A DNA stretch of 64,000 bases, taken from assembly GCF_013409785.1 (NCBI RefSeq), contig NZ_JACCBV010000001.1, positions 3,534,001 through 3,598,000 of the forward strand. The letters run 5' to 3'. The DNA comes from Microbacterium immunditiarum. Lineage in GTDB: Bacteria; Actinomycetota; Actinomycetes; Actinomycetales; Microbacteriaceae. Position 1 is the stretch's first letter. The number at the start of each line of letters is the position of its first letter. The notes under the pieces are model-generated. The model was given only the letters and a program-made list of their open reading frames with translations. It had not been told where the DNA came from and ran no database searches. Below, piece after piece: positions 1 to 64,000 of the stretch. Both the position numbers and the translations under genes were made by a program.

Positions 1-137
1 GGCCGCGACACGGCGTGCTGCCCGTACGCCGGGTGACGCCCGACCCGGCGATGCTCGACGAGTTCGCGGCATCCGCCGATCGCCGATCCCGGTGGCTCGA
101 CCGGCTCACCCGCTGCTACGAGCTGCTCTCCCGCTGA
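1..137 (+). CDS. C-terminal end of an unidentified protein (5' end outside window)
   Basis: An open frame enters from the left edge and ends at a TGA at 135-137. The visible 44 or so residues are Arg- and Asp-rich and finish in an amphipathic helix-like stretch (DRLTRCYELLSR). No motif allows a family call. It is convergent with the tetR gene that follows, only 10 bp apart. The frame has codon use like its neighbours, so a real gene is likely, but the product is unknown. Confidence 0.5.
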   Translation, partial: PRHGVLPVRRVTPDPAMLDEFAASADRRSRWLDRLTRCYELLSR

Positions 138-147
138 CCTCGCCGGA

Positions 148-795
148 TCAGGCGTCGATGAGCAGCTGCGCCACCCGTGCGAGCTCTTCGTTCGTGCGCC
201 GGCACATCGCCTCGTAGTCGAGGCCCGCCATCGCCGAACGCACCGTCGCGCCCTCCCACACCGTGAGCATGAGTCGTGCGACCTGATCGGACGGGAGCCG
301 GAACCGGACCTTCTTCGTCTGCCCGATGTCATCGATGATGCGCGCGATCGCACGGCGCATCTCCTCGTCCTGCGCGAGGTACGCGGCCGCGAGCTCGGGG
401 TTGCGCATCGCGTGGATGCGGATCTCGCTCATGAGGAGGACGCTCAAGCGGTCGTCGGCCGACACGTCGAGCACGTCCTGCACGATCGCGAACGCGTTGG
501 CGGGAAGGTCGGCGAAGCCCCCCTCGTGATCGAGCTCGGCGATACGCCGGCGGACAGCCTCGACGCGCTCGAGCGCGACCTCGCCCGCGAGCTCCAGGAA
601 GAGCTGGTCCTTCGTCTCGAAGTTCGAGTAGAAGGCGCCGCGCGTGAAGCCGGCGCGATCGCAGATGGCCTCGACGGATGCCGCATCCAGCCCGACCTCG
701 GCGAAGACCTGGGCTGCCGCGTCGAGCAGTCGCCGCCGCGTCGTCTCGCGCCGTCGAGTGGTCGTGGCGCCGCCCGCGACTCGGGTGTCGGTCAT
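148..795 (-). CDS. TetR/AcrR-family transcriptional regulator
   Basis: A 215-residue protein with the N-terminal helix-turn-helix of TetR repressors at about residues 20-69 (AAQVFAEVGLDAASVEAIC, then the recognition segment GFTRGAFYSNFETKDQL). The C-terminal all-helical part would bind a ligand and dimerise. It is divergent from an MMPL exporter gene, and the 128 bp between them hold two perfect 16-bp palindromes, the expected binding sites of this protein. The usual logic of the family is repression of the divergent exporter, relieved by a small hydrophobic ligand; that is inference here. Start is the ATG at 793-795. Confidence 0.9.
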   Translation of the reverse strand: MTDTRVAGGATTTRRRETTRRRLLDAAAQVFAEVGLDAASVEAICDRAGFTRGAFYSNFETKDQLFLELAGEVALERVEAVRRRIAELDHEGGFADLPANAFAIVQDVLDVSADDRLSVLLMSEIRIHAMRNPELAAAYLAQDEEMRRAIARIIDDIGQTKKVRFRLPSDQVARLMLTVWEGATVRSAMAGLDYEAMCRRTNEELARVAQLLIDA

Positions 796-857
796 GCGGC
801 CTCCTCTCGACCATGTTCACACGAAGTTCCCGGTTTGCGGGGGCTTCTCCGTCCTAC

Positions 858-873
858 GATACACTGGTGTATC
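858..873. promoter_or_regulatory. TetR operator candidate 1 (perfect palindrome)
   Basis: GATACAC-TG-GTGTATC is a perfect 7-2-7 inverted repeat in the tetR/MMPL intergenic region. It overlaps a possible -10 (TACACT, 860-865) for the exporter gene, so a bound repressor would block RNA polymerase. Confidence 0.75.
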
Positions 874-874
874 C

Positions 875-890
875 GATACAGCACTGTATC
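875..890. promoter_or_regulatory. TetR operator candidate 2 (perfect palindrome)
   Basis: GATACAG-CA-CTGTATC is a second perfect 7-2-7 inverted repeat, centred 17 bp from the first and nearly the same in its arms (GATACA/TGTATC conserved). Two similar operators in tandem suit two cooperating dimers. Confidence 0.75.
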
Positions 891-923
891 CATGCATGCT
901 GATCGATTCGCACGGAGGCGCTC

Positions 924-3680
924 TTGTCCACCCTTCTCTATGCCCTCGGGCGCTGGTCGTACCGTCACCCGTGGCGCGTCGTCGTCTCGTGGGTGGTGCT
1001 GCTGCTGATCGCGGGAAGCGCGGCGCTCCTGTTCATGAAGGGCACCGACAACACCTTCTCGATCCCCGGCACCGAGGCGCAGGAGGGCATCGAGCTGCTC
1101 GACCGCACGTTCCCGCAGGCCAGCGGCACGAGTGCCCAGCTCGTGCTCGTCACCGCCGACGACACGCACGTGTCGGACGAGCCGTACGCGACGGCCATCG
1201 CCGATGCGATCGGCGAGCTCAGCGACCTCGACGGGATACTGGCGGTCACCGATCCGTTCGACGAGATGGTCTCGGGCATGGTGTCCGACGGCGGCGAGGC
1301 GGCGATCGTCCGACTGCAGTTCGACGGCCAGACGACCGACGTGCCCGCCGAGACCAAGACAGCGCTGCAGGACATCGCCGCGGACCTGCGCGCCGAGCTA
1401 CCCGAGGGCTCGCGCGTCGCGATGGGCGGAGATCTCTTCTCGATCTCGGTGCCGTCGCTGTCGATCACCGAGGCCGTCGGCGTCCTCATCGCGCTGTTCG
1501 TCCTCATCGTGACGTTCCGCTCGCTCGCGGTCGCCTGGTTCCCGCTGGTGAGCGCCATCATCGGCGTCGGGCTCGCGATCGCGCTCATCTTCGTGTCGAC
1601 CGCGTTCGCCTCGATCTCGTCGACCACCCCGATGCTGGCGATCATGCTGGGGCTGGCGGTCGGCATCGACTACGCCCTATTCATCGTCGCCCGCCACCAG
1701 GACCAGGTGCGCGCGGGCGTCGATCCCGAGGAGTCCGCCGCCCGCGCGACGGGCACCGCCGGCTCCGCCGTCGTGTTCGCCGGCGTGACGGTGCTCATCG
1801 CGCTCATCGGCCTCGCATTCGCGAACATCCCGTTCCTCACGACGATGGGAATCGCCGCCGCGGTCGCGGTCGCCATCGCGGTGGCGGTCGCGATCACCCT
1901 CACCCCTGCCCTGCTCGGCCTCGCGAAGGGCCGCGTCGCCGGGTGGGGGCACCGGGCGCTGAGCGCCGGCGTCGGCCGGAAGCGGAAGGCCGCGAAGCGG
2001 CCGAACCGCTGGGTGATGCTCGTGACGAGGCATCCGCTGGTCACGACCCTCGCCGTCGTCGTCGGACTCGGCGTACTCGCCGTCCCGGCCTCGAGCCTCG
2101 CGCTCGCCCTGCCCAATGCCGGCGTCCAGCCGCTCTCGAGCCAGGCCCGGCAGGCATACGACCTCACCGCCGAGCACTTCGGCCCAGGCTCGAACGGGCC
2201 GCTCATCATGACCGGCACGATCGTCACCTCGACCGACCCCCTGGGGCTCATGGACGACCTCGCCGCAGAGGTCGAGAAGGTCGACGGGGTCAAGGAGGTC
2301 GCCCTCGCGACCCCGAACCAGACCGCCGACACGGGCCTGATCCAGATCGTGCCCGAGACCGCTCCCGACGACCCCGCGACGGCGCAGCTCGTGCGCGATC
2401 TGCGCGCGCTCGCCGTCGAGCTCGAGGACGAGTACGGCGTCGACCTGAAGGTCACCGGCTTCACCGCGGTGGGCATCGACATCTCCGACCGCCTCGGCGC
2501 CGCCCTGCTGCCGTTCGGGCTGTTCGTCGTCGGCCTCTCGCTCATCCTGCTGATGGTCGTGTTCCGCTCGATCTGGGTGCCGATCAAGGCGGCCCTGGGC
2601 TACCTGCTCTCGGTGGTCGCCGCCTTCGGCGTCGTGGCCGCGGTCTTCGAGTGGGGCTGGGGCGCCGACCTCCTGCACGTCACGCGGACCGGGCCGGTCA
2701 TCTCGTTCATGCCGATCATCCTCATGGGCGTGCTGTTCGGCCTTGCGATGGACTACGAGGTGTTCCTCGTCTCGCGCATGCGCGAGGACTACGTGCATGC
2801 CTCGCGGGCCCGCCGCGGGCGCGCCGAGCGGGCGACCGCGATCGGCGCGGTGCGGTCGGGCTTCACCGCCTCGGCGCGCGTCGTCACCGCGGCGGCGATC
2901 ATCATGTTCGCCGTGTTCGCGGCGTTCGTGCCCGAAGGGGACTCGTCGATCAAGCCGATCGCGCTGGGACTCGCAGTCGGCATCGCGGTCGACGCGTTCC
3001 TCGTGCGCATGACGCTCGTGCCTGCGGTCATGGCCCTCCTCGGCGACAAGGCGTGGTGGATGCCGCGCTGGCTGGACCGGATGCTCCCCCACTTCGACAT
3101 CGAGGGCGCGGCCGTCGAGCGCGAGCTCTCGCTCGCCGACTGGCCCGAGCCCGACACGACCGCCGCCGTCGTCGCCGAAGACCTCGCCGTGAGCGCCGAC
3201 GACATCACGGTCTTCCGCGGCGTCGCCCTTCGCGTCGAGCCGGGCGAGTCCCTCATCGTGACGTCGTCCGACGCCCGCACGAGCACCGCGCTGCTGCTCG
3301 CGATCGCGGGACGCCTCGAGCCGACCGAGGGCCGCCTCCGCGTCGCGGGGCACCTGCTCCCCGGCCGGGCCCCGTGGGTGCGTGCGCACGTCGGGGTCGC
3401 CTCGCTCGCCGGCGCGGACGACCCCGTCGCCGAGCTGCGCGACGCCGTCCGCGGCGGCACGCGCCTCGTGGTGGTCGACGGCGCCGACGCGATCGCCCCC
3501 GGACCGGAGCGCGACCGCGCGGCGGCGGTGCTGCGCGACGCCGCTCCCGTGACCGTCGTGGCTGCCGCATCCGACCCCGCCGCCGCTCAATCCCTTCTCG
3601 CCGAGGCCCGCCGTCCGCACGCGGACGTGCTCGACCTCGACCGCTCGACTTCCACCCTGACCCCCGAGGTGAACGCATGA
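924..3680 (+). CDS. MMPL-family RND exporter with C-terminal degenerate ABC-ATPase-like domain
   Basis: A 918-residue membrane protein of the MMPL/RND family, proton-driven exporters of lipids or hydrophobic compounds. Two repeats are visible, each one TM helix, a periplasmic loop and five further TM helices (about residues 10-340 and 365-705), with the typical segments GLAVGIDYALFIV and GLAMDYEVFLVSRMRE. The start is TTG 924, 5 nt after a GGAGG box; the upstream ATGs are out of frame. After the last TM, residues about 750-905 form a soluble domain that resembles an ABC ATPase in layout (loop at 780-788, then a TALLLAIAGRLEPTEGRL helix, and VVVDGAD near 852), but the Walker A glycines and lysine are absent and there is no LSGGQ. 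The next gene overlaps its stop (ATGA). Control by the divergent TetR protein is likely. Confidence 0.9.
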   Translation: MSTLLYALGRWSYRHPWRVVVSWVVLLLIAGSAALLFMKGTDNTFSIPGTEAQEGIELLDRTFPQASGTSAQLVLVTADDTHVSDEPYATAIADAIGELSDLDGILAVTDPFDEMVSGMVSDGGEAAIVRLQFDGQTTDVPAETKTALQDIAADLRAELPEGSRVAMGGDLFSISVPSLSITEAVGVLIALFVLIVTFRSLAVAWFPLVSAIIGVGLAIALIFVSTAFASISSTTPMLAIMLGLAVGIDYALFIVARHQDQVRAGVDPEESAARATGTAGSAVVFAGVTVLIALIGLAFANIPFLTTMGIAAAVAVAIAVAVAITLTPALLGLAKGRVAGWGHRALSAGVGRKRKAAKRPNRWVMLVTRHPLVTTLAVVVGLGVLAVPASSLALALPNAGVQPLSSQARQAYDLTAEHFGPGSNGPLIMTGTIVTSTDPLGLMDDLAAEVEKVDGVKEVALATPNQTADTGLIQIVPETAPDDPATAQLVRDLRALAVELEDEYGVDLKVTGFTAVGIDISDRLGAALLPFGLFVVGLSLILLMVVFRSIWVPIKAALGYLLSVVAAFGVVAAVFEWGWGADLLHVTRTGPVISFMPIILMGVLFGLAMDYEVFLVSRMREDYVHASRARRGRAERATAIGAVRSGFTASARVVTAAAIIMFAVFAAFVPEGDSSIKPIALGLAVGIAVDAFLVRMTLVPAVMALLGDKAWWMPRWLDRMLPHFDIEGAAVERELSLADWPEPDTTAAVVAEDLAVSADDITVFRGVALRVEPGESLIVTSSDARTSTALLLAIAGRLEPTEGRLRVAGHLLPGRAPWVRAHVGVASLAGADDPVAELRDAVRGGTRLVVVDGADAIAPGPERDRAAAVLRDAAPVTVVAAASDPAAAQSLLAEARRPHADVLDLDRSTSTLTPEVNA

Positions 3681-5686
3681 ACCTCCCCCTCGAGCGCGCG
3701 CGTGCGCGCCGGCCCGTGACGTGGCTCACGCTCATCGGCGTGCTGCTGCTGCCCGTCGTGATCGGCGGCGTGCTCGTCGCCGCGCTGTACAACCCGGCCG
3801 AGCGCCTGGACGCGATGTCGGCGGCGATCGTGAACGAGGACGACCCGGTCACGATCGACGGCCAGATGGTTCCCCTCGGGCGACAGCTCACCGCCGGGCT
3901 CGTCGAAGGCTCGGACGAGGTCGAGAGCAACCTCTCCTGGACGATCTCCAACGCCGACGACGCCGAGGCGGGCCTCGCCGACGGCACGTATGCCGCGGTC
4001 GTGACGATCCCGTCGAACTTCTCCGCCGCGGCGACCTCGACGCAGCCGGGTGAGACGCCCGAGCGCGCGACGATCGAAGTCGCAACCCCACCGGACTCGC
4101 TCATCGTCGATGACGCGATCACGGCGCAGGTGACGCAGGCGGCTGCCTCGCTCATGGGCCAGGAGCTCTCGTCGATCTACCTCGAGAACGTCTTCCTCGG
4201 GTTCACGACGCTGGGTGACGAGCTCGGCGCGGCCGCCGACGGAGCGCGGGGACTCGCCGACGGCGCCGGCGAGGCCGCGTCGGGCGCGGTGAGCCTCGCC
4301 GATGGCGTGCGGCAGCTGTCGTCGGGCGTCGGCGAGCTGTCGTCGGGCCTGAACGGGTGGGCGGGCGGTGCTCGATCGACCGCCGACGGACTCGGCGACT
4401 GGGCGGGCGGTGCGCGGGATCTCGCCGCCAATACGCAGACGCTCGCCGGCAGCCTGGCGACGATCGCGGGCGGGCTGTCGCAGGCTCCGCAGATCCCCCA
4501 GAGCATGGTCGACATCGCGAACCAGCTCGCGCAGAACAGCGAGCAGGTTCAGGAGACGGTGACGGATGCCTCGGCCGCCCTCGCCCAGCTCGCCGCGGGC
4601 TGCGAGGCACAGGGCGGCTCGGCCGAGTTCTGCGCGCAGCTGTCCGCCGTCGCCGACGAGGCCGACGCGGCGCTGCCCACCGTGCAGGGGATCATCGGCC
4701 AGTCCGACACGATCGCCGAGGGCATTGGCGGCCTGACGCAGCTGCCGCAGCTCGCGAGCGGACTGCAGTCGATCTCGGGCGGACTGAACCAGGTCTCGGG
4801 CGGCATGGACGCCCTCGCGGGCGGCGCCGATCGAGCCGCCGCGGGCGTCTCGCAGCTCGCGTCGGGAGCCACTCAGCTCGCGTCGGGCGGCGCGGAGCTC
4901 GCGGGCGGTGCGTCCTCCGCGGCCGACGGCGCCGACGGGCTCGCGTCCGGGCTCGGGCAGCTGTCGGACGGCACCGCCCAGCTCGCGGACGGGCTGGCGA
5001 CGGCATCCGACTCGCTCCCGTCCTACACCGACTCGGAGGCGACGAGCCTCGCCGACGTCGTCGCGGCGCCCGTCGAGGCGGAGGGCGTCGGATCCTCGCT
5101 GTTCGGCGCCTCCGCGGTCCCGCTGCTCGCGACGCTCGCGCTGTGGTTCGGCGGGCTCGGAACGTTCGTCGCGCTGCAGGCCGTCACGCGTCGAACGCTG
5201 ACCTCGCGCGCTCCGTCGGCGCTGCTCGCGCTGCGCACGCTCGCACCGGCCGCCGGCCTCGGCGCCGTGCAGGGTCTGCTCGTGGCGGGCGTCGTGCAGC
5301 TCGCCGCGTCGTACGACCTCGCGGAGTGGTCGATCTTCGCCGCGATCTGCGTGGCAGCCGGCGTCGCGTTCGCTGCCGTGAACCAGGCGCTCGTCGCGGT
5401 GTTCGGCGGTGCCGGCCGGTGGATCGCGGCGCTCGTGGGGGTGCTCGCGGTCGCGACGGGGGTCGTTTCGACGGTGCCGGGACTCCTGTCGGACGTCGCC
5501 GCGCTCATGCCGACCGCACCCGCCTACAACGCGATGCTCGGGGCGCTCACCGAGGCGTCAGGGGTCGGCGCGGGGCTCGCGGGTCTCGCGATCTGGTCGC
5601 TGCTCGCGTTCGCGGCGACGCTCGTCGCGGTGTCGCGGCGCCGGTCGGTGTCGGCGAAGGCGCTGTTCGCGGCGACGCCGGCGTAG
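3677..5686 (+). CDS. YhgE/Pip-family membrane protein
   Basis: A 669-residue protein beginning at an ATG that overlaps the MMPL stop, so the two are translationally coupled. Layout: a TM helix at residues 16-38, an extracytoplasmic domain of about 130 residues, then a long region of repeated short units built on LADG, LASG and SSG (about 175-460), and five or so TM helices near the C-terminus. This matches the YhgE/Pip family, which includes phage-infection protein and parts of type VII-like secretion loci, and has an ABC2-type membrane part. Its molecular role is unknown; the pairing with MMPL suggests envelope export or assembly. A Cys pair (AAGCEAQGG and AEFCAQL) in the repeat region could form a disulfide. 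Confidence 0.85.
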   Translation: MNLPLERARARRPVTWLTLIGVLLLPVVIGGVLVAALYNPAERLDAMSAAIVNEDDPVTIDGQMVPLGRQLTAGLVEGSDEVESNLSWTISNADDAEAGLADGTYAAVVTIPSNFSAAATSTQPGETPERATIEVATPPDSLIVDDAITAQVTQAAASLMGQELSSIYLENVFLGFTTLGDELGAAADGARGLADGAGEAASGAVSLADGVRQLSSGVGELSSGLNGWAGGARSTADGLGDWAGGARDLAANTQTLAGSLATIAGGLSQAPQIPQSMVDIANQLAQNSEQVQETVTDASAALAQLAAGCEAQGGSAEFCAQLSAVADEADAALPTVQGIIGQSDTIAEGIGGLTQLPQLASGLQSISGGLNQVSGGMDALAGGADRAAAGVSQLASGATQLASGGAELAGGASSAADGADGLASGLGQLSDGTAQLADGLATASDSLPSYTDSEATSLADVVAAPVEAEGVGSSLFGASAVPLLATLALWFGGLGTFVALQAVTRRTLTSRAPSALLALRTLAPAAGLGAVQGLLVAGVVQLAASYDLAEWSIFAAICVAAGVAFAAVNQALVAVFGGAGRWIAALVGVLAVATGVVSTVPGLLSDVAALMPTAPAYNAMLGALTEASGVGAGLAGLAIWSLLAFAATLVAVSRRRSVSAKALFAATPA

Positions 5687-5704
5687 GTCTCACGGCGCGG
5701 ACGC

Positions 5705-5742
5705 GCGCTTCGTCTCGCTGCGCTCGCTCAGCGACTGGGAGA
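5705..5742 (+). repeat. Intergenic repeat copy A (TCGCTGCGCTCGCTCAGCGA core)
   Basis: The stretch contains CGCTTCGTCTCGCTGCGCTC followed by GCTCAGCGACTGGGAGA. Related copies lie at 9541, 16549 (inverted), 30401, 34417 and within 54717-54772. This copy supplies the stop codon and last residues of the SURF1 gene on the minus strand. Confidence 0.7.
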
Positions 5743-6588
5743 AGGCCCGCCGTCCTCGCCCTCCGCGAGCTCCTCGAGCTCCCGCTCCCACGCATCGCGC
5801 GCGAGGCGGTACCACAGGTAGAACGCGAAGCCCGCGAACACCGCCCATTCGAGGGCATAGAAGATGTTGAGCCAGTTGAGATCCGACCCGTCCTCAGGTG
5901 CCGGCGACGAGATGTCGACGAGGGGACCCTGCGCGATCTCGGCGGCGAGATACGGGCGGTAGACGTCGAGTCCCTCGGTCTCGTGCCACTGCGACAGCAG
6001 CGCGGCGGGAGACATCCGGGTCATCGTCAGCGGATCCGCTCCGCGCGGCGGCACAGCCGGACCTTCGTCAGAGATGAGTCGGCCGGTGATGGCGAACGGG
6101 TTCGTGAACGGTGCTGCGGCATCCGCCTCGAGCTCCTCGATGGCCGCCTGGGCATCCGCCTCCGTCGCCGCCCACCCGATGGCGACGGCGACCGAGGTCG
6201 GCGTCTCGGTGTCGGCGATGCGCAACTGGCCCGTGACCCAGTACCCCTCCTCGCCGTCGTTGAACCGCGACGAGACTACGAGGAAGTCACCTGGCACCCA
6301 CGTGCCGGTCGCGGTCACGCGCTGCCCGACGAGCGGTCCGGCGAGGTACTCCCCCGGCCGCACGACCTCCGCGATCGGGCGGACCTCTTCGGTCGACCCG
6401 GGCGGGGTGGGCGTGGTGTCGATCGCCCGGCCGAGCTGCCATTGCCCGAGCCACGCGAACACGCCCGCGACGACGAGGCACAGCCCCAGCAGCGCGAGCC
6501 AGCGCGGCCGCAGCATGACCTCGCGCAGCGTCGGCGGGAAGGTCTCCGGTTCGGCGTCGCCGGCCGGCGTCCGGGTCGGATCGGTCAT
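5728..6588 (-). CDS. SURF1-family protein (cytochrome oxidase biogenesis factor)
   Basis: A 286-residue protein with the SURF1 plan: a cytoplasmic N-terminus, TM helix at about 28-48, a large extracytoplasmic domain with GTWVPGDFLVVSSR and the YRPYLAAE segment, and a second TM helix close to the C-terminus (FYALEWAVFAGFAFYLWY). SURF1 proteins help haem insertion into the aa3-type oxidase. Start is the ATG at 6586-6588, whose ATGA overlaps the stop of the upstream guaB3-like gene, so both are on one transcript. The C-terminal residues SPSR and the stop lie inside an intergenic repeat, suggesting the original 3' end was replaced. Confidence 0.88.
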   Translation of the reverse strand: MTDPTRTPAGDAEPETFPPTLREVMLRPRWLALLGLCLVVAGVFAWLGQWQLGRAIDTTPTPPGSTEEVRPIAEVVRPGEYLAGPLVGQRVTATGTWVPGDFLVVSSRFNDGEEGYWVTGQLRIADTETPTSVAVAIGWAATEADAQAAIEELEADAAAPFTNPFAITGRLISDEGPAVPPRGADPLTMTRMSPAALLSQWHETEGLDVYRPYLAAEIAQGPLVDISSPAPEDGSDLNWLNIFYALEWAVFAGFAFYLWYRLARDAWERELEELAEGEDGGPSPSR

Positions 6589-7709
6589 CCGGCGCCGTAA
6601 GGCGCGACGACGACCTCGACGCGCTGGAACTCCTTCAGATCGGAGTAGCCCGTCGTCGCCATCGACTTCTTCAGCGCCCCGATGAGGTTGGCGGTGCCGT
6701 CCGCGACGGGCGCCGGTCCGTACAGGAGCGCCTCGAGATCGGTGACCTGCTTGACCTTGACGCGGTGGCCGCGCGGGAGCTTCGCGTGGTGCGCCTCGGG
6801 GCCCCAGTGGTAGCCGCGGCCCGGGGCATCCGTCGCGCGCGCGAGCGCCACGCCGAGCATGACCGCGTCGGCGCCCATCGCGAGTGCCTTCACGATGTCG
6901 CCCGACGTGCCCACGCCGCCGTCGGCGATCACGTGCACGTAGCGGCCGCCCGACTCGTCGAGGTAGTCGCGGCGGGCACCCGCGACATCCGACACGGCGG
7001 TCGCCATGGGCGCGTGGATGCCGAGCGTCGCACGCGTGGTGGAGGCGGCGCCGCCGCCGAACCCGACGAGCACGCCCGCGGCACCCGTGCGCATGAGGTG
7101 CAGCGCCGCGGTGTAGGTGGCCGCGCCGCCCACGATGACGGGGACGTCGAGGTCGTAGATGAACTTCTTGAGGTTGAGCGGCTGGTCGACGCTCGAGACG
7201 TGCTCGGCCGATACCGTCGTGCCGCGGATGACGAAGAGGTCGACGCCCGCCGCGACGACCGTCTCGTAGAGCTCCTGCGTCCGCTGCGGCGTGAGGGCGC
7301 CCGCGACGGTGACGCCTTCCGCGCGGATCTCGGCGAGGCGGTCGCGCACGAGCTCGGGCTTGATCGGCTCGGAGTAGAGCTGCTGCATCCGCCTCGTGGC
7401 ATCGCCGTCGTTGAGGGACGCGATCTCGGCGAGGAGCGGCTCGGGGTCGTCGTACCGCGTCCACAGACCCTCGAGGTCGAGGACGCCGAGGCCGCCGAGC
7501 TTGCCGAGCTTGATCGCGGTCGCGGGGCTCACAACGGAGTCCATGGGGGCGCCGAGCACCGGGACGTCGAACTGGAACGCGTCGATCGACCAGGCCGTCG
7601 ACACGTCTTCGGGATTGCGCGTGCGCCGCGAGGGCACGACCGCGATGTCATCGAACGTGTAGGCCCGCCGGGCGCGCTTGGCGCGACCCAGCTCCATGTC
7701 CATGCTCAC
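6585..7709 (-). CDS. guaB3: GuaB3-family IMP-dehydrogenase-related protein
   Basis: A 374-residue TIM-barrel protein of the IMP dehydrogenase/GMP reductase superfamily. It lacks CBS domains and carries the actinobacterial GuaB3 signature, including GGRYVHVIADGG and MGADAVMLG. The position of the catalytic loop (GSICTT in GuaB) reads GFGGGAASTTR, and the whole protein has no cysteine, so it cannot form the covalent thioimidate intermediate of IMP dehydrogenase. Function is therefore uncertain, perhaps regulatory. Start is a GTG with a TAGGCT box 6 nt upstream, consistent with a leaderless mRNA; the next ATG is two codons in. SURF1 follows with a 4-nt overlap. Confidence 0.88.
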   Translation of the reverse strand: MSMDMELGRAKRARRAYTFDDIAVVPSRRTRNPEDVSTAWSIDAFQFDVPVLGAPMDSVVSPATAIKLGKLGGLGVLDLEGLWTRYDDPEPLLAEIASLNDGDATRRMQQLYSEPIKPELVRDRLAEIRAEGVTVAGALTPQRTQELYETVVAAGVDLFVIRGTTVSAEHVSSVDQPLNLKKFIYDLDVPVIVGGAATYTAALHLMRTGAAGVLVGFGGGAASTTRATLGIHAPMATAVSDVAGARRDYLDESGGRYVHVIADGGVGTSGDIVKALAMGADAVMLGVALARATDAPGRGYHWGPEAHHAKLPRGHRVKVKQVTDLEALLYGPAPVADGTANLIGALKKSMATTGYSDLKEFQRVEVVVAPYGAG

Positions 7710-7715
7710 CCGACA

Positions 7716-7721
7716 AGCCTA
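7716..7721 (-). promoter_or_regulatory. -10 box of guaB3-like gene, leaderless type
   Basis: TAGGCT on the minus strand, 6 nt before the GTG start; same spacing as at many other genes in this window. No good -35 is seen. Confidence 0.6.
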
Positions 7722-7753
7722 CCCGGCGGTCTCGGCGGGCCCGCCAGGCGAGC

Positions 7754-7777
7754 TGACGGATGCCGCGGCATCCGTCA
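7754..7777 (-). terminator. Hairpin downstream of ABC-F gene
   Basis: A perfect 24-bp palindrome with the arm TGACGGATGCCG. It lies 8 bp past the ABC-F stop. No T-tract follows, as is common in GC-rich actinobacteria. Confidence 0.6.
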
Positions 7778-7784
7778 CCCGTTG

Positions 7785-9473
7785 TCAGCGCGCTCGCGCG
7801 ACCCGCCCTTCGTCCCACACCGGCTCGTCGGACTCGAAGACACGCCCGTCCGCGCCGAACACCAGGAACCGGTCGAACGACTTCGCCAGCCAGCGGTCGT
7901 GGGTGACGGCGAGGACCGTGCCCTCGAAGCGCGCGAGCGCGTCCTGCAGCGCCTCGGCCGACACGAGGTCGAGGTTGTCGGTCGGCTCGTCGAGCAGCAG
8001 GAGCGTCGCACCCGAGAGCTCGAGCAGGAGGATCTGGAACCGAGCCTGCTGTCCGCCCGACAGGCTGTCGAACGCCTGCTGCGCCTGCGCGACGAGGCCG
8101 TAGCGGTCGAGGGCCGAGCTGGCCGCGTCGCGCTGCATGCCGGGCCGGGCGTCCTCTCCGCGATGCAGGATGTCGAGGAGGCTACGCCCCGCGAACTCCG
8201 GGTGCCGGTGCGTCTGGGCGAACCACCCGGGCCCGACGCGCGCCCCGAGGATCGCGCGCCCCGTGTGCGGCACCGGTTCGAGCGTCTCGCCGACGGACGT
8301 GAGGTGACCGAGGCGCCCATCCGGATCAGTGCCGCCGCGCGCGAGCAGACGAAGGAAGTGCGACTTGCCGGACCCGTTCGAGCCGAGCACGGCGACGCGG
8401 TCGCCGAACCACACCTCGAGGTCGAACGGCTTCATGAGCCCGGTGAGCTCGAGCCGCTCGGCCACGACCGCGCGTCGCCCCGTGCGGGCGCCGCGCAGAC
8501 GCACGTCCAGACTCTGCTCCTTCGGGCGCTCGAGCGGCGGACCGGCCTCCTCGAACATCCGCAGCCGCGTCTGCGCGGCACGGTACCGCGAGGCGAAGCC
8601 GTCGTTGGCGGCCGCCTTGACCTTGAGGTCCGCCACGAGAGCCTTGAGCTTCGCGTGCTGCTCGTCCCAGCGCCGGCGCAGCTCGTCGAGGCGAGCCATG
8701 CGCTCATCGCGCGCCCGATGGTAGGTGGCGAAGCTGCCGCCGTGGACCCACGCGGTGCTCCCTGCTCCGCCAACCTCGAGCGTGACGATGCGGTCGGCCG
8801 CACGCGCGAGCAGCTCCCGGTCGTGCGAGACGAGCAGCACCGTCTTGTTCGTCTCGCGCAGGCGCTCCTCGAGCCAGCGCTTGCCCGGCACGTCGAGGTA
8901 GTTGTCGGGCTCGTCGAGCAGGAGCACCTGGTCGGGTCCGCGCAGCAGGGCCTCGAGCGCGAGCCGCTTCTGCTCGCCGCCGGAAAGCGTCGTGAGCTCG
9001 CGGAACCGCGCGCGTGCGAACGGCACCCCGAGGGCCGCGACCGTGCATGTGTCCCACACGGTCTCGTACTCGTAACCGCCCGCCTCTGCGTACTCGGCGA
9101 GCGCGGCCGCGTAGCGCATCTGCGTGTCGAGATCGTCGCGCTCGATGATCGCCGCCTCGGAGTCCTCGAGCTCTCGCGCGGCACGGCGCACGCGCTCGGG
9201 CGCGACCGCGGTGAGCAGGTCGTGAACGGTCTGCCCGGGCTTGCCGTGCCCGATGAACTGATCCATGACGCCGAGCCCGCCGTCGATCGAGGTGGCTCCC
9301 GACAGCGGCGGGACCTCGCCGCGGACGATCCGCAGCAGCGTCGTCTTGCCGGCGCCGTTCTGCCCGATGAGCGCCGTGGTCGAGCCCTCGCCGACGCGGA
9401 ACGACACCTCGTCGAGAAGCGGGCGGCCGTCGGGCAGCGCGAACGAGACTGCGGCGATGTCGATGTAGCCCAC
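7785..9473 (-). CDS. ABC-F family ATP-binding protein
   Basis: A 562-residue soluble protein with two ABC ATPase domains and no membrane helices. Domain 1 has Walker A GQNGAGKT (about 37-44), signature LSGGEQ and Walker B LLLDEPDNYLD; domain 2 has GSNGSGKS, LSGGQQ and LLLDEPTDNLD. The region joining them (about 255-330) is a charged helical pair as in ABC-F factors, which act on the ribosome in translation control or antibiotic protection rather than in transport. Which ABC-F subgroup this is cannot be told from sequence alone. The start is a GTG preceded by AAGGGA; TAGTCT at 9525-9530 may be its -10. A hairpin follows the stop. Confidence 0.9.
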   Translation of the reverse strand: MGYIDIAAVSFALPDGRPLLDEVSFRVGEGSTTALIGQNGAGKTTLLRIVRGEVPPLSGATSIDGGLGVMDQFIGHGKPGQTVHDLLTAVAPERVRRAARELEDSEAAIIERDDLDTQMRYAAALAEYAEAGGYEYETVWDTCTVAALGVPFARARFRELTTLSGGEQKRLALEALLRGPDQVLLLDEPDNYLDVPGKRWLEERLRETNKTVLLVSHDRELLARAADRIVTLEVGGAGSTAWVHGGSFATYHRARDERMARLDELRRRWDEQHAKLKALVADLKVKAAANDGFASRYRAAQTRLRMFEEAGPPLERPKEQSLDVRLRGARTGRRAVVAERLELTGLMKPFDLEVWFGDRVAVLGSNGSGKSHFLRLLARGGTDPDGRLGHLTSVGETLEPVPHTGRAILGARVGPGWFAQTHRHPEFAGRSLLDILHRGEDARPGMQRDAASSALDRYGLVAQAQQAFDSLSGGQQARFQILLLELSGATLLLLDEPTDNLDLVSAEALQDALARFEGTVLAVTHDRWLAKSFDRFLVFGADGRVFESDEPVWDEGRVARAR

Positions 9474-9540
9474 AGCGATCCCTTGTCTGCTCCCGGGCGC
9501 TTCGATGCGGAAAGGGGAGCCGATCAGACTACCTCACGCG

Positions 9541-9573
9541 GTTCGTCTCGCTTCACTCGCTCCGCGACCGGGT
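9541..9573 (+). repeat. Intergenic repeat copy B (diverged)
   Basis: GTTCGTCTCGCTTCACTCGC then TCCGCGACCGGGTCGGG. It resembles copies A and D with several substitutions, between the ABC-F gene and DUF2277. Confidence 0.5.
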
Positions 9574-9598
9574 CGGGCGAGCCCCCGGATGCCGCGGC

Positions 9599-9877
9599 TC
9601 ACGCGACCGCGTAGCGGCCCGACTTCACGGCGCGCTCGCGCGCCTTCGCGGCCTCGATCTCGCGGTTCTTGGGCGGAGCGGTCGTCACGAGGTCGTCGAG
9701 GAGGTGCTGCGTGATGTGCGCGATCTCGTGAACGGCGCGGTCGAACGCCTCCTGATTCGCCTTCGAGGGTTTCGTCGTTCCGGCGATCTTGCGCACGTAC
9801 TGCAGCGCCGCGGCGTGGACCTCGTCGGCCGTCGCAGCGGGCTCGAAGTTGTGGAGCGTGTGGATGTTGCGGCACAT
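9599..9877 (-). CDS. DUF2277-family small protein
   Basis: A 92-residue protein beginning MCRNIHTLHNFEPAATADEV, the characteristic start of DUF2277, whose function is unknown. It is predicted helical, with a conserved RKIAGT segment and a Lys/Arg/Glu-rich C-terminus; no membrane segment. It has its own -10 box (TATCGT) 7 nt before the ATG, so it is probably a single-gene leaderless transcript. Neighbours on both sides are separated by intergenic DNA and give no functional hint. Confidence 0.85.
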   Translation of the reverse strand: MCRNIHTLHNFEPAATADEVHAAALQYVRKIAGTTKPSKANQEAFDRAVHEIAHITQHLLDDLVTTAPPKNREIEAAKARERAVKSGRYAVA

Positions 9878-9884
9878 GGCTCCG

Positions 9885-9890
9885 ACGATA
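9885..9890 (-). promoter_or_regulatory. -10 box of DUF2277 gene, leaderless type
   Basis: TATCGT on the minus strand, 7 nt before the ATG at 9877. Confidence 0.5.
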
Positions 9891-9931
9891 CGCCGGGACG
9901 CGGCATCCGGCCCCCTCCCATCGGCCTCAGG

Positions 9932-10549
9932 TCACCTGCCGCGCAGGAACCTCGTGAGGATGCCGTCGAACAGGAACAAGAGGAAGGCCGCCGAGCCGAT
10001 CCACGGCGACAGCACCACCACGAGACCGCCGATCACGAGCGCGCTGAGCGACGCGCGCCCGGCGGATCTCGCGTCGGCGTCGCTCAGGTCGGGCAGCATG
10101 ACCTCGCGGTGACGGACGGCCCACTGCCACTGCAGCCATCCGAACAGGATGGCGAAGAAGAACGCGAGCGGCATCGCGAGGCGCCCGGCGAGGAACTCCG
10201 AGTACTCCGTCGTGAGGTTCGTCGCGAAGGGCACCAGCACGATGAACAGCAGCCGCCCGTTGTTGAGCCACACGAGGATCGCGTCGACGCGAGCGATGTG
10301 CTCGAACTGCTGCACGTGCACCATCCACAGCAGGCACAGCAGCAGGAAGCTCAGCCCGAAGTTGAGGAAGAGCTCCCACATGCCGCCGAGAGCGGTCCAC
10401 ATCTCCGCCTCGGAGCCGATCCGGCCGAGTGAGTGCGTCGTGAGGTCGAGCACGAGCAGGGTCGCCGCGATCGCGAAGACACCGTCGGTGAACGCCTCGA
10501 GCCGCGTCGCGCCCTGCGTCGCGGCAGGGTGAGAGCGCTGCCTGATCAT
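9932..10549 (-). CDS. TMEM175-family (DUF1211) potassium-channel-like membrane protein
   Basis: A 205-residue protein with about six TM helices. The first helix carries RLEAFTDGVFAIAATLLVLD, matching the RxxxFSDxVFxIxxTLL filter motif of bacterial TMEM175 channels (Thr replaces the usual Ser, a mild change). Bacterial TMEM175 proteins are tetrameric K+ channels; activity is inferred. The start ATG at 10549 has TACCCT 7 nt upstream, matching the leaderless pattern of this genome and arguing against longer upstream frames. It stands between DUF2277 and guaB, all on the minus strand but with separate promoters. Confidence 0.85.
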   Translation of the reverse strand: MIRQRSHPAATQGATRLEAFTDGVFAIAATLLVLDLTTHSLGRIGSEAEMWTALGGMWELFLNFGLSFLLLCLLWMVHVQQFEHIARVDAILVWLNNGRLLFIVLVPFATNLTTEYSEFLAGRLAMPLAFFFAILFGWLQWQWAVRHREVMLPDLSDADARSAGRASLSALVIGGLVVVLSPWIGSAAFLLFLFDGILTRFLRGR

Positions 10550-10556
10550 GCGGATC

Positions 10557-10562
10557 AGGGTA
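10557..10562 (-). promoter_or_regulatory. -10 box of TMEM175-like gene, leaderless type
   Basis: TACCCT on the minus strand, 7 nt before the ATG. Confidence 0.5.
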
Positions 10563-10583
10563 GCGGCGGATGCGCCGCCGGGG

Positions 10584-12272
<1,689 letters not shown>

Positions 12273-12306
12273 TCACGTCGCACGAACGTGATTGGGCGAA
12301 ACAGAC

Positions 12307-12336
12307 TTGACACATTACTCTCGTACCGTCGTTCAT
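12307..12336 (+). promoter_or_regulatory. Candidate liv operon promoter
   Basis: A consensus -35 TTGACA at 12307-12312, followed 18 nt later by a weak -10 (GTTCAT, 12331-12336). It is the only consensus -35 in the region before livH. Confidence 0.4.
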
Positions 12337-12390
12337 CACGGCCGATGCGACCCGGACCTTCGGTGCGCGGTGCCGACATGGGAGGTTCTA

Positions 12391-13713
12391 TTGGGTCCTA
12401 CGACTGAGACCGCTCTGCGCCGTCCGCGCGCACGGACGATCGTCGCACTCGCGGCCCTCGCGTTGATGGTGGTGGGCTTCTTCCTTCCCTCCGCATCCGC
12501 GTTCGCCGATGAAGACGATCCGTACCGCATCAGCGGCAATGTGCAGCTCGACGGCGAGCCGCTCGAGGGCGTGCGGCTGACGATCGACGGCCCCGGCGGC
12601 GAGCAGGAGGTCGAGACCGATGAGAACGGCCAGTGGCGCGTCGGCGTCCCCGAGCGCAACGCCGACTACACCGTCACGCTCGACGAGGAGACGCTTCCCG
12701 AGGGCATCGCGGTCGTCGACCCCGAGGACGACACCCCCAACGTGAAGGACGTCACGGTCGGCCCCGGCGGGCGCGTGACCGTCAACTTCTTCATCGGCGA
12801 AGGCCAGCGCAACGTCACGAGCTTCTTCGACCAGCTCGTCGCGCGCGTCGTGCAGGGCATCAGCTTCGGCCTCATGCTGGCGCTCGCCGCGGTCGGCCTC
12901 TCCCTGGTGTACGGCACGACAGGCATCTCGAACTTCGCCCACGGCGAGATGGTGACCTTCGGCGCGATCGCCGCGGTGTTCCTCGTCGGGCCGGCGAGCC
13001 TCGCACTGCCGTGGTGGCTCGGCTATCCATTCGCCGTGATCCTGAGCGCGCTCCTGGGCCTCGTGCTCGACATGATCCTCTGGCGTCCGCTGCGTCGGAA
13101 ACGGGTCGGCGTCGTGCAGCTCATGATCGTGAGCATCGGTCTCTCGCTCGCACTGCGCTACATCTTCCAGCTGTTCATCGGCGGCGGCACGCGCCAGCTC
13201 CCAGGTGCGGCCGACGCCAAGATCCCGCTGTTCGGCGTCGTCCAGCTCAGCGTGATCGACATGGCGTCGATCGGCATCGCGATCGTCGTGATCGTCGCGT
13301 TCGCTCTGTGGCTCACGCGCAGCCGGCTCGGCAAGGCCACACGGGCCATCTCCGACAACCCGTCGCTGGCCGCGGCATCCGGCATCGACGTCGACTTCGT
13401 CGTGCGGGTCGTGTGGACCATCGCGGGTGGTCTCGCAGGCCTCGCGGGCATCCTGTACGCGTACTACCGCCCGGGCATCAAGTGGGATATGGGCGCCCAG
13501 GTGCTGCTGCTGATGTTCGCAGCGGTCGTGCTCGGCGGTCTTGGAACGGCGTTCGGCGCCCTCGTCGGCGCGCTCATCGTCGGCGTCCTCGTCGAGGTGT
13601 CGACGCTGTGGATCCCCGCGGACCTCAAGTACGCGAGCGCGCTGTTCATCCTCATCGTCATCCTGCTGTTCCGACCACAGGGCATCCTCGGTCGCCGAGA
13701 GAGAATAGGTTAA
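12391..13713 (+). CDS. livH: Branched-chain amino acid ABC transporter permease (LivH type) with extracytoplasmic Ig-like N-terminal domain
   Basis: A 440-residue permease. The C-terminal 290 residues are a LivH permease (GLSLVYGTTGISNFAHGEMV and later VVLGGLGTAFGALVGAL). Unusually, the N-terminus has a signal-peptide-like helix (16-39, ending ASAFAD) and a beta-rich domain at about 45-137 of the carboxypeptidase-regulatory/Cna-B type (RISGNVQLDGEPLEGVRLTI, DENGQWRVGVP). The start is TTG 12391, 5 nt after GGAGG; the longer frame from 12292 overlaps the promoter. It heads livH-livM-livG-livF, with the binding protein convergent on the other side. Substrate is inferred from family only (leucine-type amino acids, possibly urea or others). 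Confidence 0.9.
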   Translation: MGPTTETALRRPRARTIVALAALALMVVGFFLPSASAFADEDDPYRISGNVQLDGEPLEGVRLTIDGPGGEQEVETDENGQWRVGVPERNADYTVTLDEETLPEGIAVVDPEDDTPNVKDVTVGPGGRVTVNFFIGEGQRNVTSFFDQLVARVVQGISFGLMLALAAVGLSLVYGTTGISNFAHGEMVTFGAIAAVFLVGPASLALPWWLGYPFAVILSALLGLVLDMILWRPLRRKRVGVVQLMIVSIGLSLALRYIFQLFIGGGTRQLPGAADAKIPLFGVVQLSVIDMASIGIAIVVIVAFALWLTRSRLGKATRAISDNPSLAAASGIDVDFVVRVVWTIAGGLAGLAGILYAYYRPGIKWDMGAQVLLLMFAAVVLGGLGTAFGALVGALIVGVLVEVSTLWIPADLKYASALFILIVILLFRPQGILGRRERIG

Positions 13714-13722
13714 GGGCGCCTC

Positions 13723-14703
13723 ATGGACTGGCTGCAGATCCTCTCCAACACCGCCTCGTCGATCCTGAGCCCGGCGACGATCGGCTACGCCCTCGCGGCC
13801 CTGGGCCTTGCCGTGCACTTCGGCTACGCGGGCCTCATCAACATGGGAATCGCCGGCTTCATGGCCATCGGCGCGTACGGCTACGCGATCTCGATCCTCA
13901 CGTTCGGTTTCGAATGGTGGCTCGGCGCCATCATCGGTCTCGTCGCGGCCGCCGTGTTCGCGCTCATCCTGGGTATCCCGACGCTGCGGCTGCGCGGCGA
14001 CTACCTCGCGATCGTGACGATCGCGGCCGCAGAAGTGGTGCGACTGCTGTTCCTCACGACGGCGTTCGACGCGGTCACCGGCTCTGCCGATGGACTCAGC
14101 GGCTACCACGCGAGCTTCCGCGCGTCGAACCCGATCCCCCCGGGCACCTACGGCTTCGGGCCGTGGACGTACAACGAGACGGGGTGGTGGGTGCGCATCA
14201 TGGGCCTCATCACGATCGGCATCGCGGTGCTCGTCGTGTGGATGCTCACGCACAGCCCGTGGGGCCGCGTGCTCAAGGGCATCCGCGAGGACGAGGACGC
14301 CGTGCGCTCGCTCGGCAAGAACGTCTTCTCGTACAAGCTTCAGGCCCTCGTGCTCGGCGGCGTGCTCGCCGCGGCAGGCGGCATCGTGTATGCGCTGCCT
14401 TCGGCCGTGAGTCCTGGTGTCTACGTGACATCGCTCACGTTCTTCGTCTGGACCGCCCTCCTGCTGGGCGGCGCAGCGACCGTGTTCGGTCCGCTGCTCG
14501 GCTCGCTCATCTTCTGGGCGCTCCAGACCTTCCTCAGCAACGTGCTCCCGGCGCTCGCGGAGGCGGGGCTGCTGTTCGGCCTGAGCCAGATCCAGGCCGG
14601 AACGCTGCGCTTCATTCTCGTGGGCATCGCGCTCATGCTGCTGGTGATCTTCATGCCGCAGGGCCTCCTCGGCAACAAGAAGGAGCTGACCTTTGTCAAG
14701 TGA
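13723..14703 (+). CDS. livM: Branched-chain amino acid ABC transporter permease (LivM type)
   Basis: A 326-residue permease with about ten TM helices and the LivM signatures NMGIAGFMAIGAYGYA and LRLRGDYLAIVTIAAAEVVR, plus the EAA-like cytoplasmic loop GRVLKGIREDEDAVRSLGKN, which contacts the ATPase. With LivH it forms the transmembrane path of a HAAT-family importer. It starts 9 nt after livH and its stop overlaps the livG start by 11 nt, so translation is coupled. Confidence 0.93.
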   Translation: MDWLQILSNTASSILSPATIGYALAALGLAVHFGYAGLINMGIAGFMAIGAYGYAISILTFGFEWWLGAIIGLVAAAVFALILGIPTLRLRGDYLAIVTIAAAEVVRLLFLTTAFDAVTGSADGLSGYHASFRASNPIPPGTYGFGPWTYNETGWWVRIMGLITIGIAVLVVWMLTHSPWGRVLKGIREDEDAVRSLGKNVFSYKLQALVLGGVLAAAGGIVYALPSAVSPGVYVTSLTFFVWTALLLGGAATVFGPLLGSLIFWALQTFLSNVLPALAEAGLLFGLSQIQAGTLRFILVGIALMLLVIFMPQGLLGNKKELTFVK

Positions 14704-15745
14704 CACTCCGAGCGGCACGGGCCCCACGCCCGGCGGCACCGGCTCCCCCGCGACCGGTGCCCAGCCGACGATGACCTCTCCCATCCCCAGGCCGAAGACC
14801 ACCGGCCTGCACATCGGCGACGCCGAGCCCGGCTGCAAGAAGGTCGACCCGATCATCGTCGCCGACAACGTGCGTCGCTCGTTCGGCGGCGTGAGCGCCG
14901 TCGACGTGGATCACCTCGAGGTCCCGCGGGGCGCGATCACGGCGCTCATCGGCCCGAACGGTGCCGGCAAGACGACGCTGTTCAACCTGCTGACAGGCTT
15001 CGACAGGCCCGACGAGGGCACGTGGAGCTTCAACGGCCGCTCGCTCTCGGGCATGCCGGCCTACAAGGTCGCCCGCATGGGCCTCGTGCGCACTTTCCAG
15101 CTGACGAAGGCCCTCGGTTTGCTGACCGTGCTCGAGAACATGAAGCTGGGCGCCAACGGCCAGCGAGGCGAGCGTTTCTGGTCGAGCCTCATCCCGGCGC
15201 TGTGGCGCAAGCAGGATGCCGAGCTCGAAGAGCGCGCGATGCGCATCCTCACGAAGTTCAAGCTCGACACGAAGGCCGAGGACTTCGCGGCGAGCCTCTC
15301 CGGCGGGCAGCGCAAGCTCCTCGAGATGGCGCGCTCGCTCATGACCGAGCCCACCCTCGTGATGCTCGACGAGCCGATGGCGGGCGTCAACCCGGCGCTG
15401 ACGCAGTCTCTGCTCGACCACATCCTCGATCTGAAAGACGAGGGCATGACGGTGCTGTTCGTCGAGCACGACATGCACATGGTCCGCCACATCGCGGACT
15501 GGGTCGTCGTGATGGCCGAGGGCCGCATCGTCGCCGAGGGGGACCCGCACTCGGTCATGCGCAACCCCGCGGTCGTCGACGCGTACCTCGGCGCCCATCA
15601 GGAGCTCGATCTCGGCGTCGTGACGGGACGCATCGACGTGATCCAGGCCGACCCGACCACGGATGCCGCGGCGTCCGCCGGCGCGGACGCCGATGCGATC
15701 GTCGAAGCCGGCATCGCTGAAGAGGAGCAGGAGGAGGGCAAGTGA
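14693..15745 (+). CDS. livG: Branched-chain amino acid ABC transporter ATP-binding protein (LivG type)
   Basis: A 350-residue ATPase, about 90 longer than typical LivG. Walker A GPNGAGKT is at residues 87-94, signature LSGGQRKLLEMARSL at about 203, Walker B VMLDEPMAGVNP and the switch His in FVEHDMHMVRHI. The N-terminal 55 residues are Pro/Gly/Thr-rich and the C-terminal 45 are Asp/Ala/Glu-rich; both look disordered. The TTG start at 14693 is preceded by AAGGAG and lies inside livM; a later ATG (MTSPIP, residue 27) would remove part of the tail and is possible. livF follows with a GTGA overlap. Confidence 0.92.
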   Translation: MSSDTPSGTGPTPGGTGSPATGAQPTMTSPIPRPKTTGLHIGDAEPGCKKVDPIIVADNVRRSFGGVSAVDVDHLEVPRGAITALIGPNGAGKTTLFNLLTGFDRPDEGTWSFNGRSLSGMPAYKVARMGLVRTFQLTKALGLLTVLENMKLGANGQRGERFWSSLIPALWRKQDAELEERAMRILTKFKLDTKAEDFAASLSGGQRKLLEMARSLMTEPTLVMLDEPMAGVNPALTQSLLDHILDLKDEGMTVLFVEHDMHMVRHIADWVVVMAEGRIVAEGDPHSVMRNPAVVDAYLGAHQELDLGVVTGRIDVIQADPTTDAAASAGADADAIVEAGIAEEEQEEGK

Positions 15746-16482
15746 CCAGCGCAACCGCCACCAGCACGCCCGTCGTCGCGATCAGGGACGTGCACGCGGG
15801 ATACCTTCCGGGCGTCAACATCCTCAACGGCTGCTCGCTCGAGGCGTACGAAGGCGAGCTGATCGGCATCATCGGTCCCAACGGCGCCGGCAAGTCGACC
15901 CTCTTGAAGGCGATCTTCGGCCAGGTGCACGTCCGCAAGGGCACGATCGAACTCGAGGGCGAAGACATCACCGGGCTGCGGGCGAACAAGCTCGTCGCGC
16001 GCGGCGTCGGCATGATCCCCCAGACGAACAACGTGTTCCCGAGCCTCACGATCGAGGAGAACCTCCAGATGGGCCTCTACCAGCGGCCCGGCATCTACAA
16101 GGAGCGCCTCGAGTTCGTGACGGGCATCTTCTCGGAGCTCGGCAAGCGCCTCAAGCAGCGCGCGGGCTCGCTCTCGGGCGGTGAGCGCCAGATGGTCGCG
16201 ATGAGCCGCGCGCTCATGATGGACCCCAAGGTGCTGCTGCTCGACGAGCCGTCCGCGGGCCTGTCCCCCGTCCGTCAGGACGAGGCGTTCATCCGCGTCT
16301 CCGAGATCAACCGTGCCGGCGTCACGTGCATCATGGTCGAGCAGAACGCCCGCCGCTGCCTCCAGATCTGCGACCGCGGCTACGTCCTCGACCAGGGCCG
16401 GGACGCCTACACCGGCACCGGACGCGACCTGCTGAACGACCCGAAGGTCACCGAGTTGTACCTCGGGACGCTCGGCACGTGA
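15742..16482 (+). CDS. livF: Branched-chain amino acid ABC transporter ATP-binding protein (LivF type)
   Basis: A 246-residue ATPase of normal LivF length. Walker A GPNGAGKS is at 45-52, signature LSGGERQMVAMSRALM, Walker B LLLDEPSAGLSP, and the H-loop position has Gln (MVEQNARR), as is usual in LivF. It pairs with LivG to power the importer. The GTG start overlaps the livG stop. A strong hairpin follows 21 bp after the stop and ends the operon. Confidence 0.95.
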   Translation: MTSATATSTPVVAIRDVHAGYLPGVNILNGCSLEAYEGELIGIIGPNGAGKSTLLKAIFGQVHVRKGTIELEGEDITGLRANKLVARGVGMIPQTNNVFPSLTIEENLQMGLYQRPGIYKERLEFVTGIFSELGKRLKQRAGSLSGGERQMVAMSRALMMDPKVLLLDEPSAGLSPVRQDEAFIRVSEINRAGVTCIMVEQNARRCLQICDRGYVLDQGRDAYTGTGRDLLNDPKVTELYLGTLGT

Positions 16483-16503
16483 GGCGCTGACCTTCAAGAC
16501 GGA

Positions 16504-16535
16504 GAGGGGGCGGATGCTGCGGCATCCGCCCCCTC
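16504..16535 (+). terminator. Terminator hairpin of the liv operon
   Basis: A perfect 14-bp stem (arm GAGGGGGCGGATGC) with a 4-nt TGCG loop, just after livF. It includes the GGATGC/GCATCC word shared by other hairpins here. Confidence 0.8.
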
Positions 16536-16548
16536 ACTCGTGCCGTCG

Positions 16549-16582
16549 CCGGACGCTGAGCGAGCGCAGCAAGGCGAAGCGC
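16549..16582 (-). repeat. Intergenic repeat copy C (inverted)
   Basis: GACGCTGAGCGAGCGCAGCA followed by AGGCGAAGCGC: the reverse-strand form of copies A, D and E. It lies between two terminators of convergent genes. Confidence 0.6.
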
Positions 16583-16599
16583 GCCCCCCGATACGAGAC

Positions 16600-16631
16600 A
16601 GCGCCCCCGGATCCGAAGACCCGGGGGCGCT
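16600..16631 (-). terminator. Terminator hairpin of the substrate-binding protein gene
   Basis: An 11-bp perfect stem (arm AGCGCCCCCGG) with a 10-nt loop, 15 bp past the stop of the minus-strand gene. Confidence 0.75.
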
Positions 16632-16646
16632 GCGTGTCAGAGAGGA

Positions 16647-17927
16647 TCAGCCCTCGTAGGCCGAGTAGGTGTTGTCCTCACCGAACTGGTAGATGCCGAT
16701 CGACGCCTCGGTCGGGTCGCCGACCTCGTTGAACGTGATCGGGCCGGAGACGCCGTCGTAGTCGGCGACGCCGCCGCCGACGATGATCTCGGCGCACTCG
16801 GCGTAGGTGGTGCACTTCTCACCGTCGCCCTCGCCGCCGGAGACCTCGATCAGCTTCGCAGCGATGTCGGCCGGGTCGGTCGAGTTGGCCGCGAGCGACG
16901 CCAGCGCGAGCAGGATGGTCGCGTCGAACGACTCCGCCGCGTAGCTGTACTCGGTCAGCGGCTCGATGCCCTCGGAGGCGACGAACTCGTCGAGCGCGTC
17001 CGTGAAGTCGCCGATCGAGTCGATCGACAGACCGGGGAGCGTGCCCTTGGCGCCCGTGAGCGATCCGGCCGGGAACTCGTCGCCGAAGTTCGACAGGTTG
17101 CCGTCGACGAAGTAGAGCTTGCTCGCGTCGAACTGCCCGAACAGGCTCGGCAGGATCGTCGTGATCTCCTCGAACGTGATCAGCGCGATCGCGTCGGGGT
17201 CGGCCGCGAGGACCTCGGAGATCTGTGCGTCGAACGTCGTGTCACCCGTGTTGTAGGTGGGAGCCGCGACGACCTCGCCGCCCGCCGCCTCGAACGCCTC
17301 GGTGACGTACTTGGCGAGACCCGTGCCATACGAGTCGTTCAGCACGATCATTCCGAGCGTCTGAGCGCCGTCCTCGGCGATCAGGTTGCCGAGCACCTCG
17401 CCCTGCAGCACGTCGGACGGGGCCGTGCGGAAGTACAGGCCGTTGTCGTCGTACGTCGTGAACTGGTCGGAGGTGTTGGCCGGCGAGAACTGGATGACAC
17501 CCGCACCGACGACCTGGTCGATGAACTGGAGGGACGTACCCGACGACGCGGCGCCGATGATGGCCGAGACATCCTCGCCGAGCAGGCGCGGGATCTCGGT
17601 CTCGTACGCCTTGTTGTCGGTGTCGCCCGAGTCGCCGTAGACGGGGTCGATCGTGAGCCCCGTCGTGTCGGAGACCTCGTTGATCTGCGACACCGCGTAG
17701 GCGACACCCGCCTCCTCGGGCGGGCCGAGGAACGCCAGGTTTCCCGTCTGGGGCAGCGCCGTGCCGACCTTGAGGGTCAGCTCCTCGCGGGGCTGGTCGT
17801 CGGCCGGCTCGGAGGCGTCGCCGCCGCCACCGGTGCCGGTGCAGCCGGCGAGGAAGAGCGCGCTGATACCGACGGCGGCGATTCCGCCGATGGCCTTCCC
17901 GGCGCGCGAACGAATGAAGCCGCTCAT
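16647..17927 (-). CDS. livJ: Branched-chain amino acid ABC transporter substrate-binding lipoprotein
   Basis: A 426-residue periplasmic-binding-type protein. The N-terminus is a lipoprotein signal peptide with lipobox LAGC (Cys29), so it is anchored to the outer face of the membrane. The mature part has the type I (LivJ-like) fold with LKVGTALPQTGNLAFLGPPE and IIGAASSGTSLQFI. Start is the ATG at 17925-17927 with AAGGAG 5 nt upstream; longer frames would destroy the signal peptide. It is convergent with livHMGF and probably feeds that importer. Residues Cys (KCTTYAECAE) form a likely disulfide. The ligand cannot be read from sequence. Confidence 0.93.
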   Translation of the reverse strand: MSGFIRSRAGKAIGGIAAVGISALFLAGCTGTGGGGDASEPADDQPREELTLKVGTALPQTGNLAFLGPPEEAGVAYAVSQINEVSDTTGLTIDPVYGDSGDTDNKAYETEIPRLLGEDVSAIIGAASSGTSLQFIDQVVGAGVIQFSPANTSDQFTTYDDNGLYFRTAPSDVLQGEVLGNLIAEDGAQTLGMIVLNDSYGTGLAKYVTEAFEAAGGEVVAAPTYNTGDTTFDAQISEVLAADPDAIALITFEEITTILPSLFGQFDASKLYFVDGNLSNFGDEFPAGSLTGAKGTLPGLSIDSIGDFTDALDEFVASEGIEPLTEYSYAAESFDATILLALASLAANSTDPADIAAKLIEVSGGEGDGEKCTTYAECAEIIVGGGVADYDGVSGPITFNEVGDPTEASIGIYQFGEDNTYSAYEG

Positions 17928-17984
17928 GTTGCTCCTTGCTGTGTATGAACGCGGGACGACCTCGGGAAGCCGCCCCAGTTCACC

Positions 17985-18012
17985 TAACCTAACCGCACCT
18001 CGGCTTCGGCAA
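17985..18012 (-). promoter_or_regulatory. Candidate promoter of the substrate-binding protein gene
   Basis: TTGCCG (18007-18012) and TAGGTT (17985-17990) on the minus strand, 16 nt apart. The leader would be about 50 nt, with a good ribosome site. Confidence 0.5.
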
Positions 18013-18107
18013 TGTTGCCTTTCGTTAACGATGTGTAACGGTGTTGAGATCGCGCTGACGGATGCTGCTGCCTCAGCGGCCCGGGAATGTCTGCGGTGAG
18101 CATAGAC

Positions 18108-18137
18108 TTGCACACCACAGGTACCCCCAGGGGGTAT
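18108..18137 (+). promoter_or_regulatory. Promoter of the copper operon
   Basis: TTGCAC (18108-18113) and GGGTAT (18132-18137), 18 nt apart. The -10 and spacer overlap the CsoR palindrome, the arrangement expected for copper-relieved repression. Confidence 0.6.
18122..18136. promoter_or_regulatory. CsoR operator
   Basis: TACCCCCAGGGGGTA is a perfect inverted repeat of the G-tract type bound by CsoR (ATACCCCC-GGGGGTAT class). It precedes copZ, and csoR itself is the fourth gene, so the operon is probably autoregulated. Confidence 0.9.
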
Positions 18138-18188
18138 CCCGGAATCCGAACCGCCGCAGAGAGCCGGCATCGCATCATGAGGAGAGAG

Positions 18189-18401
18189 ATGACCACGACG
18201 ACCGAGTACCAGGTGACCGGGATGAGCTGCAGCCACTGCGAGCACGCGGTGCGCGGAGAGGTCTCCAAGCTCGACGGCGTCCAGGCGATCGACGTGAGCG
18301 CCGCGGACGGCCGCCTGGTGGTGACATCCGCCGCCCCGATCGCCGACGATGCCGTGATCGCCGCCGTCGACGAGGCCGGTTACGCCGCGGTCCGCGCCTG
18401 A
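18189..18401 (+). CDS. copZ: Copper chaperone, heavy-metal-associated domain protein
   Basis: A 70-residue ferredoxin-fold HMA domain. The Cu(I) motif is MSCSHC (Cys13, Cys16), close to MxCxHC of CopZ proteins. It carries Cu(I) to the P-type ATPase in the cytoplasm. ATG 18189 follows GGAGAG; an in-frame ATG at 18177 lies before this ribosome site and is less likely. The stop overlaps the copA start by one base (TGATG). Confidence 0.93.
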   Translation: MTTTTEYQVTGMSCSHCEHAVRGEVSKLDGVQAIDVSAADGRLVVTSAAPIADDAVIAAVDEAGYAAVRA

Positions 18402-20662
18402 TGTCCGCCATCCGGCCCTCCGACGCTCGACTCGAGCTCGAGATCGGCGGTATGACGTGCGCCTCGTGCGCGGCCCGCATCGAGAAGCGGCTCAACCGCC
18501 TCGACGGCGTCGTGGCGAGCGTCAACTACGCCACCGAGAAGGCGGTCGTCGAGAGCCCTGCGGGACTCGACCCCGCCGTGCTCATCGATGAGGTCGAGAA
18601 GGCCGGGTACACGGCATCCGTCCCCGCTCCCCCGCTCGACGACGGCGCGAGCGTGCCCGACGACCCCGAGCTGACGTCGCTGCGCCAGCGGCTCATCGGC
18701 GCGATCGTCCTCTCGGTTCCGGTCGTCGTGCTCGCGATGGTTCCGGCGCTCCAGTTCACGTACTGGCAGTGGGCCTCGCTCACGCTCGCAGCCCCCGTCG
18801 TCGTGTGGGCCGCGTGGCCGTTCCACCGCGCCGCGTGGATCAACCTGCGCCACGGTGCCGCGACGATGGACACCCTCATCTCGCTGGGCGTGTCGGCCGC
18901 GTTCGTGTGGTCGCTGTACGCGCTGTTCTTGGGCGGCGCGGGCATGCCCGGCATGACCGAGTCGTTCGAGTGGGTGATCCGCCCCGGCGCGGGCGAGTCG
19001 GCGATGTACCTCGAGGTCGCCTCCGCGGTGACGACCTTCGTGCTCGCCGGGCGATACATCGAGCTGCGCTCCAAGCGCAGGGCCGGCGCCGCGCTGCGCG
19101 CGCTCCTCGACCTGGGCGCGAAGGACGTCGCGGTGCTGCGCGGCGCCGCGGGATCGGCCGTCGAGGTGCGCGTCCCGATCGGCGACCTCCGTGTCGGCGA
19201 CGAGTTCGTCGTGCGGCCGGGCGAGAAGATCGCGACGGACGGCGTGGTCGTCTCGGGGTCATCAGCGGTGGACGCGTCGGCGATGACGGGCGAGGCTGTG
19301 CCCATCGAGGTCGAGCCCGGGGACTCCGTGCTGGGCGCGACCGTCAACGAGGGCGGTCGACTCGTCGTGCGCGCGACGCGCGTCGGCGCCGACACCCAGC
19401 TCGCTCAGATGGCGCGGCTCGTGGAAGAGGCCCAGTCGGGCAAGGCTCATGCACAGCGCCTCGCCGACCGCATCTCGGGCGTCTTCGTGCCGATCGTGCT
19501 CGTGATCGCCGTCGCGACCGTGGCCGCGTGGATGCTCCTGGGGTTCCCGGCCGCCAGCGCCTTCACCGCCGGCGTGGCGGTGCTCATCATCGCGTGCCCG
19601 TGCGCGCTCGGTCTCGCGACCCCGATCGCACTGCTCGTGGGAACGGGTCGGGGCGCGCAGCTCGGCATCCTCATCAAGGGACCCGAAGTGCTCGAGTCGA
19701 CGCGCCGCGCCGACACGATCGTGCTCGACAAGACCGGCACCGTGACGACCGGGCGCATGACCCTGACCGACGTGTTCGGCGCGGGCACCGAGCGGCACGA
19801 GCTGCTCCGTCTGGCCGGCGCGCTCGAGTCGGCGTCGGAGCATCCGATCGCCCGGGCGATCGCCGCGGCCGCGGCCGACGAGGTCGGTGCGCTCCCCGCG
19901 GTGGAGGCCTTCCAGAACACACCCGGCCTCGGCGTGTCGGGCGTCGTCGACGGGCACGCGGTCATCGCGGGCCGCCCCGCGCTGCTGCGCGAATGGAGCG
20001 TCGCCATCGATGAGACGCTCTCGGAGCGGCTGGCGGACGCTGAAGCGGCCGGCAGCACCGCGGTGGTCATCGCGTCGGACGGCGTCGCGCGCGGAGTCCT
20101 CGTCGTCTCCGACGCAGTCAAGCCGACGAGCGCCGAAGCCGTCGCTCAGCTGCGCTCCCTGGGTCTGGAGCCCGTGCTGCTCACCGGCGACAATCGCGCC
20201 GCCGCCGAGCGGGTGGCGGCGCAGGTCGGCATCGACCGCGTCGTCGCCGAGGTGCTGCCGAGCGAGAAGGCCGACGTGGTCCGAGGCCTTCAGTCCGAGG
20301 GGCGCGTGGTCGCGATGGTGGGCGACGGAGTGAACGACTCCGCGGCGCTCGCGCGGGCCGACCTCGGCCTCGCGATGGGAACGGGAACGGATGCCGCGAT
20401 CGAGGCATCCGACATCACCCTCGTGCGGGGCGACCTGCGCAGCGCCTCCGAGGCCATCCGCCTCGCGCGCCGAACGCTCGGCACGATCAAGGGCAATCTC
20501 TTCTGGGCGTTCGCGTACAACGTGGCGGCGATCCCGCTCGCGGCGCTCGGGCTTCTGAATCCGATGATCGCGGGCGCGGCGATGGCGTTCTCCAGCCTGT
20601 TCGTGGTCGGCAACAGCCTGCGCCTGCGGAGCTTCCGCGGCAGCGGGAGCGAGGTGAAGTGA
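18401..20662 (+). CDS. copA: P1B-1-type Cu(I)-exporting ATPase
   Basis: A 753-residue ATPase that pumps Cu(I) out of the cytoplasm. It has one N-terminal HMA domain (GMTCASC at 17-23), eight TM helices, the ion-binding CPC motif at 399-401 in IIACPCALGLATP, the phosphorylated Asp443 in DKTGT, the SEHPIA nucleotide-binding motif, and the hinge GDGVND. The CPC motif together with the C-terminal helices (FAYNVAAIPLAALG and MAFSSLFVVGNSLRL) marks the P1B-1 copper group. Second in copZ-copA-P1B3-csoR, with overlaps at both ends, under the CsoR box. Confidence 0.96.
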   Translation: MSAIRPSDARLELEIGGMTCASCAARIEKRLNRLDGVVASVNYATEKAVVESPAGLDPAVLIDEVEKAGYTASVPAPPLDDGASVPDDPELTSLRQRLIGAIVLSVPVVVLAMVPALQFTYWQWASLTLAAPVVVWAAWPFHRAAWINLRHGAATMDTLISLGVSAAFVWSLYALFLGGAGMPGMTESFEWVIRPGAGESAMYLEVASAVTTFVLAGRYIELRSKRRAGAALRALLDLGAKDVAVLRGAAGSAVEVRVPIGDLRVGDEFVVRPGEKIATDGVVVSGSSAVDASAMTGEAVPIEVEPGDSVLGATVNEGGRLVVRATRVGADTQLAQMARLVEEAQSGKAHAQRLADRISGVFVPIVLVIAVATVAAWMLLGFPAASAFTAGVAVLIIACPCALGLATPIALLVGTGRGAQLGILIKGPEVLESTRRADTIVLDKTGTVTTGRMTLTDVFGAGTERHELLRLAGALESASEHPIARAIAAAAADEVGALPAVEAFQNTPGLGVSGVVDGHAVIAGRPALLREWSVAIDETLSERLADAEAAGSTAVVIASDGVARGVLVVSDAVKPTSAEAVAQLRSLGLEPVLLTGDNRAAAERVAAQVGIDRVVAEVLPSEKADVVRGLQSEGRVVAMVGDGVNDSAALARADLGLAMGTGTDAAIEASDITLVRGDLRSASEAIRLARRTLGTIKGNLFWAFAYNVAAIPLAALGLLNPMIAGAAMAFSSLFVVGNSLRLRSFRGSGSEVK

Positions 20663-22866
20663 GCATGAACGAGCACGACACGACGCACGCGGGGCACGCG
20701 GGAGACACGGTGCCAGCGGAACGCCAGCACCCAGGGCACCAGCACGCCGGGCACGTGGCACACGCCCCCGCGCCGCACGCGCACGACACATCGAGCCGGG
20801 AGGGCCACGAAGGCCACGAAGGCCACGAGGGCCACGGCGGCGGGCACGGTCACGCGCATCACGGCGCCGACCACGTCGCGCAGTTCCGGCGACTGTTCTG
20901 GATCATGCTCGTGCTCGCGATCCCGGTCGTCGCGTTCTCGCCGCAGTTCGCGATGATCCTCGGGTACGAGCTGCCCGACGTGCCGGGCGTCGCATGGATC
21001 TCCCCCGTCCTCGGCACGGTGATCTTCGCGTGGGGCGGCTGGCCGTTCCTCAGCGGCGCCGTGAGCGAGCTCCGCTCGCGCCGTCCCGGCATGATGCTGC
21101 TCATCGGGCTCGCGATCACCGTCGCGTTCTTCGCGTCGCTCGGCGCGAGCGTCGGCCTGCTGCACCCCGAGCTCGACTTCTGGTGGGAGCTCGCGCTGCT
21201 GGTCGTCATCATGCTGCTCGGGCACTGGATCGAGATGCGGTCGCTCGCCCAGACGTCGTCGGCGCTGGACTCGCTCGCAGCGCTCCTGCCCGACGTGGCC
21301 GAGCGCGTCGACGGCGGCGAGATCGTCACGGTCGCGCCCGCCGATCTGCGCGTGGGCGATGTCGTCCTCGTGCGGCCGGGGGCGAGCATCCCCGCCGACG
21401 GTCGCGTCATCGACGGCACCGCCGACGTGGACGAGTCCATGATCACGGGCGAGTCGCGGCCCGTCGCGCGCGGCGTCGGCGACCAGGTGACCGCCGGCAC
21501 GGTCGCCACCGACTCCGGCCTGCGGGTAGAGGTCACCGCCGTCGGCGGCGACACCGCGCTGGCGGGCATCCAGCGGCTCGTCGCCGAGGCCCAGAGCTCG
21601 ACGTCGCGCGCGCAGCGCCTCGCCGATCGGGCGGCCGGCTGGCTCTTCTGGTTCGCCCTCGGCGCGGCCTTCGCGACCGCTGTCGTGTGGACCGCGTTCG
21701 GCATGCCCGACGAGGCGGTCGTCCGCACGATCACGGTCCTCGTGATCGCGTGCCCCCACGCGCTGGGCCTCGCCATCCCGCTCGTCGTCGCGATCGCGAC
21801 CGAGCGCGCGGCGCGCAGCGGCGTCCTCGTCAAGGATCGCCTCGCCCTCGAGGCGATGCGCACGGTCGACGCGGTGCTCTTCGACAAGACTGGCACGCTC
21901 ACGAAGGGCGAGCCCGCCGTGACGGGCGTCGCCACCGCCGGCACGGTCGGCGAGGACGACGTGATCGCGCTCGCCGCCGCGGCCGAGGCCGACAGCGAGC
22001 ACCCCCTCGCGCGAGCCATCGTGCGGTTCGCCACTGAGCGCGGCCTGCGCGTTCCAGAGGCCGCGGACTTCACCTCTTCCCCCGCGGTGGGCGTGAGCGC
22101 GACCGTGGTCGGCCGGACCGTGCGGGTCGGCGGCCCGCGACTTCTCGCCGACAACGGTGCGACCGAGCTGCCCGAGACCGCGTCGTGGCACGACGACGGC
22201 GCGACCGTGCTGCACGTGCTGCGCGACGGCGCCGTCGTCGGCGCCCTGCGCCTCGACGACGAGATCCGCCCCGAGTCGCGCGAAGCCGTCGCGGCCCTCC
22301 ACGCCGTCGGCGTCGAGGTCGTGATGATCACGGGCGACGCGGAGCCCGTCGCCCGCGCCGTCGCGGCAGAGCTCGGCATCCGTCGGTTCTTCGCCGGCGT
22401 GCGCCCCGAAGACAAGTCCGCAAAGGTCGCGGAGCTGCACGCCGAAGGCCGTCGCGTCGCGATGGTCGGCGACGGCGTCAACGACGCCCCTGCGCTCGCG
22501 GCCGCGGATGTCGGCATCGCGATCGGCGCGGGCACCGATGTCGCGATCGCATCCGCGGGCGTGATCCTTGCCGGTGACGACCCGCGAGCAGTGCTCTCGG
22601 TGATAGAACTGTCACGCGCGAGCTACCGCAAGATGAAGCAGAACCTGTGGTGGGCCGCGGGGTACAACCTCGTCTCAGTCCCTCTCGCCGCGGGCGTTTT
22701 CGCGCCGTTCGGATTCGTGTTGCCGATGTCGGTCGGCGCGATCCTCATGTCCCTCTCGACGATCGTCGTGGCCGTCAACGCGCAGCTGCTGCGGCGACTC
22801 GACATCGCCCCCGCCGCGAGCGCCTCCGCCGCGCTCGCGCGCCGCACCGAAGGAGCACCACGATGA
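20659..22866 (+). CDS. copB: P1B-3-type (CPH) copper-translocating ATPase with His-rich N-terminus
   Basis: A 735-residue P-type ATPase. The N-terminal 70 residues contain about twenty His, including four EGH units in a row (EGHEGHEGHEGH), instead of an HMA domain. The ion-site motif is CPH (365-367, IACPHALGLAIP), the mark of the P1B-3 group linked to Cu(II) or Cu(I) export in CopB proteins. Phosphorylated Asp409 lies in DKTGTLTKGE, with SEHPLA and GDGVND also present. Start is GTG 20659 or ATG 20665; both follow GAGG at 20651. It overlaps copA by 4 nt and csoR by 4 nt. Transported oxidation state is an inference from family. Confidence 0.92.
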   Translation: MSMNEHDTTHAGHAGDTVPAERQHPGHQHAGHVAHAPAPHAHDTSSREGHEGHEGHEGHGGGHGHAHHGADHVAQFRRLFWIMLVLAIPVVAFSPQFAMILGYELPDVPGVAWISPVLGTVIFAWGGWPFLSGAVSELRSRRPGMMLLIGLAITVAFFASLGASVGLLHPELDFWWELALLVVIMLLGHWIEMRSLAQTSSALDSLAALLPDVAERVDGGEIVTVAPADLRVGDVVLVRPGASIPADGRVIDGTADVDESMITGESRPVARGVGDQVTAGTVATDSGLRVEVTAVGGDTALAGIQRLVAEAQSSTSRAQRLADRAAGWLFWFALGAAFATAVVWTAFGMPDEAVVRTITVLVIACPHALGLAIPLVVAIATERAARSGVLVKDRLALEAMRTVDAVLFDKTGTLTKGEPAVTGVATAGTVGEDDVIALAAAAEADSEHPLARAIVRFATERGLRVPEAADFTSSPAVGVSATVVGRTVRVGGPRLLADNGATELPETASWHDDGATVLHVLRDGAVVGALRLDDEIRPESREAVAALHAVGVEVVMITGDAEPVARAVAAELGIRRFFAGVRPEDKSAKVAELHAEGRRVAMVGDGVNDAPALAAADVGIAIGAGTDVAIASAGVILAGDDPRAVLSVIELSRASYRKMKQNLWWAAGYNLVSVPLAAGVFAPFGFVLPMSVGAILMSLSTIVVAVNAQLLRRLDIAPAASASAALARRTEGAPR

Positions 22867-23210
22867 CCGACACCGCGATCGGCCCCGTCGACTTCGTCCC
22901 CGGCTCCGCCGGCGTTCCGTCCGAGCACAGCCACCACGGCTACATCAGCGACAAGGGCAAGTACCTCAACCGCCTCAAGCGCATCGAGGGACAGGCGCGC
23001 GGCATCCACAAGATGGTCGAGGACGAGAAGTACTGCATCGACATCCTCACCCAGATCAGCGCCCTGACGAGCGCGCTCGAAGCGGTCGCTCTCGGGCTCC
23101 TCGACGATCACCTGCGGCACTGCGTGGTCGACGCGGCGCAGGCCGGCGGCGAAGAGGCCGAGATCAAGCTCCGCGAGGCGAGCGAGGCCATCGCGCGGCT
23201 CGTGCGCTGA
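22863..23210 (+). CDS. csoR: CsoR-family copper-sensing repressor
   Basis: A 115-residue all-helical DUF156/CsoR protein. The copper ligands are all present in the right order: Cys58 (YCIDILTQ), His83 and Cys87 (DDHLRHC), the C-H-C set of true CsoR rather than the RcnR set. LNRLKRIEGQARGIHKM is the family's DNA-contact helix. It should repress the operon from the palindrome at 18122-18136 and leave it on Cu(I) binding. The start ATG overlaps the ATPase stop. The His-rich N-terminal tail (EHSHHG) is extra. Confidence 0.95.
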   Translation: MTDTAIGPVDFVPGSAGVPSEHSHHGYISDKGKYLNRLKRIEGQARGIHKMVEDEKYCIDILTQISALTSALEAVALGLLDDHLRHCVVDAAQAGGEEAEIKLREASEAIARLVR

Positions 23211-23237
23211 TCCGACCGCTCCCGCACCGCTGGACGG

Positions 23238-24191
23238 TCAGGTGACCGCGCCGACGTCCGACGCGACGACCCGTGCGCGCCGCGCGTTGCGCAGCGAGTC
23301 CACGGTCAGCACGACGAGCGCGAGCCACACGAGGCCGAAGCCGATCCAGCGCTCCGTGGGCATCGGCTCGCCCAGCAGCCACGCACCCGTGATGAACTGC
23401 ATGACCGGCGCGACGAACTGCATGAGCCCGAGCACCGTGAGCGGCGCGCGGCGTGCCCCCGCCGCGAAGAACAGCAGTGGGATGGCGGTCGCGGCGCCGG
23501 CGCACAGGAGCAGCAGCGTGTGCGCGAGGCTCACCTGACCCATCGTGATGCCGGTCGTCAACCCCACCGCGACGAGCTGCACGATGGCGATCGGAGTGAG
23601 CCACAGCGACTCCAACGTGAGTCCGCTCACGGCATCGACCGACGGCCCGATCTTCTTCTTCACGAGTCCGTAGATGCCGAAGCTGAAGGCGAGCGCGAGC
23701 GCGATCCACGGGAACGCGCGATAGCCGACGACGATGACGATGACAGCGACCGCGGCGATTCCGAGGGCGACCCACTGCGTGGCGGTCACGCGCTCGCGCA
23801 GCACGATGACGCCGAGGAGCACGGTCACGAGCGGATTGATGAAGTATCCGAGGCTCGTCTCGATCACGTGGCCCGTGAGCGTCGCGACGAGGAAGACCTG
23901 CCAGTTGATGTAGATGAGCCCGCCCGCGAGCACGGTGAGCCACACGAGTCTCGGCGTGCGGAGGATGCGCCACACGTTCGCCCAATTGCGGGTGACGGTC
24001 AGCAGGAGCGCGCAGAAGACGAGCGACAGGATGACCCGCCACGCGACGATCTCCCACGGCCCGGTCGGCGCGAGGATCAGGAAGTAGAGCGGCAGGAACC
24101 CCCACAGCAGGTATGCCGTGAACGCGTACATGCCGCCGAGGGTGCGTTCGCGAGCGGCGTGCGCATCCGCGGCCCGGACATCACGAGTCAC
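23238..24191 (-). CDS. rarD: RarD-type EamA/DMT-superfamily permease
   Basis: A 317-residue membrane protein with ten predicted TM helices in two EamA halves. The RarD-specific pattern is clear: YAFTAYLLWGFLPLYF at the start, LAPTGPWEIVAWRVILSL, YINWQVFLVAT, SLGYFINPL, and WLLGEPMPTERWIGFGLVW. RarD proteins were named for chloramphenicol sensitivity, but the natural substrate is unknown. The start is a GTG with TAGGCT exactly 6 nt upstream, a leaderless arrangement. It is convergent with csoR and follows groES across a terminator. Confidence 0.9.
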   Translation of the reverse strand: MTRDVRAADAHAARERTLGGMYAFTAYLLWGFLPLYFLILAPTGPWEIVAWRVILSLVFCALLLTVTRNWANVWRILRTPRLVWLTVLAGGLIYINWQVFLVATLTGHVIETSLGYFINPLVTVLLGVIVLRERVTATQWVALGIAAVAVIVIVVGYRAFPWIALALAFSFGIYGLVKKKIGPSVDAVSGLTLESLWLTPIAIVQLVAVGLTTGITMGQVSLAHTLLLLCAGAATAIPLLFFAAGARRAPLTVLGLMQFVAPVMQFITGAWLLGEPMPTERWIGFGLVWLALVVLTVDSLRNARRARVVASDVGAVT

Positions 24192-24197
24192 CGATCC

Positions 24198-24203
24198 AGC
24201 CTA
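24198..24203 (-). promoter_or_regulatory. -10 box of rarD, leaderless type
   Basis: TAGGCT on the minus strand, 6 nt before the GTG start. Confidence 0.6.
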
Positions 24204-24241
24204 GAACCCGCCCACGGGCGTCGGGCCCGCCCAGCCCACCC

Positions 24242-24302
24242 GCCGAGATTGCACGTTCCGCGCCGCAAGGCCGGGAGAACCCGTCAAATGCGCAATCTCG
24301 GC
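24242..24302. repeat. Intergenic inverted-repeat element (61 bp)
   Basis: Perfect 11-bp arms GCCGAGATTGC and GCAATCTCGGC enclose 39 bp that can form an imperfect inner stem. It lies between rarD and the groES terminator and belongs to no gene. Confidence 0.55.
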
Positions 24303-24346
24303 ACCGGGGGCACCGCCGCGCGAAGCGCGCGGGCGCGCGGGAACAG

Positions 24347-24384
24347 CGAAGAGGGTCGGATGCCGCGGCATCCGACCCTCTTCG
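24347..24384 (-). terminator. Terminator hairpin of groES
   Basis: A perfect 38-bp palindrome (arm CGAAGAGGGTCGGATGCCG), 28 bp past the groES stop. It separates groES from rarD. Confidence 0.8.
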
Positions 24385-24411
24385 CAGAACGCGCTCCGCG
24401 CGAGACGAGCG

Positions 24412-24708
24412 TCAGCGGACGACGACCGCCAGCACGTCGCGAGCCGACAGGACGAGGAAGTCGTCCGCGCCGAACTTCACCTCGGTTCCGCCGTACTTGC
24501 TGTAGATGACGCGGTCGCCGACGGCGACGTCGAGCGGGATGCGGTTGCCGTTGTCGTCGATGCGGCCGGGGCCCACCGCGACGACCTCGCCCTCCTGGGG
24601 CTTCTCCTTCGCGGTGTCGGGGATGACCAGACCGCTGGAGGTGGTCTGCTCGGCCTCGACCTGCTTGATGACGATGCGGTCCTCGAGCGGCTTGATGGAA
24701 ACCGACAC
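24412..24708 (-). CDS. groES: Co-chaperonin GroES (Cpn10)
   Basis: A 98-residue GroES, the lid of the GroEL folding chamber. Visible features are [11 protein letters not shown], the mobile loop with SSGLVIP, and [16 protein letters not shown]. The start is GTG at 24706-24708 after AGAGG. No groEL follows: a terminator and rarD come next, so GroEL must be made from another locus. Two CIRCE operators flank its promoter, indicating HrcA-controlled heat-shock expression. Confidence 0.97.
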
Positions 24709-24745
24709 GGGTCTACCTCTGCTTTCCTTTGAGACTCAAGACTCG

Positions 24746-24772
24746 TTAGCACCCTCACATCGAGAGTGCTAA
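24746..24772 (-). promoter_or_regulatory. CIRCE element 1 (HrcA operator)
   Basis: TTAGCACCC-N9-GAGTGCTAA differs from the CIRCE consensus TTAGCACTC-N9-GAGTGCTAA by one base. It lies just downstream of the groES -10. Confidence 0.92.
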
Positions 24773-24776
24773 CAGC

Positions 24777-24805
24777 AGTCTATGGATGCGCTGGCACTCA
24801 TGCAA
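24777..24805 (-). promoter_or_regulatory. groES promoter
   Basis: On the minus strand TTGCAT (24800-24805) and TAGACT (24777-24782) are 17 nt apart. One CIRCE covers the -35 and part of the spacer, the other the transcription start. Confidence 0.8.
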
Positions 24806-24817
24806 CGTGAGTGCCAA
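24791..24817 (-). promoter_or_regulatory. CIRCE element 2 (HrcA operator)
   Basis: Minus strand TTGGCACTC-N9-GAGTGCCAG: the same 9-9-9 layout with three differences from consensus. It also lies 27 bp before the start of the divergent methyltransferase gene. Confidence 0.82.
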
Positions 24818-24832
24818 CCCGCGGGCGCGCCG

Positions 24833-24838
24833 TAGGCT
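24833..24838 (+). promoter_or_regulatory. -10 box of methyltransferase gene, leaderless type
   Basis: TAGGCT, 6 nt before the ATG at 24845. Its -35 region falls inside CIRCE element 2, so HrcA might also affect this gene. Confidence 0.6.
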
Positions 24839-24844
24839 GGCCGG

Positions 24845-26053
24845 ATGGATGTCGCCGAGCTCACCGCACTGCTGACTCCCGAGGGTCTGCGGCTGCTCGA
24901 CAGCCTCGACCCGATCGACTCGACGGCGGATGTCGCGGCCGCCGTCACCCGCCTGCGCAAGGACGGACACTCCCCCGACCTCGTCTCGGCGGTCGTCGGC
25001 CAGGCGCGACTGCGTCAGCGCGCCGAGGCGAAGTTCGGCGAGTTCGCGCAGCGGATGCTCTTCACCCGTGCGGGGCTCGAGCAGGCGACGCGGCTCGTGG
25101 TCGCGGCGAAGCATGCGGGACGCTTCCGCGACGCGGGCGTCGAGACGGTGGCCGACCTCGGATGCGGCATCGGCGGCGACGCGCTGGGCTTCGCCGCTCT
25201 CGGGCTGCACGTCGAGGCCGTGGACGCCGACGAGATCACCGCCGCGATCGCCGCGTACAACCTCGCGCCCTTCGGCGACCAGGTCTCGGTGCGGCACGGC
25301 CGCGCCGAGGACGCGGACCTCGCCGGCGTCGACGCCGTGTGGCTCGACCCCGCGCGCCGCACGGCCGGGCACAAGGAGACGTCGCGTACGCGCCCGGAGG
25401 ACTGGTCGCCCTCGCTCGACTGGGCGCTCGACCTCGCCTCGCGCATCCCGACCGGCATCAAGCTCGGACCGGCCATCGACCGCGACCTCATCCCGGATGA
25501 CGTCGAGGCCCAGTGGGTGAGCGCCGACGGGTCGACGATCGAGCTCGTCCTGTGGTCGGGAACGCTCGCACGAGAAGGCGTGCGGCGTGCAGCGCTGGTG
25601 ATCCGCGACGACACCGCGCACGAGCTCACGGCCGCGGCGGATGCCCCGGACGAGCCCGTCCGCGCGCTCGGCGCGTACCTGCACGAGCCCGACGGGGCGG
25701 TGATCCGCGCGCGCCTCATCGGAGAGGTCGCCCGGTCGCTCGACGCCGGCATGCTCGACGAGCACATCGCGTACCTGACCTCGGATGCCGCGCTCACGAG
25801 TCCCTTCGTCTCGACGTTCCGCGTGGTCGACGAGCTGCCCACTGCGACGAAGGAGCTCTCTCGCGCGCTGCGCGACCGCGGCGTCGGACGCCTCGAGATC
25901 AAGAAGCGCGGCGTCGACATCGATCCGGCCGCCTACCGCACGGCGCTCAAGCTCCGGGGGCCGGAGGAGGCGACGCTCTTCGTCACGCGCGTGGGCTCCC
26001 GCCGGCGCGCGATCCTCGCCGAGCGTGTGCGGCGCCCGGCATCCGCCGCCTGA
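24845..26053 (+). CDS. Class I SAM-dependent methyltransferase with THUMP-like domain
   Basis: A 402-residue protein. The middle part is a Rossmann methyltransferase with motif I VADLGCGIGGDALGFAALG (about 98-116), the acidic end of strand 2 (VEAVDADE) and VDAVWLDPARR as motif IV. Residues from about 320 on (ELSRALRDRGVGRLEIKKRG and LKLRGPEEATLFVTRVG) resemble the THUMP-like C-terminal domain of this actinobacterial family. An RNA substrate is likely from that domain, but the target is unknown. The start ATG has TAGGCT 6 nt upstream, so the mRNA is probably leaderless. It is divergent from groES and convergent with the DUF222 gene. Confidence 0.87.
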   Translation: MDVAELTALLTPEGLRLLDSLDPIDSTADVAAAVTRLRKDGHSPDLVSAVVGQARLRQRAEAKFGEFAQRMLFTRAGLEQATRLVVAAKHAGRFRDAGVETVADLGCGIGGDALGFAALGLHVEAVDADEITAAIAAYNLAPFGDQVSVRHGRAEDADLAGVDAVWLDPARRTAGHKETSRTRPEDWSPSLDWALDLASRIPTGIKLGPAIDRDLIPDDVEAQWVSADGSTIELVLWSGTLAREGVRRAALVIRDDTAHELTAAADAPDEPVRALGAYLHEPDGAVIRARLIGEVARSLDAGMLDEHIAYLTSDAALTSPFVSTFRVVDELPTATKELSRALRDRGVGRLEIKKRGVDIDPAAYRTALKLRGPEEATLFVTRVGSRRRAILAERVRRPASAA

Positions 26054-26078
26054 GAGTGATCCAGGCCCGGGGCCCGAT

Positions 26079-27368
26079 TCAGAAGGGTGCGGTGGCGGTG
26101 TCGGTGGGTCGGAACACCGGCACCCGCCGTTCCGGTTGCACCACGTAGGTGCGACCCGCGGGCGAGGTCCACTCGAGGGCTCCCCCGCTGTCGGGGACTT
26201 GTCTGACCCGCCAGCCACCGCGATGCTTCACGGTGTGATGCCCTTTGCACAGTGGGGCGAGGTTGTCGAGCGAGGTCTCCCCGCCGTGTTCCCACGCGAT
26301 GGTGTGATCGATCTCGCACCGGGAGGCGGGGATGCCGCATCCGGGTGCCATGCACCGGTCCGCCCGCCACCTGACCAGCTTCCGCAGCATCGGCGGCGGA
26401 CGATATTGCGACCGGCCCACCGAGAGCACCATGCCCGTTTCGGGGTGGGTGAGCACCCGCATCCACCCGTCCGCACCCCCACACAACTCCCGGGCCTTCT
26501 CCAGCGGGATCGGCCCCCCCTCCACGACCGCGGGTGCCAACCCCGCCGCGGCACGATCAGCGTCCGTGTCCGCCAGGAGGGTGAGAGCCGGCACCGTCAC
26601 CGCGACCGTCGCGCGGATGCCGCGCGCCTCCACCGGGTGCAGGGTCGTGTCCCCCTCGATGAGCAGATCGGCCAGCACATCCGCACGGAGCTGGCCGATG
26701 GTCCGCGTCTCTTCAATGGCGGCAGCATCCTCGCCCGGGGCCTTGATCGCTTTCGCGATCGCGGTGACCCGCCCGTAGATCGCGTGCGCCTCCACCGCGG
26801 GAAGGTACGCGCTCAGCCACGCCATCCCGTCATCCGCGTGCTCCACCACCACCCGCCGCCTGCCCACCGCCACCTCATGCCGCTGCGCCAGGGTCACCGA
26901 CCGGTGCATCTCGATCAGCTTCCGCAGCGCCCGCCGGAACACCCCCACCGGGTACTCCTCCGCAAGCGCGACCGCCTCCACAGCGAGCGCGTCCCGCACC
27001 GCCGGTTCGCACTCGTCGAGCCGGTCCACCAAGTACTCCGCGTGCGCGACCGTCATCCGCGCCCGACTCAACGACTCCCACGCGCCCGGGTAACGGTGCA
27101 CCAACGCCTCCGCCCGCCGGATCAGGTCCCCCGCGGCGCGCTCGGTGACCCGCATCCCCGCCGCCAACTCCAACCGGATCCTCCGCTCCACCACCCCGGT
27201 CAACCCCCGCCCATCCCGGGCCGCATCTTCCAGCGCCTCACGGCGCGCCTCATCGACCCGGTAGGACTGCTCCGCGGCGAACATCGTCACCATGTCACCG
27301 GCGACGCGGACACACTCCATCGCCTCCGAGATCGGAGCAGACGAGTCGCCGTCGGCGGCGCCGGGCAT
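26079..27368 (-). CDS. DUF222 and HNH-endonuclease domain protein (13E12-like family)
   Basis: A 429-residue protein. The N-terminal two-thirds is the helical DUF222 region common in multicopy actinobacterial families (13E12-like); the C-terminus has an HNH nuclease motif: RCMAPGCGIPASRCEIDHTI, then LAPLCKGHH, with Cys and His pairs suited to zinc. The catalytic His is in IDHTIAW. Function is unproven; members are frequent and variable in Microbacteriaceae, consistent with mobility or genome-internal spread. Start is ATG 27368 with TAAAGT 6 nt upstream, so leaderless. Nothing here looks truncated. Confidence 0.9.
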   Translation of the reverse strand: MPGAADGDSSAPISEAMECVRVAGDMVTMFAAEQSYRVDEARREALEDAARDGRGLTGVVERRIRLELAAGMRVTERAAGDLIRRAEALVHRYPGAWESLSRARMTVAHAEYLVDRLDECEPAVRDALAVEAVALAEEYPVGVFRRALRKLIEMHRSVTLAQRHEVAVGRRRVVVEHADDGMAWLSAYLPAVEAHAIYGRVTAIAKAIKAPGEDAAAIEETRTIGQLRADVLADLLIEGDTTLHPVEARGIRATVAVTVPALTLLADTDADRAAAGLAPAVVEGGPIPLEKARELCGGADGWMRVLTHPETGMVLSVGRSQYRPPPMLRKLVRWRADRCMAPGCGIPASRCEIDHTIAWEHGGETSLDNLAPLCKGHHTVKHRGGWRVRQVPDSGGALEWTSPAGRTYVVQPERRVPVFRPTDTATAPF

Positions 27369-27374
27369 GCGTCT

Positions 27375-27380
27375 ACTTTA
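27375..27380 (-). promoter_or_regulatory. -10 box of DUF222 gene, leaderless type
   Basis: TAAAGT on the minus strand, 6 nt before the ATG. Confidence 0.55.
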
Positions 27381-27441
27381 GAACATCCGTACGACACTCC
27401 CGTCACGCCGAACAGCATCTGTGGAGAACTTCGGCGACGGC

Positions 27442-28128
27442 TCAGCCGATGAGCCCGGCTTCCCACGCGGCGTAGATGAGCCACCCCGCGCTGTAGAGCA
27501 CCGACAGGGTTCCGAGCGCGATCGCCCACGCCGCGACGGCGCTGCTCTCGAGCGGACGGCGCAGCGCGACGATGCCGAGCACGGTGCCGATGATCCCGAT
27601 CAGGAACGCCCACCCGACCACGAGCGAGGCCGCGAGGCCGATGACGGATGTCGCGAGCGCCCACGGCGCGAGTGCACGCGGAGGGGGCGCCGGGGTCGGC
27701 GCCCATTCGGCATCGGCGGGGAGGACCGGCGCGGGAGCGATGTCGATGGGAGCGGTCGGAAGGCGGCCGAAGCCTCCCCGGTGCTCCCCAGGGAGGCGGG
27801 GCGCCTCGCCGGCGAGAGCCACATCGGGCGACGGCGGGCCGACGACGACGGCTGGCGAGGCGGGCCCGGTCGATGCGACGGTCCCCTGCGGGGCGACGGC
27901 GGGCTCGGATGCCGGCGCGGATGCGGCGGGCTGCGGTGCAGCGGCGGGAGGGGCACTGGCGGCTGCCGGTTCAGCCGCTGCGGGCTCGGCGGACTGCGCC
28001 GGCGCCTCGCGGGGCTCATTCGCCCCGGCATCCGCCGCGTCGCGCTCCGCCGACGGCGCCTCGGCCGCGGCATCCGCCTCTTCGCTCGACCCGCCCGCGG
28101 CAGCGGCCTCGTCGCGCTCGTCGCTCAC
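27442..28128 (-). CDS. Ala/Pro-rich membrane protein, DUF4190-like
   Basis: A 228-residue protein. The first 140 residues are disordered, rich in Ala, Pro and Glu; the last 80 contain two to three TM helices ([20 protein letters not shown], then [14 protein letters not shown] and a final helix). The GIVALRR turn is typical of DUF4190-type proteins; the family call is moderate. The start is GTG at 28126-28128, overlapping the tsaD stop (GTGA), so it is the last gene of the glmS-distal run acpS-alr-tsaEB-rimI-tsaD. A cell-surface or division role would be a guess. Confidence 0.7.
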
Positions 28129-29198
28129 GACGCCACCTCCTCCGCTTCGGCGACCTGGATCTCGGTGACGGGCAGCGTCGAGTCGGCGCCGAACTCGAGC
28201 GTCGACGGAGCGCGGCCGGACATCACGAGCTCCGACGCGAGGGCCGCAATCATCGCGCCGTTGTCGGTGCACAGCGAAAGCGGCGGGATCCGGACCGTCA
28301 CGCCGGCCGCCTCGGCGCGCTCGAGCGCTATGTCGCGCAGGCGGCGGTTGGCGATGACTCCTCCGCCGAGCAGCAGGCGCGGGACGCCGTGGTCCTTGCA
28401 CGCGGCGAGCGCCTTCGTCACGAGAACGTCGACCACGGCTTCCCGGAATGCCGCCGCGACATCCGCGACGGGCACCTCCTCGCCGGCGGCCCGCCGCTGC
28501 TCGATCCAGCGCGCGACGGCGGTCTTGAGTCCCGAGAACGAGAAGTCGTAGCGGTGCTGGGCGAGGTCGCTCGCGCGGGACAGGCCGCGCGGGAAGCGGA
28601 TCGCGGCGGGATCGCCGGATGCCGCGGCCCGATCGATCTCGGGGCCGCCGGGGTACGGGAGTCCGAGGAGGCGCGCGACCTTGTCGAACGCCTCGCCGGC
28701 GGCGTCGTCCATCGTCTCGCCGAGCAGCTCGATGTCGGTCGTGAGGTCCCGCACGAGCAGGAGCGACGTGTGCCCGCCGCTCACGAGCAGCGCGACCGTC
28801 GGGTACTCGAGCGGCGGTGCGTCCGGGTCGAGAATGTCGGCGGCGATGTGCCCGACGAGGTGGTTGACGGCGTAGAGGGGCTTGCCGAGCGAGACCGCCA
28901 GCGCCTTCGCGGCGCCGATCCCGACCATGAGGGCACCGGCGAGGCCGGGTCCGCTCGTGACCGCGACCGCGTCGAGGTCGGTGAGGGTGACGCCGGATTC
29001 GGCGAGAGCGGCCTCGATCGCGGGCTCGAGCGCCTCGAGGTGGGCGCGCGCCGCGACCTCGGGCACGACGCCGCCGTAGCGGGCGTGCTCGTCCATAGAG
29101 CTCGCGATGGTGTTGGACAGCAGCGTGCGACCACGGACGATCCCGATGCCGGTCTCGTCGCAGCTCGTCTCGATGCCCAGCACGAGCGGTTCGGTCAT
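28125..29198 (-). CDS. tsaD: tRNA N6-adenosine threonylcarbamoyltransferase TsaD
   Basis: A 357-residue enzyme that moves the threonylcarbamoyl group onto A37 of ANN-decoding tRNAs (t6A), with TsaB and TsaE. Metal-binding histidines are in [10 protein letters not shown]; the ASKHA nucleotide fold shows [10 protein letters not shown] at the start and [11 protein letters not shown] and [14 protein letters not shown] further on. The start is the ATG at 29196-29198, which overlaps the rimI stop; the longer frame is out of family. The three t6A genes and rimI are together in one transcript. Confidence 0.96.
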
Positions 29199-29692
29199 GT
29201 GCAGGTCCCCGCTTCGTCGGCGTCCGGCGTGCGCGCGGCGGCACGCGAAGCCACATCGAGCCGCATCACGAGGGCATCGACGTCGCCGGGCTGGTAGTAC
29301 CGCGGCCGGCGCGCGATCTCGACGAAGCCCTCCGACGCGTAGAGCGCCTGCGCGACGGGGTTGTCGGCGCGCACCTCGAGGAACACCTCGCGCACGCCAC
29401 GACGCTGCGCCTCGGCGAGCAGGGCCTCGAGGATCCGCCGGCCCCGCCCGTGTCCGCGATACGCCTCGGCGATCGCGATCGTCTGCACGTCGGCGTCCTT
29501 CGACCCCCGCGGCGCGCGAAGCCCGGCATAGCCCACGAGCACCCCGGCCTCGAGGTCGACGACGTACCACCCGTGCGGCGACCGCAGCTCTTCGCGCATC
29601 GACGCCTCGGACCACGCGTCGCCGGGGAACGACGCCCGCTCGAGCGCCATGATCGCGTCGAGGTCGTCGAGGGTCGCCTGACGAAGGGTCAT
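29195..29692 (-). CDS. rimI: Ribosomal protein bS18 (S18)-alanine N-acetyltransferase, GNAT fold
   Basis: A 165-residue GNAT acetyltransferase. Motif A is visible as [20 protein letters not shown], followed by [20 protein letters not shown], the RimI signature. Its place between tsaB and tsaD is the usual site of RimI in actinobacteria. It would acetylate the N-terminal Ala of S18; other N-terminal targets are possible. ATG start overlaps the tsaB stop by 4 nt. The C-terminal 20 residues are variable. Confidence 0.92.
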
Positions 29693-30363
29693 GCGCCCGC
29701 TCCGGATCGCTCGGCCGGCGTCGTCACCGGCTTCGGGCCCGCCGACGGCGTGACGTCGGGTGCCCGCAGGTAGAGCGCGTCGTCGGGTCCGATCACGCGG
29801 TGGGCGGCGACGGCGCGGCTCGCGGCGAGCGCCACCATCGACGCGGGCACGGTGTGCGCGTCGCGGCGCGTGGCGGCGAGCTCTGCGAGCAGGGCGTTGA
29901 GGTCGTCGCGCGGGACGAGCGCCGGCTCGCTCGCGCGCACGGGGAGGCCGTCGTCGTCGAGGCCGTCGTACACGGTGTACGCGAACTCGCGCCGCCGCGC
30001 GTCGGTCACGACGGCGAACCGTCCGGCGTCCTCGCCCCGCACCGCGGCGTCGAGCATGAGCGCGAGCGCGACGGCGTCATGGCTGACGACGGGGACGAAC
30101 CGGATGCCGCGTCCCAGCGCGAACGCTCGGGCAGCAGCGACGCCGACGCGAAGCCCCGTGAAGGGTCCGGGTCCCATTCCCGCGGCGACGAGCTCGATCG
30201 CGTCGGGTGCGACGGATGCCTCATCCAGCGCCCGCGCGATGAGGGTGCCGATCACCTCGGCGTGCCCGCGTGGGTCGGGAGACTCGATCGCCGAGCGCAC
30301 GATGCCGTCCGGCTCGATCACGGCGACGGCCGTGCCGAGCGAGGTGTCGAAGCCCAGAATCAC
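29689..30363 (-). CDS. tsaB: tRNA threonylcarbamoyladenosine biosynthesis protein TsaB
   Basis: A 224-residue ASKHA-fold partner of TsaD. The N-terminal [15 protein letters not shown] and the [20 protein letters not shown] segment identify TsaB. It stabilises TsaD in the t6A complex. The start is a GTG at 30361-30363 with TACCCT 7 nt upstream, so a leaderless promoter can begin a tsaB-rimI-tsaD transcript apart from tsaE, from which it is separated by an intergenic repeat. Confidence 0.94.
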
Positions 30364-30370
30364 GCGTTCC

Positions 30371-30376
30371 AGGGTA
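30371..30376 (-). promoter_or_regulatory. -10 box of tsaB, leaderless type
   Basis: TACCCT on the minus strand, 7 nt before the GTG start. Confidence 0.5.
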
Positions 30377-30400
30377 GTCGTGGCGAGTCGCCGGAGGCTG

Positions 30401-30448
30401 AGCGCGCTTCGTCTCGTCGCTGCACTCCTCGCTCAGCGACCGGGAGAC
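30401..30448 (+). repeat. Intergenic repeat copy D
   Basis: AGCGCGCTTCGTCTCGTCGC, then TGCACTCCTCGCTCAGCGAC and CGGGAGAC. The core is interrupted by two 3-base insertions relative to copy A. It supplies the last residues and stop of tsaE. Confidence 0.65.
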
Positions 30449-30954
30449 GCCGTCCGCCGCGACACCGTCACGATACGCGGCGCGTTCGCGTCGAGCTCCG
30501 CCGCCGCGGGACCGCTCGTTCCGCACGCGTTGTCCACGCCGGTTCCGCCCCACTCAGACTCGAGCTCGACCTCCCACCACACGTCGCGCTCGAGCACGTC
30601 GACCAGCCCCCGCCCCCACTCCACGACGACGACCGAGTTGTCCAGGTCGAGGTCGAGGTCGTCGAGCTCCATCGCCGACCCGAGCCGATAGGCGTCGACG
30701 TGCACGAGCGGAGGTCCGTCCACGAGTGACGGGTGCGTGCGCGCGATGACGAATGTGGGACTCTGCACGGGACCCCGCACGCCGAGGCCTGCCGCGATCC
30801 CCCGCGTGAGCGTCGTCTTGCCCGCACCGAGGGCACCGGTGAGCACGACGAGGTCGCCGGGGCGCAGCATCCGCCCCATCTGCTCACCGAGAGCCTGCAT
30901 GTCCTCCGGCGACGTGATCTCGCGCCGCCCGACCAGCTCGTCGAGGCCGCTCAT
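30433..30954 (-). CDS. tsaE: tRNA t6A biosynthesis ATPase TsaE
   Basis: A 173-residue P-loop ATPase of the t6A pathway. Walker A is GALGAGKTT (about 41-49); SPTFVIARTH and LVHVDAYRL follow, and the Walker B-like VVVVEWGRGL. Start is ATG 30952-30954, overlapping the alr stop. The C-terminal residues ASPGR and the TGA lie inside an intergenic repeat, the same situation as in the SURF1 gene. Confidence 0.93.
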   Translation of the reverse strand: MSGLDELVGRREITSPEDMQALGEQMGRMLRPGDLVVLTGALGAGKTTLTRGIAAGLGVRGPVQSPTFVIARTHPSLVDGPPLVHVDAYRLGSAMELDDLDLDLDNSVVVVEWGRGLVDVLERDVWWEVELESEWGGTGVDNACGTSGPAAAELDANAPRIVTVSRRTASPGR

Positions 30955-32075
30955 CCCGACACCTGCCGGCGCGGCACCCGCGGGCCGATGCGCGTGACGA
31001 TCTCGTAGTTGATCGTGCCGGCGGCGCGCCCCCACTCGTCGGCCGACGGCACGCCGAGCGTGGGGTCGCCGAACAGGACGACTTCGTCACCCACCGACAC
31101 GGGGTGGTCGCCGACGTCGACGACGAACTGGTCCATCGCGACGCGGCCGGCGACGCGGAACCGCGCTCCGCCGATCGTGACCGGCCCGGCGCCCGACGCC
31201 TGCCGCGGAACGCCGTCCGCGTACCCCAGCGGCACGAGTACGAGCGTCGTCTCGCTGCCCGTGCGGTGCTCGTAGCCGTACGACACACCTTGCCCCGCGG
31301 GCACGCGGCGCACCGCCGCGACCGGTGCGCGCAGCGTCATGGCGGGCCGCAGCCCGAGGTCGGCCGAGTCGCGGTCGTCGAACGGCGAGAGCCCATAGAG
31401 GCCGATGCCGATGCGCACGCATCCGAGCCGGGATTCGGGCAGGTCGATCGCCGCGTTGGTCGCCGCGATGTGCCGCAGGGGCGGCGCGAGGCCGACGGAT
31501 GCCGCGGCGCCCACCGCGTCGAGGAACCGCCGCAGCGCGGCCCGGTCGTCGTCGGCGGAGGCGTTCGAGAAGTGACTGAACAGCGCGAGAACGCGGATGC
31601 GGCCGATGCGCTCGAGCCGCGCCGCCTCGGCGAACACGACCCCGTAGTCCTGGGGTGGGACGCCGTTGCGCCCGAGCCCGGTCTCGAGCTTCAGGTGGAC
31701 GGCGACGGGACGATCGGCGGATGCCGCGGCCGCCGCCTTCTGCAGCTGGTCGAGGCTCGACACGCCGAGCTCGATCCCCGCGGCGGCGGCTTCGTCGAAC
31801 GTGGCCCCCGGCGCGTGCAGCCACGCGACGATCGGCGCGTCGACGCCCGCGCGCCGCAGCGCGAGACCCTCGCCGATGTCGGCGACGCCGAGCCGCGACG
31901 CACCGCCCTCGAGCGCCGCGACGGCGGAGCGCACCGCGCCGTGGCCGTAGCCGTCGGCCTTCACCACGGCGATGATCTCGGACTCGGTGAGCCGCCGCAG
32001 GTGCCGCACGTTGTCGGCGATCGCGCCGACGTCGATGCGTGCCTCGCGCAGCACGCCGGCCGGGAAGCGCGTCAC
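30951..32075 (-). CDS. alr: Alanine racemase
   Basis: A 374-residue PLP enzyme that makes D-alanine for peptidoglycan. The PLP lysine is Lys39 in VVKADGYGHG; the catalytic Tyr is in the second half (SYGYEHR region), with the RIGIGLYG strand. It begins at a GTG/ATG that overlaps the acpS stop by 4 nt. Placement with the t6A genes and glmS puts several essential housekeeping genes in one cluster. Confidence 0.96.
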   Translation of the reverse strand: MTRFPAGVLREARIDVGAIADNVRHLRRLTESEIIAVVKADGYGHGAVRSAVAALEGGASRLGVADIGEGLALRRAGVDAPIVAWLHAPGATFDEAAAAGIELGVSSLDQLQKAAAAASADRPVAVHLKLETGLGRNGVPPQDYGVVFAEAARLERIGRIRVLALFSHFSNASADDDRAALRRFLDAVGAAASVGLAPPLRHIAATNAAIDLPESRLGCVRIGIGLYGLSPFDDRDSADLGLRPAMTLRAPVAAVRRVPAGQGVSYGYEHRTGSETTLVLVPLGYADGVPRQASGAGPVTIGGARFRVAGRVAMDQFVVDVGDHPVSVGDEVVLFGDPTLGVPSADEWGRAAGTINYEIVTRIGPRVPRRQVSG

Positions 32076-32446
32076 GCGCCGCCTCCGTTCGATCCTGCGG
32101 CCTCGGCGACGACGTACGCGGTCGCGAGGCCGGCGTCATGCGACAGCGAGAGGTGCACCATCGTGATGCCGCGTTCGGCGACGGCCCTCGCGGTCGTGCC
32201 GGTGAGCGCGAACAGGGGGCGACCGGATGCCTCGCGCGTGATCTCGATGTCGGTCCAGCGCACGCCGTCCGATCCGCCGAGAGCCTTGATGAGCGCCTCC
32301 TTCGCGGCGTACCGCGCCGCGAGCGAGTGCGCTGGAAGCGTGCGCTCCGACGGCGCGAAGAGGCGTTCGATCAGACGCGGAGTCCGCTCGATGCTCCGCT
32401 CGAATCGGGCGATGTCGACGAGGTCGACGCCGATTCCGACGATCAC
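32072..32446 (-). CDS. acpS: Holo-[acyl-carrier-protein] synthase
   Basis: A 124-residue phosphopantetheinyl transferase, AcpS type, which activates the fatty-acid ACP. GIGVDLVDIARFE holds the Mg-binding Asp, and AARYAAKEALIKAL the Glu and Lys. The start is a GTG preceded by GGAGG. AGGGT-type TAGGGT at 32484-32489 (minus) could be the promoter of acpS-alr-tsaE. The glmS stop is 67 bp upstream. Confidence 0.95.
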   Translation of the reverse strand: MIVGIGVDLVDIARFERSIERTPRLIERLFAPSERTLPAHSLAARYAAKEALIKALGGSDGVRWTDIEITREASGRPLFALTGTTARAVAERGITMVHLSLSHDAGLATAYVVAEAAGSNGGGA

Positions 32447-32513
32447 GCTGGACCTCCCTCGCGCCGCGGGCGCGGCATCCGCAACCCTACCGAAGCGAGC
32501 GGGACGCGGGCCG

Positions 32514-34367
<1,854 letters not shown>

Positions 34368-34374
34368 GGCGACC

Positions 34375-34380
34375 ATCGTA
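34375..34380 (-). promoter_or_regulatory. -10 box of glmS, leaderless type
   Basis: TACGAT on the minus strand, 7 nt before the ATG at 34367. Confidence 0.55.
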
Positions 34381-34416
34381 AGCGGGCGGGTTTGCGAGGG
34401 ACCTGTACGAATCCTC

Positions 34417-34450
34417 GCGCTTCGTGTCGCTGCGCTCGCTCAGGGACGCG
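34417..34450 (+). repeat. Intergenic repeat copy E
   Basis: CGCGCTTCGTGTCGCTGCGC then TCGCTCAGGGACGC. It lies between coaA and glmS, 6 bp after the coaA stop on the minus strand. Confidence 0.65.
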
Positions 34451-34455
34451 TGCGC

Positions 34456-35409
34456 TCAGAGCTTGCGCAGCAGCACGCGCTCGACCGTGTGGTCCGCCGC
34501 CTTCTGCAGCACGAGCGTCGCGCGGTGGCGCGTCGGCAGCACGTTCTCCTCGAGGTTGGGGAGGTTGATCGAGTTCCAGTACCCGAGCGCTGTCTCGACC
34601 GCCTCCTCGTCGGTGAGGTGCGAGAAGACGTTGAAGAACGAGTTCGGGTTCGAGAACGCGCCGGTCTTCAGCGCCATGAAGCGGTCGACGTACCACTGCG
34701 CGATGTGCTCGGCCTCGGCGTCGACGTAGATCGAGAAGTCGAACAGGTCGCTCACCGCGACGTCGTTCGGCGTGGGCGGCGGCTGCAGCACGTTGAGGCC
34801 CTCGACGATGACCACGTCGGGCCGGCGCACCGTGACGTATGCGTCGGGGACGATGTCGTACTTCATGTGCGAGTAGAAGGGTGCGCGGGCCTCGGGCGCC
34901 CCGCTCTTGACGTCGGTGAGGAACCGCACGAGCGCGCGGCGGTCGTACGACTCGGGGAAGCCCTTGCGGTCCATGAGCCCGCGCCGCTCGAGCTCGACGT
35001 TCGGGTACAGGAAGCCGTCGGTCGTGACGAGCTCGACCCGGGGCGTTCCCTTCCACCGGCTCATGAGCTCGCGCAGCAGGCGCGCGATCGTCGACTTGCC
35101 GACCGCGACCGACCCGGCCACGCCGACCACGAACGGGGTCGTCGTGTCGTCTTCGCGCAGGAACCCCGACGTCTCGACCCCGAGTCGCTTCGTGTTCTCG
35201 GCGTACAGCGACAGCAGTCGGGACAGCGGCAGGTACACCTCGCGCACCTCGGTGAGATCAAGCCGGTCGCCGAGGCCCCGCAGCTGCACGACCTCGGTCT
35301 CACTCAGCGGCTGCGCCATGTCGGCCGCGAGGCGCGCCCACTCCGCGCGGCCGATCTCGCGGTACCGCGAGTGCGCTGTCGTCGTGTCGATCGCTTCGTC
35401 GGTGGACAT
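34456..35409 (-). CDS. coaA: Type I pantothenate kinase
   Basis: A 317-residue kinase, the first step of coenzyme A synthesis. Walker A is GSVAVGKST (about 98-106); DGFLYPN and KGFPESYD follow, with IVEGLNVLQ as in CoaA. Start choice: ATG 35409 has TACGAT 7 nt upstream, the leaderless pattern; the upstream GTG 35427 and ATG 35418 lie in or before that box. It is divergent from ppx with only 40 bp between. An intergenic repeat follows the stop. Confidence 0.95.
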
Positions 35410-35416
35410 CGCGCCC

Positions 35417-35422
35417 ATCGTA
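35417..35422 (-). promoter_or_regulatory. -10 box of coaA, leaderless type
   Basis: TACGAT on the minus strand, 7 nt before ATG 35409. Its partner for ppx is 15 bp away on the other strand. Confidence 0.55.
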
Positions 35423-35437
35423 GTCACCCGCTCCCGC

Positions 35438-35443
35438 TAACCT
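35438..35443 (+). promoter_or_regulatory. -10 box of ppx, leaderless type
   Basis: TAACCT, 6 nt before the GTG at 35450. The coaA and ppx promoters must compete for space in a 40-bp region. Confidence 0.55.
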
Positions 35444-35449
35444 GAACGC

Positions 35450-36394
35450 GTGCGCCTCGGGGTCCTCGACATCGGCTCGAACACCGTCCACCTGCTGGTC
35501 GCGGACGTCCGGCCGGGAGGCCGCCCGCTTGCGACGACCAGCGAGCGATCCGTGCTGCGGCTCATGCGCTTTCTGCAGCCCGACGGCTCGATCTCGGACG
35601 AGGGCGTCCAGGCACTCGTCGCGGCCACGACCGAGGCGCGGAAGGTCGCGGCATCCGAGAACGTCGACGAGCTCCTCGCGACCGCGACGTCCGCTGTGCG
35701 CGAGGCGACCAACGGCGCCGAGGTCATCGCGCGCATCGAGGAGGCACTCGGCCAGCCCCTGCAGGTGCTCGGCGGCGAGACCGAGGCGCGCTTCACCTTC
35801 CTCGCCGTGCGGCGCTGGTTCGGGTGGGCCGCGGGCCAGATCCTGCTGTTCGACATCGGCGGCGGATCGCTCGAGCTCGCAGCGGGTGCCGATGAGCTGC
35901 CGGATGCCGCGGCATCCGTCCCCCTCGGCGCGGGGCGCATGACGGTCCAGTTCCTCCCCGACGACCCGCCGGGCGAAGAGGCCGTCGAGCGGCTCCGCGC
36001 GCACGCGACGGCGACGCTCGCACCGGTCGCCGAGACGTTCCGCGAACTCCCCCGCCCGCAGCACGTCGTCGGGTCCTCGAAGGCGATCCGCTCGCTCGCG
36101 AAGCTCGTCGGATACTCCGTGAGCGGCTGGTCGGGGATCGACCGGTGGCGGCTGCCGCGCGAGGCCCTCGGGTCGTGGATCCCGCGCCTCGCGCGCATCC
36201 CGGCGGCGGCGCGGCAGGAGCTTCCGGGCATCACGCCCGATCGCACGTTCCAGATCGTCGCGGCGGCCGTCGTGCTGCACACAGCGATGTCGGCCCTCGA
36301 CGTGAGCGAGCTCGACGTCTCGCCGTGGGCGCTGCGCGAGGGCGTGCTGCTGCGCTACATCGAGTCGATGTCGTGGAGCCCGGCCGGCTCCTGA
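35450..36394 (+). CDS. Ppx/GppA-family exopolyphosphatase-like phosphatase
   Basis: A 314-residue ASKHA protein of the Ppx/GppA family, which removes phosphate from polyphosphate or from pppGpp. DIGSNTVHLLV at the N-terminus, ATATSAVREATNG, EARFTFLAVR and FDIGGGSLEL are the family motifs. It has only the two ASKHA lobes, without the HD-type C-terminal domain of long forms. Start is GTG 35450 with TAACCT 6 nt before. The coding sequence itself contains the GGATGCCGCGGCATCC palindrome. Substrate between polyP and pppGpp is undecided. Confidence 0.9.
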   Translation: MRLGVLDIGSNTVHLLVADVRPGGRPLATTSERSVLRLMRFLQPDGSISDEGVQALVAATTEARKVAASENVDELLATATSAVREATNGAEVIARIEEALGQPLQVLGGETEARFTFLAVRRWFGWAAGQILLFDIGGGSLELAAGADELPDAAASVPLGAGRMTVQFLPDDPPGEEAVERLRAHATATLAPVAETFRELPRPQHVVGSSKAIRSLAKLVGYSVSGWSGIDRWRLPREALGSWIPRLARIPAAARQELPGITPDRTFQIVAAAVVLHTAMSALDVSELDVSPWALREGVLLRYIESMSWSPAGS

Positions 36395-36443
36395 CGCGGG
36401 CACGCGGCATCCGTCACTCCTCCCATCCCACCCCAAGCGAGCC

Positions 36444-36506
36444 GTTCGGGGCGGATTTCCGACTCCGGGGCGTACCGGATGCGCCCCGAACACAGAAATC
36501 CGCCCC
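36444..36506. repeat. Intergenic element with alternative inverted repeats, between ppx and the STAND gene
   Basis: GGGGCGGATTTC (36448-36459) pairs perfectly with GAAATCCGCCCC (36495-36506). GTTCGGGGCG (36444-36453), which shares six bases with the first arm, also pairs perfectly with CGCCCCGAAC (36482-36491). An inner stem CGGGGCG/CGCCCCG (36466-36472/36482-36488) is possible too. The 10-bp and 12-bp pairings exclude each other. Confidence 0.6.
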
Positions 36507-36579
36507 AAACCCGGCCAAGACCGGACCGCGCGGGGACTGACCCTGGACGCGACGGCCCGCCTGCCGCAATGATTCCCTC

Positions 36580-39156
36580 ATGGCGGAACGGCCGACGGCG
36601 ATCCGCACGCCCGACCAGCGCATCCGCGTGTTCGTGAGCTCCACGCTGAGGGAGCTCGAACCCGAGCGCCGCGCCGTGCGTGCGGCCGTGGAGCAGCTGC
36701 GCCTCGCGCCCGTCATGTTCGAACTCGGGGCGCGGCCGCATCCGCCGCGCGAGCTGTACCGCTCGTACCTCGCGCAGAGCGACATCTTCATCGGCATCTA
36801 TGGCGAGAAGTACGGTTGGGTCGCGCCGGGTGAAGTCGTGTCGGGGCTCGAGGACGAGTACCTGCTGTCGGGGCCGCTCCCCCGCCTCCTGTACGTCAAG
36901 ACGCCGGCGCCCGAGCGCGAGGAGCGGCTCGCTCAGCTGCTCGACCGCATCCGCGACGACGACCGCACGTCGTACAAGTCCTTCACGACCCCCGATGAGC
37001 TCGCGGCGCTCGTGCAGGCGGACCTCGCGACGCTGCTCGCCGAGCGCTTCGAGGAGTCGCAGCGCGGCGCCGAGGGGCCATCGGCGGACCGTGTGCCGGA
37101 CGTGCCCGCCCCCTACACCGCGATCGTGGGGCGCGAACGGGAGCGGCGCGAGCTCGCCGACCTTCTCGCGCGCGACGACGTGCGCATCGTCACGATCGTG
37201 GGACCGGGCGGAATCGGCAAGTCGCGACTCGCGATCGAGGTCGCCATCGACGCGATGAAGGCCGGACGCGACGTCTCGTTCGCGATGCTCGAGTCGATCA
37301 ACACCCCCGACCGCGTCATCCTCGCGATCGCGAGGGCCCTGGGCGTGACAGGGGCCGCGGGCGAAGGGCCCCTCGAAGACAAGGTCGTGCGTGCGATCGG
37401 CGAGCGTGACGTGCTGCTCGTCGTCGACAACATGGAACACGTGATCGATGCGGCGACCCTGCTCGTGCGGATCGTCACCGAGTGCCCGCGCGCTCAGCTG
37501 TTCGTCACGAGCCGCTCGCCGCTGCGCGTGCGCGCCGAGCGGGTGTACGAGCTGGGCGCGCTCGGGCTGCCCGAGGAGGGTGCCGAGACGGATGCCGCGG
37601 CCCACGCGCCGGCCGTGGAGCTGTTCGTCGCGCGCGCGGCCGCCGTGCGGACCGGGTTCGAGCTCACACACGAGAACGAGGCCGCGGTGGTCGCGATCTG
37701 CCGCGCCCTCGACGGCGTGCCCCTCGCGATCGAGCTCGCCGCCGCGCGCGTGCGGTCGCTGTCGCCGACCGACATCCTCGCACGCCTCGAGGACGCGTTC
37801 GCGCTGCTCGTAAGCGGCGCGCGGGACCTGCCGCAGCGCCAGCGCGCCCTCCGCGACACGATCGAATGGAGCGTCGAGCTGCTGTCGCCCGAAGCGCGCG
37901 AGGCGCTCGCGACGCTCTCGGTCTTCGCGGGCAGGTTCGCTCTCGCGAGCGTCGAGTCCGTGCTCGCTGCGATCGGCATCGACGATCCCCTCGCGCAACT
38001 GGAGGCGCTCGTCGACGCGAGTCTCGTCAGCCGCACCGACAGCCAGGATCCGCCGACGTTCCGCCTGCTGTCGCTCGTGCGGGCGTACGCCTCGACGATC
38101 TTCGATCCCGCCGGACGGGAACGCGCGACACTCGCGTGGATCGCCCACTACCGCGCGGCAGCGCGCGAGGCATCCGCCGCCCTTCGCGGCCGCGACCAGC
38201 TCGAGTGGCTCGCCCACCTCGACCGCGAGGCTGAGAACTACGCCGCCGTCGCGCGCACGCTCATCGACCGGCGCGAGCTCGACCGCGCGGCCGAGTACAT
38301 GTGGTCGCTGTACCTGTACCTGTGGATCGGCGGCTACCTCGGCCTCGTCGAGGACTGGGCGACCGAGATGCTCGAGCTGATCGACACCGCGGATGCCCCG
38401 GCATCCGTCCGCACGCGAGCGATCGCGCTCTACTACCGCAACGCGGTGCTGTTCTGGCAGGACCCGTCGTTCGACACCGGCCCGGGCATGCGCGAATGCC
38501 GGGCGCTGTTCCGTGAGGCGGGCGACCGGTTCGGCGCCGCGCTCGCCGGCATCTCGCTCGGCCTCGCGCTGCTCGCCCGCCGTGGAAGCCCCGACTTCGA
38601 GGCGGCCGCCGAGGCGCTGCGCGCGAGTCACGCCGAGTTCGGCGCGGCGGAGGACACGTGGGGCGAGGCGATGGCCGACGTCATGCTCGCGCGCATCGAC
38701 ATGCTGACGGGGAACCCGGCGGGGGCGCTCGCCCACACCGAGGAGAGCCTGACGCTCGCGGAGCGCCAGGGAGAGCGTCTCGGAATCGTCATCGCCCTCA
38801 ACCACCGCGGGTGGACGAAGCTGCTCGCGGGCGACGTCGAGGCGGCTCGCGACGACTTCTCGCGGAGCCTCGATCTATCTCTCGCGCTCGGCCACGACGA
38901 GAGCATCACGTACGGGCTCGAGGCGTTCGCCGGCGTCCGGGCGGTCGAGGGCGATGCGCTCGGAGCCGGGCGGCTCGTCGGAGCGGCGCAGACGCTCCGC
39001 CGCCGCAAGGGATTCCTCAACCCCGGGGCGTTCGAGTTCTACATGATCCCGTTCACCGCGCTGCGCGAGGCGGGGCGCGGCGACGAGATCGATCGCGGGA
39101 TCGCGGAGGGCGTCATTCTGAGTGTGGCGGACGCGCTGGAGCTGATCCGTGATTGA
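36580..39156 (+). CDS. DUF4062-STAND (NB-ARC-like) ATPase with C-terminal helical repeats
   Basis: An 858-residue protein in three parts. Residues 14-100 form a DUF4062 domain (RIRVFVSSTLRELEPERRAV and FIGIYGEKYGW), a TIR-related Rossmann fold. Residues 178-450 form an AP/STAND ATPase: YTAIVGRERER, Walker A GPGGIGKS (208-215), Walker B LLVVDNMEH (279-287), the sensor VTSRSPLRV (309-317), the GxP motif GVPLAIELAAARV (379-391), and a winged helix near 424-475. The rest is TPR-like helices. Similar plans occur in regulators of the AfsR type and in bacterial NLR-like defence proteins. Intact P-loop and Walker B suggest an active switch. The next gene overlaps by 8 nt. Trigger and output are unknown. 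Confidence 0.85.
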   Translation: MAERPTAIRTPDQRIRVFVSSTLRELEPERRAVRAAVEQLRLAPVMFELGARPHPPRELYRSYLAQSDIFIGIYGEKYGWVAPGEVVSGLEDEYLLSGPLPRLLYVKTPAPEREERLAQLLDRIRDDDRTSYKSFTTPDELAALVQADLATLLAERFEESQRGAEGPSADRVPDVPAPYTAIVGRERERRELADLLARDDVRIVTIVGPGGIGKSRLAIEVAIDAMKAGRDVSFAMLESINTPDRVILAIARALGVTGAAGEGPLEDKVVRAIGERDVLLVVDNMEHVIDAATLLVRIVTECPRAQLFVTSRSPLRVRAERVYELGALGLPEEGAETDAAAHAPAVELFVARAAAVRTGFELTHENEAAVVAICRALDGVPLAIELAAARVRSLSPTDILARLEDAFALLVSGARDLPQRQRALRDTIEWSVELLSPEAREALATLSVFAGRFALASVESVLAAIGIDDPLAQLEALVDASLVSRTDSQDPPTFRLLSLVRAYASTIFDPAGRERATLAWIAHYRAAAREASAALRGRDQLEWLAHLDREAENYAAVARTLIDRRELDRAAEYMWSLYLYLWIGGYLGLVEDWATEMLELIDTADAPASVRTRAIALYYRNAVLFWQDPSFDTGPGMRECRALFREAGDRFGAALAGISLGLALLARRGSPDFEAAAEALRASHAEFGAAEDTWGEAMADVMLARIDMLTGNPAGALAHTEESLTLAERQGERLGIVIALNHRGWTKLLAGDVEAARDDFSRSLDLSLALGHDESITYGLEAFAGVRAVEGDALGAGRLVGAAQTLRRRKGFLNPGAFEFYMIPFTALREAGRGDEIDRGIAEGVILSVADALELIRD

Positions 39157-40024
39157 CGCGATCGCCCGGGACCGCGTCCTCGTCTCGACGCGCATCGTCG
39201 CAGTCGCGATCGTGCCGTTCCTCGTCGTCGCCGCGGTGCTGCTCTTCGCCTTCCCGACGCGCACCGGAGAGCTCTTCGCGTGGGCCATCGATCCGCCGCT
39301 GTCGGCCTACATGCTCGGCTCGGCATATGTCGGGGGCGTGTGGTTCTTCGTGCGGGTGGCCATGGCCCGCCAGTGGCATCGCGTGAAGCACGGGTTCCCC
39401 GCCGTCGTTGTGTTCGCGGGTGCGCTGCTCGTGGCGACGCTGCTGCACCTCGACCGGTTCTCGGCGAACCTGTCCTTCGTCGTGTGGCTCATCCTCTACG
39501 CGACGACTCCGTTCGTCGTGGCCGCGCTCGCGTGGGCGCAGCGGCGCGAGGACCCCGGTGCCCGCGACGGCGGTTCGACGGATGCCGGCGACTGGCGCAT
39601 CCCGGCGCCGGCGCGATGGGTGCTCATCGTCGTGGGGCTGGCGGCCCTCGGCACCGGCGCGGCGCTCTTCGTCGCGCCGGACTTCGCGGTCGGGGTGTGG
39701 GCGTGGGAGCTCACGCCCCTAACTGCGCAGGTGACGGGCGCCGTGCTGAGCCTCACCGGCGTCGTCAATCTCGGGATGGTGCGCGACGACCGGTGGAGTT
39801 CGTTCCGCATCCTGTTCCAGGCGCAGCTGATCAGCCTCGTGGCGATCGCGGCGTCCGTCATCGCCGCGTGGGGCGACCTGCGCTGGGATCGCCCGGCGAC
39901 CCCGTTCTTCCTGGCGCTCGTCGCCGCGGCGCTCGTCGGCTACGCGGCCTTCACCGTGTGGTGCGAGCTCGCTACTCGCCAGGAAGGGACCGCGACGGTC
40001 CGAGACCTGCCGACGACAGGCTAG
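39149..40024 (+). CDS. Integral membrane protein of unknown function (STAND partner)
   Basis: A 291-residue protein with about seven to eight predicted TM helices (16-36, 50-70, 82-102, 107-127, 154-176, 186-206, 221-242, 250-272), joined by a charged loop at 128-150. I recognise no family. It starts at GTG 39149, inside the STAND gene, an 8-nt overlap that implies translational coupling and a shared job. It could be an effector, a receptor or a simple neighbour. Its TAG overlaps the glmM TAG on the other strand in the palindrome CTAG, so the two convergent genes share four bases. Confidence 0.7.
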
Positions 40025-41379
40025 AGGGCCAGCCGCTCCCGCACGATCGCCGCGAGACGATCCGCGTGACGACGGGCGTCGTCCTGCGACGCGGCCTCGA
40101 CCATGACGCGCACGACCGGCTCGGTGCCCGACGGGCGCAGCAGCACGCGACCCGACAGGCCGAGCTGCGCCGTGGCCCGGGCGACGGCGTCCTGCACGCC
40201 CTCGTCGGTGGCGACGCGTGAGCGATCGACGCCCTTGACGTTGAGCAGCACCTGCGGATAGACCGTCATCACCGAGGCGAGCTCGGCGAGCGTCTTGCCG
40301 CGATACGCCATCTCGGCGAGCAGGTGCAGGCCCGTGAGCAGCCCGTCGCCTGTCGTCGCGAAGTCGCTCATGATCACGTGGCCGGACTGCTCGCCGCCGA
40401 GCGAGAAGCCGCCCTCGTTCATGCGCTCGAGGACGTACCGGTCGCCGACCGCCGTCTGCTCGACGCGGATGCCGTGCTCGGTCATCGCGCGGTGAAGGCC
40501 CAGATTGCTCATGACGGTCGCGACGAGCGTGTCGTCCTTGAGCGTGCCGCGCTCCTTCATCGCGATCGCGAGGATCGCCATGATGCGGTCGCCGTCGACG
40601 ACGACGCCGTCCGCGTCGACTGCGAGGCAGCGGTCGGCGTCGCCGTCGTGCGCGATGCCGACGTCGGCGCCGTGCTCGACGACCGCGGCCGCGAGCGAGT
40701 CGAGATGGGTCGAGCCGACGCCGTCGTTGATGTTCATGCCGTCCGGCTCGGCCCCGATGACGGTCACGCGCGCGCCCGCATCGCGGAACGCGTCGGGAGA
40801 CACACCGGCGGCCGCGCCGTGCGCGCAGTCGAGCACGACGTGGATGCCGTCGAGCCGATGCGGCAACGACCCGAGCAGGTGCAGCAGGTAGCGGTCTTCA
40901 GCGTCGGAGTAACGGCGGATGCGGCCGACCTCGCCGCCCGTCGGCTGCAGCTTCGGGCCGGCCATCGCGGACTCGATGCGCTGCTCGACGACGTCGGGCA
41001 GCTTGACGCCGCCGCGCGCGAAGATCTTGATGCCGTTGTCGGGCGCCGGGTTGTGCGACGCCGAGATCATGACGCCGAAGTCGGCGTCACGGTCGGCGAC
41101 GAGGAACGCCGCCGCGGGCGTCGGGAGGACACCCGCGTCGAGCACGTCGACGCCGGACGACGCGAGCCCCGCCTCCACAGCGGCAGACAGGAACTCGCCG
41201 GACACACGCGGATCGCGTGCGACGACGGCGGTGATCCGCCGGCCCGCTGCGCGGCGGGCTTCGGCGGTACGGCCCTGGCCCAGGACGACGGCGGTCGCCT
41301 GGGCCAGGGAGAGCGCGAGATCGGCGGTGAGGGGGCCGTTGGCGAGTCCCCTCACCCCATCCGTTCCGAAGAGCGGCAT
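40021..41379 (-). CDS. glmM: Phosphoglucosamine mutase
   Basis: A 452-residue mutase converting glucosamine-6-phosphate to glucosamine-1-phosphate for UDP-GlcNAc. The phosphoserine loop is [14 protein letters not shown], the Mg loop [11 protein letters not shown], the sugar loop [10 protein letters not shown] and the phosphate-binding end [13 protein letters not shown]. The start is the ATG at 41377-41379 giving [11 protein letters not shown]; the longer frame reaching 41541 runs into rpsI. It lies 19 bp after rpsI and probably shares the rplM-rpsI transcript, the common arrangement in actinobacteria. Confidence 0.97.
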
Positions 41380-41398
41380 CCGGTGACGATCCGGGCGA

Positions 41399-41872
41399 TC
41401 AGCGCTTCGAGTACTGCGGCGCCTTGCGGGCCTTCTTGAGACCGGCCTTCTTGCGCTCGATGACGCGCGCGTCGCGTGAGAGGAAGCCCGCCTTCTTGAG
41501 CGTCGGGCGGTTGTTCTCGGCGTCGATCTGGTTGAGCGCACGGGCGATGCCGAGGCGCAGCGCGCCGGCCTGGCCCGAGTCGCCGCCGCCGGAGATGCGC
41601 GCGATGACGTCGTAGGCGCCGCCCAGGTTCAGCACCGTGAACGGGTCGGTGATCAGCTGCTGGTGCAGCTTGTTCGGGAAGTAGTCCTCGAGAGTACGGC
41701 CGTTCACCGTGATGACGCCCGTGCCGGGGATCACGCGCACACGCGCGATGGCGCGCTTGCGGCGGCCGACGGCCGCACCCGAGACCGAGAGCACGGGGCG
41801 CTCGGCGGCGATGGCCTCCTGGTCGGCCGGAGTCTCGGTCGAGTAGTTGGTGGTTTCTTCGATGTTCGCCAC
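41399..41872 (-). CDS. rpsI: 30S ribosomal protein uS9
   Basis: A 157-residue S9. The conserved part ([17 protein letters not shown] to the C-terminal RKAPQYSKR, whose last Arg reaches the P-site tRNA) is intact. The first 30 residues are an acidic, Thr/Glu/Ala-rich extension common in actinobacterial S9. It follows rplM with 27 bp between. Confidence 0.97.
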
Positions 41873-41899
41873 GAGTGTGTCCTTAAGTCTGTGCGGCGC

Positions 41900-42346
41900 T
41901 TACTGGGCGACCTGGTCGAGGGTGTACGTCTTCGGCTGCTGCGCGGCGTGCGGGTGCTCGCCGCCGGCGTAGACCTTGAGCTTCGACAGCTGCTGGCGAC
42001 CCAGGCTGTTCTTGGGGAGCATGCCGCGGACGGCCTTCTCCACAGCGCGGACGGGGTTCTTCTCGAGGAGCTCCTCGTACGAGACGGCCTTCAGACCGCC
42101 CGGGTAGCCCGAGTGCCGGTATGCCATCTTCTTCTGGAGCTTCTGGCCGGTCAGGGCGACCTTGCCGGCGTTGACGATGATGACGAAGTCGCCGGTGTCG
42201 ACGTGGTTCGCGAAGGTCGGCTTGTGCTTGCCGCGGAGGAGGGCGGCGGCGTGGGAGGCGAGGCGGCCGAGGACGACGTCAGTCGCGTCGATGACCAGCC
42301 ACTCGCGCTGGGTCTCACCTGCCTTGGGGGTGTACGTGCGCGTCAC
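41900..42346 (-). CDS. rplM: 50S ribosomal protein uL13
   Basis: A 148-residue L13 of standard length with [19 protein letters not shown] and [20 protein letters not shown]. It heads rplM-rpsI-glmM. The 240-bp upstream gap contains a promoter-like pair at 42486-42514, giving a leader of about 130 nt where autoregulation could act. A G/C-rich imperfect hairpin near 42398-42405 lies in this leader. Confidence 0.97.
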
Positions 42347-42485
42347 AGGAGTGCTGCTTTCTTGATCGAACGGAGGAGTTCGTGAATCCCACTCCGGGGT
42401 GGTTCAGGCCTCGACGAGGTTGAACACGCCAGTGGAGGGCTCACGTTCGCGGTGCCGGGTCAGCTGAGCCGGACACCAAACGACA

Positions 42486-42514
42486 AGTCTACGGCATCCG
42501 GATGCCACACCCAA
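42486..42514 (-). promoter_or_regulatory. Candidate rplM operon promoter
   Basis: On the minus strand TTGGGT (42509-42514) and TAGACT (42486-42491), 17 nt apart. Confidence 0.5.
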
Positions 42515-42573
42515 ACCGCCCGACATGGCCGTCCCTGACCGCACGCCGACCCGAGGCTGTCGACGCCCGTCGA

Positions 42574-42579
42574 TAGGGT
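42574..42579 (+). promoter_or_regulatory. -10 box of membrane protein gene, leaderless type
   Basis: TAGGGT, 6 nt before the ATG at 42586. Confidence 0.6.
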
Positions 42580-42585
42580 GTGCGC

Positions 42586-43461
42586 ATGTCGCCGCCTCCC
42601 GTCTCGACGTCGCTCGAGCGCACCTACCGATACCTCCGCATCGGCGTCGCCGGCGCGGTCGTCGTCATCTTCACGGCGATCGGAGTGACCGCGGCATCCG
42701 TCGGCTGGCTCACGTCGGTGAGCGACTATTACTACACGACCGCGCGCGACGCCTTCGTCGGCGCGCTCGTCGCGGTGGCGCTCGCGCTCGTCGCGCTGTC
42801 GGGGCGCGGGGCGGAGCGTTTCCTCCTCGACGCGGCAGCCGTGTTCGCGCCGCTCATCGCGGTCGTCCCGACGACGTTGGTGCCCGGGTCGATCCCAGGC
42901 GTCGAGGTCGCGTGCGACGAGCGCTGCTTCCCTCGCGAGTTCGAGGCGGATGTCGCCACCGGCGTCACGACGTACCTCATCGTCGGCACGCTCACCGTCC
43001 TCGTCGCGCTGCTGCTCGTCGCCCTGCGGCAGACGGCGCTCGCGAGCATCGCGGCGTCGCTCGTCTTCACTGCTGCGGTGCTCGTCGCGGTGGCGCTCAC
43101 GTGGACCCTCGCGCGCGACCACTTCCTGGAGCAGGGTCACTTCGCCGCGACCGTCGCGTTCTTCGCGCTGTTCGCGGCGGTCGCGTTGCGCAACGCGTTC
43201 CCTCGACGCGAGGCGCCGCCGCGCCCGGTCTTCCGCGTGCTCTACACCGGGATCGCCGTCGGGCTGGCGCTTCTGCTCGTGCTCTACGTGGCGCTGCTGC
43301 CGCGGGCCGACGCGACCGGCGTGCCGGTCGTGCTGATCACCGAGGCCGCCGCCCTGGGTCTGTTCTTCGCGTTCTGGGTCGCGCAAGGGATCGAGAAGTG
43401 GCGGGACCCGGACCCGCGGCTGGCCGCGGCGGCGCAGACGGAGCACGCGCGCACACCGTGA
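42586..43461 (+). CDS. Integral membrane protein of unknown function, eight TM helices
   Basis: A 291-residue protein with about eight TM helices. The stretch SVSDYYYTTARDAFVGALVA after the first helix is distinctive: an aromatic cluster before a charged start of helix 2, as in small membrane families that begin with SISxYYYT. An extracytoplasmic loop holds two cysteines (VACDERCFPREF). No function can be assigned. ATG 42586 fits the leaderless -10; the GTG six bases earlier would not. Its 3' end is overlapped for 125 bp by the convergent frame at 43337-44338. Confidence 0.75.
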   Translation: MSPPPVSTSLERTYRYLRIGVAGAVVVIFTAIGVTAASVGWLTSVSDYYYTTARDAFVGALVAVALALVALSGRGAERFLLDAAAVFAPLIAVVPTTLVPGSIPGVEVACDERCFPREFEADVATGVTTYLIVGTLTVLVALLLVALRQTALASIAASLVFTAAVLVAVALTWTLARDHFLEQGHFAATVAFFALFAAVALRNAFPRREAPPRPVFRVLYTGIAVGLALLLVLYVALLPRADATGVPVVLITEAAALGLFFAFWVAQGIEKWRDPDPRLAAAAQTEHARTP

Positions 43462-44338
43462 GGACGCGGGCCCGGCGCCGACGGCGGGGCGTCCACACCG
43501 GCATCTCCGCGAGCGCGAGCGAGCTCCGCCGCGCGACGCATGAGGCGGCGACCCGGCCGGCGTCGCCGCTGCGGTCAGGACGCAGCTCGACGAACGCCCG
43601 GCGCGGCTCCACGCGCTCCTGCTGCGGCGCGGCGTCCGCGACTTCGGAGTCGACCGACGAGCCGGTCACGTGCCGGAGGAGGCATCCGTCCAGGCTCCGA
43701 GAAAGGGAGTAGATCGACACGAGCACGAGCGTGAACATGATCGCCTCGAGGGCGGCGAGGTTGATGATCCCGACGACCATGGCGACGACTCCGCCGGCGA
43801 GGATGGCGGCCGAGGCATCTGCGATCCGCCGGATCCTGACGGCCACGCCCTTCAGGAGCCAGCGCGATGACCCGAGCACCACCGCGAACGAGATGAGCAT
43901 GCCGTTCGCGCCGCGCTCGTGCAGGAACTCGCTCACCGACAGCGGGATCATGCCCGCCGCCGACATGCTGATGCCGAGCCCCGCGACCGCGGCCGGCAGG
44001 ATGGTCGTCGCGTTCGGCCGGCTGACCACGCCGAGCTCCACGGCGAGCCGCAGCTGGGTGCGCAGCGGCTGCGCGCCCAGAGCGATCACTCCGCCGACGG
44101 CGGTGAGCGTCGCATTGAAGGTGTACCCGGAGACGTCGTCGAACATGCCGAGCCGGCTGAAGTGCAGATGCCACCACAGCGGGTCGGCCGTCGTCGACGC
44201 CGAGAGCCCGATGCCGAGCAGAAGGATCGCCGCGGCGATCACGATCGGCGGAACGGGCACACCCGTGTAGTCGCCGATCCCGCGCGCACGACCAACGGGA
44301 AAACGTACAGCGCTGAGGATCGTCGGAAGCAGATTCAT
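43337..44338 (-). CDS. DUF998-like membrane protein, possibly with run-on C-terminus
   Basis: A 333-residue frame. Residues 1-235 hold about six TM helices with a DUF998-like opening (DPLWWHLHFSRLGMFDDVSG, then FNATLTAVGGVIALGA). After residue 240 the sequence changes to Arg/Pro/Ala-rich text without pattern, and the last 125 bp are antisense to the neighbouring gene. The natural stop may have been lost through a frameshift or deletion near 43600. There is no clear ribosome site or -10 before the ATG at 44336-44338, and the upstream DNA holds a run of ten C. The membrane part is probably real; the ends are doubtful. Confidence 0.6.
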   Translation of the reverse strand: MNLLPTILSAVRFPVGRARGIGDYTGVPVPPIVIAAAILLLGIGLSASTTADPLWWHLHFSRLGMFDDVSGYTFNATLTAVGGVIALGAQPLRTQLRLAVELGVVSRPNATTILPAAVAGLGISMSAAGMIPLSVSEFLHERGANGMLISFAVVLGSSRWLLKGVAVRIRRIADASAAILAGGVVAMVVGIINLAALEAIMFTLVLVSIYSLSRSLDGCLLRHVTGSSVDSEVADAAPQQERVEPRRAFVELRPDRSGDAGRVAASCVARRSSLALAEMPVWTPRRRRRARVLTVCARAPSAPPRPAAGPGPATSRSLARPRTRRTDPGRRPR

Positions 44339-44422
44339 CGAGCTGCAGGCGTGCTGAAGTCGTTCGCCCCCTCCCCCCGGCGATGGCGCCGGCGAACTCG
44401 ACGAACGGACGCCGGATGGTCA

Positions 44423-44432
44423 CCCCCCCCCC
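44423..44432 (+). repeat. Homopolymer of ten C
   Basis: Ten C followed by four A, about 85 bp upstream of the minus-strand membrane gene. It is a likely place for slippage, in the cell or in sequencing. Confidence 0.7.
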
Positions 44433-44560
44433 AAAACCAGCGGAGCCGTCATTGATTGGGCACCATGCTACGAGAAAAACGCTGATCGGCACCTATGCGC
44501 AGCCATCAGACGGATGCCGCGAGCCGCATGACCCTGCCCGGAAGGCTCTCTCGAGGTGCC

Positions 44561-45400
44561 TCAGCGGACCACGGCGGTGACCGTCGCGAGGCGCGCCAGC
44601 ACTTCCTGGCTGATCGATCCGAGGAGGAATCGCGCGAGCGCGCCACGGCCGTGCGTGCCGATGACGGCCAGTCTCGCGCTGGCCGCGAGCTCGTTGATGA
44701 TGAGCGACGGATACCCCCGCTCGACGCGCGTCACGATCTCGAGATCCGGGTAGTCCTGGCGGGTTCCCGCGAGCGACAGCGCGAGGGACTCCTCCGCGAG
44801 CAGGCGCATGTTCTCCAGGTACTCCTCGGGGTACCACCCGAGGTTGCGCGGCGCTTCGAGCGGCGTCCACACGGTGACCGCGAGGAGGGGCTCACGCAGC
44901 CGGTCCGCCTCGGCGGCCGCGAATCGCACGGCAGCCTCGGAGATCTCGGAGCCGTCGACGCCCACCAGGACGCCCGACCGGCCCTCGAAGTCGAGATCGG
45001 GCACGACGACCACGGGGCACTTCGCCGCGGCGGCGATGCGAAGCCCGTGCGCGCCGCGGGCGGGGCCGCTGCCGGGTCCTTTGTAGTCGCTGCCGATCAC
45101 GAGCAGGTCGGCGTCCGCGGATGCCTCGATGAGCCACGCGACCGGGTTTCCGCGGCCCACGCGAGTGGTCACCTGCACGCCGCGCTCCGCGACCCGGGCT
45201 GCCTCCTCGGACAGGAGCGAGCGGGTCTGATCGACGGCGTCGTTCAGCACGGACTCCTCGCCGACCGCGCCGATCGCGCCGCCGACGACCCCCACGAGCT
45301 CGACCGTCTGGCCGCGCTCGGCGGCACGCGCGACCGCCCAGTCGACGGCTCGGCGGGCGGCCGGTGCGGCGGTCACTCCAACGATGATGGTGCTGCTCAT
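44561..45400 (-). CDS. Tandem-domain universal stress protein
   Basis: A 279-residue protein with two UspA domains (about 1-135 and 140-279). The second has the ATP-binding pattern GTHGRGALARFLLGSIS (G2xG9xG(S/T)) followed by EVLARLATVTAVVR; the first has a shifted version (GSDYKGPGSG). Tandem Usp proteins are linked to stress, hypoxia and dormancy in actinobacteria. Start ATG has AAGGGATG upstream, and TAGGCT at 45430-45435 is a good -10, so unlike its neighbours it has a short leader. Confidence 0.92.
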   Translation of the reverse strand: MSSTIIVGVTAAPAARRAVDWAVARAAERGQTVELVGVVGGAIGAVGEESVLNDAVDQTRSLLSEEAARVAERGVQVTTRVGRGNPVAWLIEASADADLLVIGSDYKGPGSGPARGAHGLRIAAAAKCPVVVVPDLDFEGRSGVLVGVDGSEISEAAVRFAAAEADRLREPLLAVTVWTPLEAPRNLGWYPEEYLENMRLLAEESLALSLAGTRQDYPDLEIVTRVERGYPSLIINELAASARLAVIGTHGRGALARFLLGSISQEVLARLATVTAVVR

Positions 45401-45429
45401 GAGGCATCCCTTCGCCGGGTTGTGACTCC

Positions 45430-45435
45430 AGCCTA
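45430..45435 (-). promoter_or_regulatory. -10 box of universal stress protein gene
   Basis: TAGGCT on the minus strand; transcription would start about 24 nt before the ATG, leaving room for the ribosome site. Confidence 0.5.
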
Positions 45436-45446
45436 TCGAGGGAAGG

Positions 45447-46139
45447 TCACGCCGCGCCGCGCGCCGCGTCGGCCGACAGCTCCGCCGTCACGAGGATCGG
45501 CAGGTGGTCGCTCAGGCCCTGCGGGAGGGTGCGCACGCGCTCGATCGTGAAGCCGACCGAAGTGGCGAAATCGTAGTGCCCGCGGAAGAAGCGGTACCGC
45601 GTGTAGGTGCGCGAATCGCTGAGCGAGAGCTCGTAGCCCTGCTCGCGCACCTTCTGGCCGAGGTTCTCCTTGAACACGGGGTAGTTGTAGTCGCCCACCA
45701 TGAGGGCGGGCAGTCCCTCGCCGAGCTGCTCGAGCGCCGCGAGAGCCGTGCGGATCTGGTGGCGCCGCAGGGAGTTGAGCGCCGTGAGGGGCGCGGCGTG
45801 GAACGACGCGACGATGAACTCGCGACCCTCGTCGATGTCGTGGAGCCTCACCCCCAGCATCCGCTCCTCGGCCGGCTTGAGCACGCGGTCGTGCAGCGAC
45901 TTCTTGAGCGCGAGCGAGCGCACTTCGATGGCTCGGAACGTGTTCTCGCGGTAGTAGACGGCCAGGCCCAGCCGGTTGCGCTGCGTCGCCTGGGCCAGGC
46001 GCAGACCGGCGATCAGCTCAGGCATGTCGCCGGTGTCGACCTCCTGCAGGCACAGGACATCGGCGCCGTGCCGATCCACGAGCTCCTCGAGTTCACGGGC
46101 GGCACGGTGCTTGCGCAGGTTGTAGGAGATGACCCTCAT
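45447..46139 (-). CDS. Endonuclease/exonuclease/phosphatase (EEP) family hydrolase
   Basis: A 230-residue metal-dependent hydrolase with the EEP/DNase I fold: YNLRKH, LCLQEVD with the metal Glu, SFHAAPL, GDYNYPVF with the catalytic Asp-x-Asn, and SDHLPI with the Asp-His pair. It is short for the fold and lacks a signal peptide or membrane anchor, so it should act in the cytoplasm. The substrate may be nucleic acid or a phosphodiester; it cannot be told. TAGGCT lies 9 nt before the ATG. It sits after truA on the minus strand. Confidence 0.85.
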   Translation of the reverse strand: MRVISYNLRKHRAARELEELVDRHGADVLCLQEVDTGDMPELIAGLRLAQATQRNRLGLAVYYRENTFRAIEVRSLALKKSLHDRVLKPAEERMLGVRLHDIDEGREFIVASFHAAPLTALNSLRRHQIRTALAALEQLGEGLPALMVGDYNYPVFKENLGQKVREQGYELSLSDSRTYTRYRFFRGHYDFATSVGFTIERVRTLPQGLSDHLPILVTAELSADAARGAA

Positions 46140-46193
46140 GCCGCTTCAAGCCTATGCCGCCGGGCTGGACTGCTCCTGATCGTCCGCCGCCGG

Positions 46194-47039
46194 CTACTCC
46201 TGATCGCGCCGCGCACGCGTCCGCTCGGCGCGCGCGGCGAGTTGGTCGTCGGCCGGGTATCCCACCTCGGTGAGCGTGAGCCCCCGCGCGGCGAGGACGG
46301 TGAAGTCGCTCGTGCGCTCGCCCTCGTCGCGGATCGACTCTAGGTCGTCGATGTCGAGGCGGCCCTGGCCGACTGCGACGCATCCGCCGACCAGCGCGCG
46401 CACCATGCTGTGGCAGAACGCGTCGGCCTTCACGTTCGCGACGAGCACGCCGTCGTGGTCGCGATGCCAGTCGAACTCGAGCAGCGTGCGGATCGTCGTC
46501 GCCTCCTCGCGCGGCTTGCAGTATGCGGCGAAGTCGTGGAGGCCGACAAGCGAGCGGGCGGCGGCGTCCATCGCGTCGACGTCGAGCTCGGCGCGAACCG
46601 TCGTCGTGCGGTGCCGCTCGAGGGGGTCGTAGCCGGTCTTCTGGTCGGCGATGCGGTACGAGTAGCGGCGCCACACCGCCGAGAACCGGGCGTCGAACCC
46701 TTCGGGCGGGACGGATGCGCGGTGCACCGTCACATCCGAGTACGCGCCGAGCACACCGCGCAGGCGCCCCGCGAGGACCGCGACGGGGTCGCCGCCGGCG
46801 CGGCGGACCGATCGCGCGGTGAGCCGTTGCGCCTGCTCGTCGTCGAGGTCGAGGTGCGCCACCTGTCCGCTCGCGTGGACGCCGGCATCCGTCCTCCCCG
46901 CCACCACGAGCCTCGGCTCCCCGCCCAGCACGCGCGCGATCGCGTCTTCAAGCGTGCCCTGCACTGTCCGCAGGCCGGGCTGGCGCGCCCACCCGCGGAA
47001 GTGCGTGCCGTCGTAGGCGAGATCGAGCCGGATGCGCAC
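46194..47039 (-). CDS. truA: tRNA pseudouridine(38-40) synthase TruA
   Basis: A 281-residue pseudouridine synthase. The catalytic Asp is in AGRTDAGVHASGQVAHL; AYDGTHFRGWARQPG at the N-terminus and FDARFSAVWRRYSYRI and KADAFCHSMVRALVG later are typical. In many actinobacteria truA directly follows rplQ; here seven kilobases of other genes separate them. Start is a GTG with TAGGCT 6 nt upstream, so it has its own leaderless promoter, which fits its loss of contact with the ribosomal operon. Confidence 0.95.
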   Translation of the reverse strand: MRIRLDLAYDGTHFRGWARQPGLRTVQGTLEDAIARVLGGEPRLVVAGRTDAGVHASGQVAHLDLDDEQAQRLTARSVRRAGGDPVAVLAGRLRGVLGAYSDVTVHRASVPPEGFDARFSAVWRRYSYRIADQKTGYDPLERHRTTTVRAELDVDAMDAAARSLVGLHDFAAYCKPREEATTIRTLLEFDWHRDHDGVLVANVKADAFCHSMVRALVGGCVAVGQGRLDIDDLESIRDEGERTSDFTVLAARGLTLTEVGYPADDQLAARAERTRARRDQE

Positions 47040-47045
47040 CGCCCC

Positions 47046-47051
47046 AGCCTA
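47046..47051 (-). promoter_or_regulatory. -10 box of truA, leaderless type
   Basis: TAGGCT on the minus strand, 6 nt before the GTG. Confidence 0.6.
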
Positions 47052-47067
47052 GGCGGTGCGGATGCCG

Positions 47068-48501
47068 TCACCCCAGCACGCGACGCGCGAGCGGCAGCCT
47101 CTCGCCGACGGCGGTGAGCGCCGTGCGCGCATGGTGCACGCGGTTCTCGCTCTCGCGGACGAACTCGCGCGCCACGACCGGATGCGTGCGCACGATGTCG
47201 TCGAGCACCTGCACCGGGAGCACGACGACGTCGACCTCGCTCGAGGCGACCGCGCGCGAGATCGTCTGCGTTCGCGAGAGAGCGGTGATGCCGATGGGGT
47301 CGCCGGGCGCGAGCTGCGCGACCTGCACGAAGCCGTGCTCCTCGGTCGGGATGCCGAGCGTCACGGTGCCCTCGAGGATGAACCGCGTCTCGTTCGGGAT
47401 CATGCCCGGCCGCAGGATCGACTCGCCCGAGCAGTACCGCTCGAGCCGTGCGCGCCCGGCCAGGGCATCCGTCTCGCCCGGCTTGAGGCTCAGCGCCGGC
47501 GCGATCTTGCGCAGCGCGTCCTGCAGGCGCCCGGGCGTGTGCCACACATCGGTGATGTCGCCGTCGAGGTGCAGCCCGGCGCGGCGCGCGGCGTACCAGA
47601 CGCGCGTGTTGAAGGCGTTCAGGACCGCGAACCGATCCCCCGGGCTGCGCAGCGGGATCGCCACCTCGAAGCGCGCGCCCGGCAGGGCCGCGGCGTACGG
47701 CTCGGCGTCCTCCGACACGAGCGGGATGTCGCGGGCGACCTGCACGAGCAGCTCGCGCACGCGGCCGGGCGGATCGTCCGTCGAGAAGAGCAGCTCCGTT
47801 CCGGCCTCGTACGGCGACGGGCTGCGCGAGAGGTTCACGAACGACGAGCCGGCGAGCTCGGCGGTCGGGATCACGAGGATCCCGTTCGCGGTGTCCAGAT
47901 GCACCGCCCGCCAGTTGACCTCGATGATCTGGCCGCGCTCGTCGCCCACCTCGATCCAGTCGCCGAGCTCGAACGGCGACTCGAAGATGAGGAACAGGCC
48001 CGACACGACCGAGCCGACCGCGTGCTGCAGCGCGAGGCCGACCACGATCGACGTGACGCCGAGCGCGGCGAACACGCCCGCGACATCCGCGTCCCACACC
48101 CACCAGAACACGGCGGCGATGCCGAGCACGATGAACACGAACCGGATGAGGTCGCTGAAGATCTTCGGGAAGCGATCGCGCCACGACCCCTTCTCGGCGC
48201 GGTGGAACACGAGGTGGTTGATCGCATTGATCGTCACGACGATCACGAGCAGGCCGAAGATCGTCCAGATGACGCGCGGCCACGTGCCCTCGCCCTGCCA
48301 CGCGCCGGGCTGGCTGATGAGCACGAGCACTCCCGCGACCGGCACGAGGTAGTTCCGCACCATGAGCACGATGGGGGCGGCGCGGCTGTTCCGGCGCGCG
48401 AGCGCGTTGTGGAACTCCGTCAGCAGGATGAGCGCGAGCGGCAGCCCCACCGAGACGATGACGGCGGGCCAGAACCACGGCTGCGAGACGATGTCGGCCA
48501 C
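47068..48501 (-). CDS. MscS-type channel with C-terminal cyclic-nucleotide-binding domain
   Basis: A 477-residue channel protein. Four or so TM helices in residues 8-160 lead to the MscS pore helix and beta domain (ALGVTSIVVGLALQHAVGSV, then LIFESPFELGDWIEVGDERG and VIPTAELAGSSFVNLSRS). Residues about 345-455 are a cNMP-binding domain: the phosphate-binding cassette region reads GDPIGITALSRTQTISRAVA, keeping the Arg. This is the plan of bacterial cyclic-nucleotide-gated (bCNG) channels, in which cAMP or cGMP opens an MscS-like pore. The GTG start lies 7 nt after the stop of a nucleotide cyclase gene, with GAGG between, so sensor, messenger and channel may be one system. Confidence 0.92.
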   Translation of the reverse strand: MADIVSQPWFWPAVIVSVGLPLALILLTEFHNALARRNSRAAPIVLMVRNYLVPVAGVLVLISQPGAWQGEGTWPRVIWTIFGLLVIVVTINAINHLVFHRAEKGSWRDRFPKIFSDLIRFVFIVLGIAAVFWWVWDADVAGVFAALGVTSIVVGLALQHAVGSVVSGLFLIFESPFELGDWIEVGDERGQIIEVNWRAVHLDTANGILVIPTAELAGSSFVNLSRSPSPYEAGTELLFSTDDPPGRVRELLVQVARDIPLVSEDAEPYAAALPGARFEVAIPLRSPGDRFAVLNAFNTRVWYAARRAGLHLDGDITDVWHTPGRLQDALRKIAPALSLKPGETDALAGRARLERYCSGESILRPGMIPNETRFILEGTVTLGIPTEEHGFVQVAQLAPGDPIGITALSRTQTISRAVASSEVDVVVLPVQVLDDIVRTHPVVAREFVRESENRVHHARTALTAVGERLPLARRVLG

Positions 48502-48508
48502 GGATGCC

Positions 48509-50683
48509 TCACCTCACCGCCGCCGCCGAGGCGGTATCGATGCGCCACACCCGCTGTGTGCCGCTCTGCGTCTCGATCTCGCCCGCCGGCTCGAGCGCGA
48601 TCGCGTCGGGCAGCCGGTCGGCGACGCGCTGCGTGACGTAGATGCCCGGCTCGGACGAGTCGCCCTGCACGCGGAACGCGAGGTTCACCGCGTCGCCCCA
48701 CATGTCGTACGCGACCCGCGCACGCCCGATGAGGCCGCTGGTGACCTTGCCGGAGTCGAGGCCGGCGCGCAGCCGCAGGTCGACGCCCTGCTGCGCCGAG
48801 TAGCGCTCGAGGATCGCGTCGAGCTCGAGCGCGAACTCGACCGCGCGGCGCGCGTTGTCGACGCGCGGGTTCACGAGGCCGCAGCTCGCGAGGTAGCTCT
48901 GGCGCGTCGTGCGCACGCGCTCGATGCCGTGCCGCTCGGCCGCGTCGTCGAACGAGCGGATGAGGTCGTTCAGACGCGCGACCGCGTCCTCGGACGTCAT
49001 CGACAGCGAGAGCTCTTCGAACCCCACGATGTCGGCGAACACGACCGTCACGTCGTCGCTGTCCTGCGTGATGGCCTCGTCGCCGAGCTTGTAGCGGCTG
49101 GCCATGCCCTCGGGCATGAACGACAGAATGAGCTCCTCGTTCGCCCGCTCCTGCTCCTCGATGAGGTGGGACTTGACCTGCAGGCTGCGGCTCATGTTGT
49201 TGAACGCATCGGCGACGTCGGCGAGCTCGTCGCTCGAGCCGGCGTCGACCTGCACTCCCTCGTCGCCTGCGGCGATGCGCTGCGCCGCGACCTTGAGACG
49301 GCGCAGGGGCCGCACGAACACCTGGGCGAGTACGAGCGAGAGCAGGCAGACGAAGATGATCATCCCTGCCGTCGACAGGATGAGGTTTCGCGTGAAGTCC
49401 TCCACCGGAACCATCGCCTCCCGCGACGACTGCTGCGCCACGATCGCCCAGTTGAGGCCGTCGACGCCGAGCGGCGCGTACGCGGTGAGGCTCTCGCGAC
49501 CGAGATAGTCGCGTTCGAGCAGCGTTCCGCGATCCCCCGCGAACGCACGCGTGACGGCGTCGCTCGAGATCTGCTGCTGCAAGAGCGTGTTGCCGTTGCG
49601 CACGCTCAGGGCGGCCGCGGCGGGCGAGAGCCCTGCCTCGACGGCGAGCGACTCGTACCGGTCGGGATCGTCCTGCAGCTGGCGCGAGATCGATCGCATG
49701 AGCCCGTCGCGGCCGACCAAGTACGTCTCGCCCGTGGCCCCGAGGCCGTTGACCGCGAACTCCCCGTCGACCGTCATGACGCTGTTGACGCGTTCGATCG
49801 GCAGCTCGATCGCGAGGGCGCCGATGACCTCGCCGTCGTCGGCGATCGGGGTCACCGCCCACCCGGCCGGGTTGCCGAGGCTCGGGCTGTACGACGCGAA
49901 GTCCGCGATCACGACATCGCCGACGATGTTGCGGGTCATCGCCTCGCGGTACGCGTCGGCGAGGTTCGAGAGCCGGTACGGCCCCGTGAGCAGGTTCGTG
50001 CCGAGGTCGACGCCCTTGAAGGCGGTGTAGATGACGTTTCCCTCCGTGTCGACCATGAGGACGTCCTCGAAGTCCTGCAGGTTCGTCATCTCGCGGTAAT
50101 AGTCGTGATACCGCGAGTGCGCCGCCGACCACGCGCTGCCGTCGCCCGCGTCGTCCGCCCGGACGGCGTCCTCCCAGCTGTCGTACGGGATGACGTAGTG
50201 GTACTGCAGATAGCGCTGCGCCTCGCTGCGCGGCGAGAACGCCGACCCGTCGACGTCCTCGCCGGTCGCCTCGGCGAGGGCCGACGCGAACGTGTCGCGA
50301 TAGTAGGAGTCGAGCTCAGCGGATGCCTCTGAGTCGAGCCGCTGCTGCTGGAGCTCGGCGAACGCCGCCGTGAACGCCCGCGTGGCCTGGCGGCTCGTCT
50401 CGTTGAGCGCCCCCAGGCGCACGGTGTTCTCGATCGAGTGGAAGAGCTGCGCCACCTCGCGGCTGCGGTTCTCGCGGATCTCGACGAGCTTCTCGTACGC
50501 GATCGCCCGCAGCGCCTCGGTGCCGTTGACGTAGCCGATGATGCCGACGACGATGCTCGACAGAACGCTCACCGACAGGAGCATGATCAGCAGCACCGAG
50601 TAGATCGACAGGCCGGCGCGCCGCCGCATCCGCGGCGTGCCCACCCATCCGGCACCCGCAGCGCTCTGACCCGGCTCGGCCAT
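48509..50683 (-). CDS. Membrane-bound receptor-type adenylate/guanylate cyclase (Cache-HAMP-class III), atypical active site
   Basis: A 724-residue receptor. TM1 (about 28-50), a large extracytoplasmic Cache-like sensor (about 60-420, GEVIGALAIELP and YAPLGVDGLNWAIVAQ), TM2 (about 430-452), HAMP (452-500) and a class III cyclase domain (545-700). In the cyclase, Asp551 (FADIVGF) and the Asn/Arg of WGDAVNLAFR are kept, but the second metal Asp of the KxxGD motif is Gln595 (RTTRQSYLASCGL). Catalysis may be weak, altered or lost. The ATG at 50681-50683 follows GAGGAAG at good spacing; GTG 50692 is too close to it. The next gene is the cNMP-binding MscS channel. Confidence 0.9.
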   Translation of the reverse strand: MAEPGQSAAGAGWVGTPRMRRRAGLSIYSVLLIMLLSVSVLSSIVVGIIGYVNGTEALRAIAYEKLVEIRENRSREVAQLFHSIENTVRLGALNETSRQATRAFTAAFAELQQQRLDSEASAELDSYYRDTFASALAEATGEDVDGSAFSPRSEAQRYLQYHYVIPYDSWEDAVRADDAGDGSAWSAAHSRYHDYYREMTNLQDFEDVLMVDTEGNVIYTAFKGVDLGTNLLTGPYRLSNLADAYREAMTRNIVGDVVIADFASYSPSLGNPAGWAVTPIADDGEVIGALAIELPIERVNSVMTVDGEFAVNGLGATGETYLVGRDGLMRSISRQLQDDPDRYESLAVEAGLSPAAAALSVRNGNTLLQQQISSDAVTRAFAGDRGTLLERDYLGRESLTAYAPLGVDGLNWAIVAQQSSREAMVPVEDFTRNLILSTAGMIIFVCLLSLVLAQVFVRPLRRLKVAAQRIAAGDEGVQVDAGSSDELADVADAFNNMSRSLQVKSHLIEEQERANEELILSFMPEGMASRYKLGDEAITQDSDDVTVVFADIVGFEELSLSMTSEDAVARLNDLIRSFDDAAERHGIERVRTTRQSYLASCGLVNPRVDNARRAVEFALELDAILERYSAQQGVDLRLRAGLDSGKVTSGLIGRARVAYDMWGDAVNLAFRVQGDSSEPGIYVTQRVADRLPDAIALEPAGEIETQSGTQRVWRIDTASAAAVR

Positions 50684-50866
50684 AGTCCGCACTTCCTCAC
50701 CGCGCGCCCGATCGGGTCACCGCGAGAAAACCCCCAGTACCCCGGCAATTTCCGAGGTGCGCCCATGTTACGACGCGCGCTCCCCTCCGAGGTAGAGGCG
50801 CCCCATCGCGGCGTGATACCGGCTGCCGCGCGCATGCGCGGAAGCCGGGCCCCGGCACACTCGCCG

Positions 50867-50872
50867 TCTACA
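50867..50872 (+). promoter_or_regulatory. Candidate -10 of acyltransferase gene
   Basis: TACACT; transcription would start about 18 nt before the ATG at 50897. The rest of the 50684-50896 gap contains the divergent cyclase promoter region, in which I see no clear box. Confidence 0.4.
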
Positions 50873-50896
50873 CTGGAGTGACCCCGGGTCAGATTC

Positions 50897-52861
50897 ATGA
50901 ACACGAGTGCGCACACCCTTTCACGAGCCCGGTACGCCGGGCTGGATGGCTTGCGCGCCGTCGCCGTGGGCCTCGTCCTCGCGTACCACCTGTTCCCCGG
51001 CTGGTGGCTGCACGGCGGCTTCATCGGCGTCGACGTCTTCTTCGTCATCAGCGGCTTCCTCATCACGAGCCTCCTGCTGCGCGAGCGCGCGTCGGCGGGG
51101 CGCATCCGGCTCGTCGAGTTCTGGCGACGGCGCGCACGACGCCTCCTGCCCGCTCTCGCGCTCGTGCTGCTCGTGTGCTCGTCGGTCGCCTGGCTCATCG
51201 GCGGCGACGTGCTCGTCCGGCTCGGCGCGCAGCTCGTCGGCGCGGCGACCTTCAGCTACAACTGGATCTCGATCGCCGGCGGTGCGGGCTACTTCTCGGC
51301 GGCGAACCCCGAGCTCTTCCGCAACGTGTGGTCGCTCGCGATCGAGGAGCAGTTCTACGTGCTGTGGCCGCTCGTCCTGCCGCTCGCACTGCTCATCCCG
51401 TGGGCGTGGGCGCGCGCGGCCGCGGCTGTGCTGCTCGCCGCCGCCTCGGCCGGGTGGATGGCCGTCGTCGTCGCCACCGGCGGCGACCTCACGCGCGCGT
51501 ACTTCGGGCTCGACACGCACGCGTTCGGCATCCTGCTCGGCATCGCCCTCGCGTTTGCGCTCGAGCGCCTCCTCGCCTCACCGCCCACGTGGTCGCGCCG
51601 CCGCGGCTGGCGCGTGACCGGAGCCGCCGTGGGTATCGCCGCGGTGGCGGGTCTCCTCGTCGTCGCGGCCGTTCCGGCGAGCGACTCCACCTCGACGTTC
51701 CCGGGCGCTCTCGCCGCCGCGAGCGTGCTCTCGGCGATCGCGATCACCGCGGCCGTGTGGCCGGGCTCGGCGTTCGGCCCGCGGCTCGACACGCAGCCCC
51801 TGCGGTGGCTCGGCGACCGATCGTACGGCCTGTACCTGTGGCACTGGCCGATCCTCGTCCTCTTGCTCGCGGCGACCTCGGGCGGCGCCACCGGGGCGGG
51901 CGTGCCATTCTGGATCGGCGCGTTCGCGCTCGTTCTGACCCTCGCTGCGGCCGAGCTCTCGTACCGGTGGGTCGAGAGTCCGATCCGGCGGCTCGGGTTC
52001 CGTGGGTCCTTCGCTGCGCTGGGCCGCCACCTCACGGCGTCGCCCGCCGCACGCTGGCGTGCCATCGGGTCTGTCGCCGCGGCTGTCATCGTCACGTTCG
52101 GGGCGTCGGCCGCCGTTGCAGCGGCGCCTGAGGTCTCGTCGGGTCAGGCCGCCGTCGAGGCTGGGATCGACGCGCTGCACCGCGAGAAAGCGCGCACGCC
52201 GTCGCCCGCGCCCTCCTCCACCGCGATCCCCGAGGCCGCGGCGGATGACGCCGAGCCTGCCCGTCCGCAGCCCGGCACGATGCCGTCGCCGTCGCCCACC
52301 CTCGTCACGGGTGCCGAGATCACGGCGATCGGCGACTCTGTCATGCTCGCGTCCGCGCCCGGGCTGCTCGAGCGCTTCCCGGGCATCGAGGTGGACGCGA
52401 CGGTGTCCCGCTCGATGTGGGCGGCTCCGGGCATCGTGCAGCAGCTCGCGGATGCCGGACGCCTCCGCTCCTACGTCGTCGTAGCCCTCGGCACGAACGG
52501 CCCCATCGACGCGTCGTCGCTGGAGGAGGTCGCGCGCATCGCCGGGCCGAGCCGCACGCTCGTGCTCGTGAACGCGTATGCGCCGCGCGACTGGATCCCC
52601 GGAGTCAACACCGAGCTCGCCGCGTTCGTCGCGTCGCACCCGGGCACCGTGCTCGCGGACTGGTCGGGCGCGATCGCCCCGCGCACCGACCTGCTCGCCG
52701 GAGACCACATCCACCCGGGCTCCGCCGGCGGGCGCGTGTTCGCCGATGCGGTCGCGGCGGCCGTCGACCGGGCCGAGCACCTGCGGGCGCTCAAACAGCA
52801 CGAGATCGAGCGGCGCGCGTACCTGAGGCTCCACCACTCGGCGGGTCGCGTGTACGAGTAA
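50897..52861 (+). CDS. OafA-type membrane acyltransferase with SGNH-hydrolase C-terminal domain
   Basis: A 654-residue protein. Residues 10-370 are an acyltransferase-3 domain with about ten TM helices (GLDGLRAVAVGLVLAYHLFP, GVDVFFVISGFLITSLLL, NVWSLAIEEQFYVLWPLVLP). After a TM at about 395 and a Pro/Ser linker, residues 475-640 form an SGNH domain: block I GDSVMLAS, block III GTNG, block V DHIHP with Asp and His. Such AT3-SGNH fusions O-acetylate cell-surface glycans or peptidoglycan. The ATG at 50897 gives the usual N-terminus; upstream GTG is out of frame. No target gene lies nearby. Confidence 0.93.
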   Translation: MNTSAHTLSRARYAGLDGLRAVAVGLVLAYHLFPGWWLHGGFIGVDVFFVISGFLITSLLLRERASAGRIRLVEFWRRRARRLLPALALVLLVCSSVAWLIGGDVLVRLGAQLVGAATFSYNWISIAGGAGYFSAANPELFRNVWSLAIEEQFYVLWPLVLPLALLIPWAWARAAAAVLLAAASAGWMAVVVATGGDLTRAYFGLDTHAFGILLGIALAFALERLLASPPTWSRRRGWRVTGAAVGIAAVAGLLVVAAVPASDSTSTFPGALAAASVLSAIAITAAVWPGSAFGPRLDTQPLRWLGDRSYGLYLWHWPILVLLLAATSGGATGAGVPFWIGAFALVLTLAAAELSYRWVESPIRRLGFRGSFAALGRHLTASPAARWRAIGSVAAAVIVTFGASAAVAAAPEVSSGQAAVEAGIDALHREKARTPSPAPSSTAIPEAAADDAEPARPQPGTMPSPSPTLVTGAEITAIGDSVMLASAPGLLERFPGIEVDATVSRSMWAAPGIVQQLADAGRLRSYVVVALGTNGPIDASSLEEVARIAGPSRTLVLVNAYAPRDWIPGVNTELAAFVASHPGTVLADWSGAIAPRTDLLAGDHIHPGSAGGRVFADAVAAAVDRAEHLRALKQHEIERRAYLRLHHSAGRVYE

Positions 52862-52900
52862 CCTTCGGCGCCCCGCGCGCCCGAGGCCCGGCTCAGCCGC

Positions 52901-53947
52901 TCAGTACCGGCGCACGAACGCGACGCTGCGCTCCGTCGCCACGAAGCCGAGCCGTCCGTAGAGGTTGTTCGCGCCCGTCGGGCTCTCGGTGTCGACGTCG
53001 AGCACCGCCTTCTCGAGCCCCGCGTCTCGCGCGGCGCGCAGGAGCGCGACGATCACCGCGGGCGCGAGCCTGCGACCCCGCCGGTCGCGGGTGACGCCGA
53101 TGAGGTCGATGTACACGCTCGAGTAGCCCTGCGTCACCCAGTCCTCCTCGTTGACCGACCCGAGCGCGAACGCCACCACCCGATCGTCCTCGAGGGCCAC
53201 GCGGCTCAGGTCGGGGCGCAGGAACGGTCCCTCGACGAACGTCTCCCACCGCTCGGGGGGCGTCGCGAGGCTCCCCCAGTGGTCGCGGAAGGCGTCGTTT
53301 CGCGCGACCCGCGTCGCCTCCTTGAGAGCCCGCTCGTACGGCCGCACGACGGCATGGCCGGATGCCTCGACCTCGGGGATCTCGAGCGAAAGGTCGCGCA
53401 CCATCGTCGTGAACCAGCGCTCCGCGGCGAAGCCGCGACGCGTCGCGAGGCGCTGCGCGCCGACCTCGCCCTCCTCGGCGTAGACGAAGACCGCCGCCGG
53501 CAGCGCGAGGTCGAGCTCGGCGAGGGCCTCCAGCGCCCGCTCGTGCTCCCACCGCATGACCTCCCGGCCGATCCCCCGTCCGCGCCACTCGGGGTGCACG
53601 CGGCCGCTCAGGTACACGTGCACGTGCGCGTCGCGTGACGGATGCAGCATCACCGCCGCGGAGGCGACCATGCGCCCAGCCGCGTCGAGGCCGACGAGCG
53701 TGTTGCGCGCGGGATCGGTCCACGAGACGGTGAAGCTCTCCTCGATCTCCTCGCGCGGAGTGGTCCAGGTCGGGTGGTCGACGAGATCGCAGGCGCGGAA
53801 CAGCTCGGTGAGCGCGTCGACGTCTTCGATCGTGGACGGGCGCCACTCGGCGACCTCCGGGTGGGCGGGCAGCACGGGCGCGGCCACCCGGCCGAGTCGT
53901 TCGGCGAGCGGCGGGCGGGCTGCGTCATCAGCGGTCGCGTCGGTCAC
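52901..53947 (-). CDS. Two-domain GNAT-family N-acetyltransferase
   Basis: A 348-residue protein with two GNAT folds. The first has the acetyl-CoA motif VHPEWRGRGIGREVMRWE (about 115-132); the second has GVTRDRRGRRLAPAVIVAL (about 285-303) followed by DTESPTGANNLYGRLGFVA. Both motif A sites look usable. The layout is like mycothiol synthase, but the sequence does not allow that call. The GTG start has TAAGGT 6 nt upstream (leaderless). It stands next to rplQ across a terminator. Confidence 0.87.
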   Translation of the reverse strand: MTDATADDAARPPLAERLGRVAAPVLPAHPEVAEWRPSTIEDVDALTELFRACDLVDHPTWTTPREEIEESFTVSWTDPARNTLVGLDAAGRMVASAAVMLHPSRDAHVHVYLSGRVHPEWRGRGIGREVMRWEHERALEALAELDLALPAAVFVYAEEGEVGAQRLATRRGFAAERWFTTMVRDLSLEIPEVEASGHAVVRPYERALKEATRVARNDAFRDHWGSLATPPERWETFVEGPFLRPDLSRVALEDDRVVAFALGSVNEEDWVTQGYSSVYIDLIGVTRDRRGRRLAPAVIVALLRAARDAGLEKAVLDVDTESPTGANNLYGRLGFVATERSVAFVRRY

Positions 53948-53953
53948 CAGCCC

Positions 53954-53959
53954 ACCTTA
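53954..53959 (-). promoter_or_regulatory. -10 box of GNAT gene, leaderless type
   Basis: TAAGGT on the minus strand, 6 nt before the GTG. Confidence 0.55.
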
Positions 53960-54022
53960 CGCGCGGTGCCGGCCGCCCGCGTGCAGCGTCCTCGGTGCCA
54001 CCCCCCGCGGCGCGCACGGACG

Positions 54023-54059
54023 ACGAGACCCGCGGCCCCCAGGGGCTCGCGGGTCTCGT
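54023..54059 (-). terminator. Terminator hairpin of the rpsM-rpsK-rpoA-rplQ run
   Basis: A perfect 12-bp stem (arm ACGAGACCCGCG) whose 13-nt loop itself contains GCCCC/GGGGC. It lies 20 bp after the rplQ stop. Confidence 0.8.
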
Positions 54060-54079
54060 GCGTTGCTGTGGCGGATGCC

Positions 54080-54676
54080 TCAGGCCTTCTCGGCCTCGGC
54101 GTCCTCGTCGGCTGCGGGAGCCTCGTCCTCGACGACGGCGTCCTCGGCAGCGGCCTCGGCGGCGGCGCCCTCCTCGGGCGACTCGGCGCCGGCCTCGGCG
54201 GCCTCGTCCTCAGTCGGGGTCTCCTCGGCGGCGGTCTCCTCGGCGGGAGCCTCCTCCTTGGCGGGGGCCTTCTCGGCGGACGCGGCCGACTTCTTGGTCG
54301 ACTTCGCCTTCGGCGTCACCGGCTCGAGCACGAGCTCGATCTGGGCCATGGGGGCGTTGTCGCCCTTGCGGTTGCCGACCTTGGTGATGCGCGTGTAGCC
54401 GCCGTCACGGTCCGCCACGAGCGGAGCGATCTCGGTGAACAGCACGTGCACGACTTCCTTGTCGCCGATCACCGACAGCACGCGGCGGCGCGCGTGCAGG
54501 TCGCCGCGCTTCGCGAACGTGATGAGGCGCTCAGCGAGCGGACGCAGGCGCTTGGCCTTCGTCTCGGTCGTCTTGATCGACTTGTGCGTGAACAGCGCGG
54601 CGGCGAGGTTCGCAAGCAGCAGGCGCTCGTGGGCGGGGCCGCCTCCGAGGCGGGGACCCTTGGTGGGCTTCGGCAT
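54080..54676 (-). CDS. rplQ: 50S ribosomal protein bL17 with long acidic C-terminal tail
   Basis: A 198-residue L17. Residues 1-118 are the conserved protein ([60 protein letters not shown]). The remaining 80 residues are a tail of Glu, Ala, Lys and Asp (many EEAPAEE-like units), much longer than in E. coli (127 residues in all). The tail is low in complexity and probably disordered. It is the last gene before the terminator. Confidence 0.96.
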
Positions 54677-54716
54677 TTCTCAGTTACTCCAGGATGAGGG
54701 TTCGGTCAGGGGGATT

Positions 54717-54772
54717 CGGATGCTCCGCCTCGCTGCGCTCGCTCAGCACGAGTTCCGCAGACGGAGCATCCG
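54717..54772. repeat. rpoA-rplQ intergenic hairpin enclosing repeat copy F
   Basis: Perfect 11-bp arms CGGATGCTCCG (54717-54727) and CGGAGCATCCG (54762-54772) flank CTCGCTGCGCTCGCTCAGC, the core of the intergenic repeat. It may weaken rplQ expression relative to rpoA or protect the mRNA end. Confidence 0.65.
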
Positions 54773-54779
54773 CATCGGC

Positions 54780-55769
54780 TCAGACGGTGTCGTCGTCGTA
54801 GCCGCCGTAGAAGTGAGCACCGTCGAACCCGGGGACCGAGTCCTTGAGCGACAGGCCCAGCGACGTGAGCTTGTCGCGCACCTCGTCGACCGACTTCTGA
54901 CCGAAGTTGCGGATGTTCATGAGCTGCGTCTCGGACAGAGCCACGAGCTCGCTGACCGTGTTGATGCCCTCGCGCTTCAGGCAGTTGTACGAGCGCACCG
55001 ACAGGTCGAGGTCCTCGATCGGCATCGAGAGCTCGTTCGAGAGGACGGTCTCGACCGGCGCCGGGCCGATCTCGATGCCCTCGGCCTCGACGTTGAGCTC
55101 GCGCGCCAGGCCGAACAGCTCGGTGAGCGTGCGACCGGCCGATGCGACGGCATCGCGCGGGGCGATCGAGGGCTTGGTCTCGACGTCCAGCACGAGCTTG
55201 TCGAAGTCGGTGCGCTCGCCGGCACGCGTCGCGTCGACGCGGTAGCTGACCTTGAGCACGGGCGAGTAGATCGAGTCGACCGGGATCTGGCCGGCCTCGG
55301 CGTACTCGTTGCGGTTCTGCGTCGCCGAGACGTAACCGCGGCCGCGCTCGATGGTGAGCTCGAGCTCGAACTTCGCGGTGTCGTTCAGAGTCGCGATGAC
55401 CAGCTCGGGGTTGTGCACCTCGACGCCCGCGGGGGCCGAGATGTCGGCCGCGGTGACCTCGCCGGCGCCCGTCTTGCGCAGGTAGGCGGTGATGGGCTCG
55501 TCGCGCTCGCTCGAGACGACGAGCTGCTTGATGTTGAGGATGATCTCGGTGACATCCTCCTTGACACCCGGAATGGTGCTGAACTCGTGGAGGACGCCGT
55601 CGATGCGGATGCTCGTGACGGCCGCGCCGGGGATCGACGAGAGGAGGCTGCGACGCAGCGCGTTGCCGATCGTGTAGCCGAAGCCGGGCTCGAGCGGCTC
55701 GATGACGAAACGGCTGCGGAACTCCCCGATCTTCTCCTCGGTCAGAGTGGGACGCTGTGCGATGAGCAC
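54780..55769 (-). CDS. rpoA: RNA polymerase alpha subunit
   Basis: A 329-residue alpha subunit. The N-terminal assembly domain begins [14 protein letters not shown] and carries [27 protein letters not shown]; the C-terminal DNA-binding domain carries [16 protein letters not shown] and [20 protein letters not shown]. Both are intact. A 185-bp gap separates it from rpsK, with a candidate separate promoter or processing site marked by a 12-bp repeat shared with the rpsM leader. Confidence 0.98.
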
Positions 55770-55820
55770 TATGGGTTCCTTTCGATCACGTGCCCGCTAT
55801 ATGACACGTGCGGTGGATGG

Positions 55821-55832
55821 GTATTGAGTTGT
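55821..55832 (-). repeat. Shared 12-bp motif upstream of rpoA
   Basis: GTATTGAGTTGT, followed three bases on by CAGCG. The same 12 bases occur at 56870-56881 before rpsM, also followed by CAGCG. On the coding strand it reads ACAACTCAATAC. Confidence 0.55.
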
Positions 55833-55954
55833 TCTCAGCGTCCGGCGGTCCCGTTCGGCCGCGGGGCGGCGACTCGGTACCGGACGCGCAAACCTGAAAT
55901 CGATGCGCTCAGGGACCGGCGGGTGCACCGCGGTCCCCGAGCGAGATCGAGATG

Positions 55955-56353
55955 TCAGACGCGGCGGCGCTTGGGGGGACGGCAGCCGTTGTGCGCCTGC
56001 GGCGTCACGTCCTGGATCGAGCCCACCTCGAGGCCGGCAGCCTGCAGCGAGCGGATCGCCGTCTCGCGACCCGAGCCGGGGCCCTTCACGAAGACGTCGA
56101 CCTTCTTGACGCCGTGCTCCTGCGCCTGGCGGGCAGCGGACTCCGCGGCCATGCCTGCGGCGTACGGCGTCGACTTGCGCGAGCCCTTGAAGCCCACGCC
56201 ACCCGACGACGCCCAGCTGATGACGGCGCCCGACGGGTCGGTGATCGAGACGATCGTGTTGTTGAACGTCGACTTGATGTGGGCGTGGCCCAGCGCGATG
56301 TTCTTCTTCTCCTTGCGGCGCGGCTTGCGCGCAGCGGACTTGGCCTGTGCCAT
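55955..56353 (-). CDS. rpsK: 30S ribosomal protein uS11
   Basis: A 132-residue S11 of standard length, with [20 protein letters not shown], the [18 protein letters not shown] turn and the basic end ([11 protein letters not shown]). It forms part of the platform of the small subunit. It follows rpsM by 32 bp and precedes rpoA. Confidence 0.98.
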
Positions 56354-56385
56354 TGCTTTGCTCTCCTAAACCTTCGGGCCCGCGG

Positions 56386-56766
56386 TTACTTGCGGCCGGC
56401 CTTCTTCTTGCCGGCGACCGTGCGCTTCGGGCCCTTGCGGGTGCGCGCGTTCGTCTTGGTCCGCTGACCGCGCACAGGGAGGCCGCGGCGGTGGCGGAGG
56501 CCCTCGTACGAGCCGATCTCGACCTTGCGGCGGATGTCTGCGGCAACCTCACGGCGAAGGTCACCCTCCACCTTGTAGCTGGCGTCGATGTAATCGCGAA
56601 GGGCGATGAGCTGGTCGTCGTGAAGGTCCTTCACACGGATGTTCTCATCGATGCCCGTCGCCTTGAGGATCTCGTTCGAGCGGGTACGGCCGATGCCGTA
56701 GATGTAGGTCAGGGCGATGACCACGCGCTTGTCGCGCGGGATGTCGACGCCGGCGAGACGTGCCAT
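56386..56766 (-). CDS. rpsM: 30S ribosomal protein uS13
   Basis: A 126-residue S13 with [20 protein letters not shown] at the start, the H2TH-like part, [20 protein letters not shown], and a Lys-rich tail ([13 protein letters not shown]). It heads rpsM-rpsK-rpoA-rplQ. A structured 150-bp leader lies between rpmJ and this gene. Confidence 0.98.
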
Positions 56767-56799
56767 GCGGCTCTCCTAGGAGTGTCGTGGAGGTGTGGA

Positions 56800-56860
56800 G
56801 CAGGATCGGTGCCCGGGCCTCCGCCCCGAGGTGTCCCCTCCGGAGAGGTTCTGATCCTGC
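56800..56860 (-). promoter_or_regulatory. Structured leader before rpsM
   Basis: Perfect 8-bp arms GCAGGATC and GATCCTGC are 45 bp apart and enclose smaller stems (GCCCGGGC; CCTC/GAGG). Such leaders are often sites of ribosomal-protein autoregulation; no known leader class is recognised. Confidence 0.45.
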
Positions 56861-56869
56861 CGATTGTTC

Positions 56870-56881
56870 GTATTGAGTTGT
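56870..56881 (-). repeat. Shared 12-bp motif at the start of the rpsM leader
   Basis: GTATTGAGTTGT with CAGCG two bases on: second copy of the motif at 55821-55832. It lies just upstream of the structured leader. Confidence 0.55.
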
Positions 56882-56918
56882 GTCAGCGATGCCTCTCCCG
56901 AGGCATCCGGAAGCCTTA

Positions 56919-57035
56919 TCAGCCCTGGCGCTGCTTGTGACGCGGGTTCGACTTGCAGATGACCATCACGCGACCGTGGCGGCGGATGACCTTGCAGTGG
57001 TCGCAGATGGGCTTGACGGAGGGGTTGACCTTCAT
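56919..57035 (-). CDS. rpmJ: 50S ribosomal protein bL36
   Basis: A 38-residue L36: [14 protein letters not shown] with the rest [18 protein letters not shown] and a basic end. Cys11, Cys14, Cys27 and His33 form the zinc ribbon of the Zn-containing type. The start is the ATG at 57033-57035; stop TGA at 56919-56921. It lies in the usual place between infA and rpsM. Confidence 0.97.
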
Positions 57036-57112
57036 GGGATTTCCTGTTCGCTGTCTTCGCCGGGCAGACGCCACCCTTGCGGGCGCGCCTGGGGCGTTAC
57101 TTCTCGACCGGT

Positions 57113-57334
57113 CTAGCGGTAGCGGTAGACGATGCGGCCGCGGGTGAGGTCGTAGGGGCTGAGCTCCACGACGACGCGGTCCTCCGGGATGATGCGGATG
57201 TAGTTCTGCCGCATCTTTCCGGAGATCGTGGCGAGCACCTTGTGTCCGTTCGTCAGCTCAACGCGGAACATCGCGTTGGGAAGCGCTTCAGACACCGTGC
57301 CCTCGATCTCGATGACACCGTCTTTCTTGGCCAT
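57113..57334 (-). CDS. infA: Translation initiation factor IF-1
   Basis: A 73-residue OB-fold protein, standard length: [40 protein letters not shown], and the end [10 protein letters not shown]-1 occupies the A site during initiation. The ATG at 57332-57334 is the family start. An 18-bp palindrome ends 19 bp upstream of it, and a good promoter lies at 57427-57455. Confidence 0.98.
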
Positions 57335-57352
57335 AGCCTCGCTTACGCTTGT

Positions 57353-57370
57353 GCAGACCGGTCGGTCTGC
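57353..57370. promoter_or_regulatory. Perfect palindrome before infA (operator or hairpin)
   Basis: GCAGACCG-GT-CGGTCTGC is a perfect 8-2-8 inverted repeat in the infA leader. The GACCGGTCGGTC core looks like TetR-type operators; it could also be an mRNA hairpin. Confidence 0.5.
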
Positions 57371-57426
57371 GGTGGATGGGATCGGTGCGATGACACGCCA
57401 ATAATGGCGCAACGCACCAAGGATCA

Positions 57427-57455
57427 ATCATACGCGATCCCGGATGCACCGGCAA
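57427..57455 (-). promoter_or_regulatory. infA promoter
   Basis: On the minus strand TTGCCG (57450-57455) and TATGAT (57427-57432), 17 nt apart; leader about 85 nt. Confidence 0.6.
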
Positions 57456-57500
57456 CTCGCGGTGCGCGGCATCCGGCTCGCACCGAGGCCGGTGACAGCC

Positions 57501-58181
57501 CTACTCGAAGAGCGAGCGCAGCTCGGCCGGAGCAGGCAGCTCGGAGTTCGCGATGACCTCGCCGTTGACCGCGATGGTCGGCGTGGCGATGCCGGCGGCG
57601 CCGGGCTGAACCGGCGTCTGCTCCGTCATCGCGGCGACGAAGCCCGAATAGCGGCCGTCGTTGACGCACGAGTCGATGCCGCTCACGCCGACCCCCGACG
57701 CGATGTCGAGGAGCGCCTGGTCGGTCAGGCCGCTCGTCCCCTCGGCGGGCTGGTTCTCGAACATCGCCTGCATGAAGGGGACGGATGCGTCGGCATCCGC
57801 CTCGGCGACGCAGTACATCGCGTTCGCGGCGCGCGTCGAGAACTCCGTGCCCTGCGAGTAGCGGTCGAGGATCGAGATCGGGTGGATGTTGAGCGTGATC
57901 GTGCCGTCGTCGACGAGCTCCTGGATCGATGGCCCGTACGCCTGCTCGAACTGGTTGCAGATCGGGCACATGAAGTCGATGTAGGTGTCGAGCGAGTCGC
58001 CGCCGTCGCCGACGGCGATCGCGCCCGTCTCGGCGCTGATGTTCGGGGCATCCGGCGCCTCGCCCGCGTCCGTCGACGGGTTGTTCAGCCACACGACGAG
58101 CACCGCGACCGCGACGAGAGCGACGACGACCGCGACGCTCACCCAGATCGCGAACCAGTTGACCTTGCGTGCCTGCGCCAT
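57501..58181 (-). CDS. Membrane-anchored DsbA-family thioredoxin-like protein
   Basis: A 226-residue protein with an N-terminal TM anchor (11-33) and an extracytoplasmic thioredoxin fold. The redox motif CPIC follows YIDFM; the cis-Pro loop is GIATPTIAVNGEV. A second Cys pair (MYCVAE and DSCVNDG) may form a structural disulfide. DsbA-type proteins form or reshuffle disulfides in exported proteins. ATG start after GGAGG. It follows map by 42 bp, so it is probably at the end of secY-adk-map, which suits a role in secretion. Confidence 0.9.
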   Translation of the reverse strand: MAQARKVNWFAIWVSVAVVVALVAVAVLVVWLNNPSTDAGEAPDAPNISAETGAIAVGDGGDSLDTYIDFMCPICNQFEQAYGPSIQELVDDGTITLNIHPISILDRYSQGTEFSTRAANAMYCVAEADADASVPFMQAMFENQPAEGTSGLTDQALLDIASGVGVSGIDSCVNDGRYSGFVAAMTEQTPVQPGAAGIATPTIAVNGEVIANSELPAPAELRSLFE

Positions 58182-58223
58182 GTGTGCCTCCGAGAAACGT
58201 GTGCGAGATCCGGACCGGTCGCG

Positions 58224-59063
58224 CTAGGCGATCGGCGCCGGCGTGACGCCGAACGGGGCGAGACCGGCAGCGCCGCCGTCGGGAGCGGTGAGCACCCAGA
58301 TGCCGCCATCGTGCACGGCGACGCTGTGCTCCCAGTGTGAGCCGGGCGAGCCGTCGACGGTCGAGACGGTCCAGTCATCGTCCTCGACGAACGTCGTGTG
58401 GTCGCCGGCGACGACCATGGGCTCGATCGCGAGCGCGAGTCCCGGACGGATCTCGGGTCCGGGATCGGCGACGCGGTAGTTGAACACCGACGGCGACTCG
58501 TGCATCTTGCGGCCGATGCCGTGGCCGACGTACTCGCGGAGGATGCCGTAACCGCCGTCCGGGGCGTTCGCCTCGATGTACTCCTGCACGGCGGCGCCGA
58601 TCTCGGCGAGGTGCCTCGCCGTCGCGAGCGCCGCGATGCCCGCCCACAGGGACCCCTCGGTCACCTCGGACAGCCGCTCGCGCTCGACCACGATGTCGGG
58701 CCGCGACGGATCGGGCACGACGACGGTGATCGCGGAGTCGCCGTTCCAGCCCTTGTACTCCGCGCCGGCGTCGATCGACACGATGTCGCCGGGCTCGAGC
58801 ACGCGGTCGCCCGGGATGCCGTGCACGACCTGCTGGTTGACAGACGCGCAGATCGTGTGACGGTAGCCGCGCACGAGCTGGAAGTTCGAGCGTGCCCCGC
58901 GGCCCGAGATGACCCGCGAAGCCGCGGCGTCGAGCTCGAGCGTCGTGACGCCCGGGCGGATCAGCTCACGCACCGCGGCGAGCGCCTCGGCCGTGATGAG
59001 CCCAGGCTCGACCATCGCCCGCAGTTGAGCGGGCGACTTGTAGATCGAGCGGCGGAACGACAC
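58224..59063 (-). CDS. map: Methionine aminopeptidase, type I
   Basis: A 279-residue pita-bread metallopeptidase that removes N-terminal Met. Metal ligands are in VSIDAGAEYKGWNGDSAI (two Asp), YVGHGIGRKMHE (His), and AIEPMVV (Glu), with the last Glu near WEHSVAV. The substrate His is in TICASVNQQVVHGIPG. GTG start one base after the adk stop, thus coupled. The order secY-adk-map-infA is standard in actinobacteria. Confidence 0.96.
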   Translation of the reverse strand: MSFRRSIYKSPAQLRAMVEPGLITAEALAAVRELIRPGVTTLELDAAASRVISGRGARSNFQLVRGYRHTICASVNQQVVHGIPGDRVLEPGDIVSIDAGAEYKGWNGDSAITVVVPDPSRPDIVVERERLSEVTEGSLWAGIAALATARHLAEIGAAVQEYIEANAPDGGYGILREYVGHGIGRKMHESPSVFNYRVADPGPEIRPGLALAIEPMVVAGDHTTFVEDDDWTVSTVDGSPGSHWEHSVAVHDGGIWVLTAPDGGAAGLAPFGVTPAPIA

Positions 59064-59064
59064 G

Positions 59065-59694
59065 TCAGGCGGCGGCCGTGCGGATGAGGCCGCGCGCTTC
59101 GAGCGCGCCGACGATGCGGTCCGTCACCTCGTCGAGGGTCCCGGTGCCGTCGATCTCGTCGACGACGCCGCGCGTGCGGTAGACGCCGAGGATCGGCGCC
59201 GTCTCGCGCTCGTAGATCGCGAGGCGGTTCGCGATCACCTCTTCGGTGTCGTCGGTGCGGCCCTGCTCCTTCGCGCGCAGCGAGAGGCGCGCGATGCTCT
59301 CCTCGCGCGGCACGCTGAGCTCGATGACGGCGTCGAGGGCCTCGCCGCGCCCCTCGAGGAACGCGTCGAGGTCGCGCACCTGAGCGATGTTGCGCGGGTA
59401 CCCGTCGAGCAGGAAGCCGTCGGCGGCGTCCTCCTTCTCGAGGCGCTCGCGGACGACCTTGCTCGTCAGCTCATCCGAGACGAGGTCGCCCGCCGCGATG
59501 ATCGCCTGCACCTGGCGACCGAGGTCGGTGCCGGCCGCGACCGCGCCGCGGAAGACGTCGCCCGTCGAGATCGCCGGGATGCCGAACGCCTCCGCGATGC
59601 GGACGCCCTGGGTGCCCTTGCCCGACCCCTGGGGGCCGACGATGAGCAGGCGGGTGGCCCGCCGCGCGCCCGACTCGTGAGCCTGTGCAGCCAT
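59065..59694 (-). CDS. adk: Adenylate kinase
   Basis: A 209-residue kinase interconverting ATP, AMP and ADP. P-loop [10 protein letters not shown] (about 20-29), AMP-binding [14 protein letters not shown], and a short LID ([12 protein letters not shown]) without zinc cysteines, so it is the short form common in actinobacteria. The start ATG at 59692-59694 overlaps the secY stop by one base; the first 14 residues are an extra polar tail. Confidence 0.96.
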
Positions 59695-61016
59695 CAGCGG
59701 AGAAGCCCTTCGTAGTGGCGCTGCTGCAGCTGCGCGTCGATCTGCTTCACGGTCTCGAGACCCACACCGACGATGATGAGGATCGAGGCGCCGCCGAACG
59801 GGAAGTTCTGGTTCGCGCCCACCGTCGCGAGGGCGATGAGCGGGAGCAGCGCGATGAGACCGAGGTAGATCGAGCCGGGCAGCGTGATGCGCGTCAGCAC
59901 GTAATCGAGGTACTCGGCCGTCGGACGACCGGCTCGGATGCCGGGGATGAAGCCGCCGTACTTCTTCATGTTGTCGGCCACCTCGACGGGGTTGAACGTG
60001 ATGGCGACGTAGAAGTACGTGAACCCGACGATCAGGAGGAAGTACGCGAGCATGTAGACCGGGTGGTCGCCCGTCGTGAAGTACTGCGAGATCCAGACGA
60101 CCCACGGGGCGGCCTGCTCACCCGGCTGCGGCTGGTTGAACTGCGCGATGAGCGCCGGGATGTACAGCAGAGACGAGGCGAAGATGACCGGCACGACGCC
60201 CGCCATGTTGACCTTGATCGGGATGTACGTGTTCGTGCCGCCGTACGTGCGACGGCCGACCATGCGCTTCGCGTACTGCACCGGGATGCGCCGCTGCGAC
60301 TGCTCGACGAAGACGACGAGGGCGACGACGACGATGCCGATCGCGAGCACGAGGAGGAAGACCTCGAAGCCGCGCGACTGCCAGATCGCCCACATCGAGG
60401 CGGGGAACGCCGCGGCGATCGACGTGAAGATGAGCAGCGACATGCCGTTGCCGATGCCGCGTTCGGTGACGAGCTCGGCGAACCACATGATGAGGCCGGT
60501 GCCGGCGGTCATCGTGATGATCATGAGAAGCTGCGCCCACCACGCGACATTCGTCAGGAGCTGCTCGCACTCGGGGACGCCGGTGACCCCGAAGAGCTGA
60601 CCGCTGCGCGCCACGGTGACGAGGGTCGTCGACTGCAGGAGCGCGAGGGCGATCGTCAGGTAGCGCGTGTACTGCGTGAGACGGGCCTGACCCGACTGGC
60701 CCTCTTTGTAGAGCGCCTCGAAGTGCGGGATGACCACGCGCAGCAGCTGCACGATGATCGTCGCGGTGATGTACGGCATGACGCCGAGCGCGAAGATCGA
60801 CAGCTGCAGCAGCGCGCCGCCCGAGAAGAGGTTGACGAGCGACAGGAGTCCCTCGGTGCCCGCGCTCTGCCTGAGACACGACTGCACGTTCGGGAAGTCG
60901 ACGAAGGGTGCCGGCACGTGCGCGCCGAACCGGTACAGGGCGATGATCGCCAGGGTGAATGCGATCTTCCGACGAAGGTCGGGTGTACGGAAGACCCGCG
61001 CGATGGCGCTGAACAA
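59694..61016 (-). CDS. secY: Protein translocase subunit SecY
   Basis: A 440-residue protein with ten TM helices, the channel of the Sec translocon. [20 protein letters not shown] at the start, [20 protein letters not shown] and [20 protein letters not shown] near the end are the SecY signatures. The start is TTG 61014-61016, 7 nt after GGAGG; the upstream frame to 61094 passes the ribosome site and is not needed. A hairpin separates it from rplO, so secY-adk-map is likely read from its own promoter or by read-through. Confidence 0.97.
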
Positions 61017-61078
61017 GAGGCTGCCTCCAGAGGGGATGCCGGCGCGCGCGGCGACGCGCCAACGTCCAGGGTAACCCA

Positions 61079-61108
61079 GTGGGGGCCGGAGCAAGCTCCG
61101 GCCCCCAC
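61079..61108 (-). terminator. Terminator hairpin after rplO
   Basis: A perfect 14-bp stem (arm GTGGGGGCCGGAGC) with an AA loop, 9 bp past the rplO stop. Confidence 0.75.
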
Positions 61109-61116
61109 CGCGTGCG

Positions 61117-61770
61117 TTACTTGACGGTTCCGCCCGCGGCGACGATCTTCTGCTCGGCGGAGCCCGAGACCTTGTCGACCGTCACTTCGAGCTTCACCGA
61201 GATGTCGCCGGTGCCGAGCACCTTGACCTTCTCGTTCTTGCGAACCGCACCCTTGGCGACGAGGTCGCTCACGGTGACCTCCCCGCCCTGCGGGTACAGC
61301 TCGGCGAGCTTGTCGAGGTTGACCACCTGGTACTCCACGCGGAACGGGTTCTTGAACCCGCGCAGCTTCGGAGTGCGCATGTGCAGCGGCATCTGGCCGC
61401 CCTCGAAGCCGGCGCGCACCTGGTAGCGGGCCTTCGTGCCCTTGGTGCCGCGACCGGCGGTCTTGCCCTTCGAGCCCTCACCGCGACCCACGCGGGTCTT
61501 CGGGGTGTTGGCGCCGGGGACTGGACGCAGGTGGTGAACCTTCAGGACGCCGGGGCGCGAGGGCGCGGCATCCGACTTCTTCTCCGCCTTCTCGGCACCG
61601 GCCTTGCTGGCAGGAGCCTTCTTGGCCGGAGCCTTCTTGGCGGGAGCCTTCTCGGCGGCGGGCTTCGCGTCGGCCGAAGCCTTCGCGGGAGCCTTCTTGG
61701 CGGGCGCCTTCTTGGCGGGAGCCTTGACCTCCGCCTCGGCGGCCTCGTTCTTCTCGGCCTTCTCAGCCAT
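61117..61770 (-). CDS. rplO: 50S ribosomal protein uL15 with histone-like Lys/Ala/Pro-rich N-terminal extension
   Basis: A 217-residue protein, about 70 longer than usual L15. Residues 72-217 are normal L15 ([49 protein letters not shown]). Residues 1-70 are repeats of [11 protein letters not shown] type with Glu/Ala blocks, like histone H1-like C-terminal tails. The ATG at 61768-61770 overlaps the rpmD stop, which supports translation of the extension; an inner start before VLKVHH without it is not preceded by a ribosome site. Confidence 0.95.
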
Positions 61771-61955
61771 CAGTCGATCTCCTCAACCTTCACGAGGTGG
61801 GCGACGGTCTTGACGTAGCCGCGCGTCTGCGCGTCGTCGGGACGGACGACCGAGTCGCCGATCCGCTTGAGACCGAGCGAACGCAGCGTGTCGCGCTGGT
61901 TCTGCTTCTCGCTCACCTTGGACTTGATCTGCGTGACCTTCAGACGCGCAGCCAT
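61770..61955 (-). CDS. rpmD: 50S ribosomal protein uL30
   Basis: A 61-residue L30, standard length: [20 protein letters not shown], then [14 protein letters not shown] and [11 protein letters not shown]. Overlaps rplO downstream and rpsE upstream by a few bases, so the three are coupled. Confidence 0.97.
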
Positions 61956-62641
61956 CAGGCACCTACCTTCGAGGCGGCAGCGGCCGCGGCCTCTGCCTCA
62001 GCACGGACGAGACGGGCCGGCGCGACCTGATCGAAGTCGAGGCCACGGCGCGCGGCGACCGCGCGGGGCTCCTCGAGCTGCTTCAGGGCGTCGACAGTCG
62101 CGTGCACGATGTTGATCGTGTTCGACGAGCCGAGCGACTTCGAGAGCACGTCGTGGATGCCGGCGCACTCGAGCACCGCCCGCACCGGACCACCGGCGAT
62201 GACACCGGTACCGGCGGCGGCGGGACGCAGCAGCACGACACCCGCGGCGGCCTCACCCTGCACGGGGTGCGGGATGGTCGAGCCGGAACGGGGCACGCGG
62301 AAGAAGTTGCGCTTGGCCTCTTCGACACCCTTCGAGATGGCCAGGGGCACCTCGCGGGCCTTGCCGTAGCCCACGCCCACGACGCCGTTGCCGTCACCCA
62401 CGACCACGAGAGCCGTGAAGCTGAAGCGGCGGCCGCCCTTGACGACCTTCGACACGCGGTTGATCGTGACGACGCGCTCCAGGAACTGGCTCTGGTCGCG
62501 GTCGCGTCCGCCGCGGTCGCGGTTGGGGTTGCGCTCGCGACCGCCCCGGCGGGCCTCGCGGGGCTCGCGCTCGGTGGCAGCCTCGGCCGGAGCCGCAGCG
62601 GCAGCCTGCTCGGTCACGTTGTTCTCCTTGTTCTCACTCAC
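61955..62641 (-). CDS. rpsE: 30S ribosomal protein uS5 with Arg/Glu-rich N-terminal extension
   Basis: A 228-residue S5, about 60 longer than E. coli S5. The core has [40 protein letters not shown] and [20 protein letters not shown]. The first 50 residues are Ala/Glu then Arg/Gly/Asp-rich ([18 protein letters not shown]), an RGG-like segment that could touch RNA. The start ATG overlaps the rplR stop. Confidence 0.96.
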
Positions 62642-62997
62642 AGGTTCAGCCCCCCTTCGCGGGCGCCTTCGGCGATCGCCGCGACGCGGCCCGCGTAACG
62701 GTTGCCGCCCCGGTCGAACACGGCGCCTTCGACGCCGATGGCCTTCGCGCGCTCGGCGACCAGCTCGCCGACCTTGCGGGCCTTCGCGGTCTTGTCACCG
62801 TCGAACGAGCGCAGGTCGGTCTCGAGGGTCGAGGCCGATGCGACCGTGTGGCCCTTGCTGTCGTCGACGAGCTGCACGAAGACGTGACGCGACGAGCGGG
62901 TGACCACCAGGCGCGGACGCTCCGACGTGCCGACGACCTTCTTGCGAAGGCGTGCGTGACGACGCGCGCGGGCGTCGGACTTCGACTTCACAGCCAT
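62638..62997 (-). CDS. rplR: 50S ribosomal protein uL18
   Basis: A 119-residue L18 with [40 protein letters not shown] and [20 protein letters not shown]. It binds 5S rRNA. Standard length. It follows rplF by 2 bp. Confidence 0.97.
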
Positions 62998-62999
62998 GG

Positions 63000-63536
63000 T
63001 TACTTACCAGCCTTTCCGGCCTTACGACGGACGACCTCGCCCGCGTAACGCACACCCTTGCCCTTGTACGGCTCGGGCTTGCGGATCTTGCGGATGTTCG
63101 CAGCCGCCTCGCCGACGGCCTGCTTGTCGATGCCGCTCACCGTGAGCTTGTTGTTGCCCTCGACGGTGAACGTGATCCCGGTGGGCGGCTCCACGAGCAC
63201 AGGGTGCGAGAAGCCGAGCGCGAACTCGACCGAGCTGCCCTTCTGCGCGACGCGGTAGCCCGTGCCGACGACCTCGAGGCCCTTCGAGTAGCCCTGGGTG
63301 ACACCGATGATGTTGTTGTTGATGAGCGTGCGGGTCAGGCCGTGCAGCGAACGCGACTCGCGCTCGTCGTCGGGACGGGTGACGAGCACCTGGCTGTCCT
63401 CGACCTTGACCTCGATCGGGCGCGCCACGGTGAGCGTGAGCTCGCCCTTGGGGCCCTTGACTGCGACCTCCCGGCCGTCGACCGTGACGGTCACGCCGGC
63501 GGGGATGTCGATGGGAAGACGTCCGATTCGCGACAT
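63000..63536 (-). CDS. rplF: 50S ribosomal protein uL6
   Basis: A 178-residue L6 with two similar domains: [20 protein letters not shown] at the start and the end [20 protein letters not shown], a rRNA-binding motif. Standard length. It lies 6 bp after rpsH in the spc operon. Confidence 0.98.
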
Positions 63537-63542
63537 GTCAGA

Positions 63543-63941
63543 TCACCACACGTAGGCGAGGACTTCCCCACCCACGCCCTTCTGCTCGGCCTGACGGTCC
63601 GTCAGAAGACCGGAGGAGGTGGACAGGATGGCGACGCCCAGGCCGCCGAGGACCTTGGGGAGCTCGTTCGACTTGGCGTACACGCGCAGGCCGGGCTTCG
63701 AGACGCGCTTGATGCCGGCGATCGAACGCTCACGGTTGGGGCCGTACTTGAGCGTCATCGTGAGGGTCTGGCCGACGCGGGCGTCCGAGACGGACCAGTC
63801 GGCGATGTAGCCCTCCTGCTTGAGGATCTCGGCGATGTGGGTCTTGAGCTTCGAGCTCGGAAGCAACACGGAGTCGTGGTGCGCCGAGTTCGCGTTGCGC
63901 AGACGGGTCAGCATATCTGCGACCGGGTCTGTCATCGTCAT
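63543..63941 (-). CDS. rpsH: 30S ribosomal protein uS8
   Basis: A 132-residue S8: [20 protein letters not shown] at the N-terminus and [20 protein letters not shown] near the end. S8 binds 16S helix 21 and in many bacteria represses the spc operon. The start may be ATG 63941 or the ATG two codons in (MTMTDP); AAGAAATG-type context does not decide. The 59 bp upstream to the window end are intergenic. Confidence 0.97.
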
Positions 63942-64000
63942 TTCTTGATTCCTTTGTTCATGAGGTTTCGACTGCCGTTACACGACAGCCGACCTTCTAT

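Follow-up and report, generated by a model that had tools for sequence, protein, structure and literature searches.

Do a receptor with a cyclase domain and the ion channel encoded directly behind it form one signalling unit, and does a cyclic nucleotide connect them? This question was raised by two minus-strand genes in the window, that is, the whole stretch of 64,000 nucleotides that was analysed. The initial annotation had read them as an outside-sensing Cache-HAMP cyclase followed after 7 bp by an MscS channel with a cNMP domain, with ligand, messenger and channel in a closed circuit. The features of the locus are as follows.

48509..50683, minus strand: receptor of 724 aa with a class III cyclase homology domain (CHD), ordered TM, Cache-like ectodomain, TM, HAMP, CHD (ORF, Pfam, AlphaFold2 model)
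49424..50506, minus strand: Cache-like sensor region, extracytoplasmic, residues about 60-420 (dCache_1 below cut-off, model secondary structure)
49178..49330, minus strand: HAMP domain, residues 452-502 (Pfam)
49031..49033, minus strand: Asp551, metal-1 position, kept
48560..49066, minus strand: CHD, residues 540-708, catalytically degenerate as judged by Pfam match and residue states
48899..48913, minus strand: Arg591 (substrate-Lys position), Arg594 (Gly position) and Gln595 (metal-2 Asp position), from alignment to Rv1625c catalytic-domain chains
48671..48706, minus strand: positions of Asp660 (base recognition) and of Asn667 and Arg671 (transition state)
47068..48501, minus strand: MscS-type channel of 477 aa with a C-terminal CNBD-fold domain and a GTG start (ORF, Pfam, AlphaFold2 model)
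47812..48084, minus strand: residues 140-230, with the pore helix TM3 and beta domain of MscS; no other segment compared was as conserved
47182..47442, minus strand: CNBD-fold domain, residues 354-440 (Pfam)
47245..47292, minus strand: phosphate-binding-cassette region, residues 404-419, with Ile405 in place of the Glu, Thr413 in place of the Arg, and Arg410

Coordinates, Pfam matches and structural models agreed with the annotated layout. The 7-bp gap (48502-48508) runs from the cyclase stop to the GTG start of the channel. The cyclase matched Guanylate_cyc with 121.3 bits (cut-off 21.9) and HAMP with 51.1 (cut-off 25), and its dCache_1 match (30.5 bits, E 3.3e-7) lay under the cut-off of 45. 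The channel matched MS_channel_2nd with 62.6 bits (cut-off 20.2) and cNMP_binding with 34.9 (cut-off 27.5). The AlphaFold2 model of the cyclase resembles class III cyclase domains, the Rv1625c CHD among them, and that of the channel resembles MscS, with a C-terminal domain similar to the CNBDs of an M. loti channel, HCN, PKA and CRP. Mean pLDDT was 80.8 for each protein and fell below 50 in stretches such as channel residues 152-163 and cyclase residues 506-538 and 651-659. An MscS pore, a beta domain and a C-terminal CNBD fold are also the parts of bCNG channels.

The two genes were then followed through other genomes, as the initial annotation had suggested. Among 249 genomes of the family, the cyclase was found in 34 and the channel in the same 34, adjacent by coordinates in every one, with a patchy distribution over 18 of the 85 genera drawn. 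A phylum-wide draw of 396 genomes, in which 4 of the 16 pair-bearing genomes were common to the family draw, gave the channel in 16 and a cyclase beside it in all 16. Both genes lie on the same strand in all 58 mainstream paired loci, where 39 pairs overlap and 1 abuts, and the genes around the pair differ among the five genomes inspected. The adjacency is far beyond chance. The pair is also dedicated, as had been claimed: among 39 same-family genomes with the pair, the paired cyclase is the sole PF00211 match in 35. It is likewise the sole match in the window's genome. The channel is the only PF00027 match in 19 of 34 pair-bearing genomes. A contig scan with the window protein alone found 2 loci, and in one of these the relationship spans 61 residues only. 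Genomes that we assign by inference to Mycobacterium carry the same gene pair, along with 14-25 PF00211 matches per genome; these could supply a messenger to the channel, an observation that counts against the reading preferred below.

We next asked whether the cyclase carries the residues needed for catalysis. Class III cyclases require two metal-binding Asp residues. The window protein has Asp551 at the first position and Gln595 at the second, preceded by Arg594 at the position of a Gly. Its substrate pair is Arg591 and Asp660 instead of the Lys/Asp of adenylate cyclases; guanylate cyclases (GC) have Glu/Cys. The transition-state residues Asn667 and Arg671 are both present. Across the mainstream loci, metal position 1 remains acidic (D or E in 57/58), while the metal-2 Asp is absent from 56/58: that column holds Asp in 2 loci and Glu in 13, and stands at the 4th percentile of conservation. 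Asp660 is found in 58/58, Arg591 in 57/58 and a basic residue at 594 in 53/58, and the transition-state Asn and Arg are kept in 26/58 and 40/58, respectively. None of the 63 scorable paired cyclases has a complete catalytic set. From these residue states, the paired cyclases are predicted to lack cyclase activity. Metal binding and slow turnover might persist in some members, because the metal-1 acid is so widely kept, Glu or Asp fills metal position 2 in some loci and the window retains Asn667 and Arg671.

A second cyclase could in principle complete the site in a heterodimer. This is unlikely in most same-family genomes since 35 of the 39 have no other PF00211 match, a count that covers PF00211-type cyclases. 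In the actinobacterial genomes of 2004, only class III cyclases were found, according to one survey (PMC2447327). Deep lineages have cyclase-channel-cyclase triples (L059/L066, L060/L067 and L068/L061), and no single or mixed site could be completed in them from the residue states read, with the alignment less sure at about 30% identity.

The lost residues raise the possibility of decaying pseudogenes or an annotation artefact, and stop codons were flagged in the matched stretches of some relatives. However, the 12 flagged cyclase loci checked all end normally, with the stop 0-3 residues beyond the alignment end and none inside. The CHD is under strong purifying selection and is not decaying: its pooled pN/pS was 0.091 in 11 close comparisons, against 0.197 for the ectodomain. 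Arg591, Arg594 and Gln595 are fixed in the 120 best-listed homologues, 107 of which share the motif VRTTRQSY. We take decay or artefact as refuted and give it next to no probability.

Other cyclases were used for comparison. In four Mycobacterium genomes, where the best-scoring loci were compared and two genes were counted twice, both metal Asp residues are kept in 24/24 scorable rows of the other cyclases and the whole catalytic set in 17/29 rows. Degenerate cyclases in Mycobacterium are not limited to this pair, as a passage on Rv1359 indicates (PMC3961136), a further point against the preferred reading. Rhizobial Cache-HAMP-cyclases from plasmids of Sinorhizobium, Ensifer and Pararhizobium have the same architecture, with 91% of the query covered at 33-35% identity. 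Unlike the paired cyclases, they have the complete catalytic set in 4/4 examined, taken from 19 records that span 80% or more of the query, and the 3-5 kb around these four contain no channel relative. Loci L063 and L064 were set beside the unpaired rhizobial cyclases as the contrast to paired cyclases without a complete set.

On the channel side, the canonical Glu and Arg in the phosphate-binding cassette are a mark of cNMP binding. The window channel has Ile405 and Thr413 at these positions, and the paired channels have lost the Glu in 57/58 and the Arg in 58/58 while keeping the CNBD fold. An Arg lies somewhere at 411-416 in 16/58, where a shifted pocket Arg may exist, and Arg410, kept in 52/58, could bind phosphate in a new way. 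An alignment shift that hides the canonical Arg was considered. Arg410 and Arg416 (the latter in 15 of 65 loci) are close, but their spacing to the conserved Ala419 differs from that of the canonical Arg. In four unpaired channels (three Rhizobiaceae, one Caballeronia), none with a cyclase domain within 3 kb, the Glu is kept in 3/4 and the canonical Arg in 0/4 by our reading. The Arg is also absent from L115, the one CRP-like protein read, which comes from a pair-bearing genome. Therefore, loss of the Arg is not special to the pair, and the argument from the missing Arg is weakened. Compared with bCNG channels, the paired channels differ in adjoining a putative receptor pseudo-cyclase and in missing both canonical pocket residues.

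These residue states bear on how the channel could be controlled. In the circuit as first proposed, cAMP or cGMP from the receptor binds the channel CNBD and opens the pore. The architecture, the tight coupling and the dedicated pairing behind this proposal held up, and the CNBD fold is near cAMP- and cGMP-bound structures. The cyclase also keeps the metal-1 acid and Asp660, along with Asn667 and Arg671 in the window. However, the metal-2 Asp is lost, no scorable site is complete, Lys is replaced by Arg, the pocket Glu and Arg of the channel are gone and most same-family genomes have no other PF00211 protein as a messenger source. The cyclic-nucleotide part of the proposal is thus probably wrong, and the cAMP-mediated circuit, demoted after weighing the residues, now appears quite unlikely. 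In a variant, the degenerate site, with Arg591, Arg594 and one acid, would produce or release a non-standard nucleotide that a reshaped CNBD pocket with Arg410 reads. Both ends are changed in the same pairs, and the base-recognition residues, the metal-1 acid, the basic residue at 594 and Arg410 are all retained. CNBD ligands can change, with precedents in passages on trypanosomatid PKA (PMC10959531) and Pycsar (PMC11224242). The uneven retention of the transition-state Asn and Arg and the nearly free metal-2 column are hard to fit with any conserved catalysis, and we consider this variant unlikely. It is also conceivable that the cyclase domain senses a nucleotide (ATP/ADP) or dimer state for other targets while a merely co-expressed channel is gated by tension. 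Among the segments compared, constraint is strongest on the MscS pore and beta domain (pN/pS 0.052), and two paper titles describe bCNG channels as mechanosensitive. Against separate functions stand the strict co-occurrence across 18 genera and in the phylum draw and the retention of a CNBD-fold domain by the channel; we rate this reading as very unlikely.

Known systems helped to place the pair. Pycsar is an anti-phage system of a pyrimidine cyclase and a CNBD effector, and the two-gene layout is common to both. The window pair differs in having a receptor ectodomain, an MscS pore and an incomplete catalytic set where Pycsar has an active pyrimidine cyclase. PADLOC gave weak matches only (PycC 34 bits, TIR effector 16.3, PycTIR 14.1), and identity with Pycsar was rejected. 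The nucleotides of Pycsar are cCMP and cUMP, according to an excerpt of PMC11224242. In trypanosomatid PKA, which binds nucleosides, a passage reports that the phosphate-binding Arg of the CNBD is replaced by a polar residue (PMC10959531), comparable to Thr413 of the channel, and T. cruzi structures were among the fold matches of the channel model. However, the Glu that marks nucleoside sites aligns to Ala407 by our alignment, a position that is Ala in 116 of 120 best-listed homologues. A trypanosome-type nucleoside pocket is therefore not specifically supported. By homology, the window pair probably corresponds to Rv2435c/Rv2434c of Mycobacterium tuberculosis. In earlier papers, Rv2435c appears as a double-Cache adenylate cyclase (PMC4822843) and is placed in the mammalian-type group (PMC3961136); the 2004 survey names both genes (PMC2447327; doi 10.1002/cfg.349). 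A literature search on the pair or on inactive cyclases found nothing on point.

The reading we prefer, with about an even chance of being correct, is that a receptor pseudo-cyclase controls the MscS channel without cAMP or cGMP, most likely by contact. The two genes would form an obligate membrane unit in which the Cache-HAMP receptor detects an extracellular cue. The class III domain on its cytoplasmic side would have kept the fold and base-recognition residues, lost catalysis and come to control the co-translated channel. By elimination, coupling would most likely be direct contact with the cytoplasmic part of the channel (CNBD-fold domain or vestibule), and the pseudo-cyclase is perhaps gated itself by bound nucleotide. 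More tentatively, and with somewhat less than an even chance, the CHD, formerly an enzyme, could act as a ligand-driven conformational switch that gates the mechanosensitive-type channel by protein contact, with the CNBD, formerly a messenger receptor, as its docking site.

Receptor cyclases are assumed to signal by cyclic nucleotides, yet the paired clade keeps receptor and channel despite incomplete catalytic machinery. In this actinobacterial clade, a receptor cyclase has stayed coupled to a single channel through long evolutionary time. The pair may provide a clear and testable example of a cyclase domain that functions without being catalytic, and of an external signal controlling a bacterial ion channel. 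Such genes, their mycobacterial relatives included, should not be counted as adenylate cyclases.

The initial annotation had placed a receptor cyclase beside a cyclic-nucleotide-binding channel in one operon, and this gene pair was confirmed; its coupling is tighter than the author of that annotation was in a position to see. The genes in the window are:

48509-50683, minus strand, Cache-HAMP-class III cyclase
47068-48501, minus strand, MscS channel with a CNBD-fold domain, 7 bp from the cyclase
46194-47039, minus strand, TruA-like pseudouridine synthase, beginning 28 bp past the channel

Within the family, Microbacteriaceae, the cyclase was found in 34 of 249 genomes (E 1e-40) and the channel in 34 of 249 (E 1e-25); these were the identical 34 genomes, and the two genes were neighbors by coordinates in all of them. 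The pair is patchy inside genera, as it is present in the window's genome (G000), G106, and G215 and absent from the congeneric G164, which requires concordant gains or losses on more than one occasion. Co-occurrence was also checked in phylum and order draws, which overlap with the family draw and each other in some genomes. The phylum draw of 396 genomes gave a cyclase match in 19 and a channel match in 16. Two of the three extra cyclase cases (G572 and G578) were short matches to ordinary cyclase domains with no channel, and the third (G685) was fragmented, with a piece of channel at a contig edge. In the order draw of 297 genomes, the cyclase occurred in 16 (17 places), and the channel was present at the 14 newly added loci and at the remaining 3. 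Altogether, the channel lay on the same locus in 65 of 66 paired-type cyclase loci examined, a count that includes 3 triples where one channel is shared by two loci; the exception, L069, stops at a contig edge. The genes were co-oriented in all 58 mainstream loci, with estimated gaps of -8 to 11 bp and a single outlier of 32; they overlap in 39 and abut in 1. Stops flagged in some relatives were natural gene ends (12/12 cyclase loci checked).

The catalytic positions were scored. The window's cyclase was aligned with catalytic-domain chains of Rv1625c, for which PMC4174876 describes roles of Lys296, Asp365, Asp256, Asp300, and Arg376. The first metal position was occupied by Asp551, and the substrate-selecting Lys was replaced by Arg591; Arg594 replaced the Gly that follows, and Gln595 took the place of the second metal Asp. 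Residues Asp660, Asn667, and Arg671 were retained. Arg591, Arg594, and Gln595 were invariant in the best 120 of 1124 homologues of this cyclase. Of the best 120 of 2557 homologues of a mycobacterial member, 119 carried Asn and one carried Asp at the second metal position; Gln replaced the catalytic Arg in 114. Among the 58 mainstream loci, the second metal position was E in 13, Q in 11, N in 11, G in 10, S in 7, R in 3, D in 2, and another residue in 1; the Asn667 position was N in 26 and S in 24, and the Arg671 position was R in 40 and Q in 13, the rest being others. Both metal-binding Asp, the transition-state Asn, and the Arg occurred together in none of the 63 paired loci scorable at all four positions (L059, L062, and L069 each had some position that was not scorable). 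L023 has both Asp and lacks the Arg.

Cyclases outside the pair served as controls. The whole set was present in two cyclases without a paired channel that the phylum draw had picked up (L063 and L064), and in all four rhizobial homologues of the same architecture, chosen from 19 plasmid records covering at least 80% of the query (L174, L175, L180, and L181, Cache-HAMP-cyclases on Sinorhizobium, Ensifer, and Pararhizobium plasmids). No channel relatives were found in the 8-12 kb surrounding these four (tblastn, E up to 1). From four Mycobacterium genomes, 30 of 63 cyclase matches were taken for scoring, covering nearly all of those with the best scores; the remaining 33 were mostly lower-scoring. 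Four of the 30 loci were paired, and the rest gave 29 aligned rows, with two genes counted twice; 17/29 had the whole set, and Asp stood at both metal positions in 24/24 rows with letters there. Loss of a metal Asp is nearly universal in the paired clade. It is not unique to it, since Rv1359 is another degenerate mycobacterial cyclase, according to PMC3961136.

The cyclase domain is under constraint, with omega of 0.00-0.11 across 11 close locus comparisons, in which some loci were used twice. Pooled pN/pS was 0.091 for this domain, 0.197 for the ectodomain, and 0.104 for HAMP; in the channel, TM3-beta gave 0.052, the C-terminal part of MscS 0.177, and the CNBD 0.166. Asp660 was retained in 58/58 mainstream loci, Arg591 in 57/58, and an acid at metal position 1 in 57/58; position 594 was basic in 53/58, and the metal-2 column was among the least conserved of the domain (4th percentile). 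Judged from these columns, retention of fold and base recognition with release of catalysis is a pseudoenzyme pattern. In a tree of 47 cyclase homology domain rows, 34 mainstream paired rows formed one group (98/98) and six full-set rows another (90/78); the tree was rooted at the midpoint, and its deep rows are unsure owing to long branches.

The channel pocket was also altered. The canonical cassette Glu was found in 1/58 and the canonical Arg in 0/58 mainstream channels; some Arg lay within 411-416 in 16/58, and Gly404, Ala419, and Arg410 were retained in 57/58, 57/58, and 52/58, respectively. These residues argue against canonical cAMP binding by the paired channel. This evidence is weaker than that from the cyclase because four unpaired MscS-CNBD channels (L176-L179, on Rhizobiaceae and Caballeronia plasmids) also apparently lack the phosphate-binding Arg (4/4), with Glu present in 3/4. 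Some annotated bCNG-type channels may therefore not bind cyclic nucleotides in the usual way.

The messenger proposed in the initial annotation, cAMP or cGMP made by the receptor to open the channel, is doubtful given the catalytic and pocket counts, and it is quite probable that the receptor makes neither at a meaningful rate. We favor a receptor pseudo-cyclase acting on the channel by contact, though as a whole statement we give this only an even chance. Its main rival is an altered messenger: CNBD ligands can change, as in trypanosomatid PKA, where the Arg is replaced and purine nucleosides are bound (PMC10959531). Rv2435c is treated as an adenylate cyclase in PMC3961136, PMC4822843, and PMC3938503. 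Rv2435c and Rv2434c are both named in PMC2447327, which may already state their adjacency or inactivity; searches of an open-licence library found nothing relevant on the pair or on inactive class III cyclases.

Genes flanking the pair varied across the five genomes compared (two neighbors each):

Window: TruA, acyltransferase
Second genome: amylase/esterase
Third genome: aldehyde dehydrogenase/NAD synthase
Fourth genome: CBS enzyme/ABC transporter
Fifth genome: radical SAM/LepA

The TruA-like gene may share the pair's transcript in the window; other neighbors stand there in the four other genomes. Cyclase-channel-cyclase triples occur in the deeper lineages f45 and f55, and this arrangement is a possible obligate heteromer. 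In L108 (5199-10932) and L109 (4977-10740), from two deep actinobacterial lineages, two different degenerate receptor cyclases flank the channel. One contig (C2) of genome G508 has two copies of the pair (L036 and L049) about 84 kb apart with unlike active-site signatures: one is of Arg-Gln type, and the other is of Arg-Gly type and carries Glu at the first metal position.

The window's genome has one match to the cyclase profile PF00211 and two to the cNMP-binding profile PF00027, namely the paired channel and a fusion of a CNBD with a flavoprotein resembling thioredoxin reductase (L002, G000:C1:1599157-1599423). No further CNBD proteins, CRP-type regulators included, were found there with PF00027 at E 1e-3. 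The channel was the sole PF00027 match in 19/34 family genomes (E 1e-3). Nine Mycobacterium genomes had 14 to 25 PF00211 matches each. Just one was found in 35/39 same-family genomes bearing the pair, so most of these hosts have no other PF00211 protein able to supply or complete class III activity. The rhizobial Cache-HAMP-cyclases, which have the whole set and no channel nearby, provide a naturally occurring catalytic reference against which the pair can be compared.
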